Of a stretch of DNA of 64,000 bases, positions 1 to 64,000 are shown one piece after another (position 1 is the stretch's first letter; each line of letters begins with the position of its first letter). The stretch is taken from positions 1-64,000 of the forward strand of contig NZ_BJXA01000004.1 of NCBI RefSeq assembly GCF_007990755.1. Reading direction: 5' to 3'. The translations under genes were made by a program, and so were the position numbers. The stretch comes from Nocardia ninae NBRC 108245 (lineage in GTDB: Bacteria; Actinomycetota; Actinomycetes; Mycobacteriales; Mycobacteriaceae). The notes beneath the pieces are model-generated. The model had not been told where the DNA came from and made no database searches. It saw only the letters and a program-made list of their open reading frames with translations.

Positions 1-85
1 GTACCCGGCGGGCCATACCCCGCACTTGTCGCGACTCGTCGTTTTTCCAGCATCCGCGCGGCGCACATGTCCGTACCGTGGTCCC

Positions 86-2647
86 ATGCACGTCGCGCTG
101 TTCACGGACTTCCATCCCGCGACTCTCGGCGGGATCCAGACCTCGGTACATGCCCAGCGTCGCGGGCTCGAGCGGCTCGGCCACCGCGTCACCGTGTTCA
201 CCGCGCCCACGCCGGAATCTACCGAACCGGACCCGGGCCTGGTGGTCCTTTCCGCACTCGGGGGCGTCGTGGTGAACGGTTTCGCCATGGTGCTGCCGAC
301 GCCGGCGAACAATCGGGCCATCGACGCGGCGTTCGCCGAGCGCGGCCCGATCGATGTCGTGCACACCCAGACCACCTACGGCGTCGCCATCGCCGGGCTG
401 CGCGCGGCCCGGCGCCACGGCATTCCCGTGGTGCACACCGTGCACAGCCGCGACGACGTCTTCATCGCCAACACCTCGCCGGTCCCGTACCTGTCCGCGC
501 TCACCATGCGGGCGTTGCACGGCCGCTTTGTCTCCCATCGCGGGCGCATGCCGCGCAACGACGAATCGCGGGCGGCGCGGCATGCCTGGCGCACCATGGT
601 CGCCCAGGCCCAGGCCGCCGATCGGGTGATCGTGCCGACCGAGCATTTTGCCGAGCGCATCCTGGCGCACGGGCTGGCTCGGCCGATACGGGTGATCTCC
701 AACGGAATCGATGACGAACTGCTCGACGCCGCACAGCCTTCGGTGCCGGAGTCCGGCCCGGTCAGCGGCCCACTGCGAATCCTGTGGTGCGCCAGGCTTT
801 CCGGGGAGAAGCGGCTGCTCGAGGCAATCGATGCGGTGCGGCTCGTCGAGAACTGCGTGTTCGACGTCTATGGCACCGGCGAGCTGTGGGAGCGTGCGCG
901 AGCGGCGATCGACGTCGGCGGGCTCAGTGGCCGGGTGCGGCTGCACGGTGCGGTCAGTCAGGCGGAGTGCCTGGCCGCGATGGCGACGCACGACGTATTG
1001 CTCTTCCCCTCTTCGGGTTTCGACACGCAGGGTATGGCGTTGCTGGAGGCGGTGGCCATGCGGCTGCCGGTGGTCTACTGCGATCCGGATCTGGCCGAGA
1101 CGGTGCCCGAAGGCGGCGGTGTCTGTACCCACAATCCGTCGGTGGCGGCGATCGCCGACGCACTGCGCGAACTCGCCGACGACCCGGAACAATTGGCGCC
1201 GATGCGCAAGATCCTCGCCGATCATGCCGACTCCGCGCGGCAATCACGCCTCACCGAAGCGATTGCCGCGATATACACCGACCTGGTCGGAGGTGCGAAA
1301 CAAACCATGCCGCAGCCTGTTCCGAATGTACCCACCGCGCCGGGGCGACTACCCCTGCTCGGCCACAGCGTGGTGGCGCTGCGCGACGGCCTGAAGTTCG
1401 TCACGTCACTGGCCGAGATCGCCCCGATCGTCCGGATCTATCTCGGCCCGCGACCGGCCTACGTGCTCACCACCCCGGACCTCATCCGTGCGGTGGGTTT
1501 CGGCGAGGCGGGCGAATTCCATCGCGAGGAGCTGCGCGACGCGATCCAGGAGGTCATTCGCGGCGCGTCCAACGTGCTCAGCGGCAAACCGCACGAGCTG
1601 CGCCGCCGGATGATCGCGCCCGCACTGCGGCAGCGCCGGTTGACCGAATACGCGGTGGTCGCCGCCGATCTCGCGAACGCATGGTCGGCGGCGCTGCCAC
1701 CCGATCAACCGTTGAACCTGGTGGACGAGGCACACCGTCTCGTCCTCGACACGATCTCCTCGACGCTGTTCACTGCCGAGTTCGGCGCGGACGCGAAACA
1801 TGAAGTCCAGCAGAACATCCCGTGGCTGCTCGGCCAGGTGATCCAACGCGCCGCGTTGCCGCCGCCGGTGCGCCGCCTGCGCCTCATCGCCAATCGCCGG
1901 TTCACCGCCAAGTCCCGTCGGTTGCGCGCCGAGATCGGCGCCGTGGTCGCCGAATACCGCCGCGCCGACCGCGATTTCCACGATGTGCTGTCCGCGCTGG
2001 TCCGGCACAGCGACCCGGAGACCGGCACCCGCCTGTCGGACGAGGAGATCATCGACGAGCTGTTGCTCATGCTCGCCGCGGGCGTCGGCTCGACCGCGTC
2101 CATCCTGGGCTGGGTCTGGCACGAGATCATGCGCAATCCGGACATCGCCGCCGAAGTACGCCGCGAGCTGGACGATTTCGTCGGCGCAGCCCAGGTCACC
2201 CCCGACCATGTCGCGGAACTGCCGTATCTGCGGCTGGTCATCCTGGAGACCCTGCGGTTCTGGGGCCCGTGGGTCAGCACGCACACCGCGGACGGACCGG
2301 TCACGCTGAGCGGCACCACGCTGCCCGACGGCGCCATGGTTGTGTTCAGCCCGTACATGATTCACCACAACCCGCACTACTACCCCAGCCCAGAGACCTT
2401 CGACCCGGACCGCTGGTTCCCCGGTCGCGTCGAGGAGATCGACAAGAAGGCGATCCTGCCGTTCGGCGTCGGCAGCAGGCACTGCCCGGGCAACAACTTC
2501 GCGCTGATGACCATCACCCTCGCCACCGCCGCCCTCTTCGCCCGCTGGCAGCCGGTCGCCGACCCCGGCTACCAAGTGAAACCGTCGAACCGCGATTTCG
2601 TCGCCGCCCCATCGCGGTTGCCGGTAGTCCTGCACGCCCGGACGTAG
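86..2647 (+). CDS. GT4 glycosyltransferase fused to cytochrome P450
   Basis: Single 853-residue frame. Residues 1-405 are a GT-B glycosyltransferase of the GT4 family: N-terminal Rossmann half starting MHVALFTDFHPATLGG, then the C-terminal nucleotide-sugar half with SGEKRLLEAID and FPSSGFDTQGMALLEA. Residues about 408-853 are a complete cytochrome P450: I-helix AGVGST near 667, ExxR (ETLR) near 721, and heme loop FGVGSRHCPG with the ligand Cys near 800. The start at 86 is chosen because GT4 homology begins there; the frame opens further upstream. No stop separates the halves. An internal ATG at 1307, preceded at about 13 nt by GGAGG, could allow separate translation of the P450. A sugar transferase plus oxygenase suggests tailoring of a lipid or secondary metabolite (inference). 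The domain calls are firm; the donor and substrate are unknown. Confidence 0.85.
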   Translation: MHVALFTDFHPATLGGIQTSVHAQRRGLERLGHRVTVFTAPTPESTEPDPGLVVLSALGGVVVNGFAMVLPTPANNRAIDAAFAERGPIDVVHTQTTYGVAIAGLRAARRHGIPVVHTVHSRDDVFIANTSPVPYLSALTMRALHGRFVSHRGRMPRNDESRAARHAWRTMVAQAQAADRVIVPTEHFAERILAHGLARPIRVISNGIDDELLDAAQPSVPESGPVSGPLRILWCARLSGEKRLLEAIDAVRLVENCVFDVYGTGELWERARAAIDVGGLSGRVRLHGAVSQAECLAAMATHDVLLFPSSGFDTQGMALLEAVAMRLPVVYCDPDLAETVPEGGGVCTHNPSVAAIADALRELADDPEQLAPMRKILADHADSARQSRLTEAIAAIYTDLVGGAKQTMPQPVPNVPTAPGRLPLLGHSVVALRDGLKFVTSLAEIAPIVRIYLGPRPAYVLTTPDLIRAVGFGEAGEFHREELRDAIQEVIRGASNVLSGKPHELRRRMIAPALRQRRLTEYAVVAADLANAWSAALPPDQPLNLVDEAHRLVLDTISSTLFTAEFGADAKHEVQQNIPWLLGQVIQRAALPPPVRRLRLIANRRFTAKSRRLRAEIGAVVAEYRRADRDFHDVLSALVRHSDPETGTRLSDEEIIDELLLMLAAGVGSTASILGWVWHEIMRNPDIAAEVRRELDDFVGAAQVTPDHVAELPYLRLVILETLRFWGPWVSTHTADGPVTLSGTTLPDGAMVVFSPYMIHHNPHYYPSPETFDPDRWFPGRVEEIDKKAILPFGVGSRHCPGNNFALMTITLATAALFARWQPVADPGYQVKPSNRDFVAAPSRLPVVLHART

Positions 2648-2652
2648 GGACG

Positions 2653-2904
2653 ATGACTTTGGACCTCACCGTCAACGGCACGGCAGCCCAGGTCACCGAC
2701 CCGGCGGCGGTGGCCGACGTCGCCGCGCGTTATGCCGCGGACGGCTGGCCTGCGCAGGTCGACGACACCGGTCTCGCGCTCACCGCCGAGTACAGCGCCC
2801 CGGCCGCGGGACCGCCGCCCTGGCACGTCTACCGCATCGCCGTCGAGACCGCGATGGCGCTCGCCACGGTGGAGCCCGGCGGCGCGACCCGCTGGCGATT
2901 CTGA
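2653..2904 (+). pseudogene. C-terminal remnant of a PPOX-family flavin/F420 protein
   Basis: An 83-codon open frame starting 5 nt after the P450 stop. The end (PPPWHVYRIAVETAMAL, then GGATRWRF) resembles the C-terminal strand-helix region of pyridoxamine-5'-phosphate-oxidase-like F420/FMN proteins, which commonly end in ATRWRF. Family members are usually 130-220 residues, and the flavin-binding N-terminal half is absent here. The adjacent upstream sequence is P450, so the lost half is not simply frameshifted nearby. It may still be translated by coupling to the P450. Alternative: a short functional protein, which is less likely because the split barrel would be incomplete. Confidence 0.55.
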
Positions 2905-3012
2905 CCACGCCGACCGCGTCGATGGGCGGCCGTCGGTTCGGCCCATGACGAGCGGCAGGCCCGTACGCTGCTTGGTGGCATAGTGCCGGCCGTCGAGCGG
3001 ATGGAGACTCCC

Positions 3013-4107
3013 ATGGCACCCGACCACCCGAGAATGCCACCGCCAGCGCTGGTTCGAGCTGTCGAGCTGGTGCGCAACGGTCTGTCCGTCGCCTATCGCA
3101 AGCTGGTACCGGGGCAGCTCGCGGTGATGGAATTGCTGGCCGCCGGATGGTTGACACAGGCGATCCACGCGGCCGCCGAACTCGGCGTCGCCGACGCGCT
3201 GGCGGACGGACCGCGCAGCGGCGCTGAGCTGGCCGAGGCCATCGGAGCCGATGAGGACGCGCTGCACAGATTGCTGCGACTGCTCATCAGCCACGGCATA
3301 TTCACCAGGCGCCGGGACGGTAGGTACGCCCTCACCTCGATGGCCAAGGCGCTGCAACGGGACACCGGCGTCACGCTGCGCGACGCCGCCCTGTTCTTCG
3401 GTTCGCCTATCCACCGGGACAATTGGTCGCATCTGGTCGACGCGGTCCGCACCGGCAAGCCGGTCGGCGAAGCGCTGCACGGCATGTCGTTCTTCGAGCA
3501 CGCGCGGGTCGATCGTGAGCTCGGCACGCTGTTCGACAACGCGATGACCAGCATCGGCAGCCTGGCGCTCACCCCCTTGCTCGCGGCCTACGACTTCGGC
3601 GCATTCGACACCCTGGTCGATGTCGGCGGCGGCGAGGGTGCACTGATCACCGAAATCCTGCGCCGCGCACCACGATCCACGGGCATCCTGTTCGACCTGC
3701 CGGAGGTGCTCGAGTCGGCACCGAGCCGGCTGGCCGAGCTCGGACTGACCGACCGCTGCGCGATCGAGGCCGGTTCCTTCTTCGACGCTGTACCCCAGGG
3801 TGCCGACGCCTATCTGCTCAAGCACATCCTGCACGACTGGGCCGAGGACGACGCGGGGCGGATCCTCACGACGATCCGCGCGGCGATGAAACCCGATGCT
3901 CGCCTGCTGATCATCGAGCTCGTCGTCCCTGAGCACACTCGTCCGCATCCCGGCAAGTTCATCGATCTCGAGATGCTGGTGAATACCGGCGGGCGCGAGC
4001 GGACCGCCGCCGAGTACCGGGAGTTCCTGGCGCGCTTCGGTTTCAAGCTGACCCGAATTGTCCCGACGGTGTCACCGGACAACATTCTCGAGGCCGAGCC
4101 CGCCTAA
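3013..4107 (+). CDS. SAM-dependent O-methyltransferase (methyltransf_2 type)
   Basis: A 364-residue class I methyltransferase of the hydroxyneurosporene / hydroxyindole O-methyltransferase type. The N-terminal dimerisation winged helix (AAELGVADALADGPRSGAELAEA) is followed by the SAM-binding glycine motif DVGGGEGALITEIL, then DLPEVL and the family signature LLKHILHDWAEDDAGRIL, whose His is the usual catalytic base. ATG 3013 is preferred because GGAG at 3003-3006 precedes it at good spacing; ATG 3001 and GTG 2983 are alternatives. Such enzymes methylate phenolic or enolic hydroxyls of secondary metabolites. It is convergent with the TetR gene, with a 4-bp overlap at the ends. The substrate is unknown. 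Confidence 0.85.
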   Translation: MAPDHPRMPPPALVRAVELVRNGLSVAYRKLVPGQLAVMELLAAGWLTQAIHAAAELGVADALADGPRSGAELAEAIGADEDALHRLLRLLISHGIFTRRRDGRYALTSMAKALQRDTGVTLRDAALFFGSPIHRDNWSHLVDAVRTGKPVGEALHGMSFFEHARVDRELGTLFDNAMTSIGSLALTPLLAAYDFGAFDTLVDVGGGEGALITEILRRAPRSTGILFDLPEVLESAPSRLAELGLTDRCAIEAGSFFDAVPQGADAYLLKHILHDWAEDDAGRILTTIRAAMKPDARLLIIELVVPEHTRPHPGKFIDLEMLVNTGGRERTAAEYREFLARFGFKLTRIVPTVSPDNILEAEPA

Positions 4108-4676
4108 GGTGCCAGTGCCGCCGCGATGACCGTGGTCACGACCTTACCGACGGCTTCGGCGGTCGGCGGTGTGCCTTTCCGGTCGGCGAACAGCAGGTGC
4201 CCGGCCCCGATCAGCGTGGGCGCCAACACTTCCACGTCGGCCTCGGCCAGGACGCGCCCCTGTTCACGCTCGGCGTCGAGGTAGTCGGCGATCATCGCGG
4301 TCGCTTCCGCCAGCAGCGGAATACCCGTCGGCCTGAACTGACGCAGCCTGGCACGCAACTCGTCCCGGAAGGTGACGAGGCTGACGATCGACACGGCGAC
4401 CGTCCCGAACAGCTGGGTCAACGCGCCGCTGAGATTGCCGACGACGGTGCCGGTTCCCGCGGCTTCGCGCAACGCGGCCGCCTGCTGGTCGATCCGCGCG
4501 ATGCGGTCGAGCACGAGCTCGGCCAGAAAGGCGTCGAAGTCGGTGAAATGCCGGTGCAGCACCCCCTTGGCGCAGCTTGCCTCGGTGGTGACCGCCCGGC
4601 TGGTCAGCGCGCTCGGCCCGTCCCGCAGCAGGATGCGTTCGGCGGCGTCGAACAACTGCTCGCGCACATCGCGCAT
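4104..4676 (-). CDS. TetR-family transcriptional regulator
   Basis: A 190-residue TetR-type repressor. The N-terminal helix-turn-helix (DAAERILLRDGPSALTSRAV ... VLHRHFTDFDAFLAEL) is followed by an all-helical ligand domain. ATG 4676 is preceded by GGAG five bases upstream; in-frame GTG 4682 would remove that spacing. It is divergent from the SAM methyltransferase at 4766, and the 90-bp gap contains two perfect inverted repeats that are the probable operators. It therefore most likely represses the methyltransferase and perhaps itself (inference). The ligand is unknown. It is not obviously a gamma-butyrolactone receptor, although an AfsA-like gene lies 3 kb away. Confidence 0.88.
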   Translation of the reverse strand: MRDVREQLFDAAERILLRDGPSALTSRAVTTEASCAKGVLHRHFTDFDAFLAELVLDRIARIDQQAAALREAAGTGTVVGNLSGALTQLFGTVAVSIVSLVTFRDELRARLRQFRPTGIPLLAEATAMIADYLDAEREQGRVLAEADVEVLAPTLIGAGHLLFADRKGTPPTAEAVGKVVTTVIAAALAP

Positions 4677-4729
4677 GGCCACTCCGGTTGGCACCGTGTA
4701 CTTCTCCCTTGTCTTCCAGCCCGAAACAG

Positions 4730-4773
4730 TTGAAGAGTGGGCATCCGCCCACTTATAGTGGGCACATGCCCAC
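4730..4773 (+). promoter_or_regulatory. Promoter with two tandem TetR operators, apparently leaderless
   Basis: TTGAAG (4730-4735), an 18-bp spacer and TATAGT (4754-4759) form a good -35/-10 pair. The expected transcription start falls on the A of the ATG at 4766, which suggests a leaderless mRNA. Two perfect inverted repeats overlap it: GTGGGC-4-GCCCAC at 4737-4752 and again at 4758-4773. Their centres are 21 bp apart, two helical turns, so both would face the same side of the DNA. The second spans the -10 and the start codon. These are the likely operators of the adjacent TetR protein. Confidence 0.75.
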
Positions 4774-5578
4774 CATACCGTCGCCACCGCCCCCGGAGTC
4801 CCATCAGGCCCGCGAGATAGCCGAGTCGTTCGGCGTGGACACCGACCGCTACGACCGGTCCCGACCCCGCTATCCCGACGCGCTGATACAAGCGATCGTC
4901 GACGAAAGCCCGGGACGCGACTTCCTCGACGCCGGGGTCGGCACCGGCATCGTCGCCCGGCAATGCCGAGCCGCCGGTTGTGCCGTTCTCGGCGTCGAAC
5001 CCGACGAACGGATGGCCGAATTCGCGCGCCGCCACGGCATCGAAGTCGAAGTGGCCACCTTCGAAGCATGGGACCCCGCGGGGCGAACCTTCGACACGGT
5101 CGTCTCCGGGCAGGCGTGGCACTGGGTGGACCCCGTCGCCGGCGCGGCCAAGGCGGCCGAGGCGCTACGGCCCGGCGGCCGACTTGCCTTGTTCTGGAAC
5201 GTGAGTCAGCCACCGCCCGAACTCGGGGAGACCTTCGCCGAGGTCTACCGCCGTGCGGTTCCCGACTCCCCGTTCTCTCGGATGCCCGAGACCACTCCCG
5301 CTGCGATGTACGCGGCGATGTGCGACAAAGCCGCCGACGGCATGCGCGAGTCGGGCGCCTTCGGTGAGCCGCAGCGGCAGCAATTCGACTGGGAACAGCG
5401 ATATACCCGCGATGAGTGGCTGGATTTCTCAGCGACCACCGGCGCCACCACCCGTCTGCCCCAGTCCGTGCTGGACGAGGTACTGGCCGGCCTCGGTGCC
5501 GCCGTCGACGCGGTGGGCGGCAGCTTCACCGTGCAGTACACGGCGATCATGGTCACCGCGGCGCGGATCGCCCCCTGA
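4766..5578 (+). CDS. Class I SAM-dependent methyltransferase
   Basis: A 270-residue methyltransferase of the UbiE/BioC-like class. SAM motif I is FLDAGVGTGIVARQC, the acidic ribose-binding position is in GVEPDERM, motif II/III region VVSGQAWHWVDP, and then LRPGGRLALFWN. FDTVVSGQAWHWVDP is common in actinobacterial class I methyltransferases annotated only generically. Translation probably begins at ATG 4766 with no Shine-Dalgarno, since the promoter -10 ends only 6 nt upstream. It is under the divergent TetR regulator, so the substrate may be related to the TetR ligand, for example in detoxification (inference). No co-transcribed partner is visible downstream. Confidence 0.85.
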   Translation: MPTIPSPPPPESHQAREIAESFGVDTDRYDRSRPRYPDALIQAIVDESPGRDFLDAGVGTGIVARQCRAAGCAVLGVEPDERMAEFARRHGIEVEVATFEAWDPAGRTFDTVVSGQAWHWVDPVAGAAKAAEALRPGGRLALFWNVSQPPPELGETFAEVYRRAVPDSPFSRMPETTPAAMYAAMCDKAADGMRESGAFGEPQRQQFDWEQRYTRDEWLDFSATTGATTRLPQSVLDEVLAGLGAAVDAVGGSFTVQYTAIMVTAARIAP

Positions 5579-5612
5579 AGCTCGCGACCCGTCGGTCCAT
5601 CGACCGAAGTTC

Positions 5613-5984
5613 CTAAGTGTCGGAAACGAAGGCGCGGGTGGTGATGCCGAGTGCGCTGCTCGTCATGCAGGAGGCGCGCATCGGCTGGCCGACCGCGGAC
5701 GGCTCGGAATCGGTCCCGGAGTAGGGACCGAAGGTCGGGCCGTCAGGGCTCGAAGCGGCACTGATCCCGAGGCATTCGACCTGCAAGACCGAGGATCCGT
5801 GCCCCTCGTGGCACCGGGCGATGGCATCGGTCACCCCTCGATCGATGAAGCAGGCGCCCGGGTCGGCACCCGCGGCGTTCGCCGTGCCGATCACCATGCC
5901 ACAGGTGAGCACGAGTAGGCAGCCGACCCCGATGGTTCGACGCAACAGGGTTCGTACGACTCGCCCTCGCTTACGCTCGCTCAC
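5613..5984 (-). CDS. Small secreted protein of unknown function
   Basis: A 123-residue protein with a clear Sec signal peptide: a basic N-terminus (SERKRGRVVRTLLRR), a hydrophobic core (TIGVGCLLVLTCGMVIGTA) and a likely cleavage after NAAGA. The mature part of about 85 residues has four cysteines (in ACFID, ARCHEG, VECLG and ASCMT), suggesting two disulfides. GTG 5984 is chosen because AAGGGA sits five bases upstream; ATG 6011 is possible. Small secreted Cys-containing proteins of this kind are common in Nocardia. No family is recognised. It is monocistronic, convergent with the methyltransferase gene. Confidence 0.7.
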   Translation of the reverse strand: MSERKRGRVVRTLLRRTIGVGCLLVLTCGMVIGTANAAGADPGACFIDRGVTDAIARCHEGHGSSVLQVECLGISAASSPDGPTFGPYSGTDSEPSAVGQPMRASCMTSSALGITTRAFVSDT

Positions 5985-6130
5985 ATAGATCCCTTCCTCG
6001 CGGGTGTGCACAATCGTCCCGGTACCGGCCCGGTCGCCGCATCAGCGTGAAGCGTCCCCCGGCGTTATTCCACCAGACCCGAGGCGCATTCGCGCGGGAC
6101 ACGACGGTCGCATCGACCACCGTTTCCGCG

Positions 6131-7039
6131 TCAGGACAAGCTCAGAGCCTGGCCGATCAGGGTGAGGTAGAGCGCGAGGATGAAGACGACGGCGGGCAGG
6201 GCCGGATAGTCGACGCGGTCACCACGCAGGAACTTCAGCGCGCCGAAGGCCGGAATCAGCAGCAGCGGGACGGGGAGCCAGGCGAGCAGCGAGTGGTCCC
6301 ACGGACGGACGAGAGCGATATCGCACAGCACCGCCGCGACCGCACACAGCAGCGACGCCGCGGTGCTTCCCTTGGCGCCCAGGGCATTCGAGTACAGCAG
6401 CTCGCCGGGGCGGCGTTCGCGCGAGGTCTTCCTGGCGAACTCGAACTGGAGGAACGCCCCGGCGAACACAACGGCGACCGCCGCGGCCTGCCACTGTGCG
6501 CGCACCTCGCCGGTATCGATCGCCGAGACGACCACGTAGCCGGTGACGAGTAGCTGCACCGGATAGGTGACGAACAGATTCACCATTATGTTGGTGCGCA
6601 CTGTCGCGAAGAGCCACTCCAGCCCCCACAGGACCAGCCCGTAAGCCATTGCGACAGCGATCATTACGGCCGAACCCACCGACAGCGCCAGACTGCCCGC
6701 GATGGCTCCGAGCGCGATGAGCGCCATCGCCACGCGAAGTTCGACCGCACTCACCGCGCCGGTCACCAGCGGGCGGTCCGGGTTGTGCACGCGGTCGTAC
6801 TCGAGATCCTTCTGCTCGTCGACCATGCGCAGATACAGCAGCACGAACGCGACGACCACTATCCGGACCAGCGTGTCGCCGGTTGGCCGCCAGGCTGATT
6901 CCGGCTGTGTCACAAGCGAAGCCGTGCCTTCGAGCGCCAGCACCCACAGCACGCCGTACAGCAGGTAGTGCGGCTTGTACATCACCGCGGTGAACCGGCC
7001 GATCCGCCCGGCGGACGCCAGCGGATTCCTCACGCCCAC
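6131..7039 (-). CDS. UbiA-type integral membrane prenyltransferase
   Basis: A 302-residue polytopic membrane protein, about 7-9 hydrophobic helices. It carries the first aspartate-rich motif of the UbiA superfamily, DEQKDLEYDRVHNPDRP followed by LVTG, which binds the prenyl diphosphate through Mg2+. The usual second DxxxD motif is not obvious. Instead there is FARKTSRERRPGELLYSNALGAKGS, so it may be a divergent subfamily. It is the last gene of the nine-ORF minus-strand operon; its GTG start overlaps the nitroreductase stop by 10 bp. In the pathway it would attach an isoprenoid to the product or to a membrane carrier (inference). Substrates are unknown. Confidence 0.78.
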   Translation of the reverse strand: MGVRNPLASAGRIGRFTAVMYKPHYLLYGVLWVLALEGTASLVTQPESAWRPTGDTLVRIVVVAFVLLYLRMVDEQKDLEYDRVHNPDRPLVTGAVSAVELRVAMALIALGAIAGSLALSVGSAVMIAVAMAYGLVLWGLEWLFATVRTNIMVNLFVTYPVQLLVTGYVVVSAIDTGEVRAQWQAAAVAVVFAGAFLQFEFARKTSRERRPGELLYSNALGAKGSTAASLLCAVAAVLCDIALVRPWDHSLLAWLPVPLLLIPAFGALKFLRGDRVDYPALPAVVFILALYLTLIGQALSLS

Positions 7040-7638
7040 CGATCCCAGCTGGTCACCTCGGCCGCCGGTGTGCGCCGCCCCGGCCTGTCACTGCCCGGCA
7101 GCAGGTGCGCGACCGGGACCATGGCCACCTGGGTCACCTCGTCGAACGGGATGCCGAGCAGGTCGGCGACCTCGCGTTCGTAGGCCAGATGTGCCGTCGT
7201 CAGGCAGGATCCGAGTCCGCGCTCGCGCAGGGCGAGCATGAAGTTCCACACTGCGGGATAGATCGAGCCGTAGAAGCTCGCCGACCGCAGTGGCGGCGCG
7301 GACTCCGGCAGCCTGCCGAGCGAGCAGACAAGCACCAGCGCGGGCACCTCGGCCAGATGCTCCGCCAGGTACCGTCCGGAGGCGAGATCGCCGAGCTGAT
7401 CCGGTCGCGGTGTGCGTCCGGACAGGTTGGTGGCGAAGCCTTTTCGGTAGTACTCCGCGATCTGTTGCTTGGCTTCCGGGTCCTGCACGACGAGGAAGCG
7501 CCATGGCTGCCGGTTGCTGCCGCTCGGTGCCTGAATCGCGATATCCAGGCACTGAAGCAGATCTCGACGCTCGACCGGCCGGGTGAGATCGAGGCGGCGG
7601 CGAAACGACCGGGTCGTGGTGAGCAGTTCGGTGCTCAT
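7030..7638 (-). CDS. Nitroreductase-family FMN oxidoreductase
   Basis: A 202-residue nitroreductase fold protein. The FMN-binding signature APSGSNRQPWRF lies at residues 37-48, and the C-terminal region has ERGLGSCLTTAHLAYE and the closing LLGIPFDEV, as in BluB/NfnB-like oxidoreductases. Such enzymes use FMN and NAD(P)H to reduce nitro groups or quinones, or to dehydrogenate ring intermediates in biosynthetic clusters. ATG 7638 overlaps the stop of the AfsA-like gene (ATGA), indicating translational coupling. The position between AfsA-like and UbiA genes suggests a redox tailoring step (inference). Confidence 0.88.
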   Translation of the reverse strand: MSTELLTTTRSFRRRLDLTRPVERRDLLQCLDIAIQAPSGSNRQPWRFLVVQDPEAKQQIAEYYRKGFATNLSGRTPRPDQLGDLASGRYLAEHLAEVPALVLVCSLGRLPESAPPLRSASFYGSIYPAVWNFMLALRERGLGSCLTTAHLAYEREVADLLGIPFDEVTQVAMVPVAHLLPGSDRPGRRTPAAEVTSWDRWA

Positions 7639-8630
7639 CAGCGCTCGGCCGCAGGCAGTTCGGCGTCGAAACCCAGTTCGTCGTCGGCGAATTCGAGGTC
7701 GACCTCGGCCGCGACCGCGTCGCACTGCCGGATCTCGCAGTGGATCACCGTCCGGTCGGCCTGCTGCCCGGTGATCTCCGCAATGCATTCCGCAGGACGG
7801 TCCAGCTCCACGAATCGCTCGAAAGCGCTGCCGACGCACTGTAATCGGGGCGCCCGGTGCAGCACCATGGCCAGCGCGGTCTGCCTGCATGCCTCGATCA
7901 AAAGACTCCCCGGCGCATGATCGAGTTGGTGATCGAACAGAAACGGATGACCCAGGTCGGGCACCAGCGTGGCGCGGGCGGTGCTGCCGGACACCTGTGG
8001 CGCGGCGATCACGACATTGCGCCAGTTCTCCCGCCCCACCTCGGCCGCGACCGCGCGATCGGCGAGCGCCGACGCACCCAGATACTCGCCGAGGCCGAGG
8101 CTCTTGCGGAAGGCCGCGCGAAGCGAGGTCCACTGTCGCGACGTCATCCAGGAGAACGAGCCGTCGACGGTCATCATCGACTCCCCGCCGCAGTCGATTT
8201 CGAGCACCATGTCCAGACCCTGCACCCGCTCACCACGCACGTGCCGGCGCGGCACCCGCACCCGCATCACGAGATCGGCCGGCGCGGAGCCGATTTCCCA
8301 CGCCGAGGTATCGGCGCCGGTGCCGTTGAAGGTCCGCACGATGAACGCCATATCGGCAGGGACGCCGTAGAACTCGTGGCTCAGCGCGATCGCCGCCTGC
8401 CTGGCAGCCTCCATCACCAGCAGCGGGTCGTGCCGCAGCGCAAGCGATCCGAGGTGGTCGCTGTAGTAGGCGTGCATCCTCGGTAATTGGGCGCCGACCA
8501 CGAACTCGTCCTCGGCCACGGTGTCGAGCGAGGTGACGAACACCTCGGACACCGCGCACCGGTGCGCCAGTTCGCGCGAGATCGTGCGTAGATGAGTCGC
8601 GGTCTTCACCGTTTCCACGTTTGCCGTCAC
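7638..8630 (-). CDS. AfsA/ScbA-like A-factor biosynthesis hotdog protein
   Basis: A 330-residue protein with two AfsA-type hotdog repeats. The first (about 24-150) contains RMHAYYSDHLGS ... DPLLVMEAARQAA; the second (about 200-320) contains FDHQLDHAPGSLLIEACRQTA. AfsA proteins condense a beta-ketoacyl-ACP with dihydroxyacetone phosphate in gamma-butyrolactone synthesis; related proteins act in other ester- or lactone-forming steps. GTG 8630 overlaps the stop of the NDK-like gene by four bases. The first repeat lacks the usual DHP[VL]DH core, so only the second may be catalytic. No gene clearly encoding an ArpA-type receptor is adjacent, so a biosynthetic rather than a signalling role is possible. 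Confidence 0.85.
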   Translation of the reverse strand: MTANVETVKTATHLRTISRELAHRCAVSEVFVTSLDTVAEDEFVVGAQLPRMHAYYSDHLGSLALRHDPLLVMEAARQAAIALSHEFYGVPADMAFIVRTFNGTGADTSAWEIGSAPADLVMRVRVPRRHVRGERVQGLDMVLEIDCGGESMMTVDGSFSWMTSRQWTSLRAAFRKSLGLGEYLGASALADRAVAAEVGRENWRNVVIAAPQVSGSTARATLVPDLGHPFLFDHQLDHAPGSLLIEACRQTALAMVLHRAPRLQCVGSAFERFVELDRPAECIAEITGQQADRTVIHCEIRQCDAVAAEVDLEFADDELGFDAELPAAER

Positions 8631-9547
8631 GGTTGTTCCTCCAGCCAATCTTTCGCGGACACCGGGCGCAGCGTCTGCGGCTGCGTGCCGATCCGCATCG
8701 GGAGTACATAGGACCCGAGCACGATCACCGACCACGGATCGAGGTCCCGGCCGTCGGCCCACGCGGCATACAGCAGCTGCGCGCAGTCCGGGTCGGCCGC
8801 GCGGTCGAATCCGGGTGCGACCGGGGCGCCGGCCGCTTCGAGGTCGCGCAGAATCCGCTCCACCGCGACCGCACGGTCGAAGCTGCGAGCGGGTGTCCAC
8901 GCGTAGAGGTCGTTCGCGATCGCGAGGGCCTCGGACGAGCGGTCGATGCCCGCGCCCGCCTCCGCGATCACCGCCGCCCGGCGCTGTTCGTCCAGGTAGA
9001 TGGCGAGCTCCCGCAGCACATCAGCGGGATCGTCGGGCGAATGCACCAGATTCAGCAGGTAGCTGTGCCGGCCGAGCAGATGGCGCAACTCGCCAGGCTG
9101 CCGTTTACGCGGGTCGGTCGGGCCCTTGGCCTCGGTGAGACGCACGGGGACCGGCAGTTCCGCGTCTTCACCGCGCACGACGAGCACCAGCACGTCGGAG
9201 ATGCCGACGAGCAGGTCGGCCAGGCGGCGGCGTTCGGGTGAGGCGATGTTCCAGGCGAAGTACCACAGCGCGCGGGCGAAATGCCGGTCGACCGCAACCC
9301 GGAAGGCGGAGACGACTCGGAAGTCGTTGTCCGCCAGCCACTTCAGTGTCGGTTCGACGACTCTGGCAACGATGGCGTCCGGCTTGAGCAGCAGCATCGA
9401 GTGCGCCTTGGCGAACTTCGCGGCATCGACACCGAGGCGATCGAGTTGATCGACGGTCTCCTGCACATAGGTGTCGCCGACATAGGCCGCCACCTTTTCC
9501 CGCTGCGGCGTCAGCGCGGCGAGCAGCTCACCCAGCGGGGCCGTCAC
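8627..9547 (-). CDS. Nucleoside-diphosphate-kinase-like protein with extra domain
   Basis: A 306-residue protein. Residues about 46-185 align by eye with NDP kinase: MLLLKPDAIVARVVEP matches the [16 protein letters not shown] strand of the true ndk at 27693-28109, and NLVHSPDDPADVLREL matches the catalytic [16 protein letters not shown]. The phosphorylated histidine is retained (about His169), as is the Lys of KPD (about 55). A C-terminal segment of about 120 residues is unrecognised. GTG 9547 overlaps the SDR stop (GTGA). It may phosphorylate, or transfer a nucleotide-derived group to, a pathway intermediate (inference). Confidence 0.72.
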   Translation of the reverse strand: MTAPLGELLAALTPQREKVAAYVGDTYVQETVDQLDRLGVDAAKFAKAHSMLLLKPDAIVARVVEPTLKWLADNDFRVVSAFRVAVDRHFARALWYFAWNIASPERRRLADLLVGISDVLVLVVRGEDAELPVPVRLTEAKGPTDPRKRQPGELRHLLGRHSYLLNLVHSPDDPADVLRELAIYLDEQRRAAVIAEAGAGIDRSSEALAIANDLYAWTPARSFDRAVAVERILRDLEAAGAPVAPGFDRAADPDCAQLLYAAWADGRDLDPWSVIVLGSYVLPMRIGTQPQTLRPVSAKDWLEEQP

Positions 9548-10635
9548 CGGTCGGCTCCGCCGAAGTCGTTGCCCGCCAGCACTTCTTCGATCGACGGCAA
9601 GGGCACGCCCAGGTATCCGGATTCCAGGCAGTAGTCCAGCAGCACCCGCAGATACTCCTTTCCGGTCGACGGCGACGATCTGCCGAGCAGCACTTCGGCA
9701 TTCGATGTGACGAAGGCCAGCCGACGCTCGAAGTAGCTGGTGTACAGCGAGCCGATGCGCCGGTAGTACTCCCGCTCGATGGCGCCGAGATCGTCTTCGT
9801 GGAAGGTCGTCGCGGGCACGAAGGTCGCGACCTCGAACGACGGATACTCGGCGAACACGTCGGATACCTCGCGCAGCGACAGCGTGTCCCGGCCCAGCGC
9901 GTGAAAGGTGCGGCCGGTCGCCGAGTCGAAATCCAGCACGGCCGCGGCGATCACGTCGGCGACGTGGTCCACCGGCGCGAGCGAGAGCGTCGCGTCGTAC
10001 CGGCCGGGCAGCGAGCGCAGTTTGCCCTCGACCATGAGCTTGACCACGGTGTAGAGGTTCTTGTACTCGCGGATCACGCCGGTGCCGCTCGCGCCGGTCA
10101 CGATGCCGGGCCGCACGATCGCCCAGCGCAAGCCCTGCTCGCCCGCCGCACGCACCAGCTGTTCGGCGCGGAACTTGCTCTCCTCGTAGCCGTTTCCGAA
10201 GGATTGACCCGCGTCGAGTTCGTTCTCGGCGATGGTGCCGCCGCGTCTTCCGCACACGTACGCCGTGCTGACGTGTACGAGCGGAACGTCCCACGCCTGC
10301 GCGAGTGCGATCGCGTTGGCGGTGCCGCGGACATTGAGTTCGTCGTAGTCCTGCGCGGCGGCATCGAACGCCGTGGTGGCGGCGCAGTGCACGATCATGC
10401 CGACGCGTTCGGCCAGATCCGCCGAATCACGCTCGGACAGCCCGAATCCTGGGCTGCGGATGTCACCCGCGACCGGAGTGCCCGCGCCGAGCACCGTGCC
10501 GTCGTTACGGACGATGCACGAATTGCTGTGCAGCACAGCCGCGACCGGGCGGGTCGCGGCCGCCAGCCGGGCGACCACCTCCGCACCCACGAGGCCTGTT
10601 GCGCCGGTGACCAATACGGTGTCGCGCCCGCTCAT
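9544..10635 (-). CDS. Extended SDR / thioester-reductase-like protein
   Basis: A 363-residue NAD(P)-dependent protein. It has the Rossmann motif VLVTGATGLVGAEVV, a strand ending IVHCAATTAFDA, HVSTAYVCG and the catalytic YEESK (Y-x3-K), arranged as in NRPS-type terminal thioester reductase domains and Lys2/CarA reductases. These release carrier-bound acyl chains as aldehydes or alcohols. ATG 10635 is preceded by GAGG at good spacing and overlaps the stop of a 25-codon ORF. The ACP gene lies just upstream, so the ACP thioester is a plausible substrate (inference). A plain sugar-epimerase-like role cannot be excluded. Confidence 0.78.
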   Translation of the reverse strand: MSGRDTVLVTGATGLVGAEVVARLAAATRPVAAVLHSNSCIVRNDGTVLGAGTPVAGDIRSPGFGLSERDSADLAERVGMIVHCAATTAFDAAAQDYDELNVRGTANAIALAQAWDVPLVHVSTAYVCGRRGGTIAENELDAGQSFGNGYEESKFRAEQLVRAAGEQGLRWAIVRPGIVTGASGTGVIREYKNLYTVVKLMVEGKLRSLPGRYDATLSLAPVDHVADVIAAAVLDFDSATGRTFHALGRDTLSLREVSDVFAEYPSFEVATFVPATTFHEDDLGAIEREYYRRIGSLYTSYFERRLAFVTSNAEVLLGRSSPSTGKEYLRVLLDYCLESGYLGVPLPSIEEVLAGNDFGGADR

Positions 10636-10709
10636 GCCGCTGCCTCGCCGACGCTCGGTGCGGCTGTGCGCGAGAGTGCGCCGTGCCGCTGGTTCATTCG
10701 CGCGCTCAT
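10632..10709 (-). CDS. 25-codon coupled ORF between ACP and SDR genes
   Basis: ATG 10709 overlaps the ACP stop (ATGA), and its TGA overlaps the SDR start (ATGA), giving a 25-residue frame beginning MSARMNQRHGALSR and ending GEAAA. Either it is a translated microprotein or a translation-coupling bridge across what would otherwise be a 70-nt gap in an operon where every other junction overlaps. The sequence shows no domain or membrane segment and is Ala/Arg-rich like random high-GC sequence. The coupling-bridge interpretation is preferred. Confidence 0.4.
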   Translation of the reverse strand: MSARMNQRHGALSRTAAPSVGEAAA

Positions 10710-10969
10710 GACTGCTCCCCTGCGGCAAGCGCGGTAGCGACCAGCGCGATGACCTCACCGACCCGGCGCACGCCGACGAGTTGTTCCGGCTTGTAGCGCG
10801 GCAAACCGAACGACCGCTCCAGCACGACGGTCAGTTCCATCAACCGCAGCGAGTCGAAACCCAGGTCCTCGATGAGCCGTTGACTGTCCTCGGCCGGGCC
10901 CTGCGGGTCGGGCGCCATGGCGTACACCAGTTTGCGCACCCGCTCGGCCACTGCAGCATCGGCGGTCAT
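10706..10969 (-). CDS. Acyl carrier protein
   Basis: An 87-residue carrier protein with the phosphopantetheine attachment motif LGFDSLRLMEL (Ser about 40) and the four-helix ACP pattern. It follows the acyl-AMP ligase with an ATGA overlap, and is therefore its probable acyl acceptor: FAAL enzymes load acyl chains directly onto ACPs. Downstream enzymes (SDR reductase, AfsA-like) would then act on the ACP-bound chain (inference). No phosphopantetheinyl transferase is encoded nearby. Confidence 0.9.
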   Translation of the reverse strand: MTADAAVAERVRKLVYAMAPDPQGPAEDSQRLIEDLGFDSLRLMELTVVLERSFGLPRYKPEQLVGVRRVGEVIALVATALAAGEQS

Positions 10970-13900
10970 GGCCGCACCGCCCCGTCGCCTAGGTCCTGTG
11001 TCGAAGTCCGGCCGGATCCAGCCCCCGGAGGCGCCGGATCGGACTTCGACACAGGGCCCAGGTGCGGTTGCTGCCCGCCGGAGGCCAGCAGGTCGCGGGC
11101 CTCGTCGAGCGGCAGGTCGGTGTCGAGATAGCCTGCGATGCGCAGCCAGTCGTAGCCGATGGCCAGGGTGCGCCGCCACTGTTCCCGCGAGTCGAATGAG
11201 GCCGGGAACCCCGTCGCGGACGGGTCGGCGGCGACGGAGCGCGCCAACGTCACGAAATCGTCAAGGACTGCGAGGCCGGCCACGGTGTCGCCGGATTCCG
11301 AGAAGCGCACCTGCCGAGCCGATTCCAGCCGCGCGAACAACTCCTCGCGGGACACGGCGTTGCCGGGCACGAGGCGGCGCAGGGTCGACGATGGCGCGAC
11401 GTCCGCAGGCAATGGGTGAATGCCGAATGTGGACAACACCACCCGTACTCCCATAGCGATCATCCGATGCGCGGCGATGTCTGCGACAGCGCCCTGCCCG
11501 TTCTTGACCGCACCCGCCAAATCCTCGCGAGCGTTCTCCAGCACGATGTTCGACCACACCAAGTTCAGTGCGCACTCGGTGAACCGGCGGGCCGGCAGCG
11601 GTGAGAGTGTCGCGATCACGTCCTCGCGCGCAGCGCCGTTCACTCCGAGTGCCGGTGCCGAAGCGGACGGCACCGGCGTGTACGGCCGCACCGGCTTACA
11701 CATGGCTAGGGCGGGTTTGAGGAGTTCGCCACGGCGCCACTGCAAGCCGACGAAGCCGAGCCGGACGAACTCGGCCAGCTCGGCGGTGTTGTCATGCGGT
11801 GCGCGAGCGAGAACCGCGGCGAGTGAATGGCGGAACACCACCGAACGCCAGGCGCGGGCACCGTTGTCCGAGAGCGCGAAAACCTCACTGTCGCCGCGCA
11901 CTACGTGCACGCGCCCGCCGATGGTCCAGGTGGTGACGCCGGGCACCCTGGCGAACACGATCTGGTCGGGATCATCGACGACGCCCTCTACACCTAGTTC
12001 GGCGGCGAGTTCGAGCACCTGAATCCAGGTGGTCTGTTCGGACAACGCTCGCGCTGTCGCGTCGCCGAGCACGCCCTGCGGTGTGTCGCCGTAGCTCCGC
12101 TGCGTGTCGTCGCCCGCCCATGCGCCCGGATCGCTGAGATCGCGGTAGCGGTCAACGAGTTCGGCACTGCCGATCCGAACCAGTTGCTGCGGTAGCCATT
12201 TGGTCTCCAGGTAGCTCTCGCCCCGGCGGGCGGCCCACCCCTTCATGGCCTGGAGCAAGCCGTCGCGGGCCCAGTCGATCGCCTCGTCGCGCGCCTTCAG
12301 CGTGCGCAGCGCGACGGCGTAGCGCAGAGCCTGCACGGCGCGCGCGGTCCACCAGTCCGCGATCAGCGTCATGAACGTGGGGTGCGGCAACAGCGCCCGC
12401 AATCCGTCGACGTCGGGGCTACCCGGACGAATCACCGTCGCCCGCAGGAACCGCTGACACCGATTGAGCAGATCCTCGTCGAGCTCGGCCACGGTGGCGG
12501 CCTGCGCCACCTGGTCGAGCTGGCGGCGCAGCTGCGATTCCGAGCGCGTGCGCACCTCGACGCGACGGCCGTCGATGAACAGGACCGTCGGCAACGTGGG
12601 CAACTCCTCGTCGCCGGGCGCGAGCACCAGGAAGTCCACATCGGATCCCGCGTTCCCGAATCCTTCGGCGAGCGAACCCTCGAACAGGATGATCGAATCC
12701 ACCGGCACCGCAACGATTTCCAGCGCTTGGTCGAGCAACTGGCGGACCCGCTCGGCCGCCAGGGTCGGCTCGGGGAGGTCGGTCGCGGGTGTGCTGCCCC
12801 GACTTTCCGGCGCGGCCTCGAGTCCGATCGCGCTGCTGGACGCATCGGTCGCCGCTCGCGCCAGGCCTTCGCCGGACTGCGGCGCCTCTCCGGCGTAACT
12901 ACCGGCGTCGGAGTGGCGGGCAGCTTCCGGCTCGTGCACCACAGCGTCCGTCAGCGATCCGTCGCGGAACTGCTCCCACATATGACGTCTGCGCGGCTTA
13001 CCGCTCGACGTGCGCCGAATGATGCCGCGCGGCCCGGTGACGATGACGACGGTCTGAGCAGGCCCGAGCTCGCTGCGAATGATCCTGCGCGCCTCGGCGA
13101 TCCAGTCGCCCGCCTTGGCCTCGGCGAACAGCGAGATCCCTTGATCGCCGGGTCCGGTGATCGCGACGGCGGCGAGTTTGCCCTTGGTGATTCCGGTTTC
13201 CTGAGCGACGCGGGACTCGATGTCCTCCATGAACACCGAACGCCCGCGCACCTTCAGGCTCGACCCCATCCGGCCCAGCACGAATACCTCACCACGATGC
13301 AGGAATCCGGCGTCACCCGTATACAGCGCGCCGTCGATGATCCTGGTGGACGCGCCTTCGGACTCGTCGGAGTAGCCCAGCGCCACCGAATCGCCGACCA
13401 CGACCATCTCGCCGAGCGTGCCGTCGGGTAGCTTGCGCCCGTCCTCGTCGACCACGGTGACGGTCGACTCCGGCGTCGAGTAACCGAGGCCCGTGATCCA
13501 GCCCGCGCCGTCCACGCGATGGGTGTCGTCGAGCAGTTCCCGGTCGAGGATGGTGACGGGTTCGCCGAAACGCAGCGTCGGGGTGTCGATGCGCAGGGCG
13601 GTGATCGGACGATGCCGCGCCGAGGAGGTCACCATCAGGGTCGACTCCGCCAACCCGTAGGCGAGCGTGTAGGCACTCATCGAAAAGCCGCGTGGCCCGG
13701 TGAGATTCGCGAACGACTGGAGATCGGCCACCTCGACGGGCTCGGAACCGACGGCGAGTGTGCGCCACCCGGATAGGTCGAGATCGGCGATCTCCTCGGG
13801 CGAAACCCGGTGCGCCACATAGCCGAGCGCGAACGACGGCGACGGCGAATGCTGGGCGTGCGCCATCGCGCGCAGCCAGCGCGCGGGGTCGCGGACGAAC

Positions 13901-14607
13901 TGGTCCGGGCGCATCAGGTACAGATCGCCCTGGTTGGTGACGGTGGTGAGGAACGCGCCGACCAGCCCCATGTCGTGGTAGAGCGGCAGCCAGGACACCA
14001 TCGCCTCGCCGCTGCGCCACTCGACCAGGGCGGAGATCATGGCGATGTTGTTCGCCAGGTTGTGCCAGCTCACCCGCACGCCACGCGGGGCGGCGGTGGA
14101 GCCGGAGGTGAATTGCAGCAGCGCGCACTCGTCGGGCTCGCCGAACACACGCTCCTCGGGGGCGCGCAGCGTGGCCGCGTCGATCACCACGGGTTCGTCG
14201 GTGCGCCCGGCCGCCGTCGCCGCCTGCCGCACCAACTGCTCGAACTCCGTCGAGGTGACCACCAACCGGGGTTTCGCCTGCGTCACAATGGCGGCGATGT
14301 GCGCGATGATCTGGTCGAGGTCGCCGAACATCGGCGGCGCAACCGGCGTGAACACGCCGCCGCACGCCCAGACCGCGTAGAACGCGGCGACGCAGGGAAA
14401 TCCGGTGGGCATGATGACGCAGGCGCCGTCGCCGCTGCCCATCCCGTGCTGCCGCATCACCGCGGCGATCGACCAGGTCAGTTCGGCCAGTTCGGCGTAG
14501 CTCCGATACTCCCAGCCGTCGGCCTCGTCGGCCAGGTAGATTCCGGCCGCCTCGGCCGGGACGGCTAGCCAATCGCGGACGGCCGCAACGTCTTTGTCAG
14601 GATTCAT
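10966..14607 (-). CDS. Fatty acyl-AMP ligase fused to nucleotidyltransferase domain
   Basis: About 1213 residues. Residues 1-560 are an ANL-superfamily fatty acyl-AMP ligase: phosphate loop LLQFTSGSTAAPRGV, the FAAL-typical WLPLYHDMGLVGAFL, YGLAEST, YTGDAGFL, and the C-terminal lysine loop SSGKPRRR. A low-complexity linker leads to a Pol-beta-type nucleotidyltransferase near 630-760, with GSLAEGFG ... SDVDFLVL (GS and DxD metal motif) and EVRT as a possible third acidic residue. The C-terminal 400 residues are a helical region without a recognised family. The last roughly 30 residues come from an inserted palindromic repeat. Start ATG 14607 has AAGGAG nine bases upstream; ATG 14616 would leave none. 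The enzyme probably activates a fatty acid for the ACP encoded next. Confidence 0.85.
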   Translation of the reverse strand: MNPDKDVAAVRDWLAVPAEAAGIYLADEADGWEYRSYAELAELTWSIAAVMRQHGMGSGDGACVIMPTGFPCVAAFYAVWACGGVFTPVAPPMFGDLDQIIAHIAAIVTQAKPRLVVTSTEFEQLVRQAATAAGRTDEPVVIDAATLRAPEERVFGEPDECALLQFTSGSTAAPRGVRVSWHNLANNIAMISALVEWRSGEAMVSWLPLYHDMGLVGAFLTTVTNQGDLYLMRPDQFVRDPARWLRAMAHAQHSPSPSFALGYVAHRVSPEEIADLDLSGWRTLAVGSEPVEVADLQSFANLTGPRGFSMSAYTLAYGLAESTLMVTSSARHRPITALRIDTPTLRFGEPVTILDRELLDDTHRVDGAGWITGLGYSTPESTVTVVDEDGRKLPDGTLGEMVVVGDSVALGYSDESEGASTRIIDGALYTGDAGFLHRGEVFVLGRMGSSLKVRGRSVFMEDIESRVAQETGITKGKLAAVAITGPGDQGISLFAEAKAGDWIAEARRIIRSELGPAQTVVIVTGPRGIIRRTSSGKPRRRHMWEQFRDGSLTDAVVHEPEAARHSDAGSYAGEAPQSGEGLARAATDASSSAIGLEAAPESRGSTPATDLPEPTLAAERVRQLLDQALEIVAVPVDSIILFEGSLAEGFGNAGSDVDFLVLAPGDEELPTLPTVLFIDGRRVEVRTRSESQLRRQLDQVAQAATVAELDEDLLNRCQRFLRATVIRPGSPDVDGLRALLPHPTFMTLIADWWTARAVQALRYAVALRTLKARDEAIDWARDGLLQAMKGWAARRGESYLETKWLPQQLVRIGSAELVDRYRDLSDPGAWAGDDTQRSYGDTPQGVLGDATARALSEQTTWIQVLELAAELGVEGVVDDPDQIVFARVPGVTTWTIGGRVHVVRGDSEVFALSDNGARAWRSVVFRHSLAAVLARAPHDNTAELAEFVRLGFVGLQWRRGELLKPALAMCKPVRPYTPVPSASAPALGVNGAAREDVIATLSPLPARRFTECALNLVWSNIVLENAREDLAGAVKNGQGAVADIAAHRMIAMGVRVVLSTFGIHPLPADVAPSSTLRRLVPGNAVSREELFARLESARQVRFSESGDTVAGLAVLDDFVTLARSVAADPSATGFPASFDSREQWRRTLAIGYDWLRIAGYLDTDLPLDEARDLLASGGQQPHLGPVSKSDPAPPGAGSGRTSTQDLGDGAVRP
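10988..11062. repeat. CCTAGG-ended palindromic element inside a gene 3' end
   Basis: A 75-bp inverted repeat. The 23-bp arms (10988-11010 and 11040-11062) differ at two positions and include a perfect 16-bp core CCTGTGTCGAAGTCCG and its complement. The outer ends are CCTAGG and CCCAGG. The right half, starting GGAGGCGCCGGAT, is closely repeated at 41412-41466. It lies within the last codons of the acyl-AMP ligase gene and encodes its C-terminal tail (GPVSKSDPAPPGAGSG onward). It looks like a small non-autonomous palindromic repeat rather than part of the ancestral gene. Confidence 0.7.
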
Positions 14608-17296
14608 CGCGGACATCTCCTTCGGCCAGCACCGTCACGGTCCCGTTCGTGCCATCGACCCGTATCCGCGCGCCGGTCCGCACCTTGGTGGTGACGTCCT
14701 TGACCTGGACCACCGTCGGCACCCCGAGTTCCCGCGCCACGATCGCGACATGGGTGAGCGGGCTGCCGCGCTCGATGACCAGCGCCGACGCCGAGGGCAG
14801 TGCGGCCACCCAGCCGGGATCGGTCCGATATGCCACCAGGATGCCACCCGCGACGTCGCGTGGCTCGTCCACCACGACGGCTGTCCCCTCGACGATCCCG
14901 GAGGCCGACGGTGTGCCCACGAGGACAGTCCCGGCTTCGGCCGCCGGGGTATCGGTGATGGGCACCCAACCCTGGGTTGCCAGTTCGGCTCGGCTGAAAG
15001 CCGACCCGGTGGTGACGAACCTGGCCGGAGCGACCAAGCCGGCGTCCCTGGCGCGCTGTGCCTTTCGCGCGCCGACGAGGTCACGCAGGTCGGTGGTGTC
15101 GGCCTCTTCGTAGCAGCCGCGCAGCTCCTGCACGGTCAGGTAGAACACGTCGGAGAACTCGTCGATGACGCCGCGCTCGGCCAGGTCGCGGCCCATCACC
15201 CGGATCATCCGCTTGACCATGCCGAAGGCTCTGGTTCGGCAGAACCGCAGCCGCTCACGATGCGCGGCGCAGCGGGAAACCTTGCCGCGCAAGCGTTCAT
15301 AGATCTTGCGCCGGATTCCGTGCAGATGCGCGTCGAGGTATTCCTCGGCCTCGTCGCGGTGGCCGAGCGGCGCGTCCGGCAGGGCGCTGCGCAGCATGAT
15401 GAACAGGCTCGCCGGATCTTCGCGCAGGTCAGGTGTTTCCAGTTTGAGTTCGTCCAGGCTTCGATAGCCGTAGCGGTCGATGTAGGCGTCGACCTCGGCG
15501 CGGAAGTCCGGATGGTTCGCCAGTGCCGGGTAGATCTGTTCCGGCGCAGTCGAATTCACCAGAGCGGTCAGTTCTGGGTCGGCGCGGGCCACGTCGGCGA
15601 GGGCCTTCATCGCGCGGGCGGGTTCGGCGGACTCGACGTCGGCGCCGGGGCCGACCACCGCGTACAGGAACCACTCCGGCGCTTTCGGCAGCAGCAGCTT
15701 GGTGAGCAGGAACATCAACCCGGTGCAGGTCAGCAGGATCGCGTCGAGCACCATCAGCGGGCCCCAGCGTTCGACCAGGTCGCGGTCCACCTTCCGGTAC
15801 GCCGCATAGGCTTCGGCGCCGGATAGCCCGGTGTAGTCGATGGCTTCGTACTCGTCGTAGCCGCGGTAGAAGTCGGTCATGAACTGTTCGACGATGGTGT
15901 CGATGCCGAACAGCCGCCGCAGATAGGTCAGGGTGGTCACCGAGCGCGAGCGAAGCCGACTCAGCGGGTTCCCGAAGGTGAACGGGCGCAACGTCTTCGC
16001 GATGTCGTCGGGTAGCGGTTCGGCCACGCCGAGGGCAGCCTCCAGCACCTTGCGGTTCAGTGGGTAGCCCGGCGCGATGCCGACCATCCGATACCAGTGC
16101 AGCAGGTTGTAGTAGACGCGGCCGTGAAAGTAGCCGAGCAGCACCGGAGTCCAGCGCTCGGTCTGCCGCAGCTGCTTGTCGGGGACGCGGAGCGACTTCG
16201 CGTAGCCGTGGTACACCCGGCCGTAGATGTCGGCGGCGGTGGTGAAGGTCAGCGGCGAGGTGAGGCCGTTGAAGCTCTCGATGATGTTGGAGTTGTCCCA
16301 GATTCGCTGTTCGCCGTCGGGCACCACCTCGCCGGCGCCACGGATCAGCGCGCCGGGCGCGGCACCGAGCACCGTGGTGATGGGGCGCGACTGGAGGAAC
16401 CAGAGTCCCGCGTCGTCGATCGCCCACTCCACATCCTGCGGGGCGCCGAACTCGACCTCCAGCTTGCGGCCCAGCTCGGTGATCTCGGTGATCTCGGCGT
16501 CGGTCAGTACGGGCAGCTCGCGTTGCCCCGCGTCGACCGGGCTGATCGCGTAACCCTGCTCGCCCTCGGCCACGTACGACCGGTCCTTATCCCCGAGCAC
16601 GGTCTCCAGCACCGCGCCGGAGGACTTGTCGACCACGACGGAGTCGGCGTCCACCGCACCCGATACCAGGCCCTCACCGAGCCCGTAGACCGCGCTGATG
16701 ACCAGTTCGTCGCGCGCACCGCTGATCGGATTCGCGGTGAACAGCACGCCGCTGGCTCGGGCCGCGACCAAACGTTGCAGCACCACGGCGATGGCGCCCG
16801 CTCGCGGCTGCTTGTTGGCGAAGGCGTAGCGCAGCGAACGCTCCGAGAAGGCCGACGCCCAGCAGTCGCGCACCCGGTCGAGCACCGCGTCGACCCCGTT
16901 GATGTTCAGAAAGGAGTCGAACTGGCCCGCGTACGAGTGCTCCGGCCCGTCCTCGGCGACCACCGACGACCGGACTGCGATGGGTCCGTCGCCGAGCCGC
17001 CCGCACGCCTCGGCGATCAGCTCGCGGAGCTCGCTGGGCAGCGGTGCCGCGGTGATCTCGGCCCGCAACGCGGCACCGGCGGCGAGCGCCGCGTCCAGAT
17101 CCTCGAGAAGTGTGACCTCGGTCACTTTCCGTGCGAGGTCGGCTTCGACGGTGAACCGCGCGAAGACGTCGGTGCCGAGCACGGTCCAGTCGGGAACGCG
17201 AAAACCGCACTCCCCCAGACGGTGCAGACCGCGCGCTTTACCGCCACCGACGGCGGCGATCGTCGCGATATCGGTCCATGGTCCAAGCACCTGCAC
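14597..17296 (-). CDS. PEP-synthase/PPDK-like phosphotransferase
   Basis: An 899-residue dikinase-type protein. The N-terminal ATP-grasp half (about 1-320) has GGGKARGLHRL, VRSSVVAEDGPEHSYAGQFDS and the closing DVEWAIDDAGLWFLQSRP. A large helical linker follows, and the swivelling phosphohistidine domain at the end has GSPLTHVAIVARELGVP (His about 849). The PEP/pyruvate TIM barrel of true PEP synthase is absent. This architecture matches rifampin-phosphotransferase-like enzymes that pass the beta-phosphate of ATP through His to a hydroxyl of a small molecule. GTG 17296 has GGGAG upstream. As first gene of the operon it overlaps the acyl-AMP ligase by 11 bp. Confidence 0.82.
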   Translation of the reverse strand: MQVLGPWTDIATIAAVGGGKARGLHRLGECGFRVPDWTVLGTDVFARFTVEADLARKVTEVTLLEDLDAALAAGAALRAEITAAPLPSELRELIAEACGRLGDGPIAVRSSVVAEDGPEHSYAGQFDSFLNINGVDAVLDRVRDCWASAFSERSLRYAFANKQPRAGAIAVVLQRLVAARASGVLFTANPISGARDELVISAVYGLGEGLVSGAVDADSVVVDKSSGAVLETVLGDKDRSYVAEGEQGYAISPVDAGQRELPVLTDAEITEITELGRKLEVEFGAPQDVEWAIDDAGLWFLQSRPITTVLGAAPGALIRGAGEVVPDGEQRIWDNSNIIESFNGLTSPLTFTTAADIYGRVYHGYAKSLRVPDKQLRQTERWTPVLLGYFHGRVYYNLLHWYRMVGIAPGYPLNRKVLEAALGVAEPLPDDIAKTLRPFTFGNPLSRLRSRSVTTLTYLRRLFGIDTIVEQFMTDFYRGYDEYEAIDYTGLSGAEAYAAYRKVDRDLVERWGPLMVLDAILLTCTGLMFLLTKLLLPKAPEWFLYAVVGPGADVESAEPARAMKALADVARADPELTALVNSTAPEQIYPALANHPDFRAEVDAYIDRYGYRSLDELKLETPDLREDPASLFIMLRSALPDAPLGHRDEAEEYLDAHLHGIRRKIYERLRGKVSRCAAHRERLRFCRTRAFGMVKRMIRVMGRDLAERGVIDEFSDVFYLTVQELRGCYEEADTTDLRDLVGARKAQRARDAGLVAPARFVTTGSAFSRAELATQGWVPITDTPAAEAGTVLVGTPSASGIVEGTAVVVDEPRDVAGGILVAYRTDPGWVAALPSASALVIERGSPLTHVAIVARELGVPTVVQVKDVTTKVRTGARIRVDGTNGTVTVLAEGDVRDES

Positions 17297-17365
17297 GGCA
17301 TGCTCCCATCACCCCTGATCGTTACGCCGAGGCACCACGCACCGGCTCGTTCGGGCAGAGCACAA

Positions 17366-17400
17366 CTAAGGGGTTGTATGGATATATCCGAGAATTCACC
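17366..17400. promoter_or_regulatory. AT-rich palindromic region between divergent operons
   Basis: The 215-bp gap between the biosynthetic operon (minus) and the EspG gene (plus) contains an AT-rich island with the perfect palindrome GGATATATCC at 17380-17389, flanked by AT-rich bases in an otherwise GC-rich stretch. It probably holds the promoter of one or both operons. I could not assign a convincing -35/-10 pair, so this is only a candidate. Confidence 0.35.
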
Positions 17401-17511
17401 GCAGTGTTAGCCCACAATCCTAGGTGCTCGGTGCGGCGACCGCCGACGCGCGCGACGACCGTTAAGCTACAACCCAGTTTCGGTGGGTTCGGTGAGGATG
17501 TGATTCGGGCG

Positions 17512-18216
17512 GTGAGTTGGACGTTCACTCCGGACGGGTTCGCCCACCTTTGGCGCGAAACCGACCTCGATCGGCACCCGTATCCGCTGCGCATCCTGGA
17601 AACGCCGCGCACCGAGGACGAGGCCGACAAGCTGCGCGCGACGCTGGAGGAACGGCTGCCGCTCGGCGCAGACCCCGACCTGAGCGCCTGCCTGCGCATC
17701 CTGGCGGCACCGCACACCCGGATCGTGGCGATCGGCGGCACGCACACGCCGGGGAGTGAGATCCGGCTGCTCGCCGCGGCGATCTTCGATCGGGCCGTGC
17801 TCGCCGTGCAGGAACCCGGTTCGTCCCCCGATTTCGGCGGGCGCGTTCGACTGTCGATCGGGCACAGCGGCAAACTGGGCAATCGGATCGCCGGACTGCT
17901 GCCCGCCGCGCCGCCCGGCAAGGAGCCGGCCCGGGTGGCGCCGACCGACGCCGTCCGCGACGAGGAAGTGGTGGTCGCGCAGCAGCCGACCGCACCGCGC
18001 ATCCGCAAACTGCTGCTGAAACCACATAGCGCCGAAGGCCATATCCGGATCGAGCCCGGTCTGGATCGGCCCGCTCCGCCGCCGCCGATTCACTACACCT
18101 GGTTCGACGTGAAGGGCGACGGACGGTATCTCCTGCGGGCGGGCAAAGAAGTTCACATCACTCCCGCCTCGGCCGAACAGATCGGCGCGCAACTGCAGAA
18201 GCGCATCGGAGCCTGA
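17512..18216 (+). CDS. EspG-like ESX secretion-associated protein
   Basis: A 234-residue protein of the EspG family: it starts VSWTFTPDGFAHLWRET and ends with the hallmark-like block YTWFDVKGDGRYLLRAG. The paralogue at 60811-61590 begins similarly (VRSWRFTGQEFDILWSA) and has the matching DYADDGRYYIKSG. EspG proteins are cytosolic chaperones for PE/PPE and WXG-type substrates of type VII secretion systems. GTG 17512 is chosen to match the paralogue start; GTG 17500 is an alternative. The next two genes encode candidate clients. Confidence 0.8.
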   Translation: MSWTFTPDGFAHLWRETDLDRHPYPLRILETPRTEDEADKLRATLEERLPLGADPDLSACLRILAAPHTRIVAIGGTHTPGSEIRLLAAAIFDRAVLAVQEPGSSPDFGGRVRLSIGHSGKLGNRIAGLLPAAPPGKEPARVAPTDAVRDEEVVVAQQPTAPRIRKLLLKPHSAEGHIRIEPGLDRPAPPPPIHYTWFDVKGDGRYLLRAGKEVHITPASAEQIGAQLQKRIGA

Positions 18217-18308
18217 CCCGGTTTGTCGATGCCGACGGATAACCACTGGTGCCCGCGAGCAGGGCTACGGGCTAGTCTGAGTCGGACCGACCATCTCAGG
18301 GGTGTGCG

Positions 18309-18683
18309 ATGACGATCGAGACCAGCCGAGCCGATATCGTCCGGTTCAAGCAAGCGGCCCAGGCAGGCACCGTCCAATTCGATCCGGCGGCGGCCCGGCG
18401 CTGCGCCGAGATGTACGACCAGCAGGCCGAACGGCTCATTCATCTGCAACAACGCCTCGAAACCGCCTCGGAGCTGGGCGGATTCGGCGGATTCGTGTCG
18501 GCGCAGCAATTACAGGCTGGGTTCAATCACAAAGCGCGGGATGCCGCCACGTTGCTAGATCACTACATCGAGGCGGCGTACCGAATGAAAGAGGCGTTTC
18601 TCATCAGCGGTGGGTTACTGGAAGAAGCCGACGCCGCCAACGCCGCCGCCCTGCGCGCCGTCGCCTCGAGGATCCCGCGATGA
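18309..18683 (+). CDS. WXG100-like / ESX-associated small helical protein
   Basis: A 124-residue, mostly helical protein without signal peptide or membrane segment. Gene size, position and sequence pattern match the paralogous 129-residue protein at 59109-59498 (FDPAAARRCAEMYDQQ against LDPEVGKNLDAQCQTY), and each is followed by a WXG-containing Pro-rich protein with an ATGA overlap. Probably one partner of a heterodimeric type VII secretion substrate, like PE with PPE (inference). A WxG motif itself is not present; GFGGF may form the turn. Confidence 0.65.
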   Translation: MTIETSRADIVRFKQAAQAGTVQFDPAAARRCAEMYDQQAERLIHLQQRLETASELGGFGGFVSAQQLQAGFNHKARDAATLLDHYIEAAYRMKEAFLISGGLLEEADAANAAALRAVASRIPR

Positions 18684-19885
18684 CCGGCACCGATCCCGAC
18701 TACATCAGCTCGATGGAGCACTTCGAGTCGATGCGCCACGAAGAGATCTACGCCAAGACCCAGCAGATCGACGCCGCCGAGATACTGCGCGCCTCGGTCG
18801 CCTGGCTGGAAGCGGCGGGCACAGTCAGCACCTCGTTCCCGCTCACCCGCGGCAGCGTGGACCGGGTGATGAACTCGATGGAGTGGAAGGGTGCCGCCGC
18901 CGACGCCGCGTACGCCAGCATCCGCAGCTTCGCCGCCTCGGCCGACGAACTCGCCGCCGTCATGGGCCAGGTGGGTGCCCGGCTGGGCGGTGTCGCCGCC
19001 GCGGCCGAGGCCGTCAAGATCGCGGTCGCCCCGCCCGGCTCCTCCGGACCCATCGGCGCGGTGGCCCGACTACTCGAGGCGGCGCACGTCATCGACGCGA
19101 AGATGGCGGAGGAGGCGCTGCGCCAAGAAGCCGTGCTGGCCATGAACATGGTGTACAAGCCGGCCTACGGAATGGCAGGCAAAGCAGTTCCCGCACTCCC
19201 GCCGCCCCCGCAATTGCCCGCGGAAGTAGCGCCCGCGCCCACCATGCCGCAGCAGCGGCGGACGGTGCCGATCCAGCCGGAATACGTGCCGCCACAGCAG
19301 GATCAGCCGGACGGGCAGCGCCCCGACGGGCAGCAGCCGAACGGTCGTCCGTCGGCACCCGCGCCCTCGGTGCCGGAATCGCAAGCGCCGCCGAGTACTA
19401 CGACACCCCCGCGGCCGGTGCCGGACCCGACACCGACGCCACCGCCGACAACGCAGGCACCACCGTCGACCCAACCTGCGCCACCGCCGACCACTGAGGC
19501 GCCGCCGACGCAGCAAGCGCCACCATCGACGCAATCGGCACCACCGACCACTCAGCAGGCACCTCCGCCGACCACCGAGGCACCACCGACCACGCAACCG
19601 GCGCCTGCCCCGTCAACTCAACAGGCACCCCCACCGGAGCCTCCCCCGACGCAACAGGCCCCACCCCCACCACCCCCCGCCCCGGCTCCGCCGAGCGAGC
19701 AAGCACCGCCGCCCCTACCCTCGCCACCACCCCAACAACAGATCCCAGACCCAGCCCAACCCCCCGTGCCGCTCCCGGATCCAGGTGGCCAGCCAGGTGT
19801 CACCGGCCCCATCCCCTCGGAAGACGAACAGCCACAACCCCCTTCGACCACCAACCAACCCGGCGTGGTCCCCTCCCAGAAGTAG
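18680..19885 (+). CDS. WXG/PPE-like protein with long Pro-rich tail
   Basis: A 401-residue protein. The N-terminal 180 residues are a helical WXG-type domain with the motif MEWKGAAADAAY near 70; the rest is an extended Pro/Thr/Gln-rich tail made of repeats such as PPTTEAPPTTQPAP. ATG 18680 overlaps the preceding stop (ATGA). The composition suggests a substrate or surface-exposed component exported through an ESX system, with the Pro-rich tail spanning the cell envelope (inference). The EspG-like protein two genes upstream would be its chaperone. No signal peptide is seen, consistent with type VII export. Confidence 0.72.
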   Translation: MTGTDPDYISSMEHFESMRHEEIYAKTQQIDAAEILRASVAWLEAAGTVSTSFPLTRGSVDRVMNSMEWKGAAADAAYASIRSFAASADELAAVMGQVGARLGGVAAAAEAVKIAVAPPGSSGPIGAVARLLEAAHVIDAKMAEEALRQEAVLAMNMVYKPAYGMAGKAVPALPPPPQLPAEVAPAPTMPQQRRTVPIQPEYVPPQQDQPDGQRPDGQQPNGRPSAPAPSVPESQAPPSTTTPPRPVPDPTPTPPPTTQAPPSTQPAPPPTTEAPPTQQAPPSTQSAPPTTQQAPPPTTEAPPTTQPAPAPSTQQAPPPEPPPTQQAPPPPPPAPAPPSEQAPPPLPSPPPQQQIPDPAQPPVPLPDPGGQPGVTGPIPSEDEQPQPPSTTNQPGVVPSQK

Positions 19886-19907
19886 CCCGCCTGGTTTCAT
19901 GACCAAC

Positions 19908-20099
19908 GGGACATGGTGGCGCGAACCCCGCCACCATGTCCCCGCTCTGCGCGCAGCCAGCCGACAAGGGGACATGTCGGCGGAGAAGTGCGAGTGGGAG
20001 CGCCACGATGCCCCGCTCGGCGCGCAGCCGGTCAACGAGGGGGACGTGGTGGCGAAGAAGTGCCAGCGGGAGCGCCATCACGTCCCGTTGACCATGAAC
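19908..20099. repeat. Three direct palindromic repeat units
   Basis: Three imperfect copies begin near 19908, 19969 and 20040. Each starts GGGACATG or GGGACGTG with a GGCG nearby, and ends in the complementary CGCCACCATGTCCC-like arm, followed (copies 1 and 2) by a shared GCGCGCAGCC spacer. Unit lengths are about 61-71 bp. Each copy can fold into a hairpin. The block lies downstream of the Pro-rich gene and no credible gene covers it. It may be a structured intergenic repeat family of this genus. Confidence 0.6.
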
Positions 20100-20130
20100 G
20101 GCACCACAACTGGCAACTGCTGCACCATTT

Positions 20131-20195
20131 CTCGGGATCCGCACCGGCTATGACGCCCGCAGCGGGTGCAGATCCCGAGATACGGTGCGGATCTC
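20131..20195. repeat. Overlapping inverted repeats, possible terminator region
   Basis: CTCGGGATC (20131-20139) pairs with GATCCCGAG (20171-20179), and the neighbouring CCGCACCG pairs alternatively with CGGTGCGG (20183-20190), so two mutually exclusive stems are possible. The region lies in the 507-bp gap between the Pro-rich gene (plus) and proB (minus); it may terminate either transcript. The rest of the gap (20200-20392) shows only GC-rich sequence with no gene. Confidence 0.4.
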
Positions 20196-20392
20196 GGCCC
20201 GCGCCGGACGGGCGGAGTCGGCGAGTGCGCGCCCGAAGTGTCGTCTAGCGGCGACCACCGCCCGGCCGCCGCGGTGTTGTCACCGTAGACCTCCGCTCGC
20301 CTGACGCAGAGTCGGGCACGGCGGCGAGCGCTCAGCCGCAGCGGTGTTGAGCGGCGGCAAGGGTTGCGGTAGGCCTGGGCGGGGTGCCTGGG

Positions 20393-21529
20393 TCAGACCT
20401 TGACGAGGTCGTCGGCGTGGATTACCGGGCGCTGCATGGTGTCCGGGAGTTCGGCGGTGGAGTGGCCGAGCATGGTGGACAGTTCGGTGCTGTCGTAGGC
20501 GACTACGCCGCGGGCCACGACGTGGTTGTCGGGGGCGACGAGGTCTACGACATCGCCGCCGTAGAAGCGGCCGCGTAGGCCGGTGATGCCTGCGGCGAGG
20601 AGGGAGCGGCGGGCTGCTACCGCGTGGGCCGCGCCTTCGTCGATGAGCAGGGCGCCGCGGCTGTCGGCGGCGTGCCGGACCCAGAACTTGCGTGCGGACA
20701 GGCGAACTGGGCGGGCGGCGAATGCGGTGCCGACCTTGCCGCTGGTCAAGGCCTCGTCCGCTGCGGTGGCGGCGGCCAGGAGCACGGGCACGCCCGCGTC
20801 GGCGGCGAGGCGGGCTGCGGACAACTTGGAGGCCATGCCGCCGGTGCCGAGTGCGCCTCCGCTGCCTGCGATCACGCCGTCCAGGTCGGCGCTGCTGCGC
20901 ACCTCGGGGATGAAGCTGGCGGCACCTTTGCGCGGGTCGCCGTCGTAGAGGCCCTCCACATCCGAGAGCAGCACCAGCGCGTCGGCGCCGACGAGGTGGG
21001 CGACCAGCGCGGCCAGCCGGTCGTTGTCGCCGAAACGGATCTCTTCCGTTGCGACGGTGTCGTTTTCGTTCACCACGGCGACCGCGCCGAGTGAACGCAA
21101 GCGGTCGAGGGTGCGCTGCGCGTTGCGGTGATGCTCGCGGCGCGCGAAATCGTCCGCACTCAGCAGAACTTGGCCGACGGTGCGGCCGTAGCGCGCGAAC
21201 GAAGTCCCCCACGCGTGCGCCAGCGCCAGCTGCCCGACACTCGCCGCAGCCTGCTTCGTCGCGAGATCACGTGGGCGCGTGGTCAATCCGAGCGGCGCGA
21301 TGCCCGCGCCGATGGCGCCCGAGGACACCACCACCACATCAGATCCCGCGCGCATCCGCGCCTCCACCGCATCGGCGAGCCGATCGAGTCGTTCGGTATC
21401 CAACCCACCTTCCAGACTGGTGAGCGCCGACGAACCGATCTTCACCACCACCCGGCGCGCCGAAGCGATCGCCAGCCTGGCCTCACTCAACCCCGAATCC
21501 GCCGCCGCAGCACCCGAACTCACCGTCAT
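20393..21529 (-). CDS. proB: Glutamate 5-kinase
   Basis: A 378-residue gamma-glutamyl kinase, the first step of proline synthesis (ATP-dependent phosphorylation of glutamate). The amino-acid-kinase domain has [44 protein letters not shown] and [15 protein letters not shown]; residues about 285-365 form the C-terminal PUA domain typical of full-length ProB. Gene order rplU-rpmA-obgE-proB is conserved in mycobacteria. proA does not follow directly; repeats and an ESX locus lie downstream instead. The enzyme is normally feedback-inhibited by proline. Confidence 0.97.
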
Positions 21530-21623
21530 CGCCCTCGAACTCCCTGCGCAACAACAACACTCGCCGACACCGAACCCACCATTACGAGCTCCCGCTCAAC
21601 GACGCATCGAAACGCGGGCACGG

Positions 21624-23078
21624 CTACTCCTCGTCGTCCTGCACCAACCCGCGGCGCACGCGCGAGGCGTGCTTGCGCTCGGCGGCGCTGATCCGGTCGT
21701 CCTGCTCCAGTCGAATGTCGGTGCCTCGGCCGGTGGGCACCCTTTCGATGCCCGCGGTGATCTGCGGCTCCCATTCGAAGGTCACATTGCCGATGGTCAC
21801 CGGAGCACCAGGTTCGGCACCCTGCTTGACCAGCTCGTCTTCGACGCCGAGGCGGGCCAGACGGTCCGCGAGGTAGCCGACGGCCTCGTCGTTGTCGAAT
21901 TGCGTCTGCTTGACCCAGCGTTCCGGCTGTGCGCCGCGCACGATGAAGCCGCCCGGTTCGTGCGGATCCGCGATCACGCTGAAGCCGGACTCGTTGACCG
22001 CGATCGGCCGGATCACCGGACGTGCGGGCGCGGCCTTCGGATGCGCCGCGCGATACTGGAGCACCAGGTCGGCGAGCGCGAAGGTCAAGGGCCGCAAGCC
22101 TTCTCGGCTCACGGCCGAGATCTCGAAGACCGGCCAACCGCGTGCGGTGAATTCGGGGGTGACCATCTCGGCCAGCTCGGCGGCGTCCGGCACGTCGATC
22201 TTGTTCAGGATCACCACGCGCGGCCGGTCGGCCAGATCGCCGAGGTCGGCGTCGGCGCTCAGCGCGGGCTTGTAGGCGGCCAGTTCGGCTTCCAGCGCGT
22301 CCACATCGGAGACCGGGTCCCGGCCCGGCTCGAGGGTGGCGCAGTCCACCACGTGCGCGAGCACCGCGCAGCGTTCCAGGTGGCGCAGGAAGTCGAGGCC
22401 GAGGCCGCGCCCTTCGCTGGCACCCGGGATCAGACCGGGCACGTCGGCGACGGTGAAGGTGGTGTCGCCGCTGAGCACCACGCCGAGGTTGGGCACCAGG
22501 GTGGTGAACGGGTAGTCCGCGATCTTCGGCTTGGCCGCCGACAGCACCGACACCAGCGAGGACTTGCCCGCGGACGGGAAGCCGACCAGGCCGACATCGG
22601 CGACGGACTTGAGCTCGAGCACCAGATCGCACTCTTCGCCGTCCTCGCCGAGCAGCGCGAAGCCGGGGGCCTTGCGCGCCTTCGAGGCGAGTGCGGCATT
22701 GCCGAGTCCACCGCGGCCGCCGCGGGCGGCGATGAAGCGGTTGCCCGCGCCGACCAGGTCCATCAGGACCTTGCCGTCGCCGTCGAGCACCATGGTGCCG
22801 TCGGGCACCTTGAGCAGCAGGTCGATGCCCTGCTTGCCGTCGCGGTTGCTGCCCTCCCCCGGCTTGCCGTTGCCCGCCTTGGCGTGCGGGTGGAAGTGGA
22901 AGTCGAGCAGCGTGTGCACGTTGGGGTCGACCTCGAGGATCACATCCCCGCCGTGGCCACCGTTACCGCCGTTGGGTCCGCCGAGTGGCATGAACTTCTC
23001 ACGAAGTACCGAAGCACACCCGTGTCCGCCTTTGCCGGCCCGCACATGCAGTACGACACGGTCGATGAACTTGGACAT
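21624..23078 (-). CDS. obgE: Obg-family GTPase
   Basis: A 484-residue ribosome-associated GTPase. The glycine-rich Obg fold at the N-terminus ([18 protein letters not shown] ... [14 protein letters not shown]) precedes the G domain with P-loop [23 protein letters not shown] and NKID, then the OCT domain. It acts in 50S subunit assembly and stress control. ATG 23078 (MSKFIDRV) is chosen because homologues begin there; an in-frame ATG four codons upstream is less likely. It is separated from rpmA by a strong terminator, so it probably has its own promoter. Confidence 0.97.
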
Positions 23079-23141
23079 ATGCCGAATCATCCTCCTTCAG
23101 GACTGGTCGATCGCAGAGGTACGTCTGGTGAAACGCGAAAA

Positions 23142-23167
23142 CGGGCCAGGGTTGCGACCCTGACCCG
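23142..23167 (-). terminator. Rho-independent terminator after rpmA
   Basis: An 11-bp stem (23142-23152 with 23157-23167, one G-U-type mismatch) with a 4-nt loop, followed on the minus strand by a T-rich tract TTTTCGCGTTT. It lies 28 bp past the rpmA stop and 64 bp before obgE, and is a clear intrinsic terminator for the rplU-rpmA transcript. Confidence 0.85.
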
Positions 23168-23194
23168 CTCGGCTGTTGTCTGGAGAGGTAAGGC

Positions 23195-23461
23195 CTAAGC
23201 CTCCACCGGCTCCGGGACGACGATGTTGACGGTCTTGCGTCCGCGCTTGGTGCCGAACTCGACCGCGCCCGCCGCGAGGGCGAACAGGGTGTCGTCACCG
23301 CCACGGCCGACGTTCACGCCGGGGTGGAAGTGGGTTCCGCGCTGACGCACCAGGATCTCGCCTGCGTTGACCTTCTGGCCGCCGAACCGCTTGACGCCGA
23401 GGCGCTGGGCGTTGGAATCGCGACCGTTCCGGGAGCTGGACGCACCCTTCTTGTGTGCCAT
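23195..23461 (-). CDS. rpmA: 50S ribosomal protein L27
   Basis: An 88-residue protein with the characteristic [18 protein letters not shown] start, GVKRFGGQ and [10 protein letters not shown] motifs. The N-terminal tail reaches the peptidyl-transferase centre. It starts 23 nt after the rplU stop and is co-transcribed with it; a terminator follows. Confidence 0.98.
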
Positions 23462-23483
23462 AGCTGAATCTCCTCGGGATGTC

Positions 23484-23795
23484 TTACTTGATGCCGGTGA
23501 CCTTGATGACCGTCAGCGGCTGACGGTGACCCTGACGCTTGTGGTAGCCGGTCTTGTTCTTGAACTTGTGGATGCGGATCTTCGGGCCCTTGGTCTGCTC
23601 GACGACCTCTGCGGCCACGGAGACCTTGGCCAGCTTCGCGGCGTCGGTGGTCAGGTCGGCCCCGTCAACGACGAGAACCGGATCCAGGGCGACGGAAGTA
23701 CCCGGCTTACCCTCGATCTTCTCGACCTTCACCAGGTCACCGACCGCGACCTTGTACTGCTTTCCGCCGGTCTTGACGATCGCGTACGTTGCCAT
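23484..23795 (-). CDS. rplU: 50S ribosomal protein L21
   Basis: A 103-residue protein, [20 protein letters not shown] ... [17 protein letters not shown], full length for L21, an early 23S rRNA-binding protein. ATG 23795 is preferred over upstream in-frame starts because homologues begin [14 protein letters not shown] and GGAGGAAG lies upstream. It is first gene of the rplU-rpmA pair. Confidence 0.98.
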
Positions 23796-24137
23796 CGGTC
23801 GGCTTCCTCCACTCGAATAAGTACAGTCATGTTTCTTCTCGCGACACAAGTGCGCGACGCGAGATGTGTTCTTGGCTGGCTTGCTGCGCGGGGCGTGGTA
23901 TAACGCCCATCGCCAGGCAGCGACCGACCAAGGTTACCAGAGCACCCCTGCAACGACACAATCCGCCTGTCGGCAGCCTGCGAGCAACCTTTTGCCAGTG
24001 GGGTTTCGGGGCCTTCCGGCACTGCGGCGGACACCTCCGGTGCGCTCGTAAACGCCCCGTCCGTGGCCACCACCCGACGAAGCGGCCGACCGCACCAACA
24101 GGTGCGACCGGCCGCGTCGAAGCTGTCAGCGCAGCTG
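23796..24137 (-). other. Intergenic leader/promoter region of rplU
   Basis: 342 bp without a gene between rne and rplU, both on the minus strand. A possible -10 (TATACC on the minus strand, 23897-23902) would give a leader of about 95 nt for rplU; no convincing -35 was found. The rest is GC-rich with no clear terminator for rne, whose stop is at 24138. Confidence 0.4.
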
Positions 24138-27100
24138 CTACGACTCCGCAGGCGGCGGGCCCGCCGGACGGCCCACAGCACGGCGCCGCGGCCGTCGCTG
24201 CGGCACCTCGACCGGGGCCGAGGCGGTGAAGTCGACAGCGGGGGCCGGAGCCTGGTCCGCGGTCGGCAGCACGAACACCGCACCGCTGCTGTCCGCGGCG
24301 GGGGCGGCGGCCGAACGGGCGACTCTGCGTCGCCGTCCGGTGCGGGCGGCCGGGGCCGGCGCACCGTTGGTTACCGCGCGATCGTCGGCAGCCGGTGCCG
24401 CCGATTCCGCAGGTGTTTCGGCGACCGGTGTCTCGGCGACCGGCACGGTCTCCGTGACGGTTTCGACCACCTCGACCACCTCGGCCGGTTCGGCGTCCAC
24501 GTCATCGGCAGGCACGGCCACGGCAGCTTCGGTGACGACCTCGGTCTCCAGCGGCTCGATATCGGCCGACTCGTCCTCGGTGACGTCCGACTGGTGGCCG
24601 GTCACATCCGACTCGTCCTCGTCACCGTGGTGCGCGGCCATCGCCAAGGCGACCGGGTGCGCCCGCTTGACGGCGATGTCCTCCTCGGACTCGACCGGCG
24701 CGGTGCCGTTGCTCGCGGCAACAGGCGCAGCGGGGGCCGCGCTCTTGTCGCGGCCGCGACGCCGACGCGATCCGGTTTCCCGGGTCCCGCGTGCGGCACC
24801 GTCGTCGCCGGAGGACGGCTCCACCGGGTAGGCGTGCACCAGGATGCCGCGCCCATGGCAGTGCTCACAGGTGGTCGAGAAGGCCTCGACCAGACCGGTG
24901 CCCAGCTTCTTACGCGTCATCTGCACCAGGCCGAGCGAGGTCACCTCGGACACCTGATGGCGGGTGCGGTCGCGGCCGAGCGCCTCGGTCAGCCTGCGCA
25001 GCACCAGGTCACGGTTCGACTCGAGCACCATGTCGATGAAGTCGACCACGATCATGCCGCCGATATCGCGCAACCGCATCTGGCGCACGATCTCCTCGGC
25101 CGCCTCCAGGTTGTTGCGAGTGACCGTCTCTTCCAGGTTGCTGCCGCCGGAACCGGTGAACTTGCCGGTGTTCACGTCGACCACCGTCATCGCCTCGGTG
25201 CGGTCGATCACCAGGGTGCCGCCCGAGGGCAGCCACACCTTGCGATCGAGCGCCTTGGCCAGCTGTTCGTCGATCCGGTAGGCCTCGAACACGTCGACAT
25301 TGTTGTTGTCGTGCCGGGAGACCCGGGCGAGCATCTCCGGTGCGACGGTGCCGATGTACTTCTCGACCGTGCTCCAGGCCCGGTCACCCTCGATGACGAG
25401 CTTGGAGAAGTCCTCGTTGAACAGGTCGCGGATGACCTTGACCAGCAGGTCGGGCTCTTCGTACAGGGTCTTGGGCTGACCGTCGTTCTTGCTTCCGGCG
25501 GCCTTCTCGATGGTGCGCCAGGTGGCCTGCAGCCGTTCCACGTCGCGGGCCAGCTCGTCCTCGGCGACACCCTCGGACGCGGTGCGGATGATCACACCGG
25601 CGTCGTTGGGGACGATGTCGCGCAGGATCTCCTTGAGCCGCTTGCGTTCGGTGTCGGGCAGCTTGCGGCTGATACCGGTGGAGGTGCCGCCCGGCACGTA
25701 CACCAGGAAGCGTCCGGCCAGGCTGATCTGGGTGGTCAGCCGGGCGCCCTTGTGCCCGACCGGGTCCTTGGAGACCTGGACCAGCACCAGTTCGCCTGGC
25801 TTGAGCGCCTGTTCGATCTTGCGCTCTTTACCGCCGAGACCGGCGGCCTCCCAGTTCACCTCGCCTGCGTAGAGCACGCCGTTGCGGCCGCGGCCGATAT
25901 CGACGAACGCCGCCTCCATGCTGGGCAGCACGTTCTGCACCTTGCCGAGGTAGACGTTGCCGACCATCGACGCGGACCCGGTGCTGGTGACGAAGTGCTC
26001 GACCAGGATGTTGTCCTCGAGCACGGCGACCTGGGTGGCGGTCGGGTGATCCGGGAACGCCTTCTCGCGCACCACCATCACCCGGTCCACCGCTTCGCGA
26101 CGGGCCAGGAACTCCGACTCGGTCAGGATCGGCGGGCGACGCCGACCGGCCTCGCGGCCGTCGCGCCTGCGCTGCCGCTTGGCCTCGAGCCGGGTGGAGC
26201 CGGTGATGCCCTGCACCTCGTCGACCGTGGTGGCGCGGCTGCGGCTCTTGTTCCGCGGCTCGCGCTCGTGCACGACGGTGTTCGGCGGGTCGTCCTCGGT
26301 GGCGACGGCGGCCTCGGCCTCGGCGGGCTCGCCGGCCACCTTGCGACGGCGACGACGACGGCGGCGACGGCTCGCGCCCTCCGGCTCGTTCTCGTCGTCG
26401 TCGGAGTCGGTGTTGTCCTCGGCGGCGTCGGTCGAGTCCGTGGTGTCGGCGGTGGTGTCGCCGTTCTGCTCGTCCTCGGTGTCGTCCGAGTCGTTCTCGT
26501 CGTCGGCGTCGCTGTGCTGCTCGCCACGACCGCGGCCACGGCCACGACGACCCCGGCGCCTGCGACGCGGCTGACCGTCGGCATCGCTCTGGTCGGCCGA
26601 TTCCTGGTCGTCCTCGACCGCCTCGGGCTCTTCCTCGGGCTCCGGCTCGACCACCGGCTCTTCGCGACGGACGTCGCGCTCGGTGCGGCGCTTACGGCGG
26701 GTCTGCTCGGCGGCCGCGGCATCCGGCGGCAGGAACAGCGGTGCCTGCACGACGGCGGCGGACTCGAAGACCACCGGCGCCGCGACGTGCGGCTCTTCCC
26801 GGACGGGATGGGTGAACAGCTGCACCGACGGCTGGTGCGCGACCTCGTTCGGGTTCTCCGACCCGGAGTGGCCGATCAGCGGTTCGGGTGCGGAAAAGAC
26901 CAGTCCGCCATGGCCCCTGCTGGGCGCGGCGGCAGGCTCTTCCGGAGTCTCGGCCGGTCGCTCGGCCGCGGTCTCGGGCTGGTGTTCGACCGGCGTCGCG
27001 GCCTGCTGGGCGACCGGAGTCTCGGCCGCCTGCGCCGCCGGAGCGTCACCTTCCGGCGGGCCGAGCGCGTCGCGGACGGATTCCGCGATAGCCCGGTCGA

Positions 27101-27263
27101 CATTCGATTGCGCGCTCCGCGCGTCGGACCCCAACTCGGTGAGCTTGGCCAGGATGCGCTTACTCGTTACCCCCAGCAGCTTGGCGAGTGCGTGAACTCG
27201 GATTCGCTCCGGCAATTGTTCGGCATCCTGTGGTGTTGTTTCCAATGGCTCTTTTTCGGCCAC
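24138..27263 (-). CDS. rne: Ribonuclease E/G
   Basis: A 1041-residue endoribonuclease. An N-terminal IF2N-like helix pair (IRVHALAKLLGVTSKRILAKLTELG) and a long acidic/Arg-rich disordered region precede the catalytic core: an S1 segment (VGNVYLGKVQNVLPSMEAAFVDIG), the catalytic aspartates in DRTEAMTVVDVNTGKFTG, DFIDM, and the zinc-link CEHCHGRG. A disordered Ala/Glu/Val-rich tail follows. Order differs from E. coli Rne (disorder on both sides), as in other actinobacteria. It is the main mRNA- and rRNA-processing nuclease. GTG 27263 has GAGGAG upstream; the frame continues to 27329 but without homology. Confidence 0.95.
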   Translation of the reverse strand: MAEKEPLETTPQDAEQLPERIRVHALAKLLGVTSKRILAKLTELGSDARSAQSNVDRAIAESVRDALGPPEGDAPAAQAAETPVAQQAATPVEHQPETAAERPAETPEEPAAAPSRGHGGLVFSAPEPLIGHSGSENPNEVAHQPSVQLFTHPVREEPHVAAPVVFESAAVVQAPLFLPPDAAAAEQTRRKRRTERDVRREEPVVEPEPEEEPEAVEDDQESADQSDADGQPRRRRRGRRGRGRGRGEQHSDADDENDSDDTEDEQNGDTTADTTDSTDAAEDNTDSDDDENEPEGASRRRRRRRRRKVAGEPAEAEAAVATEDDPPNTVVHEREPRNKSRSRATTVDEVQGITGSTRLEAKRQRRRDGREAGRRRPPILTESEFLARREAVDRVMVVREKAFPDHPTATQVAVLEDNILVEHFVTSTGSASMVGNVYLGKVQNVLPSMEAAFVDIGRGRNGVLYAGEVNWEAAGLGGKERKIEQALKPGELVLVQVSKDPVGHKGARLTTQISLAGRFLVYVPGGTSTGISRKLPDTERKRLKEILRDIVPNDAGVIIRTASEGVAEDELARDVERLQATWRTIEKAAGSKNDGQPKTLYEEPDLLVKVIRDLFNEDFSKLVIEGDRAWSTVEKYIGTVAPEMLARVSRHDNNNVDVFEAYRIDEQLAKALDRKVWLPSGGTLVIDRTEAMTVVDVNTGKFTGSGGSNLEETVTRNNLEAAEEIVRQMRLRDIGGMIVVDFIDMVLESNRDLVLRRLTEALGRDRTRHQVSEVTSLGLVQMTRKKLGTGLVEAFSTTCEHCHGRGILVHAYPVEPSSGDDGAARGTRETGSRRRRGRDKSAAPAAPVAASNGTAPVESEEDIAVKRAHPVALAMAAHHGDEDESDVTGHQSDVTEDESADIEPLETEVVTEAAVAVPADDVDAEPAEVVEVVETVTETVPVAETPVAETPAESAAPAADDRAVTNGAPAPAARTGRRRRVARSAAAPAADSSGAVFVLPTADQAPAPAVDFTASAPVEVPQRRPRRRAVGRPAGPPPAES

Positions 27264-27692
27264 GAAGTCTCCTCGGACCCCCGGGCGCGTCCCTCCCGGT
27301 AAGGAGTGAAGCGGCCGACGCGGGGGCACTGTCCGTTCGCCTCACGCCGCTCAGCGCAAGGTCATATGGTCTCGCCCCGCATGTCCGGTTATCACCATGT
27401 TGTTCGTCGGTTTGGGCTAACTGGTCACGCGGCGCCTGGCTGTTGGCTGAACTCCGCAGTTGTGAGCGCTCATCCAGCGTGCCGACGCGAACAACAAGCC
27501 CAGCGACCGGGCCTTTTGTCCGTGGCAGCGATGATCGGCATCGAACCGCGGTGTGTCATCCGGCTGCGATGGCCCCGATAGTCCACGTACCTGCGCGAAC
27601 AGTCGGCATCAAAAGCAGCCGATGTCAGTATCCCATACCGAGCGCCGCGGTCTCACCGCGGCGCACGACCGAGTCCAACTCGCAAACTATTT
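27264..27692 (-). other. rne upstream region with ndk 3' hairpin
   Basis: 429 bp without a gene. Near ndk there is a perfect 8-bp inverted repeat with a 3-nt loop (27644-27662, GCCGCGGT / ACCGCGGC), 31 nt past the ndk stop. It may act as a terminator but has no T tract. Beyond it a candidate minus-strand -10 (GATACT) lies near 27630, which would give rne a leader of over 300 nt. Long leaders are known in rne genes of other bacteria for autoregulation; this is an inference here. Confidence 0.4.
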
Positions 27693-28109
27693 TCAGGCGG
27701 GAAACTCCGGGAACCACAGAGCAATCTCGCGCTTGGCCGATTCGGGCGAATCGGACCCGTGTACCAGGTTCTCTTGCGTCTCCAGGGCGAAGTCTCCGCG
27801 AATGCTGCCGGGCACCGCCTTTTCGACCGGATCGGTGCCGCCGGCGAGCTGCCGGAACGCCGCGATCGCGCGCGGCCCCTCCAGGATGGCCGCGACAACC
27901 GGGCCGGAGGTGATGAATTCGATCAGGGAGCCGAAGAACGGCTTCTCGGCGTGCTCGGCGTAGTGGCCCTTGGCCAGGTCCTCGGACACATGCTTCAGCT
28001 CGAGGGCCGCGATCTTCAGGCCCTTGCGCTCGATTCGTACCAGCACCTCGCCGACGAGGCCACGGGCCACACCGTCCGGCTTGATGAGTACCAACGTCTG
28101 CTCAGTCAC
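27693..28109 (-). CDS. ndk: Nucleoside-diphosphate kinase
   Basis: A 138-residue canonical NDP kinase: [43 protein letters not shown] and the catalytic-histidine motif [12 protein letters not shown]. It exchanges the gamma-phosphate among NTPs. GTG 28109 is chosen because homologues start [14 protein letters not shown]. Its position between DUF4233 and rne is conserved in mycobacteria. Compare with the divergent NDK-like protein at 8627-9547. Confidence 0.98.
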
Positions 28110-28193
28110 GGCGCACACTCTAACCGGCACCCCCGCCGGGTACCGAACCAGCGTTCGTCTGGGGGTGCGTGCGTCATGGTTCGAGGGGCACGA

Positions 28194-28228
28194 CGGTGCC
28201 CCGCCACCGTGAACGGGGCGGGGCACCG
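28194..28228 (-). terminator. Hairpin terminator between small secreted protein gene and ndk
   Basis: Perfect 12-bp stem CGGTGCCCCGCC (28194-28205) with GGCGGGGCACCG (28217-28228) and an 11-nt loop, 29 bp past the stop of the upstream gene. There is no T tract, as is common for actinobacterial terminators. Confidence 0.65.
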
Positions 28229-28256
28229 AGGTTGGATCAGGGGGTTCCGGTGCAGG

Positions 28257-28505
28257 TCAGCAGAGGAAGTTGCTGCCCGTCGGCGGCCTGCCACCGATTC
28301 CACAGTCCGCGGAACCCGAGAGCGTCGACAGCAGCTTGGTCAGCCCGGTCGCGGAACCGGTGTCACTCGCACCGACCGGCGCGGCAGGCGCCGGCCCAGC
28401 GGGCTCCAGGCGCAGGCCCTGTTCGGCGGTCGCCTGTCCCGCTCCGATCAACGTGCCCACCGCGATCGCCCCGAGCACAACACTATTCGCCACAATCCGC
28501 TTCAT
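28257..28505 (-). CDS. Small secreted protein
   Basis: An 82-residue protein with a signal peptide (MKRIVANSVVLGAIAVGTLIG, cleavage probably after ATA) and a mature part of about 55 residues ending in a cysteine, with a second one in SADCGIG; one disulfide is likely. ATG 28505 has GGAG nine bases upstream. No family is recognised. It is inserted in an otherwise conserved folC-DUF4233-ndk order, so it is a lineage-specific addition. Similar in style to the secreted protein at 5613-5984. Confidence 0.75.
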   Translation of the reverse strand: MKRIVANSVVLGAIAVGTLIGAGQATAEQGLRLEPAGPAPAAPVGASDTGSATGLTKLLSTLSGSADCGIGGRPPTGSNFLC

Positions 28506-28676
28506 AAGCACTACTCCTTCGCTAGCCGTACGGCGCCCTCTTCGGCGCCGTATCAGCGGCCACGGTAGGGAGTAGCGGTGCAGTCGGGCAGACCGAAGTT
28601 GTCTCGACCCCAAGACTTTCGACCCCGACGACAGGGGCAGCGCGCGGGCGCAACGGAAGGCCGGTGCAGATAAGAA

Positions 28677-29093
28677 TCAGGAGGAACGCTGGATCCGCTG
28701 ACTCGGCAGCAGGCCCTTCTCCATCCGCCCGCGGACATCCGCGCGCAGCACCAGGATGAACCCCCACACCACCGCGAACACCACGCCGATGATCCCGATC
28801 GACAGATGGATGAAGGTACCGAGCAGCACGAAAACCTGCAGCCCGAGGTTGAACGACATTGCCCACGACCGGCGCTGCAATCCGGCACCGAGGAACATCA
28901 CCACGGCGAGCACCACCAGATACGTCCCCGAAGCCCAGGTCACTCCGCCGCCGACCGAGCCGACGACCGGCAGCGCCAGCAGCACCACGATCGCCTCGAG
29001 GATCAGCGTGCCCGCCATCACCCCGCGGAAGCCCTTCCACGGATCGGTCGCGGGTTCGGGCACCGAATCGGGTTGTGCGGTGGGCTCTGTCAT
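28677..29093 (-). CDS. DUF4233 membrane protein
   Basis: A 138-residue membrane protein with four predicted helices (for example GTLILEAIVVLLALPVV and LGLQVFVLLGTFIHLSIGIIGVVFAVVWGFILVL in pieces). It follows folC with a 4-bp overlap, matching the conserved location of the M. tuberculosis Rv2446c-type protein downstream of folC. Function unknown; the coupling suggests a role linked to folate metabolism or simply a conserved operon (inference). Confidence 0.88.
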   Translation of the reverse strand: MTEPTAQPDSVPEPATDPWKGFRGVMAGTLILEAIVVLLALPVVGSVGGGVTWASGTYLVVLAVVMFLGAGLQRRSWAMSFNLGLQVFVLLGTFIHLSIGIIGVVFAVVWGFILVLRADVRGRMEKGLLPSQRIQRSS

Positions 29094-30559
29094 GCGGGGT
29101 CCTTTCCGAACAGCGCGCGCGTCGCGCCCGCCGTCACTACGGAGCCGGTCACCACGACCCCGGCGCCGGACACCATCTCGCCGGACTCGCCGACTTCCTC
29201 GGCGATGGCGATCGCGGTCTCCAGCGCGTCCGGCAGCGTCGGCGCCGTGATCACCCGCTCGTCGCCGAAGCGCTGCACGGCGAGGTCGGCGAGCAGGTCG
29301 ACGTCCATCGCGCGCGGCGAACCGTTGGCGGTGACGACGATTTCGTCGAGCACCGGTTCCAGCGCGGTGAGGATGCCGTCGGCGTCCTTGTCGGCGAGCA
29401 CGGAGACCACACCGACCAGCTTGCGGAAGTCGAACTCCGCGGTCAACGTCGAGGCCAGCGCCTGCGCGCCCGCCGGGTTGTGTGCAGCGTCGATGAAGAT
29501 GGTCGGCGCGCTGCGCATCCGCTCGAGCCGGCCCGGGCTGGTCACGCTCGCGAAACCCGCACGGACGGCCTCGATGTCGAGCTGGCGGTCGGCGCCGGCG
29601 CCGAAGAACGCCTCGACCGCCGCGAGCGCCAGCACCGCGTTGCGCGCCTGATGCTCGCCGTGCAGCGGCAGGAAGATCTCGTCGTACACCCCGCCGAGGC
29701 CTTGCAGTTCGAGCTGCTGGCCGCCGATCGCGATCTGCCGGGCCAGCACCCGGAACTCGCCGCCTTCCCGCGCCACCGCGGCGTCTACTTCGACGGCGCG
29801 GCGCAGCAGCACCTCCATCGCCTCGGGGTCCTGTTCGGCGATCACCGCGACGGTGTCGCGCGGAATCAGGCTCTCCGGCGCGCGTTTGATGATCCCGGCC
29901 TTCTCCCCCGCGATGGAGGTGAGATCGGTGCCGAGGTAGTCGGTATGGTCCATCCCGATCGGGGTGATCACCGCGACCTGCCCGTCGATCACGTTGGTGG
30001 CGTCCCAGGTCCCACCGAGACCCGTCTCCACGACGGCCACATCGACCGGCGCTTCGGCGAAGGCCGCGAACGCCATTCCGGTGAGCACCTCGAACTTGCT
30101 CATCTTCGGCCCGCCCACCTCGGCCGACTGCGCGTCGATCATCTCGATGAACGGTTGCAGCTCGCGGTAGGTCTCCACATACCTGGCCGGCGTGATCGGC
30201 GCGTTGTCGATGCTGATCCGCTCGGTGGCCAGCTGCAGGTGCGGGCTGGTGATCCGGCCGGTGCGCCGGTGCAGCGCGGTGAGCAGGGCGTCGATCATCC
30301 TCGTCACCGAGGTCTTGCCGTTGGTGCCCGCGACGTGGATCGCGGGGTAGCTCTGCTGCGGCGAGCCGAGCAGATCCATCAGCGTGGCGATGCGGGTGAG
30401 CGACGGTTCGATCTTGGTTTCCGGCCAGCGGGTGTCGAGTTCGGCCTCCACCAGCGCCATTTCGGCCAGCTCGACCGGGGACGGCCCGGAGCTCAGCCGC
30501 GGCCCGGCGGCCGGGTGCCGGAGCTCGTCGCCGTACTGGGGTTCGGGTTCGTGGTTCAT
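29090..30559 (-). CDS. folC: Folylpolyglutamate synthase / dihydrofolate synthase
   Basis: A 489-residue Mur-ligase-family enzyme that adds glutamate to folates (and to dihydropteroate). ATP P-loop [40 protein letters not shown], and MDHTDYLG are typical of FolC. ATG 30559 overlaps the valS stop (ATGA). The N-terminal 30 residues are a nonconserved extension. Confidence 0.97.
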
Positions 30560-33282
30560 TTGCCGCTCAGTTCCGCGAGCCGGGCACCGATGCGCGCCAC
30601 CTCGGCGGCGGCGACTTCCTGGCGGTCTTTGATCTTCACGACCACCGGCTCCGGCGCCTTGGCGAGGAAGGCCTCGTTGCCGAGTTTGGCGGTGGTGCCC
30701 GCCAATTCCTTCTCGGCGGCGGCCAGGTCCTTCTCCAAGCGGCGGCGTTCGGCGTCCAGGTCGACCGCGCCGGAGGTGTCCAGCTCGACGGTGACGGTGG
30801 CACCGCTCAGCCGGACCTCGACGGTCGCGGTCGCCGCGAAGTCGGCGCCGGGCTCGGTGAGCCGGGCCAGGTTCGCCACGGAGTCGTGCAGTTCGGTGAG
30901 GCCGGCGGTGTCGAGGCCGATGAGCTTGGCCGCGACCTTCTGCTTGTCGGCCAGGCCCTGATCGCCCCGGAACCGGCGGATCTCGGTGATTAACCGCTGG
31001 GTGTCCGCGATGCGCTGCGCCGACACCTGATCGGTCGGCACACCGGAGGCCTGCGGCCAAGCGGCGATCACGAGGGACTCGCCGCCCGTCAACGCCTGCC
31101 ACAGCGACTCGGTGACGAACGGGATGACCGGATGCAGCAGCCGCAGCACCGCGTCGAGCACGGTGCCGAGCACCAGCTGGGTGTTGTCGGCGCGGGCGCC
31201 TTCCTCGGCGAACTGCACCTTGGTCAATTCCAGGTACCAGTCACACAATTCGTCCCAGGCGAAGTGGTACAGCGCCTCGCAGGCCTTACCGAACTCGTAG
31301 CCGTCCAGCGCCGAATCCACCTCGGCGCGCACCTCTTCGAGCCGATCCAGGATCCAGCGGTCGGCGTCGGTGAGCTGGGCGCGGTCGGGCAGCGCACCCG
31401 TGCGCGCGCCGTTCATCAGCGCGAACTTGGTGGCGTTGAACAGTTTCGTGACGAAGCTGCGTGAGGCCAGCGCGTGCTGCTCGCCGACCGAGAGGTCGCC
31501 GCCGGGCTGCGCGCCGCGGGCCAGGGTGAATCGCAGTGCGTCGGCACCGTATTCGTTGATCCAGCTCAGCGGGTCGATGCCGTTGCCGCGCGACTTCGAC
31601 ATCTTCTTGCCGTACTGGTCGCGAATCAGGCCGTGCAGGAACACATCCTTGAACGGAACCTGCGACCCTTCCTTGCCGGCGGGCCCACCCGTCGCCCGAC
31701 CACCACCCCCCACGGAATCGCTTCGCGATGCGGTTAACACGGCGTCGTTGCCGACGTAGGTACCGAACATCATCATCCGGGCCACCCAGAAGAACAGGAT
31801 GTCGTACCCGGTGACGAGAACGCTTGTCGGATAGAACTTCTCGAGTTCCGCGGTGGCGTCGGGCCAGCCCATGGTGGAGAACGGCCACAGGCCCGAGGAG
31901 AACCAGGTGTCGAGCACGTCCGGGTCCTGCACGTAACCCTCGGGCGCGGTCTCGCCGGGGCCGACGCAGATGACGTCGCCCTCGGGGCCGTACCAGATCG
32001 GAATGCGGTGACCCCACCAGAGCTGCCGGGAGATGCACCAGTCGTGCATGTTGTCGACCCAGTCGAACCAGCGCGGCTCCGAGCTGGCGGGGTGAATCAC
32101 GGTGTCGCCGTTGCGCACCGCGTCGCCCGCCGCCTTGGCCAGCGTGTCCACCTTGACCCACCACTGCATGGACAGGCGAGGCTCGATCGGCTCACCGCTG
32201 CGCTCGGAATGCCCCACGCTGTGCACGTACGGGCGCTTCTCGGCGACCACGCGGCCCTCTGCGGCCAACCGCTCACGCACCGCGACGCGGGCCTCGAACC
32301 GGTCCATGCCGTCGAATTCGGTTCCGGTGTCGATGATCCGGCCGCGCTCGTCCATGATGTTGGGCATCGGCAGGTTGTGCCGCAGCCCCATCTCGAAGTC
32401 GTTCGGGTCGTGCGCGGGGGTGATCTTCACTGCGCCGGAACCGAACTCGGGGTCGACGTAGTCGTCGGCGATGATCGGGATCTGCCGCCCGGTGATCGGG
32501 TGCTCCAGGGTGGTGCCGATCAGCGCGCGGTAACGCGGGTCCTCCGGGTGCACGGCCACCGCGGTGTCGCCGAGCATTGTCTCCACCCGGGTGGTGGCCA
32601 CGATCACGTGCGGCTCGTTGTCGTCGAGCGAGCCGTAGCGCAGCGAGACGAGCTCGCCGTCGACGTCCTCGTACTTGACCTCGATATCGGAGATGGCGGT
32701 GCGCAGCGCGGGCGACCAATTGACCAGTCGCTCGGCGCGGTAGATCAGCCCGGCGTCGTAGAGCCGCTTGAAGATCGTCTGCACGGCCTGGGAGAGGCCG
32801 TCGTCCATGGTGAACCGGTCGCGGCTCCAGTCGACGCCGTCGCCGAGCGCGCGCATCTGCCACTGGATGGCGCCGCCGGACTCACGCTTCCAGTCCCACA
32901 CCTTGTCGATGAACAGCTCGCGGCCGAAGTCTTCCTTGGTCTTGCCGTCGACGGCGAGCTGCTTCTCCACGATGGTCTGGGTGGCGATGCCCGCGTGGTC
33001 CATGCCCGGCAGCCACAGCACCTCGTAGCCCTGCATGCGCTTGCGGCGGGTGAGGGCGTCCATGATCGTGTGGTCGAGGGCGTGGCCCATGTGCAGGTTG
33101 CCGGTGACGTTCGGCGGGGGCAGCACGATCGAGTAGGGCGGCTTGTCGCTGGTGGCGTCGGCCTCGAAATAGCCAGCGGCTACCCAGCGCTCGTACATCG
33201 AGGCCTCTACCTCGCCGGGGTTCCAGCTCTTGGGGAGGGCATCGGCACGATTACGCGAATTGTCAGGGGCTGCGCTGGTCAC
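30556..33282 (-). CDS. valS: Valyl-tRNA synthetase
   Basis: A 908-residue class I aminoacyl-tRNA synthetase. HIGH-type motif [15 protein letters not shown], editing domain, KMSKS motif [14 protein letters not shown], anticodon-binding and C-terminal coiled-coil ([19 protein letters not shown]). A Gly/Ser-rich stretch of about 25 residues ([20 protein letters not shown]) interrupts the region between the last strand of the catalytic fold and [11 protein letters not shown], just before KMSKS; it appears to be an insertion relative to the usual sequence. GTG 33282 start. First gene of valS-folC-DUF4233. Confidence 0.97.
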
Positions 33283-33454
33283 CCGACGATTCTAGTGGTC
33301 GGGCTCAACCGTTTTCCGCAGGGTGCGGGGCGACGCCGGAATCAATCCCGTCGTGCGGCGATTCGGTGCGCGGTGGCGGCCGGACGGCGGCTGAGCCCGG
33401 TGGCTCGCGGCGCGGTGGACAGGCCGAGCCCCGGGTCATGTGAAACTTGCCGAC

Positions 33455-33769
33455 GTGAGTGAGCTCGGCGAATTCCTGAGGGGCAAGCGCGCGTCGATCG
33501 CGCCGGAGCAAGTCGGTCTGCCGCCCGTCGGCAATCCACGCCGGGTAAGCGGGCTGCGTCGCGAAGAGGTCGCCCAGTTGGCCGGGCTGAGCGTCGATCA
33601 GTACACCCGGCTCGAGCTCGGCCGGGTGACCCACGTCTCGGACGAGGTGCTCGCCGGGATCGCGCGGGCCCTGCTGCTGACCGAGGAGGAAGTGTCCTGC
33701 CTGCGGCGACTGGGGTCGCGGCATCGGTTGCCGCACAACGAGACTGCCCAGGATCCGGACAAAAAGTAA
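33455..33769 (+). CDS. Short XRE/MmyB-type HTH protein
   Basis: A 104-residue protein consisting only of the N-terminal HTH module of MmyB-like regulators: LGEFLRGKRASIAPEQVGLP, RRVSGLRREEVAQLAGLSVDQYTRLELGR, and ALLLTEEE. Full members are about 270-290 residues with a PAS-like ligand domain, which is missing; a stop and an immediate terminator follow. It may be a truncated regulator still able to bind DNA. GTG 33455 matches the family start; GTG 33440 is an alternative. Confidence 0.7.
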   Translation: MSELGEFLRGKRASIAPEQVGLPPVGNPRRVSGLRREEVAQLAGLSVDQYTRLELGRVTHVSDEVLAGIARALLLTEEEVSCLRRLGSRHRLPHNETAQDPDKK

Positions 33770-33810
33770 GGCGGAGTCTTCGGTGGATGAGGGACACCGA
33801 AGACTCCGCC
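33770..33810 (+). terminator. Strong hairpin terminator
   Basis: Perfect 16-bp stem (33770-33785 with 33795-33810) and a 9-nt loop, starting right after the HTH gene stop and 92 bp from the convergent flavoprotein gene. It could terminate both. Confidence 0.85.
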
Positions 33811-33901
33811 TACACCAGAAAGCTTACCGTCCCAGCTGGAAGGGTTCTCGAATCCATAAGCAATTCTCAGCTTCCGGCATTTTCTACCCCTGATCTCCGG
33901 A

Positions 33902-34825
33902 TTAACCGGTCGAAACGGGCATCTGGGCGGCCGCTTGCGCCAGGTCGACGTTGATCGCGACGGCCGCCGAATAGCCCGCCGACGCCGCGCCGACGACCTG
34001 GGCAGCTGGGTTCGCGACATTGCCCGCCGCCCAGACGCCCGGCACGCTGGTCCGCCCGGACGGGTCGCCGACCACCCAGCCCTTCTCGTCGAACTCACAA
34101 TCCAGGGCGTGCAGCAGGTCGGCATTGGGCACGAAGGTAGGGGCGACGAACACGGCCGAGCAGGGCACCGCGCGCCCGTCGACCAGTTCCACGCCGCGCA
34201 AGGTGCCGTCGATGACGAGTCGAGCGACCTCGCCCTCGACGATCCGAACGCCGCGCGCCGTGAGCTGGGCCCGATCGGTGTCGGACAACTCCATCGTGTG
34301 CTGGAACAAGGTCACCTCGGCCGACCACTGCGGCAGCACCAGAGCCAGATGCGGCACCCGCGGGTCGACACCGCCGAGCAGACCGAGCGGCCGATTGCGC
34401 ACCTCGTATCCGTGGCAGTACGGGCAGTGCAGCACGTCGATGCCCCACCGCTCGCGCACGCCGGGCAGGTCAGGCAGCTCATCACGCAGTCCCGTGGCGA
34501 CCAGGATGCGCCGTGCGGTAAGGATCCGTCCGCTTGCCAGTCGAACGGTGAAATCATCTCCGGTGTCGGGGTTTTCGACGCCGGTCACTAAATCATCGAT
34601 CAGCTCACCGCCGTATCCGGCGACCTCCGCCGCGCCTCGCTCCAGCAGCTCACCCGGCGGCATGCCGTCTCGGGTGAGGAATCCGTGCATGTGTTCGGCG
34701 GGCGCGTTGCGTGGCGCACCACCTCGCACTACCGCCACCGTGCGCATGGACCTGGTCAGCACCAGCGCCGCGGACAGTCCCGCCGCACCCCCACCGACGA
34801 CCACTACGTCATATTTTTCGCTCAT
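33902..34825 (-). CDS. Thioredoxin-reductase-like FAD/NAD(P) oxidoreductase
   Basis: A 307-residue two-dinucleotide-binding flavoprotein. FAD motif VVVVGGGAAGLSAALVLTRS, the redox pair in CPYCHGYE (CxxC), a shortened NADP domain, and the closing GVWAAGNVANPAAQVVGAA. It resembles TrxB-like proteins of actinobacteria, but the usual NADP-binding GGGxSA motif is replaced (LLGGVDPRVPHLAL), so its pyridine-nucleotide use may be altered. It is divergent from an XRE-cupin regulator, a common pairing, and probably under its control (inference). Confidence 0.85.
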   Translation of the reverse strand: MSEKYDVVVVGGGAAGLSAALVLTRSMRTVAVVRGGAPRNAPAEHMHGFLTRDGMPPGELLERGAAEVAGYGGELIDDLVTGVENPDTGDDFTVRLASGRILTARRILVATGLRDELPDLPGVRERWGIDVLHCPYCHGYEVRNRPLGLLGGVDPRVPHLALVLPQWSAEVTLFQHTMELSDTDRAQLTARGVRIVEGEVARLVIDGTLRGVELVDGRAVPCSAVFVAPTFVPNADLLHALDCEFDEKGWVVGDPSGRTSVPGVWAAGNVANPAAQVVGAASAGYSAAVAINVDLAQAAAQMPVSTG

Positions 34826-34989
34826 GCCTCCGCCTCGCTGACGCTCGGCTCCGGCACGAGCGAATGCTCGGCTGTGTCCATTGTTCGCTCGCTCATCTAG
34901 CGATCACCTCCGCTGAAGAGGTTGCCGGTCTCGTCGCGATTACAGCAACTTATATTGCCGTTTCCGGGAATTCGAGGTGCACTGGAGTC

Positions 34990-35583
34990 ATGCAGAACCA
35001 GCCGACCATCGCCGCCGCGCTCGCCGATATCGGTCCGCGGCTCAAGGCGGCGCGCACGCACCGCAATGTCACGCTGACGGCCTTGGCGGAGTCCACCGGG
35101 ATCTCCAAGAGCACCCTGTCCCGGCTGGAGTCCGGGCAGCGCCGCGCCAGTCTGGAATTACTGTTGCCGATCGCGCTCGCTCTACAGGTGCCGCTGGACG
35201 AACTCGTCGCCGCACCGAGGATCGCCGACCCCCGCGTGCATGCTCCGGCACGAAAGGTTAACGGTATCACCGTGTTTCCGCTCACTCGCCAGCCGGGACC
35301 GTTGCAAGCCTTCAAGATGGTGATGCCCGCCGATCGCACCGAGCCGGAGCCGCGGGTGCACGAAGGGTATGAGTGGCTGTACGTACTGTCCGGTCGGCTA
35401 CGGATGGTGCTCGGCGAGCACGACATCGTCCTCGGACCTGGCGAAGCCGCCGAATTCGATACCCGGCAACCACATTGGTTCGGTTCCACCGGCCGTGGTC
35501 CGGTCGAAATTCTCAGCCTCTTCGGGAGTCAGGGCGAGCGCATGCACGTCCGCGCGCGCAGCCGCGGCGGCCGATCGGAATAG
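34990..35583 (+). CDS. XRE-family regulator with C-terminal cupin
   Basis: A 197-residue regulator. HTH about 15-70 (LKAARTHRNVTLTALAESTGISKSTLSRLESGQR), then a cupin barrel with HEGYEWLYVLSGRLRMVLGEHDIVLGPGEAAEFDTRQPHWF. Members sense small ligands or oxidation and regulate adjacent oxidoreductases. ATG 34990 is chosen from family alignment; GGAG lies close upstream. The 164-bp divergent gap with the flavoprotein gene should hold the operator. Confidence 0.88.
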   Translation: MQNQPTIAAALADIGPRLKAARTHRNVTLTALAESTGISKSTLSRLESGQRRASLELLLPIALALQVPLDELVAAPRIADPRVHAPARKVNGITVFPLTRQPGPLQAFKMVMPADRTEPEPRVHEGYEWLYVLSGRLRMVLGEHDIVLGPGEAAEFDTRQPHWFGSTGRGPVEILSLFGSQGERMHVRARSRGGRSE

Positions 35584-35633
35584 TCACGATTCGACCGCGC
35601 CCGTATTGTCCGTTGTTGCGATATCGGCCGCGG

Positions 35634-36389
35634 ATGCGGAGGCTGGAGGATGTGAGTGAAAAATCAGGGTTTTCCCCGTTGCCGGAACAAGTCCGGCTAG
35701 GGACTCTGGAAGAGGTGAACCCTCCGCTCGTCGTGCTGCCACCACACTCCCCCGAGGCGATATCGTCTTTCCTCGCACCGGATGCCGTGCACGATCTGCG
35801 CGGCCGGGTCATCGATGAATTGCAGTATCCGCCCATGGCGGCGCTGGTCGTCGCCGGGATACCGGGGGCGGGCAAGAGCACGGTGCTGCGCCGGTTCTTC
35901 GGCGCCACCACCGAGGCGGAAGACCCGTCCGGCGGGCCGGAAGGATCGCTCGTGCTGGACTCGCTGCAAGCCCGGAATCGGTTGCGGCACCGGCTCGGCT
36001 GGCTGCCGTATTCGCTGTGGCGGCCGGTCGTCCACGTTGTGCACTTCGCGGGAATTCGTAGGGCACTGCGGGATACGGAGGGACCGGTGGTCATCCACGA
36101 CTGTGCCACCACCGGCTGGGCGCGGTGGATCATCGCCCTCTGGGCCGCGGGGTACGGCAGGGAGCTGCACGTGATCCTGCTCGATGTGCCCGCCGCCGAG
36201 GCCCGCGCCGGGCAACAGTCGCGCGGACGGCGGTCCAATCGAATGACCTTCGTACTGCACTGCTTTCGCTGGCGGCGGTTGATGCAGCGACTGCGGGCGG
36301 GTGGCGGTCTGCGGCCCGCGCCGGAGTCACTGGTGATCGTCGACCGGAGCAACATCAATCAGATGAACCGGGTCACCTTCGCCGCTTAG
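35634..36389 (+). CDS. P-loop kinase/ATPase-like protein
   Basis: A roughly 251-residue protein with Walker A VAGIPGAGKSTVLRRFF near 80-95 and a later VVIHDCATTGWARWI that may provide an acidic/Walker B-like residue. The C-terminal half is Arg-rich (RSNRMTFVLHCFRWRRLMQRL). It resembles small P-loop kinases annotated as AAA-family ATP-binding proteins in actinobacteria; a zeta-toxin-like fold is possible but not shown. Start uncertain: ATG 35634 lacks a Shine-Dalgarno, GTG 35652 has GGAGGA too close. Substrate unknown. Confidence 0.65.
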   Translation: MRRLEDVSEKSGFSPLPEQVRLGTLEEVNPPLVVLPPHSPEAISSFLAPDAVHDLRGRVIDELQYPPMAALVVAGIPGAGKSTVLRRFFGATTEAEDPSGGPEGSLVLDSLQARNRLRHRLGWLPYSLWRPVVHVVHFAGIRRALRDTEGPVVIHDCATTGWARWIIALWAAGYGRELHVILLDVPAAEARAGQQSRGRRSNRMTFVLHCFRWRRLMQRLRAGGGLRPAPESLVIVDRSNINQMNRVTFAA

Positions 36390-36591
36390 GAAGTTCGCTC
36401 GCGCCATCCGAAAGAACGCCCGCACCGGTTCGCGCCGTGACGCCTTTGCCACTGAACGATTCCGTCAAGTGCCGTAACCGCGCGGCGTGGGCTCGTCCGG
36501 GGTCCGCCGGAATCGGGCGCATCCAGCAGTCACCGGAACTGGTAGGCGTGAGCAGGTCCGGCGGATACTGAACCGGCCGGCGTGGGGCGCC

Positions 36592-37536
36592 TCAGGGAAC
36601 CAGCACCGTGAGCGCGCCGGGTACAGCGCGGATGGTGATCGGCAACGTGCCCGCAGGTTCACCGTCGGCAGTCGCCGGAGCGCCGGGCGCGGTCAGGGTG
36701 ATCTCGGCGGCGCGATACTGCTTGACCTCAGGGTGATTCTGCCGTTTACCTGCGGACAGCGCGGGCAGCAGCCGCAGCATTTCTACCCGGGACAGTCCGC
36801 CGACCACGGTGAGATCGAGCAGGCCGTCGTCCAGCACCGCGTCCGGGCAGATCAGCATGCCGCCGCCGTAGGTGCGGGTATTGCCGACCGCGACCATCAC
36901 CGCATTGGTGGCCACTTCCGAACCCGTCCCCGGGTTCGTCAGCCCTTCGGTGACCGCGCCGGCCAGCTCGACCCGATAGGGCACGGTGAACCGGCCGGAG
37001 ATCTCGGCCAGCGCGGCGACGGTGTAGCGCAGCCGTCCCCTCGGCCAGCGCATAGCGTTGGCGCGCAAAGTAACTCGGGCGTCGAATCCGGTGCCGGTGA
37101 CGGTGACGAACCACATCGGCGCCGATCCCGGTGCGGACGGTTCGATCCGGCCGAGGTCGATGGTCCGGATCTTCCCGTCGGCCACCAGGTCGGCCGCGGC
37201 GGCCGGATCCTCGCTGGGCACGCCCAGTTCCCTGGCGAGATCGTTGCCGGTACCCGCCGGAACCATGCCGAGCGGAACACCCGTGTGTGCGACGGCGTCG
37301 AGGGTCACGTTGATCAGTCCGTCGCCGCCGATGCAGACCACCGCGTCGCCGTTGCCCTGCGCGATCGAGTCCCGCACCAGCCGAACGGTTTCGGCGGCCG
37401 ACGGCGCGCGCACCTCGGCGATCTCGACCCCGCGTGCCCGCAACCGTGCCATTGCCGCATCCGCGACGTCGTGTCCCGCGCGCGGGTTGGTCACCACGGT
37501 GACCGCACGCACGGTTCGAATCGAATTCTGCGTCAC
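36592..37536 (-). CDS. Diacylglycerol kinase-family lipid kinase
   Basis: A 314-residue DAGK-catalytic-domain protein: VTNPRAG, VCIGGDGLINVTLDA (GGDGT-like ATP motif with Leu for Thr) and MVPAGTGNDLARELG. In M. tuberculosis the equivalent Rv2252 phosphorylates diacylglycerol for phosphatidylinositol-mannoside metabolism; gene order here is the same. GTG 37536 overlaps the flavoprotein stop (GTGA). Confidence 0.9.
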   Translation of the reverse strand: MTQNSIRTVRAVTVVTNPRAGHDVADAAMARLRARGVEIAEVRAPSAAETVRLVRDSIAQGNGDAVVCIGGDGLINVTLDAVAHTGVPLGMVPAGTGNDLARELGVPSEDPAAAADLVADGKIRTIDLGRIEPSAPGSAPMWFVTVTGTGFDARVTLRANAMRWPRGRLRYTVAALAEISGRFTVPYRVELAGAVTEGLTNPGTGSEVATNAVMVAVGNTRTYGGGMLICPDAVLDDGLLDLTVVGGLSRVEMLRLLPALSAGKRQNHPEVKQYRAAEITLTAPGAPATADGEPAGTLPITIRAVPGALTVLVP

Positions 37537-39188
37537 GGGATCAGCTTTCCAGGATTGAGGATGCCCGCCGGGTCCAATTCGGCTTTCACCGCGCGCAATA
37601 CGCGGACCCCGAGTTCGCCGACCTCGGCGGGTAGCCACGGGCGGTGGTCGGTGCCGACCGCGTGATGGTGGGTGATGGTGCCGCCGTTGGCCACGATCGC
37701 GTCGCCGACAGCCTGCTTTGCCGTGTGCCACTGCGCGATCGGATCATCGAGCTGCTTGGCGACCACGGTGAAGTACAGCGACGCACCGGTCGGGTAGGTG
37801 TGCGAGATGTGGCACATGACCAGCGGCGGGGTGCCCTGCCCGGTGAGCGAATCGGTCAGCGCGGCAGTCACCTTCGCCTTGAGCACACCGAGGTTCGCCC
37901 AGGTAGTCGCGGTCTCCAGCGTTTCGCACAGCACGCCGACGTCCAGCAGCGCATCGCGCATGTAGGGCGCGCCGAACCGACCTTGTTCCCATTCCCTGGC
38001 CGGAGTTTCGCCGAGCGCGGTGCCACCCGCCGCGGTGAGCAAGGCGCTCGCCTCGGCGCTGCGTGCCGCGACATGCGCCGCAGTGCCCTCGAAGGTGGTG
38101 ATGGCCAGGCAGCCGGCGATCGCGTTGCCGCCGATATCGCTGGCGCGGGCCAGATTGACCCCGGTCTCGGCCTCATCGGACAGGCGAAGCACCGTCGGTG
38201 CGGCACCGGCCTGCACGACCGAACGCAGTGCGGCGGCGCCGGTTTCGAAGTCGGGGAACGACCACCCTTGGTAGGCGGTGGTTTCCGGCATGGGGTGGAC
38301 GCGCACGGTGACCTCGGTGATCACGCCGAGCGCGCCTTCCGAGCCGACGAACAGCTCACGCAGGTCCGGGCCCGCCGCCGAGGCGGGCGGACGGCCGAGT
38401 TCCAGTGTGCCGGTGGGGGTGGCGATCTTCAGCCGCTGCACCATGTCGTCGAACCGCCCGTACCCCGCCGAGGCCTGCCCGGACGACCGGGTGGCGGCGA
38501 ACCCGCCGATGCTGGCGAATTCGAAGCTCTGCGGGAAATGTCCGAGCGAAAGCCCTTGCGCCCGAAGCAGTTCCTCCGCGCGCGGGCCGGTGAGCCCGGC
38601 ACCGAGGGTGGCCATGCCGCTGACCGGGTCGATATCGGACACCCCGTCGAGCCTGCGCAGGTCCATCGCGACCACGGTGTCGAAGCGGCCGCGCACCGGA
38701 TCGACGCCGCCGACCACGCTGGTGCCGCCGCCGAACGGCACGACCGCGATGGCGTGCTCGGCGCAGTAGGCCAGCACGGCGAGCACCTGCTCGTGATCGG
38801 CGGGGAAGACGATGGCGTCCGGGGCGTCCTGCGGGCCCTCGGCACGGCGACGCAGTAGGTCAGGGGTGCTCTTGCCGCCGGCATGCCGCAAGCGGTCGCG
38901 GTGGTCGGTCGAGACATTGTCCGGGCCGACCACCTCGACCAACCCGTCTCGTCGGGTAGGCGTCAGCGCCGACTCTCGAAGTGGCACTTCGCCCTCATCG
39001 CGGCGCGCCACCGGGTCGCCGGACACTCCGAACACCTGCGTGAGGAGGCCCCGGATCTGTGCCGACAACGGCTTGTGTCCGGCCGGAATGCCCCAGGCAT
39101 CCCAGACCATACTCGCCACGGCCTCGGCTGCGCCCGAGTTTTCTGCCGGAGCCGATGCGTCGCCGGGGTACTTCTGCGTCTCGACCAT
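37533..39188 (-). CDS. FAD-linked oxidase, alkyl-DHAP-synthase-like
   Basis: A 551-residue VAO/PCMH-type flavoprotein: FAD-binding IVFPADHEQVLAVLAYC, VPFGGGTSVVGGV, GATLG-like segment, GHFPQSFEFASIGGFAATRSSGQ, GSEGALGVITEVTVRV, and HHHAVGTDHRPWL with the histidine cluster typical of alkyldihydroxyacetonephosphate synthases. Matches Rv2251 by synteny. The family exchanges acyl-DHAP for fatty alcohol (ether lipid) in eukaryotes; the actinobacterial role is uncertain. Divergent from TetR over a palindromic operator. Confidence 0.85.
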   Translation of the reverse strand: MVETQKYPGDASAPAENSGAAEAVASMVWDAWGIPAGHKPLSAQIRGLLTQVFGVSGDPVARRDEGEVPLRESALTPTRRDGLVEVVGPDNVSTDHRDRLRHAGGKSTPDLLRRRAEGPQDAPDAIVFPADHEQVLAVLAYCAEHAIAVVPFGGGTSVVGGVDPVRGRFDTVVAMDLRRLDGVSDIDPVSGMATLGAGLTGPRAEELLRAQGLSLGHFPQSFEFASIGGFAATRSSGQASAGYGRFDDMVQRLKIATPTGTLELGRPPASAAGPDLRELFVGSEGALGVITEVTVRVHPMPETTAYQGWSFPDFETGAAALRSVVQAGAAPTVLRLSDEAETGVNLARASDIGGNAIAGCLAITTFEGTAAHVAARSAEASALLTAAGGTALGETPAREWEQGRFGAPYMRDALLDVGVLCETLETATTWANLGVLKAKVTAALTDSLTGQGTPPLVMCHISHTYPTGASLYFTVVAKQLDDPIAQWHTAKQAVGDAIVANGGTITHHHAVGTDHRPWLPAEVGELGVRVLRAVKAELDPAGILNPGKLIP

Positions 39189-39190
39189 GC

Positions 39191-39223
39191 GTTACAGTTT
39201 GACATAGAATGTCAAGCAGTAAC
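39191..39223. promoter_or_regulatory. Palindromic TetR operator
   Basis: In the 60-bp gap between divergent starts, TTGACAT (39199-39205) and ATGTCAA (39209-39215) form an inverted repeat around 39207, flanked by symmetric outer arms GTTAC (39191-39195) and GTAAC (39219-39223). The inner arms contain TTGACA on both strands and could serve as overlapping -35 hexamers. Probable binding site of the TetR protein encoded at 39249. Confidence 0.7.
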
Positions 39224-39248
39224 GAGCCGACCTCACCGAGGTGAACCT

Positions 39249-39869
39249 TTGACCGCTCCCGACGACCCGCTCTCCGCCATCGATCTCGCGATCCTCGATG
39301 CCGCCCGCCGCTGCGTGGCGGAGTTCGGCGTGCGCCGCACCACGCTCACCGAGGTGGCCCGGCGTGCGGGCGTCAGCAGGCCGACCGTCTACCGACGCTG
39401 GTCCGACACCGGGGCGCTGGTCGCCGAGCTGCTGGTCCGTGAGCTGCGCGCGATCGTCGACGCCACCATGCCCACCGGAGGGCCCGGCCGCACCCGGCTG
39501 GTCACCGGCATCGTCGCGGGAGCCGCGAAGGTTCGCTCGAACCCGTTGTTCGGCAAGATCTTCCGTGCCGACACCGACCTGATGCTCACCTATGTCTTCG
39601 GCCGCCTCGGCCGCAACCAGCGTGCTTTGATCGAGCTGTTCGCTGCGGGCATTCGAGACGGCCAGCAGGACGGGTCAATTCGCGAAGGCGACCCCGAGCA
39701 GCTGGCCACCATGCTCCTGCTGATCGCGCAATCCGCGGTCCAGTCGGCAGGCACGGTCGAACCACTACTCGCCGGAGCCGGCCTGGACACGGAGCTGTCC
39801 CACGCACTCGACGGCTATCTCGTGCCGGCCGATCGGCACGGCACCGACCTCGGAAAGGCACTGCGATGA
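39249..39869 (+). CDS. TetR-family transcriptional regulator
   Basis: A 206-residue TetR protein: DAARRCVAEFGVRRTTLTEV, ARRAGVSRPTVYRRWSDTGALV, then a helical C-terminus. TTG 39249 is the probable start (GAGG eight bases upstream; no ATG or GTG in the correct place). Its stop overlaps the glpD start (ATGA), so the two are co-expressed. Corresponds by position to Rv2250c. Likely controls the lipid-related flavoprotein and glpD (inference). Confidence 0.9.
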   Translation: MTAPDDPLSAIDLAILDAARRCVAEFGVRRTTLTEVARRAGVSRPTVYRRWSDTGALVAELLVRELRAIVDATMPTGGPGRTRLVTGIVAGAAKVRSNPLFGKIFRADTDLMLTYVFGRLGRNQRALIELFAAGIRDGQQDGSIREGDPEQLATMLLLIAQSAVQSAGTVEPLLAGAGLDTELSHALDGYLVPADRHGTDLGKALR

Positions 39870-41416
39870 ACCGGAATTCGGTTGTCACCGGAGACTCGGC
39901 CCTGAACGCGGAACGCCGCGCCAGGGAGCTGCGGCAGCTCGGTGACGGGGGCGAGATCGACGTCCTGGTGATCGGCGGCGGCGTCACCGGTGCCGGCGCC
40001 GCACTCGACGCGGTGGCCCGCGGACTGCGCACCGTGCTGGTGGAGCGGCACGACCTCGCGTTCGGTACCAGCCGGTGGAGTTCGAAGCTGGTGCACGGCG
40101 GGTTGCGGTATCTGGCCAGCGGCCAGGTGGGCATCGCGCACGAAAGTGCCGTGGAGCGCGGCATTCTGATCCGCACCACGGCACCGCATCTCGTCCGCCC
40201 GCTGCCGCAGCTGGTGCCGCTGCTGCCCGGCATCGGAGCCGCGCAGAGCGCGCTGGTACGGGTGGGTTTCCTGGCGGGTGACGCGCTGCGCCGCGGCGCG
40301 GGCACCCCGGGCGCGATCCTGCCCCGTTCCCGCCGGGTCGCGGCCGCCGAGGCATTGCGGCTCGCACCGACCGTGCGCCGCGACGGGCTGCGCGGCGGCC
40401 TCCAGTCGTGGGACGGTCAGCTCGTCGACGACGCCCGCCTGGTGGTCGCCTTGGCGCGCACCGCGGCCGCGCACGGCGCGACGGTGCTGACCCGCGTGGA
40501 AGCGCTTGACGTGAACGGCAATTCGGCACGCCTCCGGGACACCCTGACCGGTGAGACCCTGTCCGTGCGCGCCCGCGCCGTCGTCAACGCCACCGGTGTG
40601 TGGGCCGACGAGGTCGATCCCAGCATCGAGTTGCGCCCGAGCCGCGGCACCCACCTGGTGTTCGACGCCGCGTCGTTCGGCGGGCTCACCGCCTCGCTGA
40701 CCGTCCCGGTGCCGGGCAGCACCAGCCGTTTCGTCTTCGCCTTCCCCGCCGCGCACGGCCGGGTGTACCTGGGCCTGACCGACGAGGACGCCCCCGGCCC
40801 GGTCCCGGACGAGCCGAAACCCACCGAGTCCGAGATCGATTTCCTGCTCGACACCATCAACACCGCGCTCCGTGAACCGTTGACCCGTGCCGACATTCGC
40901 GGCACCTACGCGGGCCTGCGTCCGCTGCTGAAGACCGCCGACGACAGCACCGCCGACATCTCCCGCAAGCATGCGGTCCTGCACTCCCCCACCGGAGTCA
41001 TCACCATCGTCGGCGGCAAACTCACCACCTACCGTCAGATGGCCGAGGACGTCATCGACGCGGCCGTCACCCGCGCCGGACTGACCGCGGGCCCCTGCCG
41101 CACCAAACGACTTCCGTTGGTAGGCGCGGTTTCCGGCGCCGCGCGCGATCGCGTCGACGCGCCCCCGGTGCTGATCGACCGCTACGGCAGCGAAGCAGCG
41201 ACCGTGCTCGCCGCCACCCAGCACAATCCGGCACTGGCCCAACCGGTGGCGCCCGGGATAGACGTCACCGCAGCGGAATTCCACTTCGCCGTCACCCACG
41301 AGGGCGCACTCGACGCCGACGACCTGCTCGACCGCCGCACCAGGATCGGCCTGATCGCCGAAGACCGCACGGCCGCCACCCCGGCCGCGATGGCCGCGCT
41401 CGCGCCGGCCACCTAG
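39866..41416 (+). CDS. glpD: Glycerol-3-phosphate dehydrogenase
   Basis: A 516-residue FAD-dependent aerobic GlpD that oxidises glycerol-3-phosphate to DHAP at the membrane. FAD motif DVLVIGGGVTGAGAALDA, GTSRWSSKLVHGGLRYL, GVWADEVD, IVGGKLTTYRQMAED, and a C-terminal helical domain. TetR-glpD order matches Rv2250c-Rv2249c (glpD1). Its TAG stop lies within the CCTAGG end of a palindromic repeat. Confidence 0.96.
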   Translation: MNRNSVVTGDSALNAERRARELRQLGDGGEIDVLVIGGGVTGAGAALDAVARGLRTVLVERHDLAFGTSRWSSKLVHGGLRYLASGQVGIAHESAVERGILIRTTAPHLVRPLPQLVPLLPGIGAAQSALVRVGFLAGDALRRGAGTPGAILPRSRRVAAAEALRLAPTVRRDGLRGGLQSWDGQLVDDARLVVALARTAAAHGATVLTRVEALDVNGNSARLRDTLTGETLSVRARAVVNATGVWADEVDPSIELRPSRGTHLVFDAASFGGLTASLTVPVPGSTSRFVFAFPAAHGRVYLGLTDEDAPGPVPDEPKPTESEIDFLLDTINTALREPLTRADIRGTYAGLRPLLKTADDSTADISRKHAVLHSPTGVITIVGGKLTTYRQMAEDVIDAAVTRAGLTAGPCRTKRLPLVGAVSGAARDRVDAPPVLIDRYGSEAATVLAATQHNPALAQPVAPGIDVTAAEFHFAVTHEGALDADDLLDRRTRIGLIAEDRTAATPAAMAALAPAT

Positions 41417-41466
41417 GTCCGGTCGCCCACGGAGGCGCCGGATGGGACTTTGGCGACAGCCCTAGG
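41412..41466. repeat. CCTAGG-bounded palindromic element between convergent genes
   Basis: A 55-bp element with perfect CCTAGG at both ends (41412-41417 and 41461-41466) and an imperfect inverted repeat between. The central/right part, starting GGAGGCGCCGGAT, is closely related to the element at 10988-11062, which has a longer left arm. The TAG in each CCTAGG end is the stop codon of the gene entering from that side (glpD 41414-41416; GNAT 41462-41464). It may serve as a bidirectional terminator. Confidence 0.65.
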
Positions 41467-42007
41467 TTTCCGAGACGGACCCGTCGAACGTCCACGAGTC
41501 GATATCGGCGCACATGGTGGCCCGCGGCCAACCGTCGAGGCCGTGGGCGGCTTCGGCGGCGCGGATGGCGTGCAGACCCGGTGTCTGCTCCTCTTCGGAC
41601 AGGTAGCGGAAGCCGAGGCGCTCGTAGTACGGGCCGTTCCAGGCGACGTCGACGAAGGTGGTGAGGGTGATCGACTGCATGCCATGGTCTTTGGCCCAGA
41701 ACACGGCGTGGTCGATGAGCTGCTTGCCGATCCGGCGGCCCCGGTGGTCGGGGTGCACCGACACCTGATCGATGTGCGCCATCTGGTCGACGACGCCGAG
41801 GACCAGGTAACCGATCGGGTGGTCGCCGTCGTCGGTCCAGACCCACGCGCGTCCGGCGCGCTGGAATTCGCGCAATGTTTCTAACGGCGGCGGTTCATCC
41901 TCCGCCACGGCTGTCATACCGATTTCCGCGAACGGTCTACCCGCTGCGATCTCGATATCCTGCAGGACTGGCAAGTCGTCCTCGGTCGCCGGTCGGATCA
42001 CGGACAC
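41462..42007 (-). CDS. GNAT-family N-acetyltransferase
   Basis: A 181-residue acetyltransferase. RPATEDDLPVLQDIE at the start, the acetyl-CoA loop VSVHPDHRGRRIGKQLIDHA and YYERLGFRYL are typical. Substrate unknown. It lies 16 bp after the TetR gene on the same strand and may be in one transcript with it. Confidence 0.93.
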   Translation of the reverse strand: MSVIRPATEDDLPVLQDIEIAAGRPFAEIGMTAVAEDEPPPLETLREFQRAGRAWVWTDDGDHPIGYLVLGVVDQMAHIDQVSVHPDHRGRRIGKQLIDHAVFWAKDHGMQSITLTTFVDVAWNGPYYERLGFRYLSEEEQTPGLHAIRAAEAAHGLDGWPRATMCADIDSWTFDGSVSET

Positions 42008-42023
42008 CTTCGCATCATAGAGA

Positions 42024-42695
42024 TCAGGTGGCGGGCGTGGCGAGAATGCCCTCGATCAACACCCGAAGTGCCCAGCGGGCACGCTGGTCTCCCTCGCCCG
42101 ACATCATGGTGTCTCCCAGGGCCACGATCATCGGATAGCGCTCGGCCGGCAGCGCGGCGAAGCGCTCGCGGACCTCGGCGAGGTGCGCCTCGGCACGCAT
42201 CCCTTTGGTGTTGTAGGCGCTCTGTTCGGCGGCGACCGCGGTGATGTGCAGGAACAGCAGGTCGACAGCCCACGAGTTGGTGCGCTCGTCCACGCCGCCC
42301 GCAGCGAGCAGCGCCAGCATCCGGTCGATGAGCACGAGTGCGTTCGTCCCGGTCGGGATCGCCCCGAGTGCGACGAGCGCCAGTCCCTCGTGCCGGCTCA
42401 TCGCTACGACCGCCGCCTCGACCAGGGCGAACAGTCGTTCACGCCAGGTGCCGTCGGTCGGTTCCTCGATCGTGCCGAGCACGTGGTCGAGCATGGCGGC
42501 CATCAGGTCGTCGCGGTTGGCGACGTAGACGTAGAGCGAGGCCGCGCCGGTGTCGAGTTCCTGGGCGACGCGGCGCATGGTCAGCGCGGCCTGGCCGTCC
42601 TGATCGAGAACGCGCAGGCCGGTTTCGATGATCACGTCGCGGCTGAGCGGCGCCTTCGCGGGGCGAGCTCGGCGGCTGAGAGGTGCTGGGTTCAT
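42024..42695 (-). CDS. TetR-family regulator of the efflux pump
   Basis: A 223-residue TetR protein: IETGLRVLDQDGQAALTMRRVAQ and TGAASLYVYVANRDDLMAAM are its HTH, followed by the TetR_C-type ligand domain. ATG 42695 has GAGGCG seven bases upstream; an in-frame ATG at 42752 would add an Arg/Gly-rich tail. Divergent from the DHA2 transporter; repeated ACGAAC-n3-GTTCGT sites in between are probable operators, so it most likely represses the pump (inference). Confidence 0.9.
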   Translation of the reverse strand: MNPAPLSRRARPAKAPLSRDVIIETGLRVLDQDGQAALTMRRVAQELDTGAASLYVYVANRDDLMAAMLDHVLGTIEEPTDGTWRERLFALVEAAVVAMSRHEGLALVALGAIPTGTNALVLIDRMLALLAAGGVDERTNSWAVDLLFLHITAVAAEQSAYNTKGMRAEAHLAEVRERFAALPAERYPMIVALGDTMMSGEGDQRARWALRVLIEGILATPAT

Positions 42696-42784
42696 GACCA
42701 CGCCTCGCTCGGCCGTGCCGAAACCACCTGGTCGCTTTCCGCGCTCGCTCATGGCGTCGAGCATACGCGTTGAACGAACACTGT

Positions 42785-42837
42785 TTGACACGAACAGCGT
42801 TCGTTTCGTACTGTCGCCCTCAACGAACAACGTTCGT
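42785..42837 (+). promoter_or_regulatory. Promoter with two embedded TetR operators
   Basis: TTGACA (42785-42790), an 18-bp spacer and TACTGT (42809-42814). The perfect inverted repeat ACGAAC-AGC-GTTCGT (42790-42804) sits inside the spacer, and a second copy, ACGAAC-AAC-GTTCGT (42823-42837), near the expected transcription start; centres are 33 bp apart. A degenerate third copy lies at 42774-42788. Binding would block polymerase. Confidence 0.78.
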
Positions 42838-42881
42838 AACGATCGAAGTTCGATCCCGCTCCACCTCGAAGGAGGTGTCCC

Positions 42882-44297
42882 ATGTCCATCCCCACCTTGT
42901 CCACAGCGGCAAATCCGCAGGTCAACAGCCGCATGTGGGCAATACTCGCCGTCATCCTCGCGGCAGACATTCTCGACCTGTTAGACGCGACGATCACCAA
43001 CATCGCCGCGCCGACGATCGCTGCGGACCTGCGCGGCGGCCAGGGCTTGATCCAGTGGCTCGGCGCGAGTTACGCCCTCGCCCTCGGCGTGCTGCTCGTC
43101 GTCGGCGGCCGGCTCGGCGATCGCTTCGGTAAGCGCCGCCTGTTCCTGATCGGGCTCGCCGGGTTCACCGTCGCCTCGGTCGCCTGCGGCCTGGCCTTCG
43201 ATCCGGTCTCGATCATCGTGGCCCGCCTGGTCCAAGGCGCGTTCGGCGCGCTGCTCATCCCGCAGGGCTTCGGCATCCTCACCGCGGTGTTCCCGCGCGA
43301 ACAACTGGGCAAGGCGTTCAGCGTCTTCGGACCTGCCCTTGGCCTGTCCGCGGTGGGCGGGCCGATCCTGGCCGGCTTGCTGATCGACGCCGATCTGTTC
43401 GACCTCGGTTGGCGCGCCATGTTCCTGATCAATATCGGGCTGGGCGGTGCCGCGTTCGCCGCCGCTTACCGCCTGCTGCCGCCCGACACCGGTGACCGCT
43501 CCGTCGCCATCGACGGGCTCGGCGCGGGACTGCTCGGTGTCGCCATGTTCGGTGCGCTGTTCGGGCTCATCGACGGTGCGGCCAGCGGCTGGACCGTGCT
43601 GCCCCTTGGCTGTCTCGTCGGCGGTCTGATCTGCTTCGGCCTGTTCATTCGGCGTCAGCTGACCGCCGCGGAACCGCTGGTCCGGCCGACGCTGTTCCAG
43701 AACCGGGGCTTCACCTCGGGACTGCTGCTCGGACTCGTGTTCTTCGCCGCGGTGTCCGGATTGCTCTACGTGCTGTCGCTGTTCCTGCAAACCGGGCTCG
43801 GCTACAGCCCGACCGGTGCCGCGCTCGGTCTCGCGCCGCTGGCCGTGGGGATCGTGCTCGCCTCGATCGCGGCGCATCAGTTCATCGCCCGGCTCGGTCG
43901 CGACCTCATCTTGATCGGCTTGCTGATCACACTGGTGGGCATCGGCTTGCTGCTCGTGCTCGCACTGACCGCCGGAACAACGGTCGGCCCCTGGGCGCTT
44001 GCGGTGCCCGTCTTGATCCTCGGGCTCGGCATGGGGACCTGCTTCGGCACCGTCTACCAGGTCACCGTCGGTGATATCGAGCAGGCTGAAACCGGCAGTG
44101 CCAGTGGGTCTCTCACTGCCGTGCAACAACTCGCGAATGCCATCGGCGCGGCCGCCGTCACCACGGTGTACTTCCACACCGTTGGCTCGGGGCAGGCGCA
44201 CGCATTGATCGTCAGCCTGGTGCTGGTTGCCGTCAGCACCGTCGTCTGCTGCGCATTGGTTCGGCTGATGCCACGCAACGCACCGGCCGTGCACTGA
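42882..44297 (+). CDS. MFS drug-efflux transporter (DHA2, EmrB/QacA type)
   Basis: A 471-residue transporter with about 14 hydrophobic segments. LLDATITNIAAPTIAADL (motif D1-like), the loop GGRLGDRFGKRRLFLIG (motif A), and ARLVQGAFGALLIPQGFG (motif B region), typical of proton-driven multidrug pumps. GGAGG six bases before ATG 42882. Regulated by the divergent TetR; an NmrA-like reductase follows 72 bp downstream, probably co-transcribed. Confidence 0.92.
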   Translation: MSIPTLSTAANPQVNSRMWAILAVILAADILDLLDATITNIAAPTIAADLRGGQGLIQWLGASYALALGVLLVVGGRLGDRFGKRRLFLIGLAGFTVASVACGLAFDPVSIIVARLVQGAFGALLIPQGFGILTAVFPREQLGKAFSVFGPALGLSAVGGPILAGLLIDADLFDLGWRAMFLINIGLGGAAFAAAYRLLPPDTGDRSVAIDGLGAGLLGVAMFGALFGLIDGAASGWTVLPLGCLVGGLICFGLFIRRQLTAAEPLVRPTLFQNRGFTSGLLLGLVFFAAVSGLLYVLSLFLQTGLGYSPTGAALGLAPLAVGIVLASIAAHQFIARLGRDLILIGLLITLVGIGLLLVLALTAGTTVGPWALAVPVLILGLGMGTCFGTVYQVTVGDIEQAETGSASGSLTAVQQLANAIGAAAVTTVYFHTVGSGQAHALIVSLVLVAVSTVVCCALVRLMPRNAPAVH

Positions 44298-44369
44298 CCC
44301 GCCGCTGTGCCTGTCCGCCAGCGGCAGACCGGCACACCCCACCAATTCGCTACTCACCAAGGACTTCTC

Positions 44370-45206
44370 ATGATTCTCGTTACCGGCGGCCGCGGCGCGG
44401 TCGCCACCAACCTGCTCGACCTGCTGCGCGCCGACGACCTTGCCGTCCGTGTCGGATCCGCCCACCCCGAGCAACTCCGAGTTCCCGCGGACGTGCCGAC
44501 CGTCGCCTGTGACCTGACCGATCCGACCACTTTTCCCGCGGCCCTCGCCGATGTCACCTCGGTATTCCTATACGCGGAGGGCACAACCATCAGCGAATTC
44601 GTCACCGCCGCAACTGAAGCCGGTGTCGAGCACATCGTCCTGCTGTCCTCGTCCTCGGTGCTCGATCCCGACGCCGCGACCAACCCGGTCGCGAAATCGC
44701 ACCTCGACGCCGAGCTCGGACTCGCCGACGCCCCGATGACCGTCAGCGTGCTGCGCCCGGGCGCCTTCGCCGGCAATGCCCGTGGTTGGGCCTGGGCGAT
44801 CAAGGCGGGCCGGCCGATCAGCCTGCCGTACCCGAACGCCTACGGCGATCCGATCCACGAGCTCGATATCGCCGAGGCCGCGTATACCCTGCTCACCGAG
44901 CCGGGCTCGCGGGGCGGCCAGTACCACCTGACCGGACCCGAGACCCTCACCTTCACCGAGCAGCTCGGCCGCGTCGGCCAGGTCATCGGCCGCTCCATCG
45001 CCATCGACCACGTGACTCCCGAAGCATGGAAACAGCAGATGGCCGAGTACATTCCCGGCCACTTCGCCGACGGCCTGCTCGCGTACTGGCGCCGCTGCGA
45101 CGGTGCGCCGAGTCCGATCACCGACGATGTCCGCACCCTGACCGGGCGACCGGCCCGTACCTTCACCAGCTGGCTCGTGGAGAATGCCGCCCTGTTCACC
45201 GGCTGA
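44370..45206 (+). CDS. NmrA-like / NAD(P)-binding Rossmann protein
   Basis: A 278-residue atypical SDR: MILVTGGRGAVATNLLDLL at the start, VFLYAEGT, HIVLLSSSSV and VLRPGAFAGN. It lacks the Y-x3-K catalytic pair of true SDRs, like NmrA/HSCARG-type redox sensors and quinone reductases of the QOR2 kind. ATG 44370 with AAGGAC upstream. A terminator follows. Its co-location with a drug pump suggests a role in detoxification (inference). Confidence 0.82.
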   Translation: MILVTGGRGAVATNLLDLLRADDLAVRVGSAHPEQLRVPADVPTVACDLTDPTTFPAALADVTSVFLYAEGTTISEFVTAATEAGVEHIVLLSSSSVLDPDAATNPVAKSHLDAELGLADAPMTVSVLRPGAFAGNARGWAWAIKAGRPISLPYPNAYGDPIHELDIAEAAYTLLTEPGSRGGQYHLTGPETLTFTEQLGRVGQVIGRSIAIDHVTPEAWKQQMAEYIPGHFADGLLAYWRRCDGAPSPITDDVRTLTGRPARTFTSWLVENAALFTG

Positions 45207-45222
45207 ACTCGGGCACCTGATC

Positions 45223-45258
45223 CGTTTCCGACAGCCGCACATCCGGCTGTCGGAAACG
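45223..45258 (+). terminator. Strong terminator hairpin
   Basis: Perfect 15-bp stem CGTTTCCGACAGCCG (45223-45237) with its complement (45244-45258) and a 6-nt loop, 17 bp past the NmrA-like stop, followed by TTTG. Confidence 0.88.
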
Positions 45259-45567
45259 TTTGCGCCGACCGGCGGCAAGGGCGACGCGCGGACCGGTACC
45301 CGAACCGGGTGTCGGCGAGACGGTCGCCACACTTGCGCTCTGGACCGAATAGGACGAACACCATCACCGCCTGTGGCGTGCCCGACGCCGACAGACCGAC
45401 CAGAATCGTGGCGGCACTGGCGGATTCAGCGGTCGACAAATTCTTCCGATCGGTAGCGCCGATGTGCGCAGACGTAGCCCCGCAGCCCCTCGGCGCGCCG
45501 ATCCACCCGGCGCACACGCTCTATGCTGGCTTCGAATGTCGGTAGTGCGCCGGGAAGGAGGGCGCGG
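45259..45567 (+). other. Intergenic region upstream of FHA gene
   Basis: 309 bp without a gene. A plausible -10 TATGCT (45522-45527) lies 40 bp before the FHA start; no clear -35. Short open frames here lack coding character. Confidence 0.4.
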
Positions 45568-46902
45568 ATGCGCAGCAAATCATCCACCGTTGGTATCGCG
45601 CAGGGTGACGGCCTTGTCGCGCGCTTCGGTGGCGTAGTCGTCTATCTGGCGGGGGAAACCGCCTCCACGGACCGGATCCTCGGCGCGATCGAGGCGGTCG
45701 CGGAGGCGGCGCATCCCGGCGCGGCGCTCGCGCAGCGGCTGGCGGCCGTGGTTTTCGGCAGCACGTCCGAGACTCCGCCGTTCGGAGTGGTCGCCCCGAC
45801 CGACGACGGCACCCTGATCCTGCTGCGCGGACCGGTCTTCGCTGAGATCAGCGGCGCGGAAGGGACCAGGCGGCTGGACGGTTCGCGCGCGTTCACCTGG
45901 GTGGACGAGATCGTGCGCGAACCACTGCGCCGGATCACCGTCGGCACGGACATCGGCAAACCGCTGAAAGCATTGCCGCGCACCGATCTGCGCGCCGGCG
46001 TGGTTCCCGGTGGTGGCTTCGTCCTGAATGTCGCGCTCAAGCGTGCGGGCAAAGCGGCCAAGAGTGCTGCGGCACCCCGCCCGCCGGCCGGCGGCTCGGC
46101 AGCCGAGCCGCCGCCGACCGCCGCCGCCGGATTCGCCGCGACACCCGAAACCACCGGTGCCGATGTGGCGGTCGACGCGTCGGCTGCCACGGTTTCTCCC
46201 TCCGATACCGCGGCGGCCGCGAGCGTGTCGTCGGTCGTCCGGGCATCGCCGGCCAACCGGACCCCCTCGGCTACCCGGTCCGGCGCGGCTCAGTCCTCGT
46301 CGGCACCCCCACCCACGTCCACCCGGGCCGCGACCTCCACCACGAGCCAGCCGTCGGAATCGGCGCGGCCACGCATGCGGCCACGGCCGCCGATCGGCAA
46401 CCGTCCCGCGGCGGATCGTCCACTCGCCTGGTCGCAAACCCACCACCCCGGGCCACGACCCGAACCTGTTGCGCTGCACAAGACCTCGGCCGACCACGTG
46501 GCTCGCATCGTCCGCCCCGCCGCCGAGCAGGACCAGGCTGTCGGCAACCTGATCCTGGAGAACGGCGCGGCCTATCCCCTGGACCGCCCCTACGTCATCG
46601 GCCGCGGCCCGCAGGCCGACGACTCCGTCCGTTCCGCCACTGCAGCGCCCATCGTGATCCAACGCGACCGCCACGTCTCCCGTGTGCACGCCTACGTCTC
46701 GGTCGACCGCGGCAAGGTCTTCGTCCGCGATGCCACCGCCACCTCCGGCACCTTCATCGCCCCGCCCGGCACCGACCAGTGGACCCGAATCGGCACCTCC
46801 CCCACCGAACTCCGCCCCGGCTGGAGCGTCCGCATCAGCGATCGAGTGATCACCTACCGGGGCAGTGACGAGAAGGACGGCGACCGTCGAGAATCCGAGT
46901 GA
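45568..46902 (+). CDS. FHA-domain protein
   Basis: A 444-residue soluble protein. Residues 1-170 form a conserved-looking domain without a known family, 170-310 an Ala/Pro/Ser-rich linker, and 325-435 an FHA domain with YVIGRGPQADDSV, RDRHVSRVHAYV and TATSGTFI, the phosphothreonine-reading loop residues. ATG 45568 has GGAGGG seven bases upstream. It converges on an operon encoding a Ser/Thr kinase with TM segments, so it is a good candidate for a phosphorylated partner or reader (inference). Confidence 0.85.
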   Translation: MRSKSSTVGIAQGDGLVARFGGVVVYLAGETASTDRILGAIEAVAEAAHPGAALAQRLAAVVFGSTSETPPFGVVAPTDDGTLILLRGPVFAEISGAEGTRRLDGSRAFTWVDEIVREPLRRITVGTDIGKPLKALPRTDLRAGVVPGGGFVLNVALKRAGKAAKSAAAPRPPAGGSAAEPPPTAAAGFAATPETTGADVAVDASAATVSPSDTAAAASVSSVVRASPANRTPSATRSGAAQSSSAPPPTSTRAATSTTSQPSESARPRMRPRPPIGNRPAADRPLAWSQTHHPGPRPEPVALHKTSADHVARIVRPAAEQDQAVGNLILENGAAYPLDRPYVIGRGPQADDSVRSATAAPIVIQRDRHVSRVHAYVSVDRGKVFVRDATATSGTFIAPPGTDQWTRIGTSPTELRPGWSVRISDRVITYRGSDEKDGDRRESE

Positions 46903-46965
46903 CGCACGCAGTGGCGTGAACCGCTGGGAATTATGTTCCGGCGCAATCGATTACGGCGACCAAGG

Positions 46966-47337
46966 CAGCTGACTCGGCGTTGATGGCGCACGGCGATCAC
47001 CATCAGTCCACCAGCCGCCTCACCGTCGAGGGCGGGCGCAGCGACCTGCGACCGGCGACAGCCGACTCATCATTGGCAGCAGGCCCAGCGATCACGACCA
47101 ATCCGGCAGCTCACTCATAGTCCACGGCGGGCGCAGCGACCTACGCCCGTCGGCAGCCGACGCATCATTGATAGGGGGCGTGGCGATCACCTCGACAGCC
47201 GACTGACCGTTGACAGCAGCCGCGGCGATTACGCCCCCTTCGGCAGCCGACTCGTCATCGACGCCCGGCGCGACGAATCCGACCCCCCGGCAGCCCACTC
47301 ATCGTTGACGGCGGGCGCGGCGAAGATAGCGGCGGCG
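46966..47337. repeat. Tandem array of about eight ~47-bp repeats
   Basis: Imperfect units starting CAGCCGACTCATC-like at 46966, 47012, 47059, 47107, 47154, 47196, 47244 and 47291, giving steps of 46, 47, 48, 47, 42, 48 and 47 bp. Each unit reads approximately CAGCCGAC, TCATCATTGAC, then GGGCGCAGCGA-TCACGACC. The array fills the 396-bp gap between the FHA gene and the kinase gene; the last unit runs into the kinase 3' end, encoding its C-terminal residues. Divergence is too high for simple replication slippage in recent time, but the regular period resembles a VNTR/MIRU locus. Confidence 0.75.
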
Positions 47338-49830
47338 CTTGCCGATTCGGCGTGCGCCGACGGACGCTGCCAGGCCTGCGGCGGCGGCGAGGGCGGCGGC
47401 GCCTGCGGTGGTCGCTATTGCCGGTAGGTGGCCGAGGAGGATCCAGGCACCGCCGACGAGGGCGACGGCGAGCAGGGCAGCACTGATGATCAGGCCCACA
47501 CTGTTGGCGAATCCACCGCGGCCCCTACGTAAGCGGCGCATGTTCGACTCGAGGTAGGCGAGGGAGAACAGGGCGAGCAGGACGACGCTCGCGGCGGTGA
47601 CGGTGGTTGCCGGGCGCTGGACGGCCTGCATTTCCACTCGCTCGGTGGCGATTTCGCTGTTGTTCCGCAGCAGGACGAGCTCACCGGTGAGGTGCCCCGC
47701 CATCACGTACTGATTGATCGGCGCAGGCAGCGTGGCCCCTGGCTCACCCGGTATGAACGGCACGACTTCGCCGACGAGCGGCACACCGAGCAGCGTCACC
47801 TTCAGCGAAGCGGCGTCCGCGTCGATCCCATTGACGCGCAACGGGACCGGCTTCGTCAGATCGACTTCGACGGGCGTCGTGGCCGGATCGACCCCACCGA
47901 GGGTGACCGCGCCCGGTGCCAAGTCACCACCGATCGATGACTGACCGAACCCCGAGACCACCAGCGCCACCGCCGCAATCGCGAGGACCACCGCAACGGC
48001 GAACGGTACCCGTGGCGATTCGAAGGTGACGACCTCCTGGATGAGCACCAGGTCCCGTCGATCGATCTCGGCCAGCCGCGCCCCGTTGTCGGGCATCGGC
48101 TGCAACGGCCGCACCCGAGTCACCGGACCACGAAACGGCATCGCGCCCTGCGTCTGTGCCGGAGGCCGTATAGGTGGCCGAGTCCCAGCCGGAGGGTACG
48201 CACCTGGAGGCCGACCGCCCACTGGATGACCACCCACCGGTCGTGGATCAGTCGGCGGACGTGCACCACCCTCAGGCCGAGATCCGGCCGGATACCACTG
48301 CACGGTTGGCGGAGCATTCCCCGCCGACCCAGCCGTCGACCGCGGCGGCTCACTCTCCAGCGCAGGCCCGAACGGCGGCGCCACCCCCGATCCCTCGGAC
48401 GGCGCAACGGATTTCGATGCCCCGCCAGGAAACCAGGGCGTGGTCGGCGGGGCGGCACCGAATGGCTGTGCCGCCGACAGGGACTCCGTGTCCGACGACG
48501 TACCTCGCTCCGAAGGTGTGTCAGACGCGGCCGATCCCGATGGAACGCTTGGCTCCTGTGGCCCGCTGGGCATTGCCGGTCGAAACGGCGGTGGGGTTCG
48601 ATAGGCATTCGGAGGCACGTTATCGCCTGGGAGTGCGCCAGTCTTGCCAAAGGATGAGGCGGTTTCGCCAGTGGGCGAGCTGGTTCGACCAGAGACCGGG
48701 CCCGCTCCTCCAGGTGAGCCGGTTCCGCCCGAGGTCGGGCCAGTTCCGCCAGAAAGCGAGCCGATTGACCGAGTAGCTCCGCCGGCCTCGCCAGTTCCGC
48801 TGGGGGACAGCGCTGTTCCGCCCGCCGAATACGGTTGGATACCAGGTCGCGGCCCAGGGGTGACCGGTGGTGTGCGGCGGTGCCGAACAGATCCACGACT
48901 CGACATCCGCCCACTTCCAGTAGCGGCGGCAACAATCGTGTCCGCGCCGATCACCGGAATACCCACGGGTGTAAGCCAATCCTCGCCCCAGCAGTAGGCG
49001 GCGGGCTGGGCGAGCGCGATACCGAAGGACTCGGCGGTATCGAACCGATCCGCGGGATCGGTTGCCAACCCACGCATTACCACGGCGGCGATCGGTTCCG
49101 GCACGCCCGGAGCGACCGCACTCAGCGGGGTCGGCTCATCGAAGGCGTGCGCGAACAACATGGCCAGCGGTCCGTCACCCGGTGGAAACGGCAATACCCC
49201 CGACAGCAGCTGATAGAGCATCGTCGCCAGCGCGTACACATCGGTGGCGGGCGAAAGCTGTTGCCCTCGTGCCTGCTCAGGCGCGATGTAGGACGGCGTG
49301 CCGATGATGTCGCCCGCCTTGGTCACCCATGTCTCGTCGCCACCGACGATCTTGGCGATACCGAAGTCGGTGAGCTTGATCGCCCCGCCCGCCGCGAACA
49401 TCAGATTCGCCGGCTTCACGTCACGGTGCAGCACCCGATGCCGGTGTGCGGCGGCCAATCCCGCCGCACAGGACAGCGCGATCGCGACGGCGGTCGCGGA
49501 ATCGTAACCGTCCGTGGCGAATCGCTCGCCCACCGTGCCGCCCGGCAGATACTCCATCACCAGCAGGCAGAGCTCACCGTGCTCCAGATAGTCGAAAACC
49601 CGCACCACGTGCGGATGGTCGATCGCCGCGAGTACCCGAGCCTCCGCGACGAACCGGCGGCGGACCTGCTCGTCGTGCGCGAACTGCGGCGGAATCTGCT
49701 TGATCGCGACCGGCCTGCCCAGCCTCCGATGCGTGCCCGCGAGCACCACCCCGCAGCCGCCCCGACCGAGTTCGGCGCCGATGTCGTAGGCGGGCAAGGC
49801 AGCCCGCACCAGTTCGTCCTGCTCGGTCAC
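47299..49830 (-). CDS. Membrane Ser/Thr protein kinase
   Basis: An 843-residue protein. Kinase domain 15-280: ELGRGGCGVVLAG, catalytic Lys in VAIKQIPP, HRDVKPANLMF, DFGIAKI and GTPSYIAPEQ, as in PknB-class Hanks kinases. A Gly/Pro/Ser-rich linker of about 300 residues is followed by TM segments (FAVAVVLAIAAVALVVSGF; then a roughly 90-residue outer loop; ASVVLLALFSLAY; LIISAALLAVALVGGAWILL; AAALAAAAGLAASVGA) and an Arg-rich tail. It lacks the PASTA domains of PknB; the extracellular loop is novel. GTG 49830 overlaps the preceding stop (GTGA). Last gene of a three-gene operon. Confidence 0.92.
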   Translation of the reverse strand: MTEQDELVRAALPAYDIGAELGRGGCGVVLAGTHRRLGRPVAIKQIPPQFAHDEQVRRRFVAEARVLAAIDHPHVVRVFDYLEHGELCLLVMEYLPGGTVGERFATDGYDSATAVAIALSCAAGLAAAHRHRVLHRDVKPANLMFAAGGAIKLTDFGIAKIVGGDETWVTKAGDIIGTPSYIAPEQARGQQLSPATDVYALATMLYQLLSGVLPFPPGDGPLAMLFAHAFDEPTPLSAVAPGVPEPIAAVVMRGLATDPADRFDTAESFGIALAQPAAYCWGEDWLTPVGIPVIGADTIVAAATGSGRMSSRGSVRHRRTPPVTPGPRPGIQPYSAGGTALSPSGTGEAGGATRSIGSLSGGTGPTSGGTGSPGGAGPVSGRTSSPTGETASSFGKTGALPGDNVPPNAYRTPPPFRPAMPSGPQEPSVPSGSAASDTPSERGTSSDTESLSAAQPFGAAPPTTPWFPGGASKSVAPSEGSGVAPPFGPALESEPPRSTAGSAGNAPPTVQWYPAGSRPEGGARPPTDPRPVGGHPVGGRPPGAYPPAGTRPPIRPPAQTQGAMPFRGPVTRVRPLQPMPDNGARLAEIDRRDLVLIQEVVTFESPRVPFAVAVVLAIAAVALVVSGFGQSSIGGDLAPGAVTLGGVDPATTPVEVDLTKPVPLRVNGIDADAASLKVTLLGVPLVGEVVPFIPGEPGATLPAPINQYVMAGHLTGELVLLRNNSEIATERVEMQAVQRPATTVTAASVVLLALFSLAYLESNMRRLRRGRGGFANSVGLIISAALLAVALVGGAWILLGHLPAIATTAGAAALAAAAGLAASVGARRIGKRRRYLRRARRQR

Positions 49831-50666
49831 GACGCCGATCCTTCGGCGGGCAGGCGGTAGGCAGGGGCGTCGGCGATCTCGTCGGTATCGACATCGGCAT
49901 CCAGGTCGTCGTCCTCCTCCGGTTCCGGCGTCGGCGACGCGTAGCCGAGCAGGAAAGCCACGGCCGCTGTCGTTCCCGCGAACGCCAGCCACAAACTGGT
50001 ATCCGGCACCCACCACCGCGCCACCGACGCGGTGAACGCGAACACCAGCCCGATCCCGAGTCCCGGCGCGAGCAACCGCAGCCCGCGCTGCCAGCGGTTG
50101 GCCGAGAGTCGGTGCCGGGCAATGGCCAACGCGGCGTCCGCAATGGCCAGTGCGGTCAAAACCGCCAATGCGATCCCGAACAACCCGTATACCGACCACA
50201 ACGACCCGCGCACATCGGTGACCAAGGGAATCTCTGCCGCCGCAGCACCGCTCGCGCCGTACACCGCGAGTTCACCGCCGATCAGCCCGGTCGCCTGCCC
50301 AGCCAGCCCACGCAACTCCAGTCGATACCGCAGCGACTCGGATTTCCCTGGCGCAATGGTCAATTCGACAGCGGTAGAGTACGAGAAGAAGCTCAACCCG
50401 AGCACCCGCCCCGCGAGATCGACGTGCCGGATCTCCAACGGCTCACTCGTATTGTTCGTCAACTCGATCGCGACCCGAACCGTGCTGTCCGGCTCGAGCC
50501 GCAACGGCTTCTCCACCGACGTCCCCGCGATATCGCGCCCGTCGAAGTTCGCGGACATGTCGACCCCGTCGGGCTTCGCACCCGCCTGCGCCGCCGGCCA
50601 CAGCAGCGCGATCAGCAACAGCACCGGCCAGACGACAGCCCGAATGCCTTGGAAACCACCGCTCAT
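49827..50666 (-). CDS. Secreted-domain membrane protein, operon partner of kinase
   Basis: A 279-residue protein: signal sequence (RAVVWPVLLLIALLWPAAQAGA), an extracellular beta-rich domain of about 130 residues (VRVAIELTNNTSEPLEIRH ...), then four TM helices and an acidic C-terminus (EPEEDDDLDADVDTDE). The extracellular part looks like an Ig-like fold (LTNNTSEPLEI, GKSESLRYRLEL). No family recognised. ATGA overlap with the Pro-rich gene and GTGA with the kinase. May sense ligand or bind the kinase loop (inference). Confidence 0.78.
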   Translation of the reverse strand: MSGGFQGIRAVVWPVLLLIALLWPAAQAGAKPDGVDMSANFDGRDIAGTSVEKPLRLEPDSTVRVAIELTNNTSEPLEIRHVDLAGRVLGLSFFSYSTAVELTIAPGKSESLRYRLELRGLAGQATGLIGGELAVYGASGAAAAEIPLVTDVRGSLWSVYGLFGIALAVLTALAIADAALAIARHRLSANRWQRGLRLLAPGLGIGLVFAFTASVARWWVPDTSLWLAFAGTTAAVAFLLGYASPTPEPEEDDDLDADVDTDEIADAPAYRLPAEGSAS

Positions 50667-51829
50667 TCGCCCCTCCGAGCGGGTAGATGCGACACGAGGC
50701 GATGGCAGTAGTACCACCCGCCGAGCACAAGGAAGAACAGGATCACGGTCAGCGTCGACGTCCCCGACCCGACGGTGCCGACCAGCACCACATCCAACGG
50801 TGCCGCCAGGGTGCGCCCGCATTTCGCCGTCACCTGATGCCTGCCGATGTCCATCGCACCGGTGGCCAACGGCACCTCGAACGCACCGTCCACCCCGGCC
50901 ACCGTCTTACCTACGGCGACATCACCGATCGCGACATCGACCGGTACCCCTGGCTCGCAGCCGTGACCACTGGCGGTGACACCGACCCCGGGGCCGACGG
51001 CCGACGGCGTGAGATCCATTGCGGCGGGAGGTAATCGAGGAGGTGGCGGGGGCAGCGGCTCGGGCACGGGCGGCACAACCGCCGGGGTACGGACCGGATT
51101 CCTCGGTGGCGCAACAACATCCGGCGTAGGCGGCGGATCGGCGACTTCCGGAGGCGGGGGCGGTGGGGGCGGCGGAGGAATCAAGACCTCGGGCAGCGGC
51201 GGGATCACCACCTCCGGCGGTGTGATCGGCGGCGTGGTGACCTCCGGCGGCGTGCTCGGCGGCGTCGTAATATCCGGCGGCCTCGGCCTACTCGACGGCG
51301 GCACCGGCGGACAGGTCGGCCCATCGGAGCCACCGCACGGATCGGGCGGCCGAGGCGGCGGCACCGCTCGGCCGGGCGAAACGGGCCCGTCATGCGTCCC
51401 ACTGCCATCCTGTGGTGGCGGCGCGTCTCTGCCACCGCGGCCCTCCTGCCCCGGAGCGGGCGCACCCGTCCCGTCGCGGGTCCCACCGCCCTCATCCGTC
51501 GGCGGCGGTAGTGGGCTCGACGGCTGCCGCACCGGAACCACCGCCTGCGGCCGATCACCCGTCTCGACGCCCTCGTCTACCCCGCTATCCAGCAGCGCAG
51601 GCGCGTAACGCCCGACGAAGCCGTCCCACGGTCCCGATATCGGTGGCAGCCGTTGCGCGTCCCCTACCACCGCTACCGAATTCGAATCCCCCACCGCGGG
51701 CGCCCCCGGAAACCCGGCCAGCACACCCCCACACAGGATGGTCGCCAACAGCACCCGACCCGCACGCCGCTGTCTCACCTGCCGACGCGCTGCGCCGGCA
51801 CGCGAAGCACCTGGTGCCAGCGTCCCCAT
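50663..51829 (-). CDS. Pro-rich membrane-anchored extracellular protein
   Basis: A 388-residue protein with N-terminal signal-like segment (RVLLATILCGGVLAGFPGAPAVG), a Pro-rich region of about 200 residues with PPEV/TPP-type repeats, a beta-rich domain (about 270-355) with two cysteines (GHGCEPG, TAKCGRT), and a C-terminal TM anchor (STLTVILFFLVLGGWYY) with Arg-rich tail. Looks like an envelope-spanning adhesin or ligand-binding stalk. First gene of the kinase operon. Start ATG 51829 is the frame's first; GAGAGC lies upstream. Confidence 0.75.
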   Translation of the reverse strand: MGTLAPGASRAGAARRQVRQRRAGRVLLATILCGGVLAGFPGAPAVGDSNSVAVVGDAQRLPPISGPWDGFVGRYAPALLDSGVDEGVETGDRPQAVVPVRQPSSPLPPPTDEGGGTRDGTGAPAPGQEGRGGRDAPPPQDGSGTHDGPVSPGRAVPPPRPPDPCGGSDGPTCPPVPPSSRPRPPDITTPPSTPPEVTTPPITPPEVVIPPLPEVLIPPPPPPPPPPEVADPPPTPDVVAPPRNPVRTPAVVPPVPEPLPPPPPRLPPAAMDLTPSAVGPGVGVTASGHGCEPGVPVDVAIGDVAVGKTVAGVDGAFEVPLATGAMDIGRHQVTAKCGRTLAAPLDVVLVGTVGSGTSTLTVILFFLVLGGWYYCHRLVSHLPARRGE

Positions 51830-52156
51830 CGGCCATGCTCTCGCTAGGCATACCGCCGCCGCGCGCCGACCCTGCCCGGTGCGCTGACGGACTCTGTACG
51901 ACCGCGCCCATCGTGCGTGCGATCCCTAGCATCGTAAGGCCGTGTGCGCCAACGCGGAGCCAACTCCGACGAGCCGACCTCGGGGATTACCGTCCCGCGC
52001 CCGCTCGAGATCTGGGGATGCACGCGGACTCCGGACGCCCGTTATGGTCAGCGCGGGCAACCAGCGTGTTCCGCACCCGCATCGCCGCGAGTGCATACCA
52101 TCGAAGTAGCTGGTCCCCTGCCCGACTCAGACACCGCGAAGAGGACAATACGAACT
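51830..52156. other. Divergent intergenic region
   Basis: 327 bp between the Pro-rich gene (minus) and the oxidoreductase (plus). Contains candidate -10 elements (TACGAT on the minus strand near 51930; TATGGT on the plus strand at 52043-52048) without confident -35s. No gene is evident. Confidence 0.4.
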
Positions 52157-54454
52157 ATGCACCGTAACGGTCCGACCGAGGACATCGACGAGTCCGCCCT
52201 GAGCGTGACCGCGCCGAAAGAGCAGGCTGCGGGTGTCACCGCGGTCGCGGTGTCGTTGCAGCGTGCGGTCGGCGAGATGGGCGTGATTCGCACCGCTCGC
52301 ACCCTCGCGCGGGTCAATCAGGTGCACGGTTTCGACTGCCCCGGCTGTGCCTGGCCGGAGCCGACCGGTCATCGCCGCCCGGCAGAGTTCTGTGAGAACG
52401 GTGCGAAGGCGGTCGCCGAGGAGGCGACGCTGCGCACGGTCACCCCGGAGTTCTTCGCCGCGCACTCGATCGACGAGCTGGCGGACAAGTCGGGGTACTG
52501 GCTCGGCCAGCAGGGCAGGCTGACGCATCCGATGGTGCTGCGCCCCGGCGACAGCCACTACTCCCGCATCGCCTGGGACGACGCCTACCGCATCGTCGCG
52601 GATCACCTGGGCGCCTTGGCTTCTCCGGACGAGGCGGTCTTCTACACTTCCGGCCGCACCAGCAATGAAACCGCGTTCCTCTATCAGTTGCTGGTTCGTA
52701 GTTTCGGCACCAACAATCTGCCGGACTGTTCGAACATGTGCCACGAGTCCTCGGGCGCCGCGCTGACCAGCTCGATCGGCATCGGCAAGGGCTCGGTGTC
52801 GATCGACGACTTCGCCGCCGCGGACCTGATCATCGTCGCGGGTCAGAATCCGGGCACCAATCATCCACGCATGCTCAGCGCGCTGGCGAACGCCAAAACC
52901 GAAGGCGCCAAGATCATTGCGATCAACCCGCTGCCGGAGACCGGGCTGCTCGGCTTCCGTGATCCGCAGACGGTCAAGGGTTTCACCACCGGTGTCTCCA
53001 TCGCCGACCACTTCCTGCAGATCCGCCTCGGCGGTGACATGGCGTTGTTCCAGGCCCTCGGCAGGCTGCTGTTCGAGGCCGAGGACCGCGCGCCGGGCAC
53101 GGTGGTGGACCGGGAGTTCGTCGACGAGCATTGCGCCGGCTTCGCCGAGTACGAAAAGCAGGTTCGCGCGGTCGATTTCGACACCGTGCTGGCGGCGACG
53201 GGCCTGTCCCAGGCCGAATTGGACCGCACCGCAAAGCAAATGGCAGAGGCGAAAAGCATCATCATCTGCTGGGCCATGGGCCTCACCCAGCAGGCGCACG
53301 GCGTCGCCACCATCGAGGAGGCGACGAACCTGCTGCTGCTGCGCGGAATGATCGGCAAGCCGGGCGCGGGTGTCTGCCCGGTGCGCGGGCATTCGAACGT
53401 ACAGGGCGACCGCACCATGGGCATCTGGGAGAAGATGCCGGATGCGTTCCTCGACGCCCTGGACCAGGAATTCGGCATCACCAGCCCGCGTAAGCACGGC
53501 CTCGACACGGTCGACGCCATCCGCGCCATGCGGGACGGACACGCGTCGGTGTTCGTCGGGATGGGTGGCAACTTCGTCTCGGCGACGCCGGATACCGCGG
53601 TGACCGAGGCCGCGTTGCGCAATTGCGCACTGACCGTGCAGATTTCCACCAAACTGAATCGCAGTCATGTCGTGCACGGCAAAACCGCGCTGATCCTGCC
53701 CACCCTCGGCCGCACCGATCAGGATCTGCGCGACGGCCGCAAACAGCAGGTGTCGGTGGAGGATTCGATGTCGATGGTGCACTTGTCGACCGGGCGGCTG
53801 ACGCCGGTGAGCAAGCACCTGCGCAGCGAGGTCGCCATCGTCTGCGATCTGGCGCTGACCCTGTTCGGCGCGGACCACCCGGTCCCGTGGGCAAAGTTTC
53901 GGCGCGACTACGACACCATCCGCGACGCGATCTCCCGGGTCGTGCCCGGCTGCGCCGACTACAACACGCGGGTCCGCGCCCGCAACGGCTTCGTGCTACC
54001 GCACCCGCCCCGGGACAGCCGCGAATTCCGTACCAGCACCGGCAAAGCCAACTTCGCGGTGAACGAGCTCAGCTGGACCCCGGTTCCCGAGGGCAGGCTG
54101 GTCCTGCAGACGCTGCGCAGCCACGATCAGTACAACACCACTATCTACGGCCTGGACGACCGCTACCGCGGCGTACACGGCGGTCGCAAGGTGGTGCTCG
54201 TGCACCCCGAGGACATCACCGCGCTCGGTTTCGCGGAAGGCGAACTCGTCGATGTGATTTCGGAGTGGACCGACGGTACCGAGCGCAGCGTCAAGGGTTT
54301 CCGGCTCGTCGCGTACCCGACTCCGCGCGGTAATGCCGCGGCCTACTATCCCGAAACGAATCCCCTTGTCCCCCTTGACCATGTCGCGGCACGGTCGAAC
54401 ACCCCGGTGTCCAAGTCGGTCACCATCAGATTCGAGCGGACCACTGATGAGTAG
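52157..54454 (+). CDS. FdhF/YdeP-family molybdopterin oxidoreductase
   Basis: A 765-residue molybdenum enzyme. Near the N-terminus FDCPGCAWPEPTGHR holds a CxxC; then YYTSGRTSNETAF-like sequence, NNLPDCSNMCHESSG at the Mo ligand region, VVAGQNPGTNHPRML and a C-terminal MopB-CT domain. YdeP-type proteins lack the N-terminal Fe4S4 cluster of classical formate dehydrogenase; their substrate is unknown. fdhD overlaps its 3' end by 8 bp, supporting the need for the cofactor sulfurase. Confidence 0.9.
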   Translation: MHRNGPTEDIDESALSVTAPKEQAAGVTAVAVSLQRAVGEMGVIRTARTLARVNQVHGFDCPGCAWPEPTGHRRPAEFCENGAKAVAEEATLRTVTPEFFAAHSIDELADKSGYWLGQQGRLTHPMVLRPGDSHYSRIAWDDAYRIVADHLGALASPDEAVFYTSGRTSNETAFLYQLLVRSFGTNNLPDCSNMCHESSGAALTSSIGIGKGSVSIDDFAAADLIIVAGQNPGTNHPRMLSALANAKTEGAKIIAINPLPETGLLGFRDPQTVKGFTTGVSIADHFLQIRLGGDMALFQALGRLLFEAEDRAPGTVVDREFVDEHCAGFAEYEKQVRAVDFDTVLAATGLSQAELDRTAKQMAEAKSIIICWAMGLTQQAHGVATIEEATNLLLLRGMIGKPGAGVCPVRGHSNVQGDRTMGIWEKMPDAFLDALDQEFGITSPRKHGLDTVDAIRAMRDGHASVFVGMGGNFVSATPDTAVTEAALRNCALTVQISTKLNRSHVVHGKTALILPTLGRTDQDLRDGRKQQVSVEDSMSMVHLSTGRLTPVSKHLRSEVAIVCDLALTLFGADHPVPWAKFRRDYDTIRDAISRVVPGCADYNTRVRARNGFVLPHPPRDSREFRTSTGKANFAVNELSWTPVPEGRLVLQTLRSHDQYNTTIYGLDDRYRGVHGGRKVVLVHPEDITALGFAEGELVDVISEWTDGTERSVKGFRLVAYPTPRGNAAAYYPETNPLVPLDHVAARSNTPVSKSVTIRFERTTDE

Positions 54455-55286
54455 AGTCACCGCCCGCCGCAGAACGCGCCGGATCTCCCCGTCGGGTGAG
54501 ATCCAGCGCCCCGACACGCTCGCCGTGGAAGAGCCGCTGGAGATCCGGATCGGCGGCCAATCCCTGGCCGTCACCATGCGAACCCCCGGTAACGACGTCG
54601 ACCTGGTGCACGGGTTCCTGTTGAGCGAGGGCATGATCGGCGTCGCCGAGGAGATCACGGCCGCCCGCTACTGCACGGGCACCGACGACGACGGCCGCCA
54701 AACCTACAACGTCCTCGACCTCACCCTGCGCACCGCGGTGCCGGTGCGCACCCGCGGTTTCCTGTCCACCGGTGCGTGCGGGCTGTGCGGCAAGACGGCG
54801 CTCGACGAGGTCCGCACGCTCTCCCGGTATCCGATCGCCGAGGGCGGACCGGTGGTGGACACCCAGGTGCTCGCGGGGATGCCGGATACGTTGCGCAGCA
54901 AGCAATCCCTGTTCGAGGCGACCGGCGGCCTGCACGCGGCCGGGCTGTTCACGCCGGACGGCACCGCGCTGGCGGTGCGCGAGGACATCGGCAGGCACAA
55001 TGCCGTGGACAAGGTGATCGGCTGGGCGCTGCGCCAAAACCGGGTTCCCGCACGGGATCTGGTGCTCATCGTCAGCGGCCGCGCCTCCTTCGAGCTGGTG
55101 CAGAAGGCGGTGATGGCGGGCATCGGGATGCTCGGCGCCGTCTCCGCCCCCAGTTCACTCGCCGTCGATCTCGCCGCGGAGGCGGGACTGACACTGGCCG
55201 GTTTCCTGCGTGGCGAGACGATGAACGTCTACACCCACGGAGGCCGGATCACCGCCTCACCGAACAGGAAACCGCGGCTGGCCTGA
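54447..55286 (+). CDS. fdhD: Formate dehydrogenase accessory sulfurtransferase FdhD
   Basis: A 279-residue protein that transfers sulfur from a cysteine desulfurase to the molybdopterin cofactor. The persulfide loop STGACGLCGK carries the two cysteines; VDLVHGFLLSEGM and REDIGRHNAVDKVIG are signatures. ATG 54447 overlaps the oxidoreductase stop, so translation is coupled. Orthologues act on FdhF-type enzymes. Confidence 0.96.
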   Translation: MSRVTARRRTRRISPSGEIQRPDTLAVEEPLEIRIGGQSLAVTMRTPGNDVDLVHGFLLSEGMIGVAEEITAARYCTGTDDDGRQTYNVLDLTLRTAVPVRTRGFLSTGACGLCGKTALDEVRTLSRYPIAEGGPVVDTQVLAGMPDTLRSKQSLFEATGGLHAAGLFTPDGTALAVREDIGRHNAVDKVIGWALRQNRVPARDLVLIVSGRASFELVQKAVMAGIGMLGAVSAPSSLAVDLAAEAGLTLAGFLRGETMNVYTHGGRITASPNRKPRLA

Positions 55287-55366
55287 TCACCCCTTGCCCG
55301 GACCCGATGTCCGCTTTACCGTGACAGCACGTAGTCGGAGCAGTTCGGGCGGGAACGGAGAGACCG

Positions 55367-55897
55367 ATGCGGTTCTCAGTGGAAGGTACCCAGGAGGGCC
55401 TACGCGTCCGGATGCGGTTCGAACAGCACCGCCGTCGCCTCCTGGCCACCCGGATCGTCTTGGCAGTCCTTGCCGTACAGGGTGCCGCCATCGGCCTGTG
55501 GGCGACCTTCGCGCCGCACTCCTGGTACACCAGCTTTCCAGGCTTCGGCATGCAGTGGATCTCCCCCGACGGCCCGTTCAACCATCATCTGGCGGCTGAT
55601 GTCGGCGCGTTCTTCCTGGCACTCACCGCGGTGACCATCGGAGCGCTGGTCCTCAACAGCACCGCGGCGGCCCGCCTGGCTGGTATCGGCTGGCTGACCT
55701 TCAGCCTGCCGCACTTCGTCTACCACGCCTTCCACCGGCCCGAGGGGATGGGCGGGGTCAGTCTGACCCTCAGCCTGCTCGCCGCCGCGCTCTTGATCGC
55801 CCTCGGCCTCGCCTGCCTGGTACTACCGCCACGCGGCGATATCCCGATGACCGATCCCGCGCCCGTGCACGTCCGATTCCCGCGTCGCCGCCGCTGA
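55367..55897 (+). CDS. Four-TM membrane protein
   Basis: A 176-residue protein with four predicted helices (RIVLAVLAVQGAAIGLW; FFLALTAVTIGALVL; LAGIGWLTFSLPHFVYHAF; LLAAALLIALGLACLVL). The segment HSWYTSFPGFGMQWIS lies between the first two. No family is recognised. ATG 55367 has GGAGAG upstream. Ends in a clear terminator 9 bp after the stop. Monocistronic. Confidence 0.78.
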   Translation: MRFSVEGTQEGLRVRMRFEQHRRRLLATRIVLAVLAVQGAAIGLWATFAPHSWYTSFPGFGMQWISPDGPFNHHLAADVGAFFLALTAVTIGALVLNSTAAARLAGIGWLTFSLPHFVYHAFHRPEGMGGVSLTLSLLAAALLIALGLACLVLPPRGDIPMTDPAPVHVRFPRRRR

Positions 55898-55905
55898 CCG
55901 ACGAC

Positions 55906-55941
55906 AACGCCCCACAACCCGGCTAGGCGTTGTGGGGCGTT
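55906..55941 (+). terminator. Terminator hairpin
   Basis: Perfect 13-bp stem AACGCCCCACAAC (55906-55918) with GTTGTGGGGCGTT (55929-55941), 10-nt loop, just past the four-TM gene stop. Confidence 0.88.
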
Positions 55942-56072
55942 TGCATTGTCTGTGCGGCTGGGGGCTGAGCTACGCCGTCCGGACCGCGAGCAGGCGGTCC
56001 TTCGCGAGGCAGAGCCGCGCCACCGACGTGAGTATTCGTTCCCCGGTTAGATCAACCGCGAACTGTTGCTGT

Positions 56073-56387
56073 TCAGTCCTTCAGTGCGTCGAGCAGCGCC
56101 GCACGCTGACGTGCGCCGAGCCCGCCGATCCGACGATCCTCCGGGATCTCCGCCTGATCCATCAGCTTGGCAGCCTTCACCGGTCCGACGCCGGGCAGAG
56201 CCTTGATCACCGCGGCGACCTTCGTCTTCTTGACCAGCTCATCAGAGTCGGCCTTCTTCAGCAGGTCGGCGACCGAAACCTTGCCCGCCTTCACCTTGCC
56301 GATCAGTTCGGAGCGCGCCTTGCGGACCGCTGCCGCTTTGGCCAACGCTTCAGTGCGCTGCTCCGCGGTCATGGTAGGCAGTGCCAT
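56073..56387 (-). CDS. mihF: Actinobacterial integration host factor (mIHF)
   Basis: A 104-residue nucleoid-associated protein. KARSELIGKVKAGKVSVADLLKKAD, KKTKVAAVIKALPGVGPVKAAKLMDQ (H2TH/HhH DNA-binding) and ISEDRRIGGLGARQRAALL-like end (IPEDRRIGGLG) identify mIHF. It bends DNA and is essential in M. tuberculosis. ATG 56387 has AGGAG six bases upstream; the frame opens further upstream without homology. Usually gmk follows mihF, but here a terminator and a convergent gene lie downstream. Confidence 0.95.
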   Translation of the reverse strand: MALPTMTAEQRTEALAKAAAVRKARSELIGKVKAGKVSVADLLKKADSDELVKKTKVAAVIKALPGVGPVKAAKLMDQAEIPEDRRIGGLGARQRAALLDALKD

Positions 56388-56926
56388 GTCTCCTCCGCTT
56401 CCACTCGTCACTCGAACATCTGGTTGACCGGACCGAGTAAACAGCACTTCACCGGCAGCGCAAGGCCGACACACCGGGATCGGTTCGGCGGAGTTAGCGA
56501 TGAGTTTCCTGGCTTCGCGCCGCCGAACGCAGTAATCAGCGGGCAAAAAGGACGAAATCCGACCCCGGTCCGCTGACCGGACCGAATGCGTCCAGTCGGT
56601 AACGCCCCGCCCGGTCAGAGCGACAGAATTAACGAAAGCATCAGCGCGGGATGAAGGTTCAACGGCGAGCCACGGGGGATCAAAGATGATCCCCGGCACC
56701 GGGCGCGAGCGGGTTTTCCGATCGTCACCGTGTCCTATTGCGCGGATGCTGACAACAGCACAGCGGAAACGGGGGCAGGTAACTTTCGGGGGGATTCCCC
56801 ACGGCCCGAGCCACATCGATCGCCGTGGACAGCGCAACGAGAGCGCGGAACCGATCCTTGACCGCCCCCGCCGCTGTGCTGCTACGCTGCCGAACTAGAA
56901 CAGGTTCCAATTCGGCAGGAGTTCCG
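56388..56926. other. Divergent intergenic region mihF / SnoaL
   Basis: 539 bp without a gene. Candidate plus-strand promoter for the SnoaL-like gene: TTGACC (56858-56863) and TACGCT (56883-56888), spacer 19. The mihF promoter should lie near 56430-56470 (minus) but is not clear. No repeats or RNA gene recognised. Confidence 0.4.
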
Positions 56927-57304
56927 ATGGCCAAGCAGATCCGCGACGTGGTCGAGCAGTACGTGAAACTGGTCGGTTCCGGGCCGACCGAGGCCGTCGT
57001 CGAGCTCTACGCCCCCGACGCGACCGTCGAGGATCCCGTCGGCACCCCGGTCCGGCACGGGCACGCCGCCATCCGGGAGTTCTACGACGTGCTCGCCGCA
57101 CTCGACCGGGAGACCGAACTGCGGCCCGAGACCATCCGCATCGCGGGCAACGAGGCGGCATTCATGTTCACCGTCGTCACCCGGGTCGGCGGTCAGCGCT
57201 TCACCCTCTCCCCCATCGACGTGATGGAATTCGACGACGAAGGCAAGATCGTGCGCATGCGCGCCTTCTGGAGTCAGGAAGACATGGCGATCGAACCCGA
57301 GTGA
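56927..57304 (+). CDS. SnoaL / ketosteroid-isomerase-like protein
   Basis: A 125-residue NTF2-fold protein: VEQYVKLVGSGPTEAVVELYAPDATVEDPVG, then REFYDVLAAL and FMFTVVTRVGGQRFTLSPIDVMEFDDEGKIVRMRAFW. The DATVEDPVG segment provides the Asp common in delta-5-3-ketosteroid isomerases. AGGAG five bases before ATG 56927. Substrate unknown; no steroid genes nearby. Confidence 0.88.
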   Translation: MAKQIRDVVEQYVKLVGSGPTEAVVELYAPDATVEDPVGTPVRHGHAAIREFYDVLAALDRETELRPETIRIAGNEAAFMFTVVTRVGGQRFTLSPIDVMEFDDEGKIVRMRAFWSQEDMAIEPE

Positions 57305-57495
57305 CTCGCCGGGTTTTTCGGCGCAGATAGCGCTTCAGCGTGTCTTCGGCGCGCGGAATCGACTATGAAGAGTAGGTGTCGATGCCTCCTGTCCGCTACC
57401 CTCGCAGCGAGCTACTACCCAGCTCCCGGTGATCGGGCAGCCCGGCATCTCCCGATTTGTCGAGTTCCGTTCCGCCCATCCACTTTTGGAGCCGC

Positions 57496-58311
57496 ATGCC
57501 CGAGGAACACCCCTTCGACGATGTCGCGCAGTTGGCCAGGCGGGTCGAGCGGGCCCGCGGCCGGCTGGCCTACCAGTTCGATCCCGCGCTCACCGAGGCC
57601 CTGGCCGAGGACGAGCTGGAGGCCGAGCGTGAACTGGCCGAACGCATCCGCACCCAGGACCGCGGGCAGCGCTGGAAGTACGCCGAAGCCGTCTCCGCCG
57701 CCGCCGACCGCGCCAGGCAGACCAAAGAAGCGATCGAAAAGGCCGACATCCGCGACCTGCTGATGGCCCGCAAAGCCATTGCCGCCCAGCGCCGCGAATC
57801 CAGCCCGCACGCCCAGCTCGCCTCGCTCTACCGGCATCGCGCCTGGTCGCTGCGCGCCCTCGCGGGCGTGGTGATCGCGGGCATGCTGTGGTCGGCCGTC
57901 AACGTGCAGCACAACATCGCGCCCGACGGCATCACCGACCCGCTGTACTGGTTCAGCTACCTGGTCGAGGCGATGATCAGCGTCTGCCTGGTCATCATCA
58001 TGATCGGCACCACCAAACTCTCCGAATGGGGCGTGCTGAACAGCCGCCGCCAAGTCGTCTCCGCCGAAATCGTGCTGCTCGCACTGACTGTCGGGTTGAA
58101 CACCTACCCGCACGTCAAGGACGCACGGTGGTTCGACGCCGGCGTGCACGCGGTCGCACCGATGATGATCGGTGTCGCGCTGCTGACACACAATGCGGCG
58201 AGTGCGCGGTACAGCCAAGCGATCACCCGGGCCACCGAGCACATCCGCGAGAATCCTGATCGGCCGCGGCCGATGCACGACAGCACGCTGCTCGGCGCTA
58301 CGCGCGGGTAA
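57496..58311 (+). CDS. DUF2637-like membrane protein
   Basis: A 271-residue protein. A charged helical N-terminus (ERARGRLAYQ ... ERIRTQD) precedes about four TM helices (ALAGVVIAGMLWSAV; YLVEAMISVCLVIIMIG; AEIVLLALTVGL; AVAPMMIGVALL). It resembles DUF2637/SpdB-type proteins that occur on actinobacterial conjugative plasmids and integrative elements; no other transfer gene is here. GAG before ATG 57496 is weak. A terminator follows directly. Confidence 0.62.
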   Translation: MPEEHPFDDVAQLARRVERARGRLAYQFDPALTEALAEDELEAERELAERIRTQDRGQRWKYAEAVSAAADRARQTKEAIEKADIRDLLMARKAIAAQRRESSPHAQLASLYRHRAWSLRALAGVVIAGMLWSAVNVQHNIAPDGITDPLYWFSYLVEAMISVCLVIIMIGTTKLSEWGVLNSRRQVVSAEIVLLALTVGLNTYPHVKDARWFDAGVHAVAPMMIGVALLTHNAASARYSQAITRATEHIRENPDRPRPMHDSTLLGATRG

Positions 58312-58322
58312 TCGTCAGGTAG

Positions 58323-58344
58323 ACGGCGGTAGGGGGACCGCCGT
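58323..58344 (+). terminator. Terminator hairpin
   Basis: Perfect 8-bp stem ACGGCGGT (58323-58330) with ACCGCCGT (58337-58344), 6-nt loop, 12 bp past the DUF2637-like stop. No T tract. Confidence 0.6.
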
Positions 58345-58504
58345 GCCTGGTCGCTGTTATGAGGTACTGCCCCGGGTCGCCGAATCGGCACATGTTGTTG
58401 CGGGTCATGCGGGGTCGGCGGTACGGTTTGCGCAGGTAACGGGGGTGGGCACCGGGATACATCCACCTCGGATGGATTTCAGGCACCGGCGGTTAGGGGA
58501 ACGG

Positions 58505-59095
58505 ATGACCAGCAGGGGGAACAGACTGCGGGGGATCGCGCTGGTTGTGGGTGTCGGGTTGGTGTTGGCGGGGTGTGAGAAGTCGACGGATGGGGTGCCT
58601 ACTAGTAGTGGGCAGAGTTCGGTGAGTTCCACTGCGAAGCCGTCGGGTTCCACAGATGCGGATGCTGCGATCTGGGATCCGTGTACCGCGTTGCCGGATG
58701 ACGCGCTGCAGGCGAGCGGACTCAGCTTGGACACTCGGACCAAGGACGTCGCAGGTGTAGATCCAACTGGCTGGAAAGCTTGTAGTTGGCGATCTTCGGC
58801 CCGCTGGTACACCCTTGCTGTCCTCTCTGGTGATGTGCCTTTGGAACAGTTTCAGCAACGTCCCGACTACGAGGCGTTTACGCCAGTGACCGTCGGAAAC
58901 CGCAAAGGGGTGCGTTTCCTGAAGGTCGGGGACGACAAGCGCCTGACTTGTAGCGTCGCTGTCGAGATACCGCAGGGCAGCAAGGCCGGCACCGTGAGTT
59001 TCCTCGTCAATACACGACTTTCGGTAGGCAAACTCGGCGAGCCGTGCGATGAGGCTCAGCGGCACGCCAATGATTTCGCAAAGTTCTTGCCTTGA
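58505..59095 (+). CDS. DUF3558 lipoprotein
   Basis: A 196-residue lipoprotein. Lipobox GLVLAGC after a hydrophobic signal puts the lipidated Cys near residue 24. The mature part (WDPCTALPDDALQASGL ... KACSWRS ... LTCSVAVEI ... EPCDEAQ) has four more cysteines and matches the DUF3558 pattern common in Nocardia near ESX-type genes. First gene of the second ESX accessory locus, 13 bp before the WXG-like gene. Confidence 0.85.
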   Translation: MTSRGNRLRGIALVVGVGLVLAGCEKSTDGVPTSSGQSSVSSTAKPSGSTDADAAIWDPCTALPDDALQASGLSLDTRTKDVAGVDPTGWKACSWRSSARWYTLAVLSGDVPLEQFQQRPDYEAFTPVTVGNRKGVRFLKVGDDKRLTCSVAVEIPQGSKAGTVSFLVNTRLSVGKLGEPCDEAQRHANDFAKFLP

Positions 59096-59108
59096 GGAGG
59101 GGTTGACC

Positions 59109-59498
59109 ATGGCTTCCGATGGAGCGCAGGAGTGGCAGAAGCTGCTAGAGCTTGCCAATGCGGGGGAACTTTCGCTCGACCCTGAAGTTGGCAAGAATCT
59201 CGACGCGCAATGCCAGACCTATCTCGACGGACTTGATGACCTCCGCGACATGAGGCTAGAAGTCGACCACGTCACTGGATTCGGTGCTATGCCGTCAGGC
59301 CCGGTCCTCGAGCAAAAGTTCTCGTTGAAAGCGGCCGGTGGCGGGACGTCCATCGAAGGATCACTCCAAACGCACATGGAGGAAGTCCAACTGATGCGCC
59401 AGGTCTTTGCCAAGGCCATCGCGAACTACCATGCCGTCGACGAAGCCACGGGCCAAAAGATCGCTGCAATCGACGTCCCTGGGGAGGGCGGCTCATGA
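59109..59498 (+). CDS. ESX-associated small helical protein
   Basis: A 129-residue paralogue of the protein at 18309-18683: LANAGELSLDPEVGKNLDAQCQTY, MPSGPVLEQKFSLKA, and HMEEVQLMRQVFAKAIANY. GGAGG six bases before ATG 59109. Its stop overlaps the following WXG-like gene (ATGA), so the two are probably made as a pair and secreted as a heterodimer (inference). Confidence 0.7.
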   Translation: MASDGAQEWQKLLELANAGELSLDPEVGKNLDAQCQTYLDGLDDLRDMRLEVDHVTGFGAMPSGPVLEQKFSLKAAGGGTSIEGSLQTHMEEVQLMRQVFAKAIANYHAVDEATGQKIAAIDVPGEGGS

Positions 59499-60808
59499 GT
59501 CAGGACGACTACCGGGCCCGCATTATCGCGGCTCAACAGCAGTGGAACGACGAACGTACAGCCATCTACTCGCACCGCGGCAAACTCGCTCAGGATCTCG
59601 AGCAGGGCTACGATCCGCCGTCGATCACAAACCCTGGCGAGGACCTGTTCGCGATCGAGACTGGCACGCTGCAGGATCTCGTCAGCAAGGTCGAGGCGAT
59701 GAAACCCGGGCAGGCGTGGGAAGCCTCGCGGATGTGGCAGAACATCAGCGCGTCATTCCGCGAGAAGTCGAATGCATTCGGTGACTCCATCAAGGCCACC
59801 GTCGCCAACGGCTGGCGAGGACAGGCTGCGAACCAGGCTGTGGAGTCCGTCGGCCGGTACGTCGACCAGTCCCGTCAGCTCACCCTCGCAACCGAACTCA
59901 TCTCGGTGAAACTCAACGAGCTCTACACCGGTCTCCATCAAACGCAAGCGCTGATGCCTTGCGCCAGCGACAGCAGTCCCGACCTCCGCGGCAAGACACT
60001 GCCCAGCGAAGGCGTGCTGAAGGTCGACGACCACAACCAAACCGAGGCAACCGCGGAGGCGCGGCGAGTGCTGCGCACGGTGTACTGGCAGGTTGCGAAC
60101 CAGACCGACAATGGTGTGCCGGTGGTGCCGAACTCGCCGACGCTGGTGAACAATCCGGATCAATCGGTGTCTCCCCCGTCGACTTCCTCCGGTCCGACGA
60201 CGTCCTCTGCCACGGGCGATCCGTCGAAGCAGGAAAATCCGACGTCGGCCGAGAACCAGGCAGCGGATCCGAAGCAGGATCCGAACTCGTCCACCCAGCC
60301 CGCCGGCCAGAACTCACAGACCAATCCGGCCGGCACGACTACACCGCAATCCACCACGCAGGCAACCAATCCCACGTCGCCTTCGAATACCACTCCGGCC
60401 GGCACGCCGAACCCGAATACTCCGAGCACCACAACGACTCCGGGAACTCCAGTACCCAGCCGCAGCACCTCGCCCGGTAGCCCGGCAACTACGCGTTCGC
60501 CGGGCAGCCCCGGCAGCCCTGGAAGTCCCGGCACCCCAAGCACTCCCGGCACGCCCGCCCCTGGTCGCAGCGTCCCTGGCAGTCCCCAGCAGCCCGGGAC
60601 CGTGGCCCCAGCAGCCGCCCGCACCGGGACAAGCACCGGCGCCGCCGGACGTCCCGGAATGAGCGGTATGCCGATGGCCGGTGCCGCCGGTAAGCAGGAT
60701 GACGAGGAGAACACCCATCAGACCAAGGATTACTTGATCCGAGATTGGTCCGAAGAACTCCTCGGCGAACCGACCAAAGCTGTTCCCCCGGTGATCGGGG
60801 AAAACTGA
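59495..60808 (+). CDS. WXG-like protein with Thr/Pro/Ser-rich tail
   Basis: A 437-residue protein. A helical N-terminal 210 residues with NGWRGQAANQAV (WxG) near 110, then a Thr/Pro/Ser/Gly-rich extended tail (SPGSPGSPGSPGTPSTPG) and a short acidic/basic end. Resembles, in layout, the Pro-rich protein at 18680-19885. Probable ESX substrate, with the EspG-like product of the next gene as chaperone (inference). Confidence 0.75.
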   Translation: MSQDDYRARIIAAQQQWNDERTAIYSHRGKLAQDLEQGYDPPSITNPGEDLFAIETGTLQDLVSKVEAMKPGQAWEASRMWQNISASFREKSNAFGDSIKATVANGWRGQAANQAVESVGRYVDQSRQLTLATELISVKLNELYTGLHQTQALMPCASDSSPDLRGKTLPSEGVLKVDDHNQTEATAEARRVLRTVYWQVANQTDNGVPVVPNSPTLVNNPDQSVSPPSTSSGPTTSSATGDPSKQENPTSAENQAADPKQDPNSSTQPAGQNSQTNPAGTTTPQSTTQATNPTSPSNTTPAGTPNPNTPSTTTTPGTPVPSRSTSPGSPATTRSPGSPGSPGSPGTPSTPGTPAPGRSVPGSPQQPGTVAPAAARTGTSTGAAGRPGMSGMPMAGAAGKQDDEENTHQTKDYLIRDWSEELLGEPTKAVPPVIGEN

Positions 60809-60810
60809 GC

Positions 60811-61590
60811 GTGCGCAGTTGGAGATTCACCGGCCAGGAATTCGACATCCTCTGGTCGGCTTACGATCGCGATCGTCTGCCCTACCCGCTGGCCTTCCGC
60901 CCCACTACCGCAGTCGACTGGGACGACCTTGTGCGGCAACGAGAGTCGGCGGTCGAGGCGCTACTCGGCCAGTATTCGGAGAATCTGGAACTCGCCTTGT
61001 CGACGTTGCTGGAGCCCGAAGCACGCGTCGAATCCAAGGGTTTCGGCGGTTCCGGCCTCACCGCGGTGTTCCGATTCCACGGTGCGGTCCGAAACGGTTC
61101 CGGCGCCACTCTTGTTCAGCTGCCCGGCCCAGCCGAAGACACCGGCGGTGACGTGATCATGGGCTTGTGTGCACCGAGCGAGGTGGCCGCGGCGGCGGTG
61201 TCGGCATTGCCGAAGGCCCAGGCAGGCAAGCAACCTGCGGTCAGTTTTCGCAGGGACGAGATCGCCGCGGACCGTCAGCGCTACTCCCGTCGCGCGAACG
61301 AGGTGAGCATCAACGATCAGCTCAACCGGATGTTCAAGCGTGATCGTACCGCCGTCGGCGAGATCACCGTATTCCCCGGACCCGCAATGGATTCCAGACC
61401 GACAATCGACGGCCGCGGTTTCCTCTGGACCGACTACGCAGACGACGGTCGCTACTACATCAAATCCGGCGACCCGATTGTCGCCACTCCCATGAGCCCT
61501 ACCTCGATGACCAACGAAATAGCCCGCCTCCTCGACCTGACCCGCCGCTATTACCGCATGGAAAACGAGCAGACCAAAGCCACGTGGTGA
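60811..61590 (+). CDS. EspG-like ESX chaperone
   Basis: A 259-residue EspG-family protein: VRSWRFTGQEFDILWSAYDRD, GLTAVFRFHG, VTVFPGP-like segment (GEITVFPGPAMDSRP) and WTDYADDGRYYIKSGDPI. GTG 60811 is 2 bp after the preceding stop. In the first ESX locus the EspG gene precedes the clients; here it follows them. Confidence 0.8.
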   Translation: MRSWRFTGQEFDILWSAYDRDRLPYPLAFRPTTAVDWDDLVRQRESAVEALLGQYSENLELALSTLLEPEARVESKGFGGSGLTAVFRFHGAVRNGSGATLVQLPGPAEDTGGDVIMGLCAPSEVAAAAVSALPKAQAGKQPAVSFRRDEIAADRQRYSRRANEVSINDQLNRMFKRDRTAVGEITVFPGPAMDSRPTIDGRGFLWTDYADDGRYYIKSGDPIVATPMSPTSMTNEIARLLDLTRRYYRMENEQTKATW

Positions 61591-61595
61591 ACGGG

Positions 61596-62042
61596 CTACG
61601 GTCCGCCAGGCAGGCGTCTGCGGCCAGCGCACACCTCAGCGGCCAAATCGTCGTAACCGACCGCTAATTCGGCTAGTTGCTCCCAAGCGTCGCCCAGCTC
61701 CCACTGCGATGCACTCGCCAAGGCTGCAAAGGCGCAGGCGGTGAATTGGGCAAGGCGGTCGATCACGGCTCCGACAGTCTCGGTATGGATGTATGCGGCA
61801 CCGTGCGAGGGCGGTAGTTGCAGGGTGACCCAGCGATCGATGTCGCGCACCAATCTGGCGCGCCGCACGTCGATTTGATCGATATGCCTGCGGTCGGCAA
61901 TGGTTTCCCGGGCGGCATACAACCGTTGTTCGTGTAGGTCCGATAGCTCGCGCGCCAAGCGCAGTAACGGGTGGTCCACCGCTTGATCACCCCGGCAAGC
62001 TTGTAGCAGTTGATGTTTCGGCGGCAACGGATCGGTCGGCAT
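61596..62042 (-). CDS. DUF4254 protein
   Basis: A 148-residue actinobacterial DUF4254 protein: LLRLARELSDLHEQRLYAAR, RRHIDQIDVRRARLVRDIDRWV and HTETVGAVIDRLAQFTACAFAAL are family features (helical, with the ID-x-x-RA-x-L repeat). Function unknown. Converges on EspG with 5 bp between stops. ATG 62042 start. Confidence 0.82.
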   Translation of the reverse strand: MPTDPLPPKHQLLQACRGDQAVDHPLLRLARELSDLHEQRLYAARETIADRRHIDQIDVRRARLVRDIDRWVTLQLPPSHGAAYIHTETVGAVIDRLAQFTACAFAALASASQWELGDAWEQLAELAVGYDDLAAEVCAGRRRLPGGP

Positions 62043-62296
62043 CGGGGGTTCCTTGTGGCACAGGAGCGCAGCGCGGTGAGGGTGCGCCCGGCCAACAACG
62101 AAACTGTTAGGTTTGAGGTGGACTCCCTAACCGCATCGACCGGGCGCACATCAACAAAACACCTGCCAGGGTGGCGATGTGTGCGGCTTCGGGCGGCCCG
62201 AATGAACTCCCCCGAATCCCCAGCAAACCTCCCGCGGCAGTTGCCATGATCTACCCGATGCGGGTCGAACGGCCCGCCCGAAGTGGGGAGGACTTC

Positions 62297-63181
62297 ATGC
62301 CGGAAACCGGATCTACCCTGCCGCGAAGGCAACTCGGTCGATATCTGACGGAGTGGCGCAGTCGCGCGGGAATGAGCCAGCAGAAAGCCGCTGAGCTACT
62401 GGAGATGGGATCGAGCAGCCTGCAACGGCTGGAACGCGGACAGAACAGTCGGATCAAAGTCCGCGACATCCAGGCGGCGTGCGATCTGTACGGGGTGCCG
62501 AACGAACTGGCGGACGCGCTGACCGGGCTAGCCCGGCAGGCCAGCGTCAAAAGTTGGTGGCACGCGTACGGCGACCTCATTCCGAAAGACTTCGATGTGT
62601 ATGTCGGACTGGAATCAGCGGCCGTCAAGTTGTGCTCACATCAGCCCGAATTGGTGCCTGGCCTCTTCCAAACAGCTGACTACGTTCGCGCCTTGTTTCG
62701 TCTCGTTCGCCCAGACGCCGTTCGGGCCGAAGAAGACCGATGGGTCGAGCTGAAGATGCAGCGGCAGAACATCGTCACCCGCAAAAACCGCCCCACCACC
62801 GTCGACGTGGTCATCGGCGAAGCAGTTGCACGCCGCATGAACGGCGGCCCGAACGTCATGGCCGCACAACTCCGGAGATTGGCCGACGTCAGCACGAGAC
62901 CCAACGTCACGGTGCGTGTTCTCCCGTTCCGAGCGGGGTTCCCCGCCGGAATGTCGTTGGGACCATTCGTCATCCTGGACTTCGGCAAGACCGCAACCGG
63001 CGAGCCCACGGAGCCACCGGTCGTCTTCATCGAAGGCAGCTCTGTCGGCAACCTTTACCTCGAGGAGCCTGAAGACGTAGAACGCTACGATCGATCGTAC
63101 GAGATCATTCGGCGGGCAGCGTTGGACGCTGAACACAGCAGGAATCTGCTCCGGCAGATAGCAAGGGAGTATCTAGCGTGA
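62297..63181 (+). CDS. XRE regulator with DUF5753
   Basis: A 294-residue protein. HTH 10-70 (LGRYLTEWRSRAGMSQQKAAELLEMGSSSLQRLERGQ) followed by the DUF5753 domain (YVGLESAAVKLCSHQPELVPGLFQTADYVRALF ... EEPEDVERYDRSYEIIRRAAL). Such genes pair with DUF397 in actinobacteria (WhiJ-like), often controlling development or antibiotic production. ATG 62297 has GAGG six bases upstream. GTGA overlap with the DUF397 gene. Confidence 0.9.
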   Translation: MPETGSTLPRRQLGRYLTEWRSRAGMSQQKAAELLEMGSSSLQRLERGQNSRIKVRDIQAACDLYGVPNELADALTGLARQASVKSWWHAYGDLIPKDFDVYVGLESAAVKLCSHQPELVPGLFQTADYVRALFRLVRPDAVRAEEDRWVELKMQRQNIVTRKNRPTTVDVVIGEAVARRMNGGPNVMAAQLRRLADVSTRPNVTVRVLPFRAGFPAGMSLGPFVILDFGKTATGEPTEPPVVFIEGSSVGNLYLEEPEDVERYDRSYEIIRRAALDAEHSRNLLRQIAREYLA

Positions 63182-63390
63182 GTGCCGACCTTACTAGTAC
63201 TCGCTGGTTCAAGAGCAGCCGCAGCGAGGCACAAGGCGAATGCGTAGAAGTCGCCTTCCTCGCCGACGGCATGGTCGGTGTCCGAGACTCCAAGAACCCC
63301 AACGGTTCCGCCCTGACCTTCACCCTCGGCGAGTGGAACGCTTTTACCACCGGAGTCGTCGATGGGGAGTTCGATCACCCTCAGCTCTGA
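63178..63390 (+). CDS. DUF397 protein
   Basis: A 70-residue DUF397 protein: TRWFKSSRSEAQGECVEVAFL ... GVRDSKNPNGSALTF and GEWNAFTTGV are the family marks. GTG 63178 overlaps the regulator stop. It may modulate the HTH partner (antitoxin- or anti-regulator-like inference). A terminator follows. Confidence 0.9.
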   Translation: MSADLTSTRWFKSSRSEAQGECVEVAFLADGMVGVRDSKNPNGSALTFTLGEWNAFTTGVVDGEFDHPQL

Positions 63391-63406
63391 ACGCGTCCAG
63401 TGACCA

Positions 63407-63439
63407 GCCCTCGGATCGCTCAGTGAAATCTCCGAGGGC
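63407..63439. terminator. Bidirectional terminator hairpin
   Basis: Perfect 9-bp stem GCCCTCGGA (63407-63415) with TCCGAGGGC (63431-63439), 15-nt loop, between the DUF397 stop and the convergent ADP-ribosylglycohydrolase stop. Confidence 0.65.
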
Positions 63440-63453
63440 GCTTCACATTTGCG

Positions 63454-64000
63454 TCACTCTGCCACCCAAGTAGGCAGCGGCTCACGCGCCGCCAACCACT
63501 CCTCCGGCACCCCGCGCATCTCCCCTCGCCGCCCCACCCCCGTGTGTGCCGCCACAATCCCCCCAACGATCGCGGCCGTAGTGTCCACATCCCCACCAGC
63601 CGCCACACACGCGGTGACAGCCCCCGGATAGTCACCGAGAAAGCTAGCGGCCACCCACAACGTGAACGGCACCGTGTCCTGCGCACTGACCTCCGCACCA
63701 TTCCCGAGCTCATACGCCGCTTCGGCCACCGACCGCCCCAACAGCTTCCGCGCGCGCCGCACACCATCCGCCGTCCGCCCGTCTACCAGATACGGCTCGA
63801 CCGCCTCCAGCAATTCGTCTGGCGCACAACCTTTCCCACGAGTCACCGCAGCATGACCGGCCGCGACCGCAACCACCATCGCCCCCACGATCGCCTCCGG
63901 ATGCCGATGCGTCACCTCCGCGGACAACGCCGCCTCCCCCGCCGCACGATCCAGATCTTCAGCGAAGTACACCCCGAGCGGAGCCACCCGCATCGCAGCC
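63454..64000 (-). CDS. ADP-ribosylglycohydrolase-like protein, partial
   Basis: C-terminal part of a gene whose start lies beyond the window edge. The frame holds VTHRHPEAIVGA (family THxxP motif) and the metal-binding GGDVDTTAAIVGGIVAAHTG, as in DraG/ARH-type enzymes that remove ADP-ribose from targets. The N-terminal GDALG motif is outside the window. The stop is at 63454. The frame stays open past the ATG at 63993, so that codon is internal. Confidence 0.88.
   Translation of the reverse strand, partial: AAMRVAPLGVYFAEDLDRAAGEAALSAEVTHRHPEAIVGAMVVAVAAGHAAVTRGKGCAPDELLEAVEPYLVDGRTADGVRRARKLLGRSVAEAAYELGNGAEVSAQDTVPFTLWVAASFLGDYPGAVTACVAAGGDVDTTAAIVGGIVAAHTGVGRRGEMRGVPEEWLAAREPLPTWVAE

Follow-up and report, generated by a model that had tools for sequence, protein, structure and literature searches.

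Gamma-butyrolactone and phosphoester clusters in actinomycetes

The A-factor pathway of Streptomyces employs AfsA and a butenolide phosphate reductase, with a beta-ketoacyl thioester and dihydroxyacetone phosphate (DHAP) as substrates. A larger set of enzyme families makes up the spt gene list, a single operon that encodes PEPS-like, fatty acyl-AMP ligase (FAAL), nucleotidyltransferase (NT), acyl carrier protein (ACP), SDR, NDK, UbiA and AfsA proteins. This salinipostin cluster of Salinispora, spt1-spt9, is reportedly the subject of work by Kudo et al. 2020 and Creamer et al. 2021. In the literature excerpts retrieved for salinipostin, salinilactone, cyclipostin and spt9, no description of the spt genes was found, which does not mean that none is in print, and a search by enzyme names found no matching paper. 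Salinipostins are signal-like lipids in which a phosphate links a lactone to a fatty chain. Their alkyl chain is carried on the phosphoester oxygen (PMC9892989). Salinipostins have antimalarial activity, and serine hydrolases are targets of inhibition by both cyclipostins and cyclophostin. The available part of the description of the Rhodococcus jostii RHA1 gbl cluster names gblA, gblR and gblE (PMC5735094). Like the locus described below, gbl belongs to a Nocardiaceae genome and encodes a butyrolactone synthase of the AfsA family; unlike it, gbl includes a TetR receptor gene, and that part mentions no genes for FAAL, NT, NDK, PEPS-like or UbiA proteins.

The operon in Nocardia ninae

The window analysed here is a stretch of 64,000 nucleotides from Nocardia ninae NBRC 108245 (contig NZ_BJXA01000004.1, positions 1 to 64,000), in which nine minus-strand ORFs, none with an internal stop, occupy positions 6131-17296. 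They comprise eight conserved genes (GC3 0.81-0.87) and one non-conserved 25-codon ORF (GC3 0.73), named A to I as follows:

14597..17296, minus strand: A, PEPS-like dikinase, spt1-like (PPDK_N and PEP-utilizers domains)
10966..14616, minus strand: B, FAAL fused to an ANT-like NT (AMP-binding, NTP_transf_2)
10990..11065, minus strand: palindromic REP-like repeat inside the 3' end of B (own-genome matches)
10706..10969, minus strand: C, stand-alone ACP (PP-binding, 1.7e-5)
10632..10709, minus strand: D, 25-codon ORF between the ACP and SDR genes
9544..10635, minus strand: E, thioester-reductase-type SDR (TIGR01746)
8627..9547, minus strand: F, NDK-like phosphate kinase with an extra C-terminal region (PF00334)
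7638..8630, minus strand: G, AfsA/ScbA-type gamma-butyrolactone synthase with two hotdog domains, spt9-like (PF03756)
7030..7638, minus strand: H, nitroreductase-family flavoenzyme, optional, in the presumed butenolide-reductase slot (PF00881)
6131..7033, minus strand: I, UbiA-superfamily membrane transferase (motifs, predicted fold)

The first-pass annotation had described these nine ORFs as a coupled operon, and this is confirmed. From A to I, with the UbiA gene starting at 7033, neighbouring genes are separated by -20, -4, -4, -4, -4, -4, -1 and -4 bp, so that six of the eight junctions are 4-bp overlaps, and tight junctions recur beyond chance across 69 related loci, where 290 of the 431 junctions counted (those with gaps from -120 to 1500 bp) lie at -4 or -1 bp. 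Its enzyme assignments agree with the Pfam and NCBIfam matches; the start of the UbiA gene, however, was moved from 7039 to 7033, a judgement based on the GTGA overlap. Flanking genes were called with a simple GC3-based caller, which can merge overlapping ORFs.

Conservation and relation to the Salinispora operon

A scan with the NT region retained 80 named loci, the counts from which are not independent, since several strains represent one species and the loci overlap with a second set of loci. NDK, AfsA and UbiA occur together as full-length matches in 69 of the 80, and 67 have the whole set, comprising A, C, E, F, G, I and both halves of B (FAAL and NT). Carriers belong to Nocardia, mycobacteria, Gordonia, Tsukamurella, Paractinoplanes, Salinispora, Rhodococcus, Streptomyces and others, and conservation extends beyond one strain. 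In the genus Nocardia, the NT region is matched in 69 of 148 genomes sampled.

The Salinispora locus consists of nine genes on one strand, with mostly -4 bp junctions and AfsA last, and it appears to match the salinipostin cluster spt. It shares with the window the coupled one-strand operon and the PEPS-like, FAAL, NT, ACP, SDR, NDK, UbiA and AfsA families. Unlike it, the window has FAAL and NT fused, whereas they are separate genes in Salinispora; its AfsA gene follows that for NDK instead of standing last and belongs to a different clade; its reductase is a nitroreductase, as opposed to an F420-type luciferase-like enzyme; and both the tail derived from a repeat and the 25-codon ORF count as local additions. 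The pathway had initially been regarded as undescribed, which is not supported, since the whole set, except for the reductase, matches in substance the spt cluster via the Salinispora operon. The kind of cluster is already described, and the Nocardia operon is a widespread relative. Very probably, it is an spt-like gamma-butyrolactone phosphoester cluster of the salinipostin/cyclipostin class, the link to spt being drawn through the gene list of that cluster, and its predicted product is an alkyl phosphoester of a gamma-butanolide.

Alkyl-side enzymes

The leading gene of the operon, A, encodes PPDK_N (5e-73) and the PEP-utilizers mobile domain (3.7e-21), with no other Pfam family even at E<=5, and in particular none for the C-terminal PEP/pyruvate-binding domain expected of PEP synthase. 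A plain PEP synthase is rejected on this domain content, despite the NCBIfam NF004881 name, which A carries at 1010.6 bits vs a cut-off of 883 and which was counted against the spt-like class. PigC/RedH/TamQ-type ligases and rifampin phosphotransferase share the two-domain architecture of A; in NCBIfam, A falls short of the cut-off set for each of RedH, PigC and rifamycin phosphotransferase, and its closest solved chains are 5fbs/5hv1/5hv2. It is predicted to be a substrate phosphotransferase combining ATP-grasp and phospho-His mobile domains.

In B, Pfam recognises AMP-binding (8.5e-44) and NTP_transf_2 (3.5e-4). Fatty acyl-AMP ligases are among its top NCBIfam models, none of the 25 models listed being above cut-off, and its closest solved structures are FAALs; FAAL-ACP loading is also a feature of the tambjamine pathway. 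The NT region, for which the best Foldseek matches are ANT(4')/kanamycin nucleotidyltransferase (TMq 0.28), keeps its signature pattern in 80/80 loci and carries a long conserved C-terminal extension. A PqqD-like region in B, considered for a RiPP, is unsupported, with no Pfam match and only a weak Foldseek match to ThcOx (E 0.39). E matches TIGR01746 (2.7e-41; 142 bits, under the cut-off of 213) and is closest among solved structures to MxaA (3.4e-22), a reductase yielding alcohols; we infer that it converts acyl-ACP to a fatty aldehyde or alcohol.

The butanolide side and alternative readings

G is matched by PF03756 (7.5e-37) and exceeds the cut-off of the ScbA/BarX model NF041195 (211 vs 200 bits), under which the Salinispora AfsA remains (184.5). 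No PDB sequence matched the AfsA profile at E<=1. A single clade of the 29 cluster AfsA rows was rejected (AU p 0.0014; long rows L123 and L153 removed, L146 relabelled as a cluster member), the Nocardiales loci being split from those of Salinispora, Paractinoplanes and Streptomyces, and a 38-row AfsA tree gave the same split. The NDK-like proteins behave differently from AfsA, as the 28 cluster rows in their tree, Salinispora included, form one clade against 13 non-cluster relatives (support 98/96.9), and also against nine of these (98/94). Of the two genes for which trees were built, NDK and AfsA, the NDK gene is of common ancestry in the two operons. The trees and the alignments drew on subsets of the loci. 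F itself is matched by PF00334 (8.9e-11), and in 36/36 aligned rows it retains K55, R155, N166 and H169, presumably the catalytic Lys/Arg/Asn/His positions of NDK. T144, an NDK active-site position, varies among the 36 rows (24 Thr, 11 Ala, one Ser), a variation that was counted against the spt-like class. H (PF00881, 1.5e-24) is matched in 32 of the 69 full loci, one copy (L123) lying outside the operon; the F420-type luciferase-like gene occurs in six of them (6/80 scanned). Neither reductase type is present in the other 31, among them one locus with a 90-residue partial match to H (L064), and this too was counted against the class.

Since the AfsA proteins of the two groups are not one clade, the head group could differ from that of the Salinispora product. 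A divergent assembly, in which the Nocardiales operon represents the spt chassis with another head group, as AfsA and the reductase were exchanged, would agree with this split, with the shifted AfsA position and with the replacement of the luciferase-like enzyme by a nitroreductase. It nevertheless appears unlikely, because the DHxxDH catalytic motif is identical and invariant in the 28 aligned AfsA rows of both groups, and gene exchange within one enzyme function would yield the same tree.

The UbiA Pfam score of I is 27.6 bits, under the cut-off of 34.2. Canonical UbiA prenyltransferases possess two Asp-rich motifs; in the 52-row alignment of I, D72, D76, D80, E198, A200, R201 and K202 are invariant, the first motif being DxxxDxxxD and the second, in 52/52 rows, E-x-A-R-K and not Asp-rich. 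The lack of the second Asp motif is a further feature counted against the spt-like class. Its AlphaFold model (pLDDT 96) finds UbiA, DGGGP synthase and membrane PRTase in Foldseek, the latter two enzymes being known to couple lipid and phosphate partners, and the modelled structure matches the UbiA fold despite the sub-cut-off Pfam score. This closeness to archaeal lipid synthases, along with the many mycolic-acid bacteria among the carriers (Nocardia, Mycobacterium, Gordonia, Tsukamurella, Rhodococcus), would suit a structural membrane or cell-wall phospholipid instead of a signal-like secreted product; such a role is improbable, as the NT region is found in only 69 of those 148 Nocardia genomes and Salinispora, Paractinoplanes and Streptomyces lie outside the mycolic-acid group.

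Very improbable is a simple signal cluster of the A-factor gamma-butyrolactone type in which the remaining genes would be accessories, as the ScbA/BarX score of G and a TetR gene ~1.4 kb downstream could suggest: NDK, AfsA and UbiA are full-length in the same 69 of 80 loci, too consistently for accessories, the TetR gene is matched in 7/80 loci and lies far under the ScbR cut-off (20.6 vs 150 bits), and the available description of the RHA1 gbl cluster comprises gblA, gblR and gblE (PMC5735094). The best ScbR-like match among the 150 of 241 candidates scored lies on another contig, at 146.2 bits, just under 150; the lack of an adjoining ScbR-type receptor was also counted against the spt-like class.

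Proposed pathway of the spt-like operon

For a salinipostin/cyclipostin-class product, the FAAL would activate a fatty acid and load it onto the ACP, the SDR would reduce the acyl-ACP to a fatty alcohol, and the PEPS-like dikinase would phosphorylate this alcohol via a phospho-histidine, in the manner of rifampin phosphotransferase. AfsA would condense a beta-ketoacyl thioester with DHAP to a butenolide phosphate, a predicted initial step in common with the A-factor pathway, and the nitroreductase would reduce it to butanolide phosphate. A-factor itself is dephosphorylated, whereas the operon adds enzymes that could esterify the phosphate: the NDK-like kinase and the ANT-like NT may turn one phosphate partner into a diphosphate or nucleotide ester, and the UbiA protein may couple both halves in the membrane to a long-chain alkyl butanolide phosphodiester, able to close on its own enol to a cyclic enol phosphotriester. 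A fatty-alcohol diphosphate acting as a prenyl mimic for UbiA would be only one option for the joining step, and the order and substrates of the dikinase, NDK/NT and UbiA steps are put forward tentatively. Both the acyl-ACP-derived butenolide or butanolide lipid and the phosphorylated or nucleotide-linked step envisaged in the first-pass annotation are supported.

Within the stretches compared, some loci combine B, C and E with a distant A but contain neither AfsA nor NDK: in Rhodococcus and Gordonia MAGs they stand with NRPS/PKS, FtsX permease and thymidylate-kinase-like proteins, in Antrihabitans with a UbiA-family gene of its own and a PKS-type protein, and in Paraburkholderia with a desaturase/RND set (Pfam on one of five loci, L126). 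It is conceivable, at somewhat less than an even chance, that PEPS-like dikinase, FAAL, NT, ACP and SDR form an "alkyl phosphate" module that can move and be combined with various head-group modules (AfsA/NDK/UbiA in the spt-like form; NRPS/PKS-type sets; desaturase/RND), AfsA and the reductase of the spt-like form being exchanged between lineages, which would imply a family of phosphate-linked lipids of Nocardiales beyond salinipostins. Separating the alkyl from the butanolide half by comparison helps to assign the unproven NDK-like, NT and UbiA enzymes. A likely product class is available for an operon whose NT region occurs in almost half the genomes sampled from the genus, plus several mycobacteria, and the serine hydrolase inhibition by cyclipostins and cyclophostin and the antimalarial salinipostins make a native relative in mycolic-acid bacteria worth testing.

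Local additions

The nine-gene set initially proposed holds for its eight conserved genes; D, matched in 1/80 loci at a 40-bit cut (its self-match reaching only 50 bits), is not a conserved part of the operon. The insertion was seen only in the window and in N. suismassiliense (L051), and the ACP and SDR genes overlap directly by 4 bp in 63 of the 73 loci having both. D as a RiPP precursor was dropped on the same single match. The final ~30 codons of the FAAL-NT gene, missing from the relatives listed, overlap the palindromic repeat, for which at least 35 match rows, with 40 of 85 candidates scored, correspond to at least 28 distinct places in its own genome, its own place included.

Operon structure and conservation

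The operon at window positions 6131-17296 is real, conserved and coherent, and the nine minus-strand ORFs claimed for it by the first-pass annotation are present. Eight of them (A to C and E to I, D being a 25-codon ORF) carry the following domains (Pfam/NCBIfam).

A, minus strand: PEP-synthase-like (PEPS-like) dikinase; PPDK_N and mobile domain
B, minus strand: FAAL-nucleotidyltransferase (NT) fusion; AMP-binding and NTP_transf_2
C, minus strand: ACP; PP-binding
E, minus strand: thioester-reductase SDR
F, minus strand: NDK-like; NDK
G, minus strand: AfsA-type; AfsA
H, minus strand: nitroreductase
I, minus strand: UbiA-type; UbiA, score under the Pfam cut-off

Junction gaps from A to I are -20, -4, -4, -4, -4, -4, -1 and -4 bp, the 4-bp overlap proposed for most junctions being found at 6 of 8. 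No tRNA was found in the window, nor any Rfam match reaching its gathering score. A palindromic repeat at 10990-11065 lies in the 3' end of the FAAL-NT gene, overlapping its tail, and gives 35 match rows in the same genome, by our count 28 distinct places, this one included.

The set is also conserved beyond one strain. An NT-region scan of named genome contigs returned 91 relatives, of which 80 were kept, and full-length NDK, AfsA and UbiA occur together in 69 of these 80 loci, with A, B and E in 68 and C as well in 67; FAAL and NT parts are both present in all 67 whole-set loci. The two incomplete members are L077, truncated within B by a contig end, and a Streptomyces locus (L118), in which a search for ACP gave no match. 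The remaining 11 loci comprise two cut by contig ends (L063, L100), four clusters from actinobacteria and five from Paraburkholderia. Within the genus, the NT region was matched in 69 of 148 genomes (E 1e-30). The 25-codon ORF, in turn, is a local addition outside the conserved set, since it was matched (threshold 40 bits) in 1 of 80 loci and ACP and SDR overlap directly by 4 bp in 63 of the 73 loci having both. In three close relatives (L052, L053, L057), ACP and SDR (about 11250-13200) share one frame of 478-479 aa, which suggests a natural ACP-SDR fusion.

A search with the NDK-like protein gave a match in 112 of 397 genomes of the order, mostly weak and to the NDK domain only, and the operon was present in 7 of 20 stretches fetched around the better matches. 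L034 and L050, from two genomes of the genus, have A adjoining F or a remnant of F while the rest of the operon is absent, showing that A and F can also remain together. The family of NDK-like proteins of ~300 aa also lies near other enzymes in stretches L039-L049, for instance a class II aldolase and an EPSP synthase-like enzyme (L046), an amidotransferase-phosphoribosyltransferase (L047), or a phosphodiesterase and NTP_transf_5 (L049).

Relationship to the salinipostin cluster

The description of the operon as undescribed is not supported, as its enzyme families correspond, apart from the reductase, to those of nine consecutive genes of Salinispora oceanensis (L121): PEPS-like, FAAL, NT, ACP, SDR, NDK, UbiA, F420-type luciferase-like oxidoreductase and AfsA. 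L121 matches the salinipostin (spt) cluster, which has nine genes, the ninth an AfsA-type butyrolactone synthase. On its genes, the operon is probably a member of the spt-like kind. AfsA stands last in L121 and the reductase is luciferase-like. The commonest order among the 69 loci is ABCEFGHI, with a nitroreductase (30 loci), followed by ABCEFGI (29), ABBCEFIG (5) and five other orders once each. As a member of this kind, the operon is chiefly of note for the apparent replacement of AfsA and reductase and for an alkyl module that may serve in other clusters. Spt-like clusters beyond Salinispora have reportedly been described in one study. PMC12838356 and PMC12114271 both cite that study, and PMC6681047 suggests a common origin for salinipostin-type compounds and A-factor; butyrolactone, AfsA and salinipostin do not occur in the main text of PMC12153302. 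PMC11095149, PMC7413640, PMC5735094 and PMC9892989 were also consulted.

Enzymes and putative route

The NCBIfam name for A is PEP synthase; a Pfam search of A found no PEP/pyruvate C-terminal domain, and the architecture is that of rifampin phosphotransferase and the prodigiosin ligases. Its phospho-His motif was recognized in 66 of 78 rows by one pattern and in the other 12 by inspection. The SDR is nearest to MxaA, a reductase yielding alcohols. In F, the four NDK catalytic residues are kept in 36 of 36 rows and T144 is variable; the region expected to hold the nucleotide base appears to differ from that of NDK, and the acceptor may therefore be something other than a nucleotide. Over part of its length, the NT model (mean pLDDT 74) matches ANT(4')/kanamycin nucleotidyltransferase. 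The model of UbiA (pLDDT 96) is matched by UbiA homologues, by DGGGP synthase of archaea and by a membrane phosphoribosyltransferase, and the second motif of UbiA is E-x-A-R-K in 52 of 52 rows. Taken together, these features of A, SDR, F, NT and UbiA would be best explained by an spt-like phosphoester route, in which the individual acceptors are putative.

Ancestry and probable gene exchange

The NDK-like tree separates 28 cluster rows, as a single clade, from 13 non-cluster relatives (support 98/96.9; 98/94 with 9 of the 13). For AfsA, monophyly of the 29 cluster rows is rejected (p-AU 0.0014), and 23 Nocardiales rows form a clade (97/88). The reductase also differs: a nitroreductase is matched in 32 of the 69 loci (in one, L123, outside the operon), a luciferase-like protein in 6 and neither in 31. 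With NDK in one clade, AfsA not, and the reductase type varying, the pattern suggests that the butanolide-forming genes were exchanged and the remainder probably kept. One AfsA row classed as 'other' (L147) falls near the Salinispora group and belongs to locus L163, which contains a PEPS-like gene (34%), AfsA, ACP, ketosynthase and a gene 28-30% identical to UbiA and unrecognised by Pfam; a related type of cluster may therefore be represented within the Salinispora AfsA group itself.

A proposed alkyl module in other clusters

In four loci, B, C and E are accompanied by a distant A (33-34%), and the stretch fetched holds no NDK or AfsA match: L079 (Antrihabitans cavernicola), L091 (Rhodococcus MAG), L093 (N. 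mexicana) and L098 (Gordonia MAG). NRPS/PKS proteins (KS-ACP-TE, C-A-T) and an FtsX permease are added in L091 and L098, together with thymidylate-kinase-like proteins, of which L091 has two and L098 at least one, under the Pfam cut-off. L093 has oxidoreductases instead. L079 carries a KS-ACP-TE protein, FtsX, two thymidylate-kinase-like proteins, HMG-CoA reductase and a UbiA-family gene matching I at 30% over 120 residues. SDR, NT, PEPS-like A and FAAL recur in five Paraburkholderia loci (L126-L130), L126 also having a fatty acid desaturase and an RND pump. All these clusters fit an alkyl-phosphate module reused with other heads.

Flanking genes

Upstream lies a divergent EspG-like gene (17278-18216), whose match in 36 of the 69 loci with full-length NDK, AfsA and UbiA suggests that the operon occupies a fixed chromosomal site. 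On the downstream side, a TetR gene is accompanied by an O-methyltransferase and a glycosyltransferase-P450 ORF, the last (26-2647) encoding 873 aa in which a family-4 glycosyltransferase is joined to a cytochrome P450. A second AfsA-family gene of the same genome (G000:C18:115143-116036) is distant from the AfsA of the operon.
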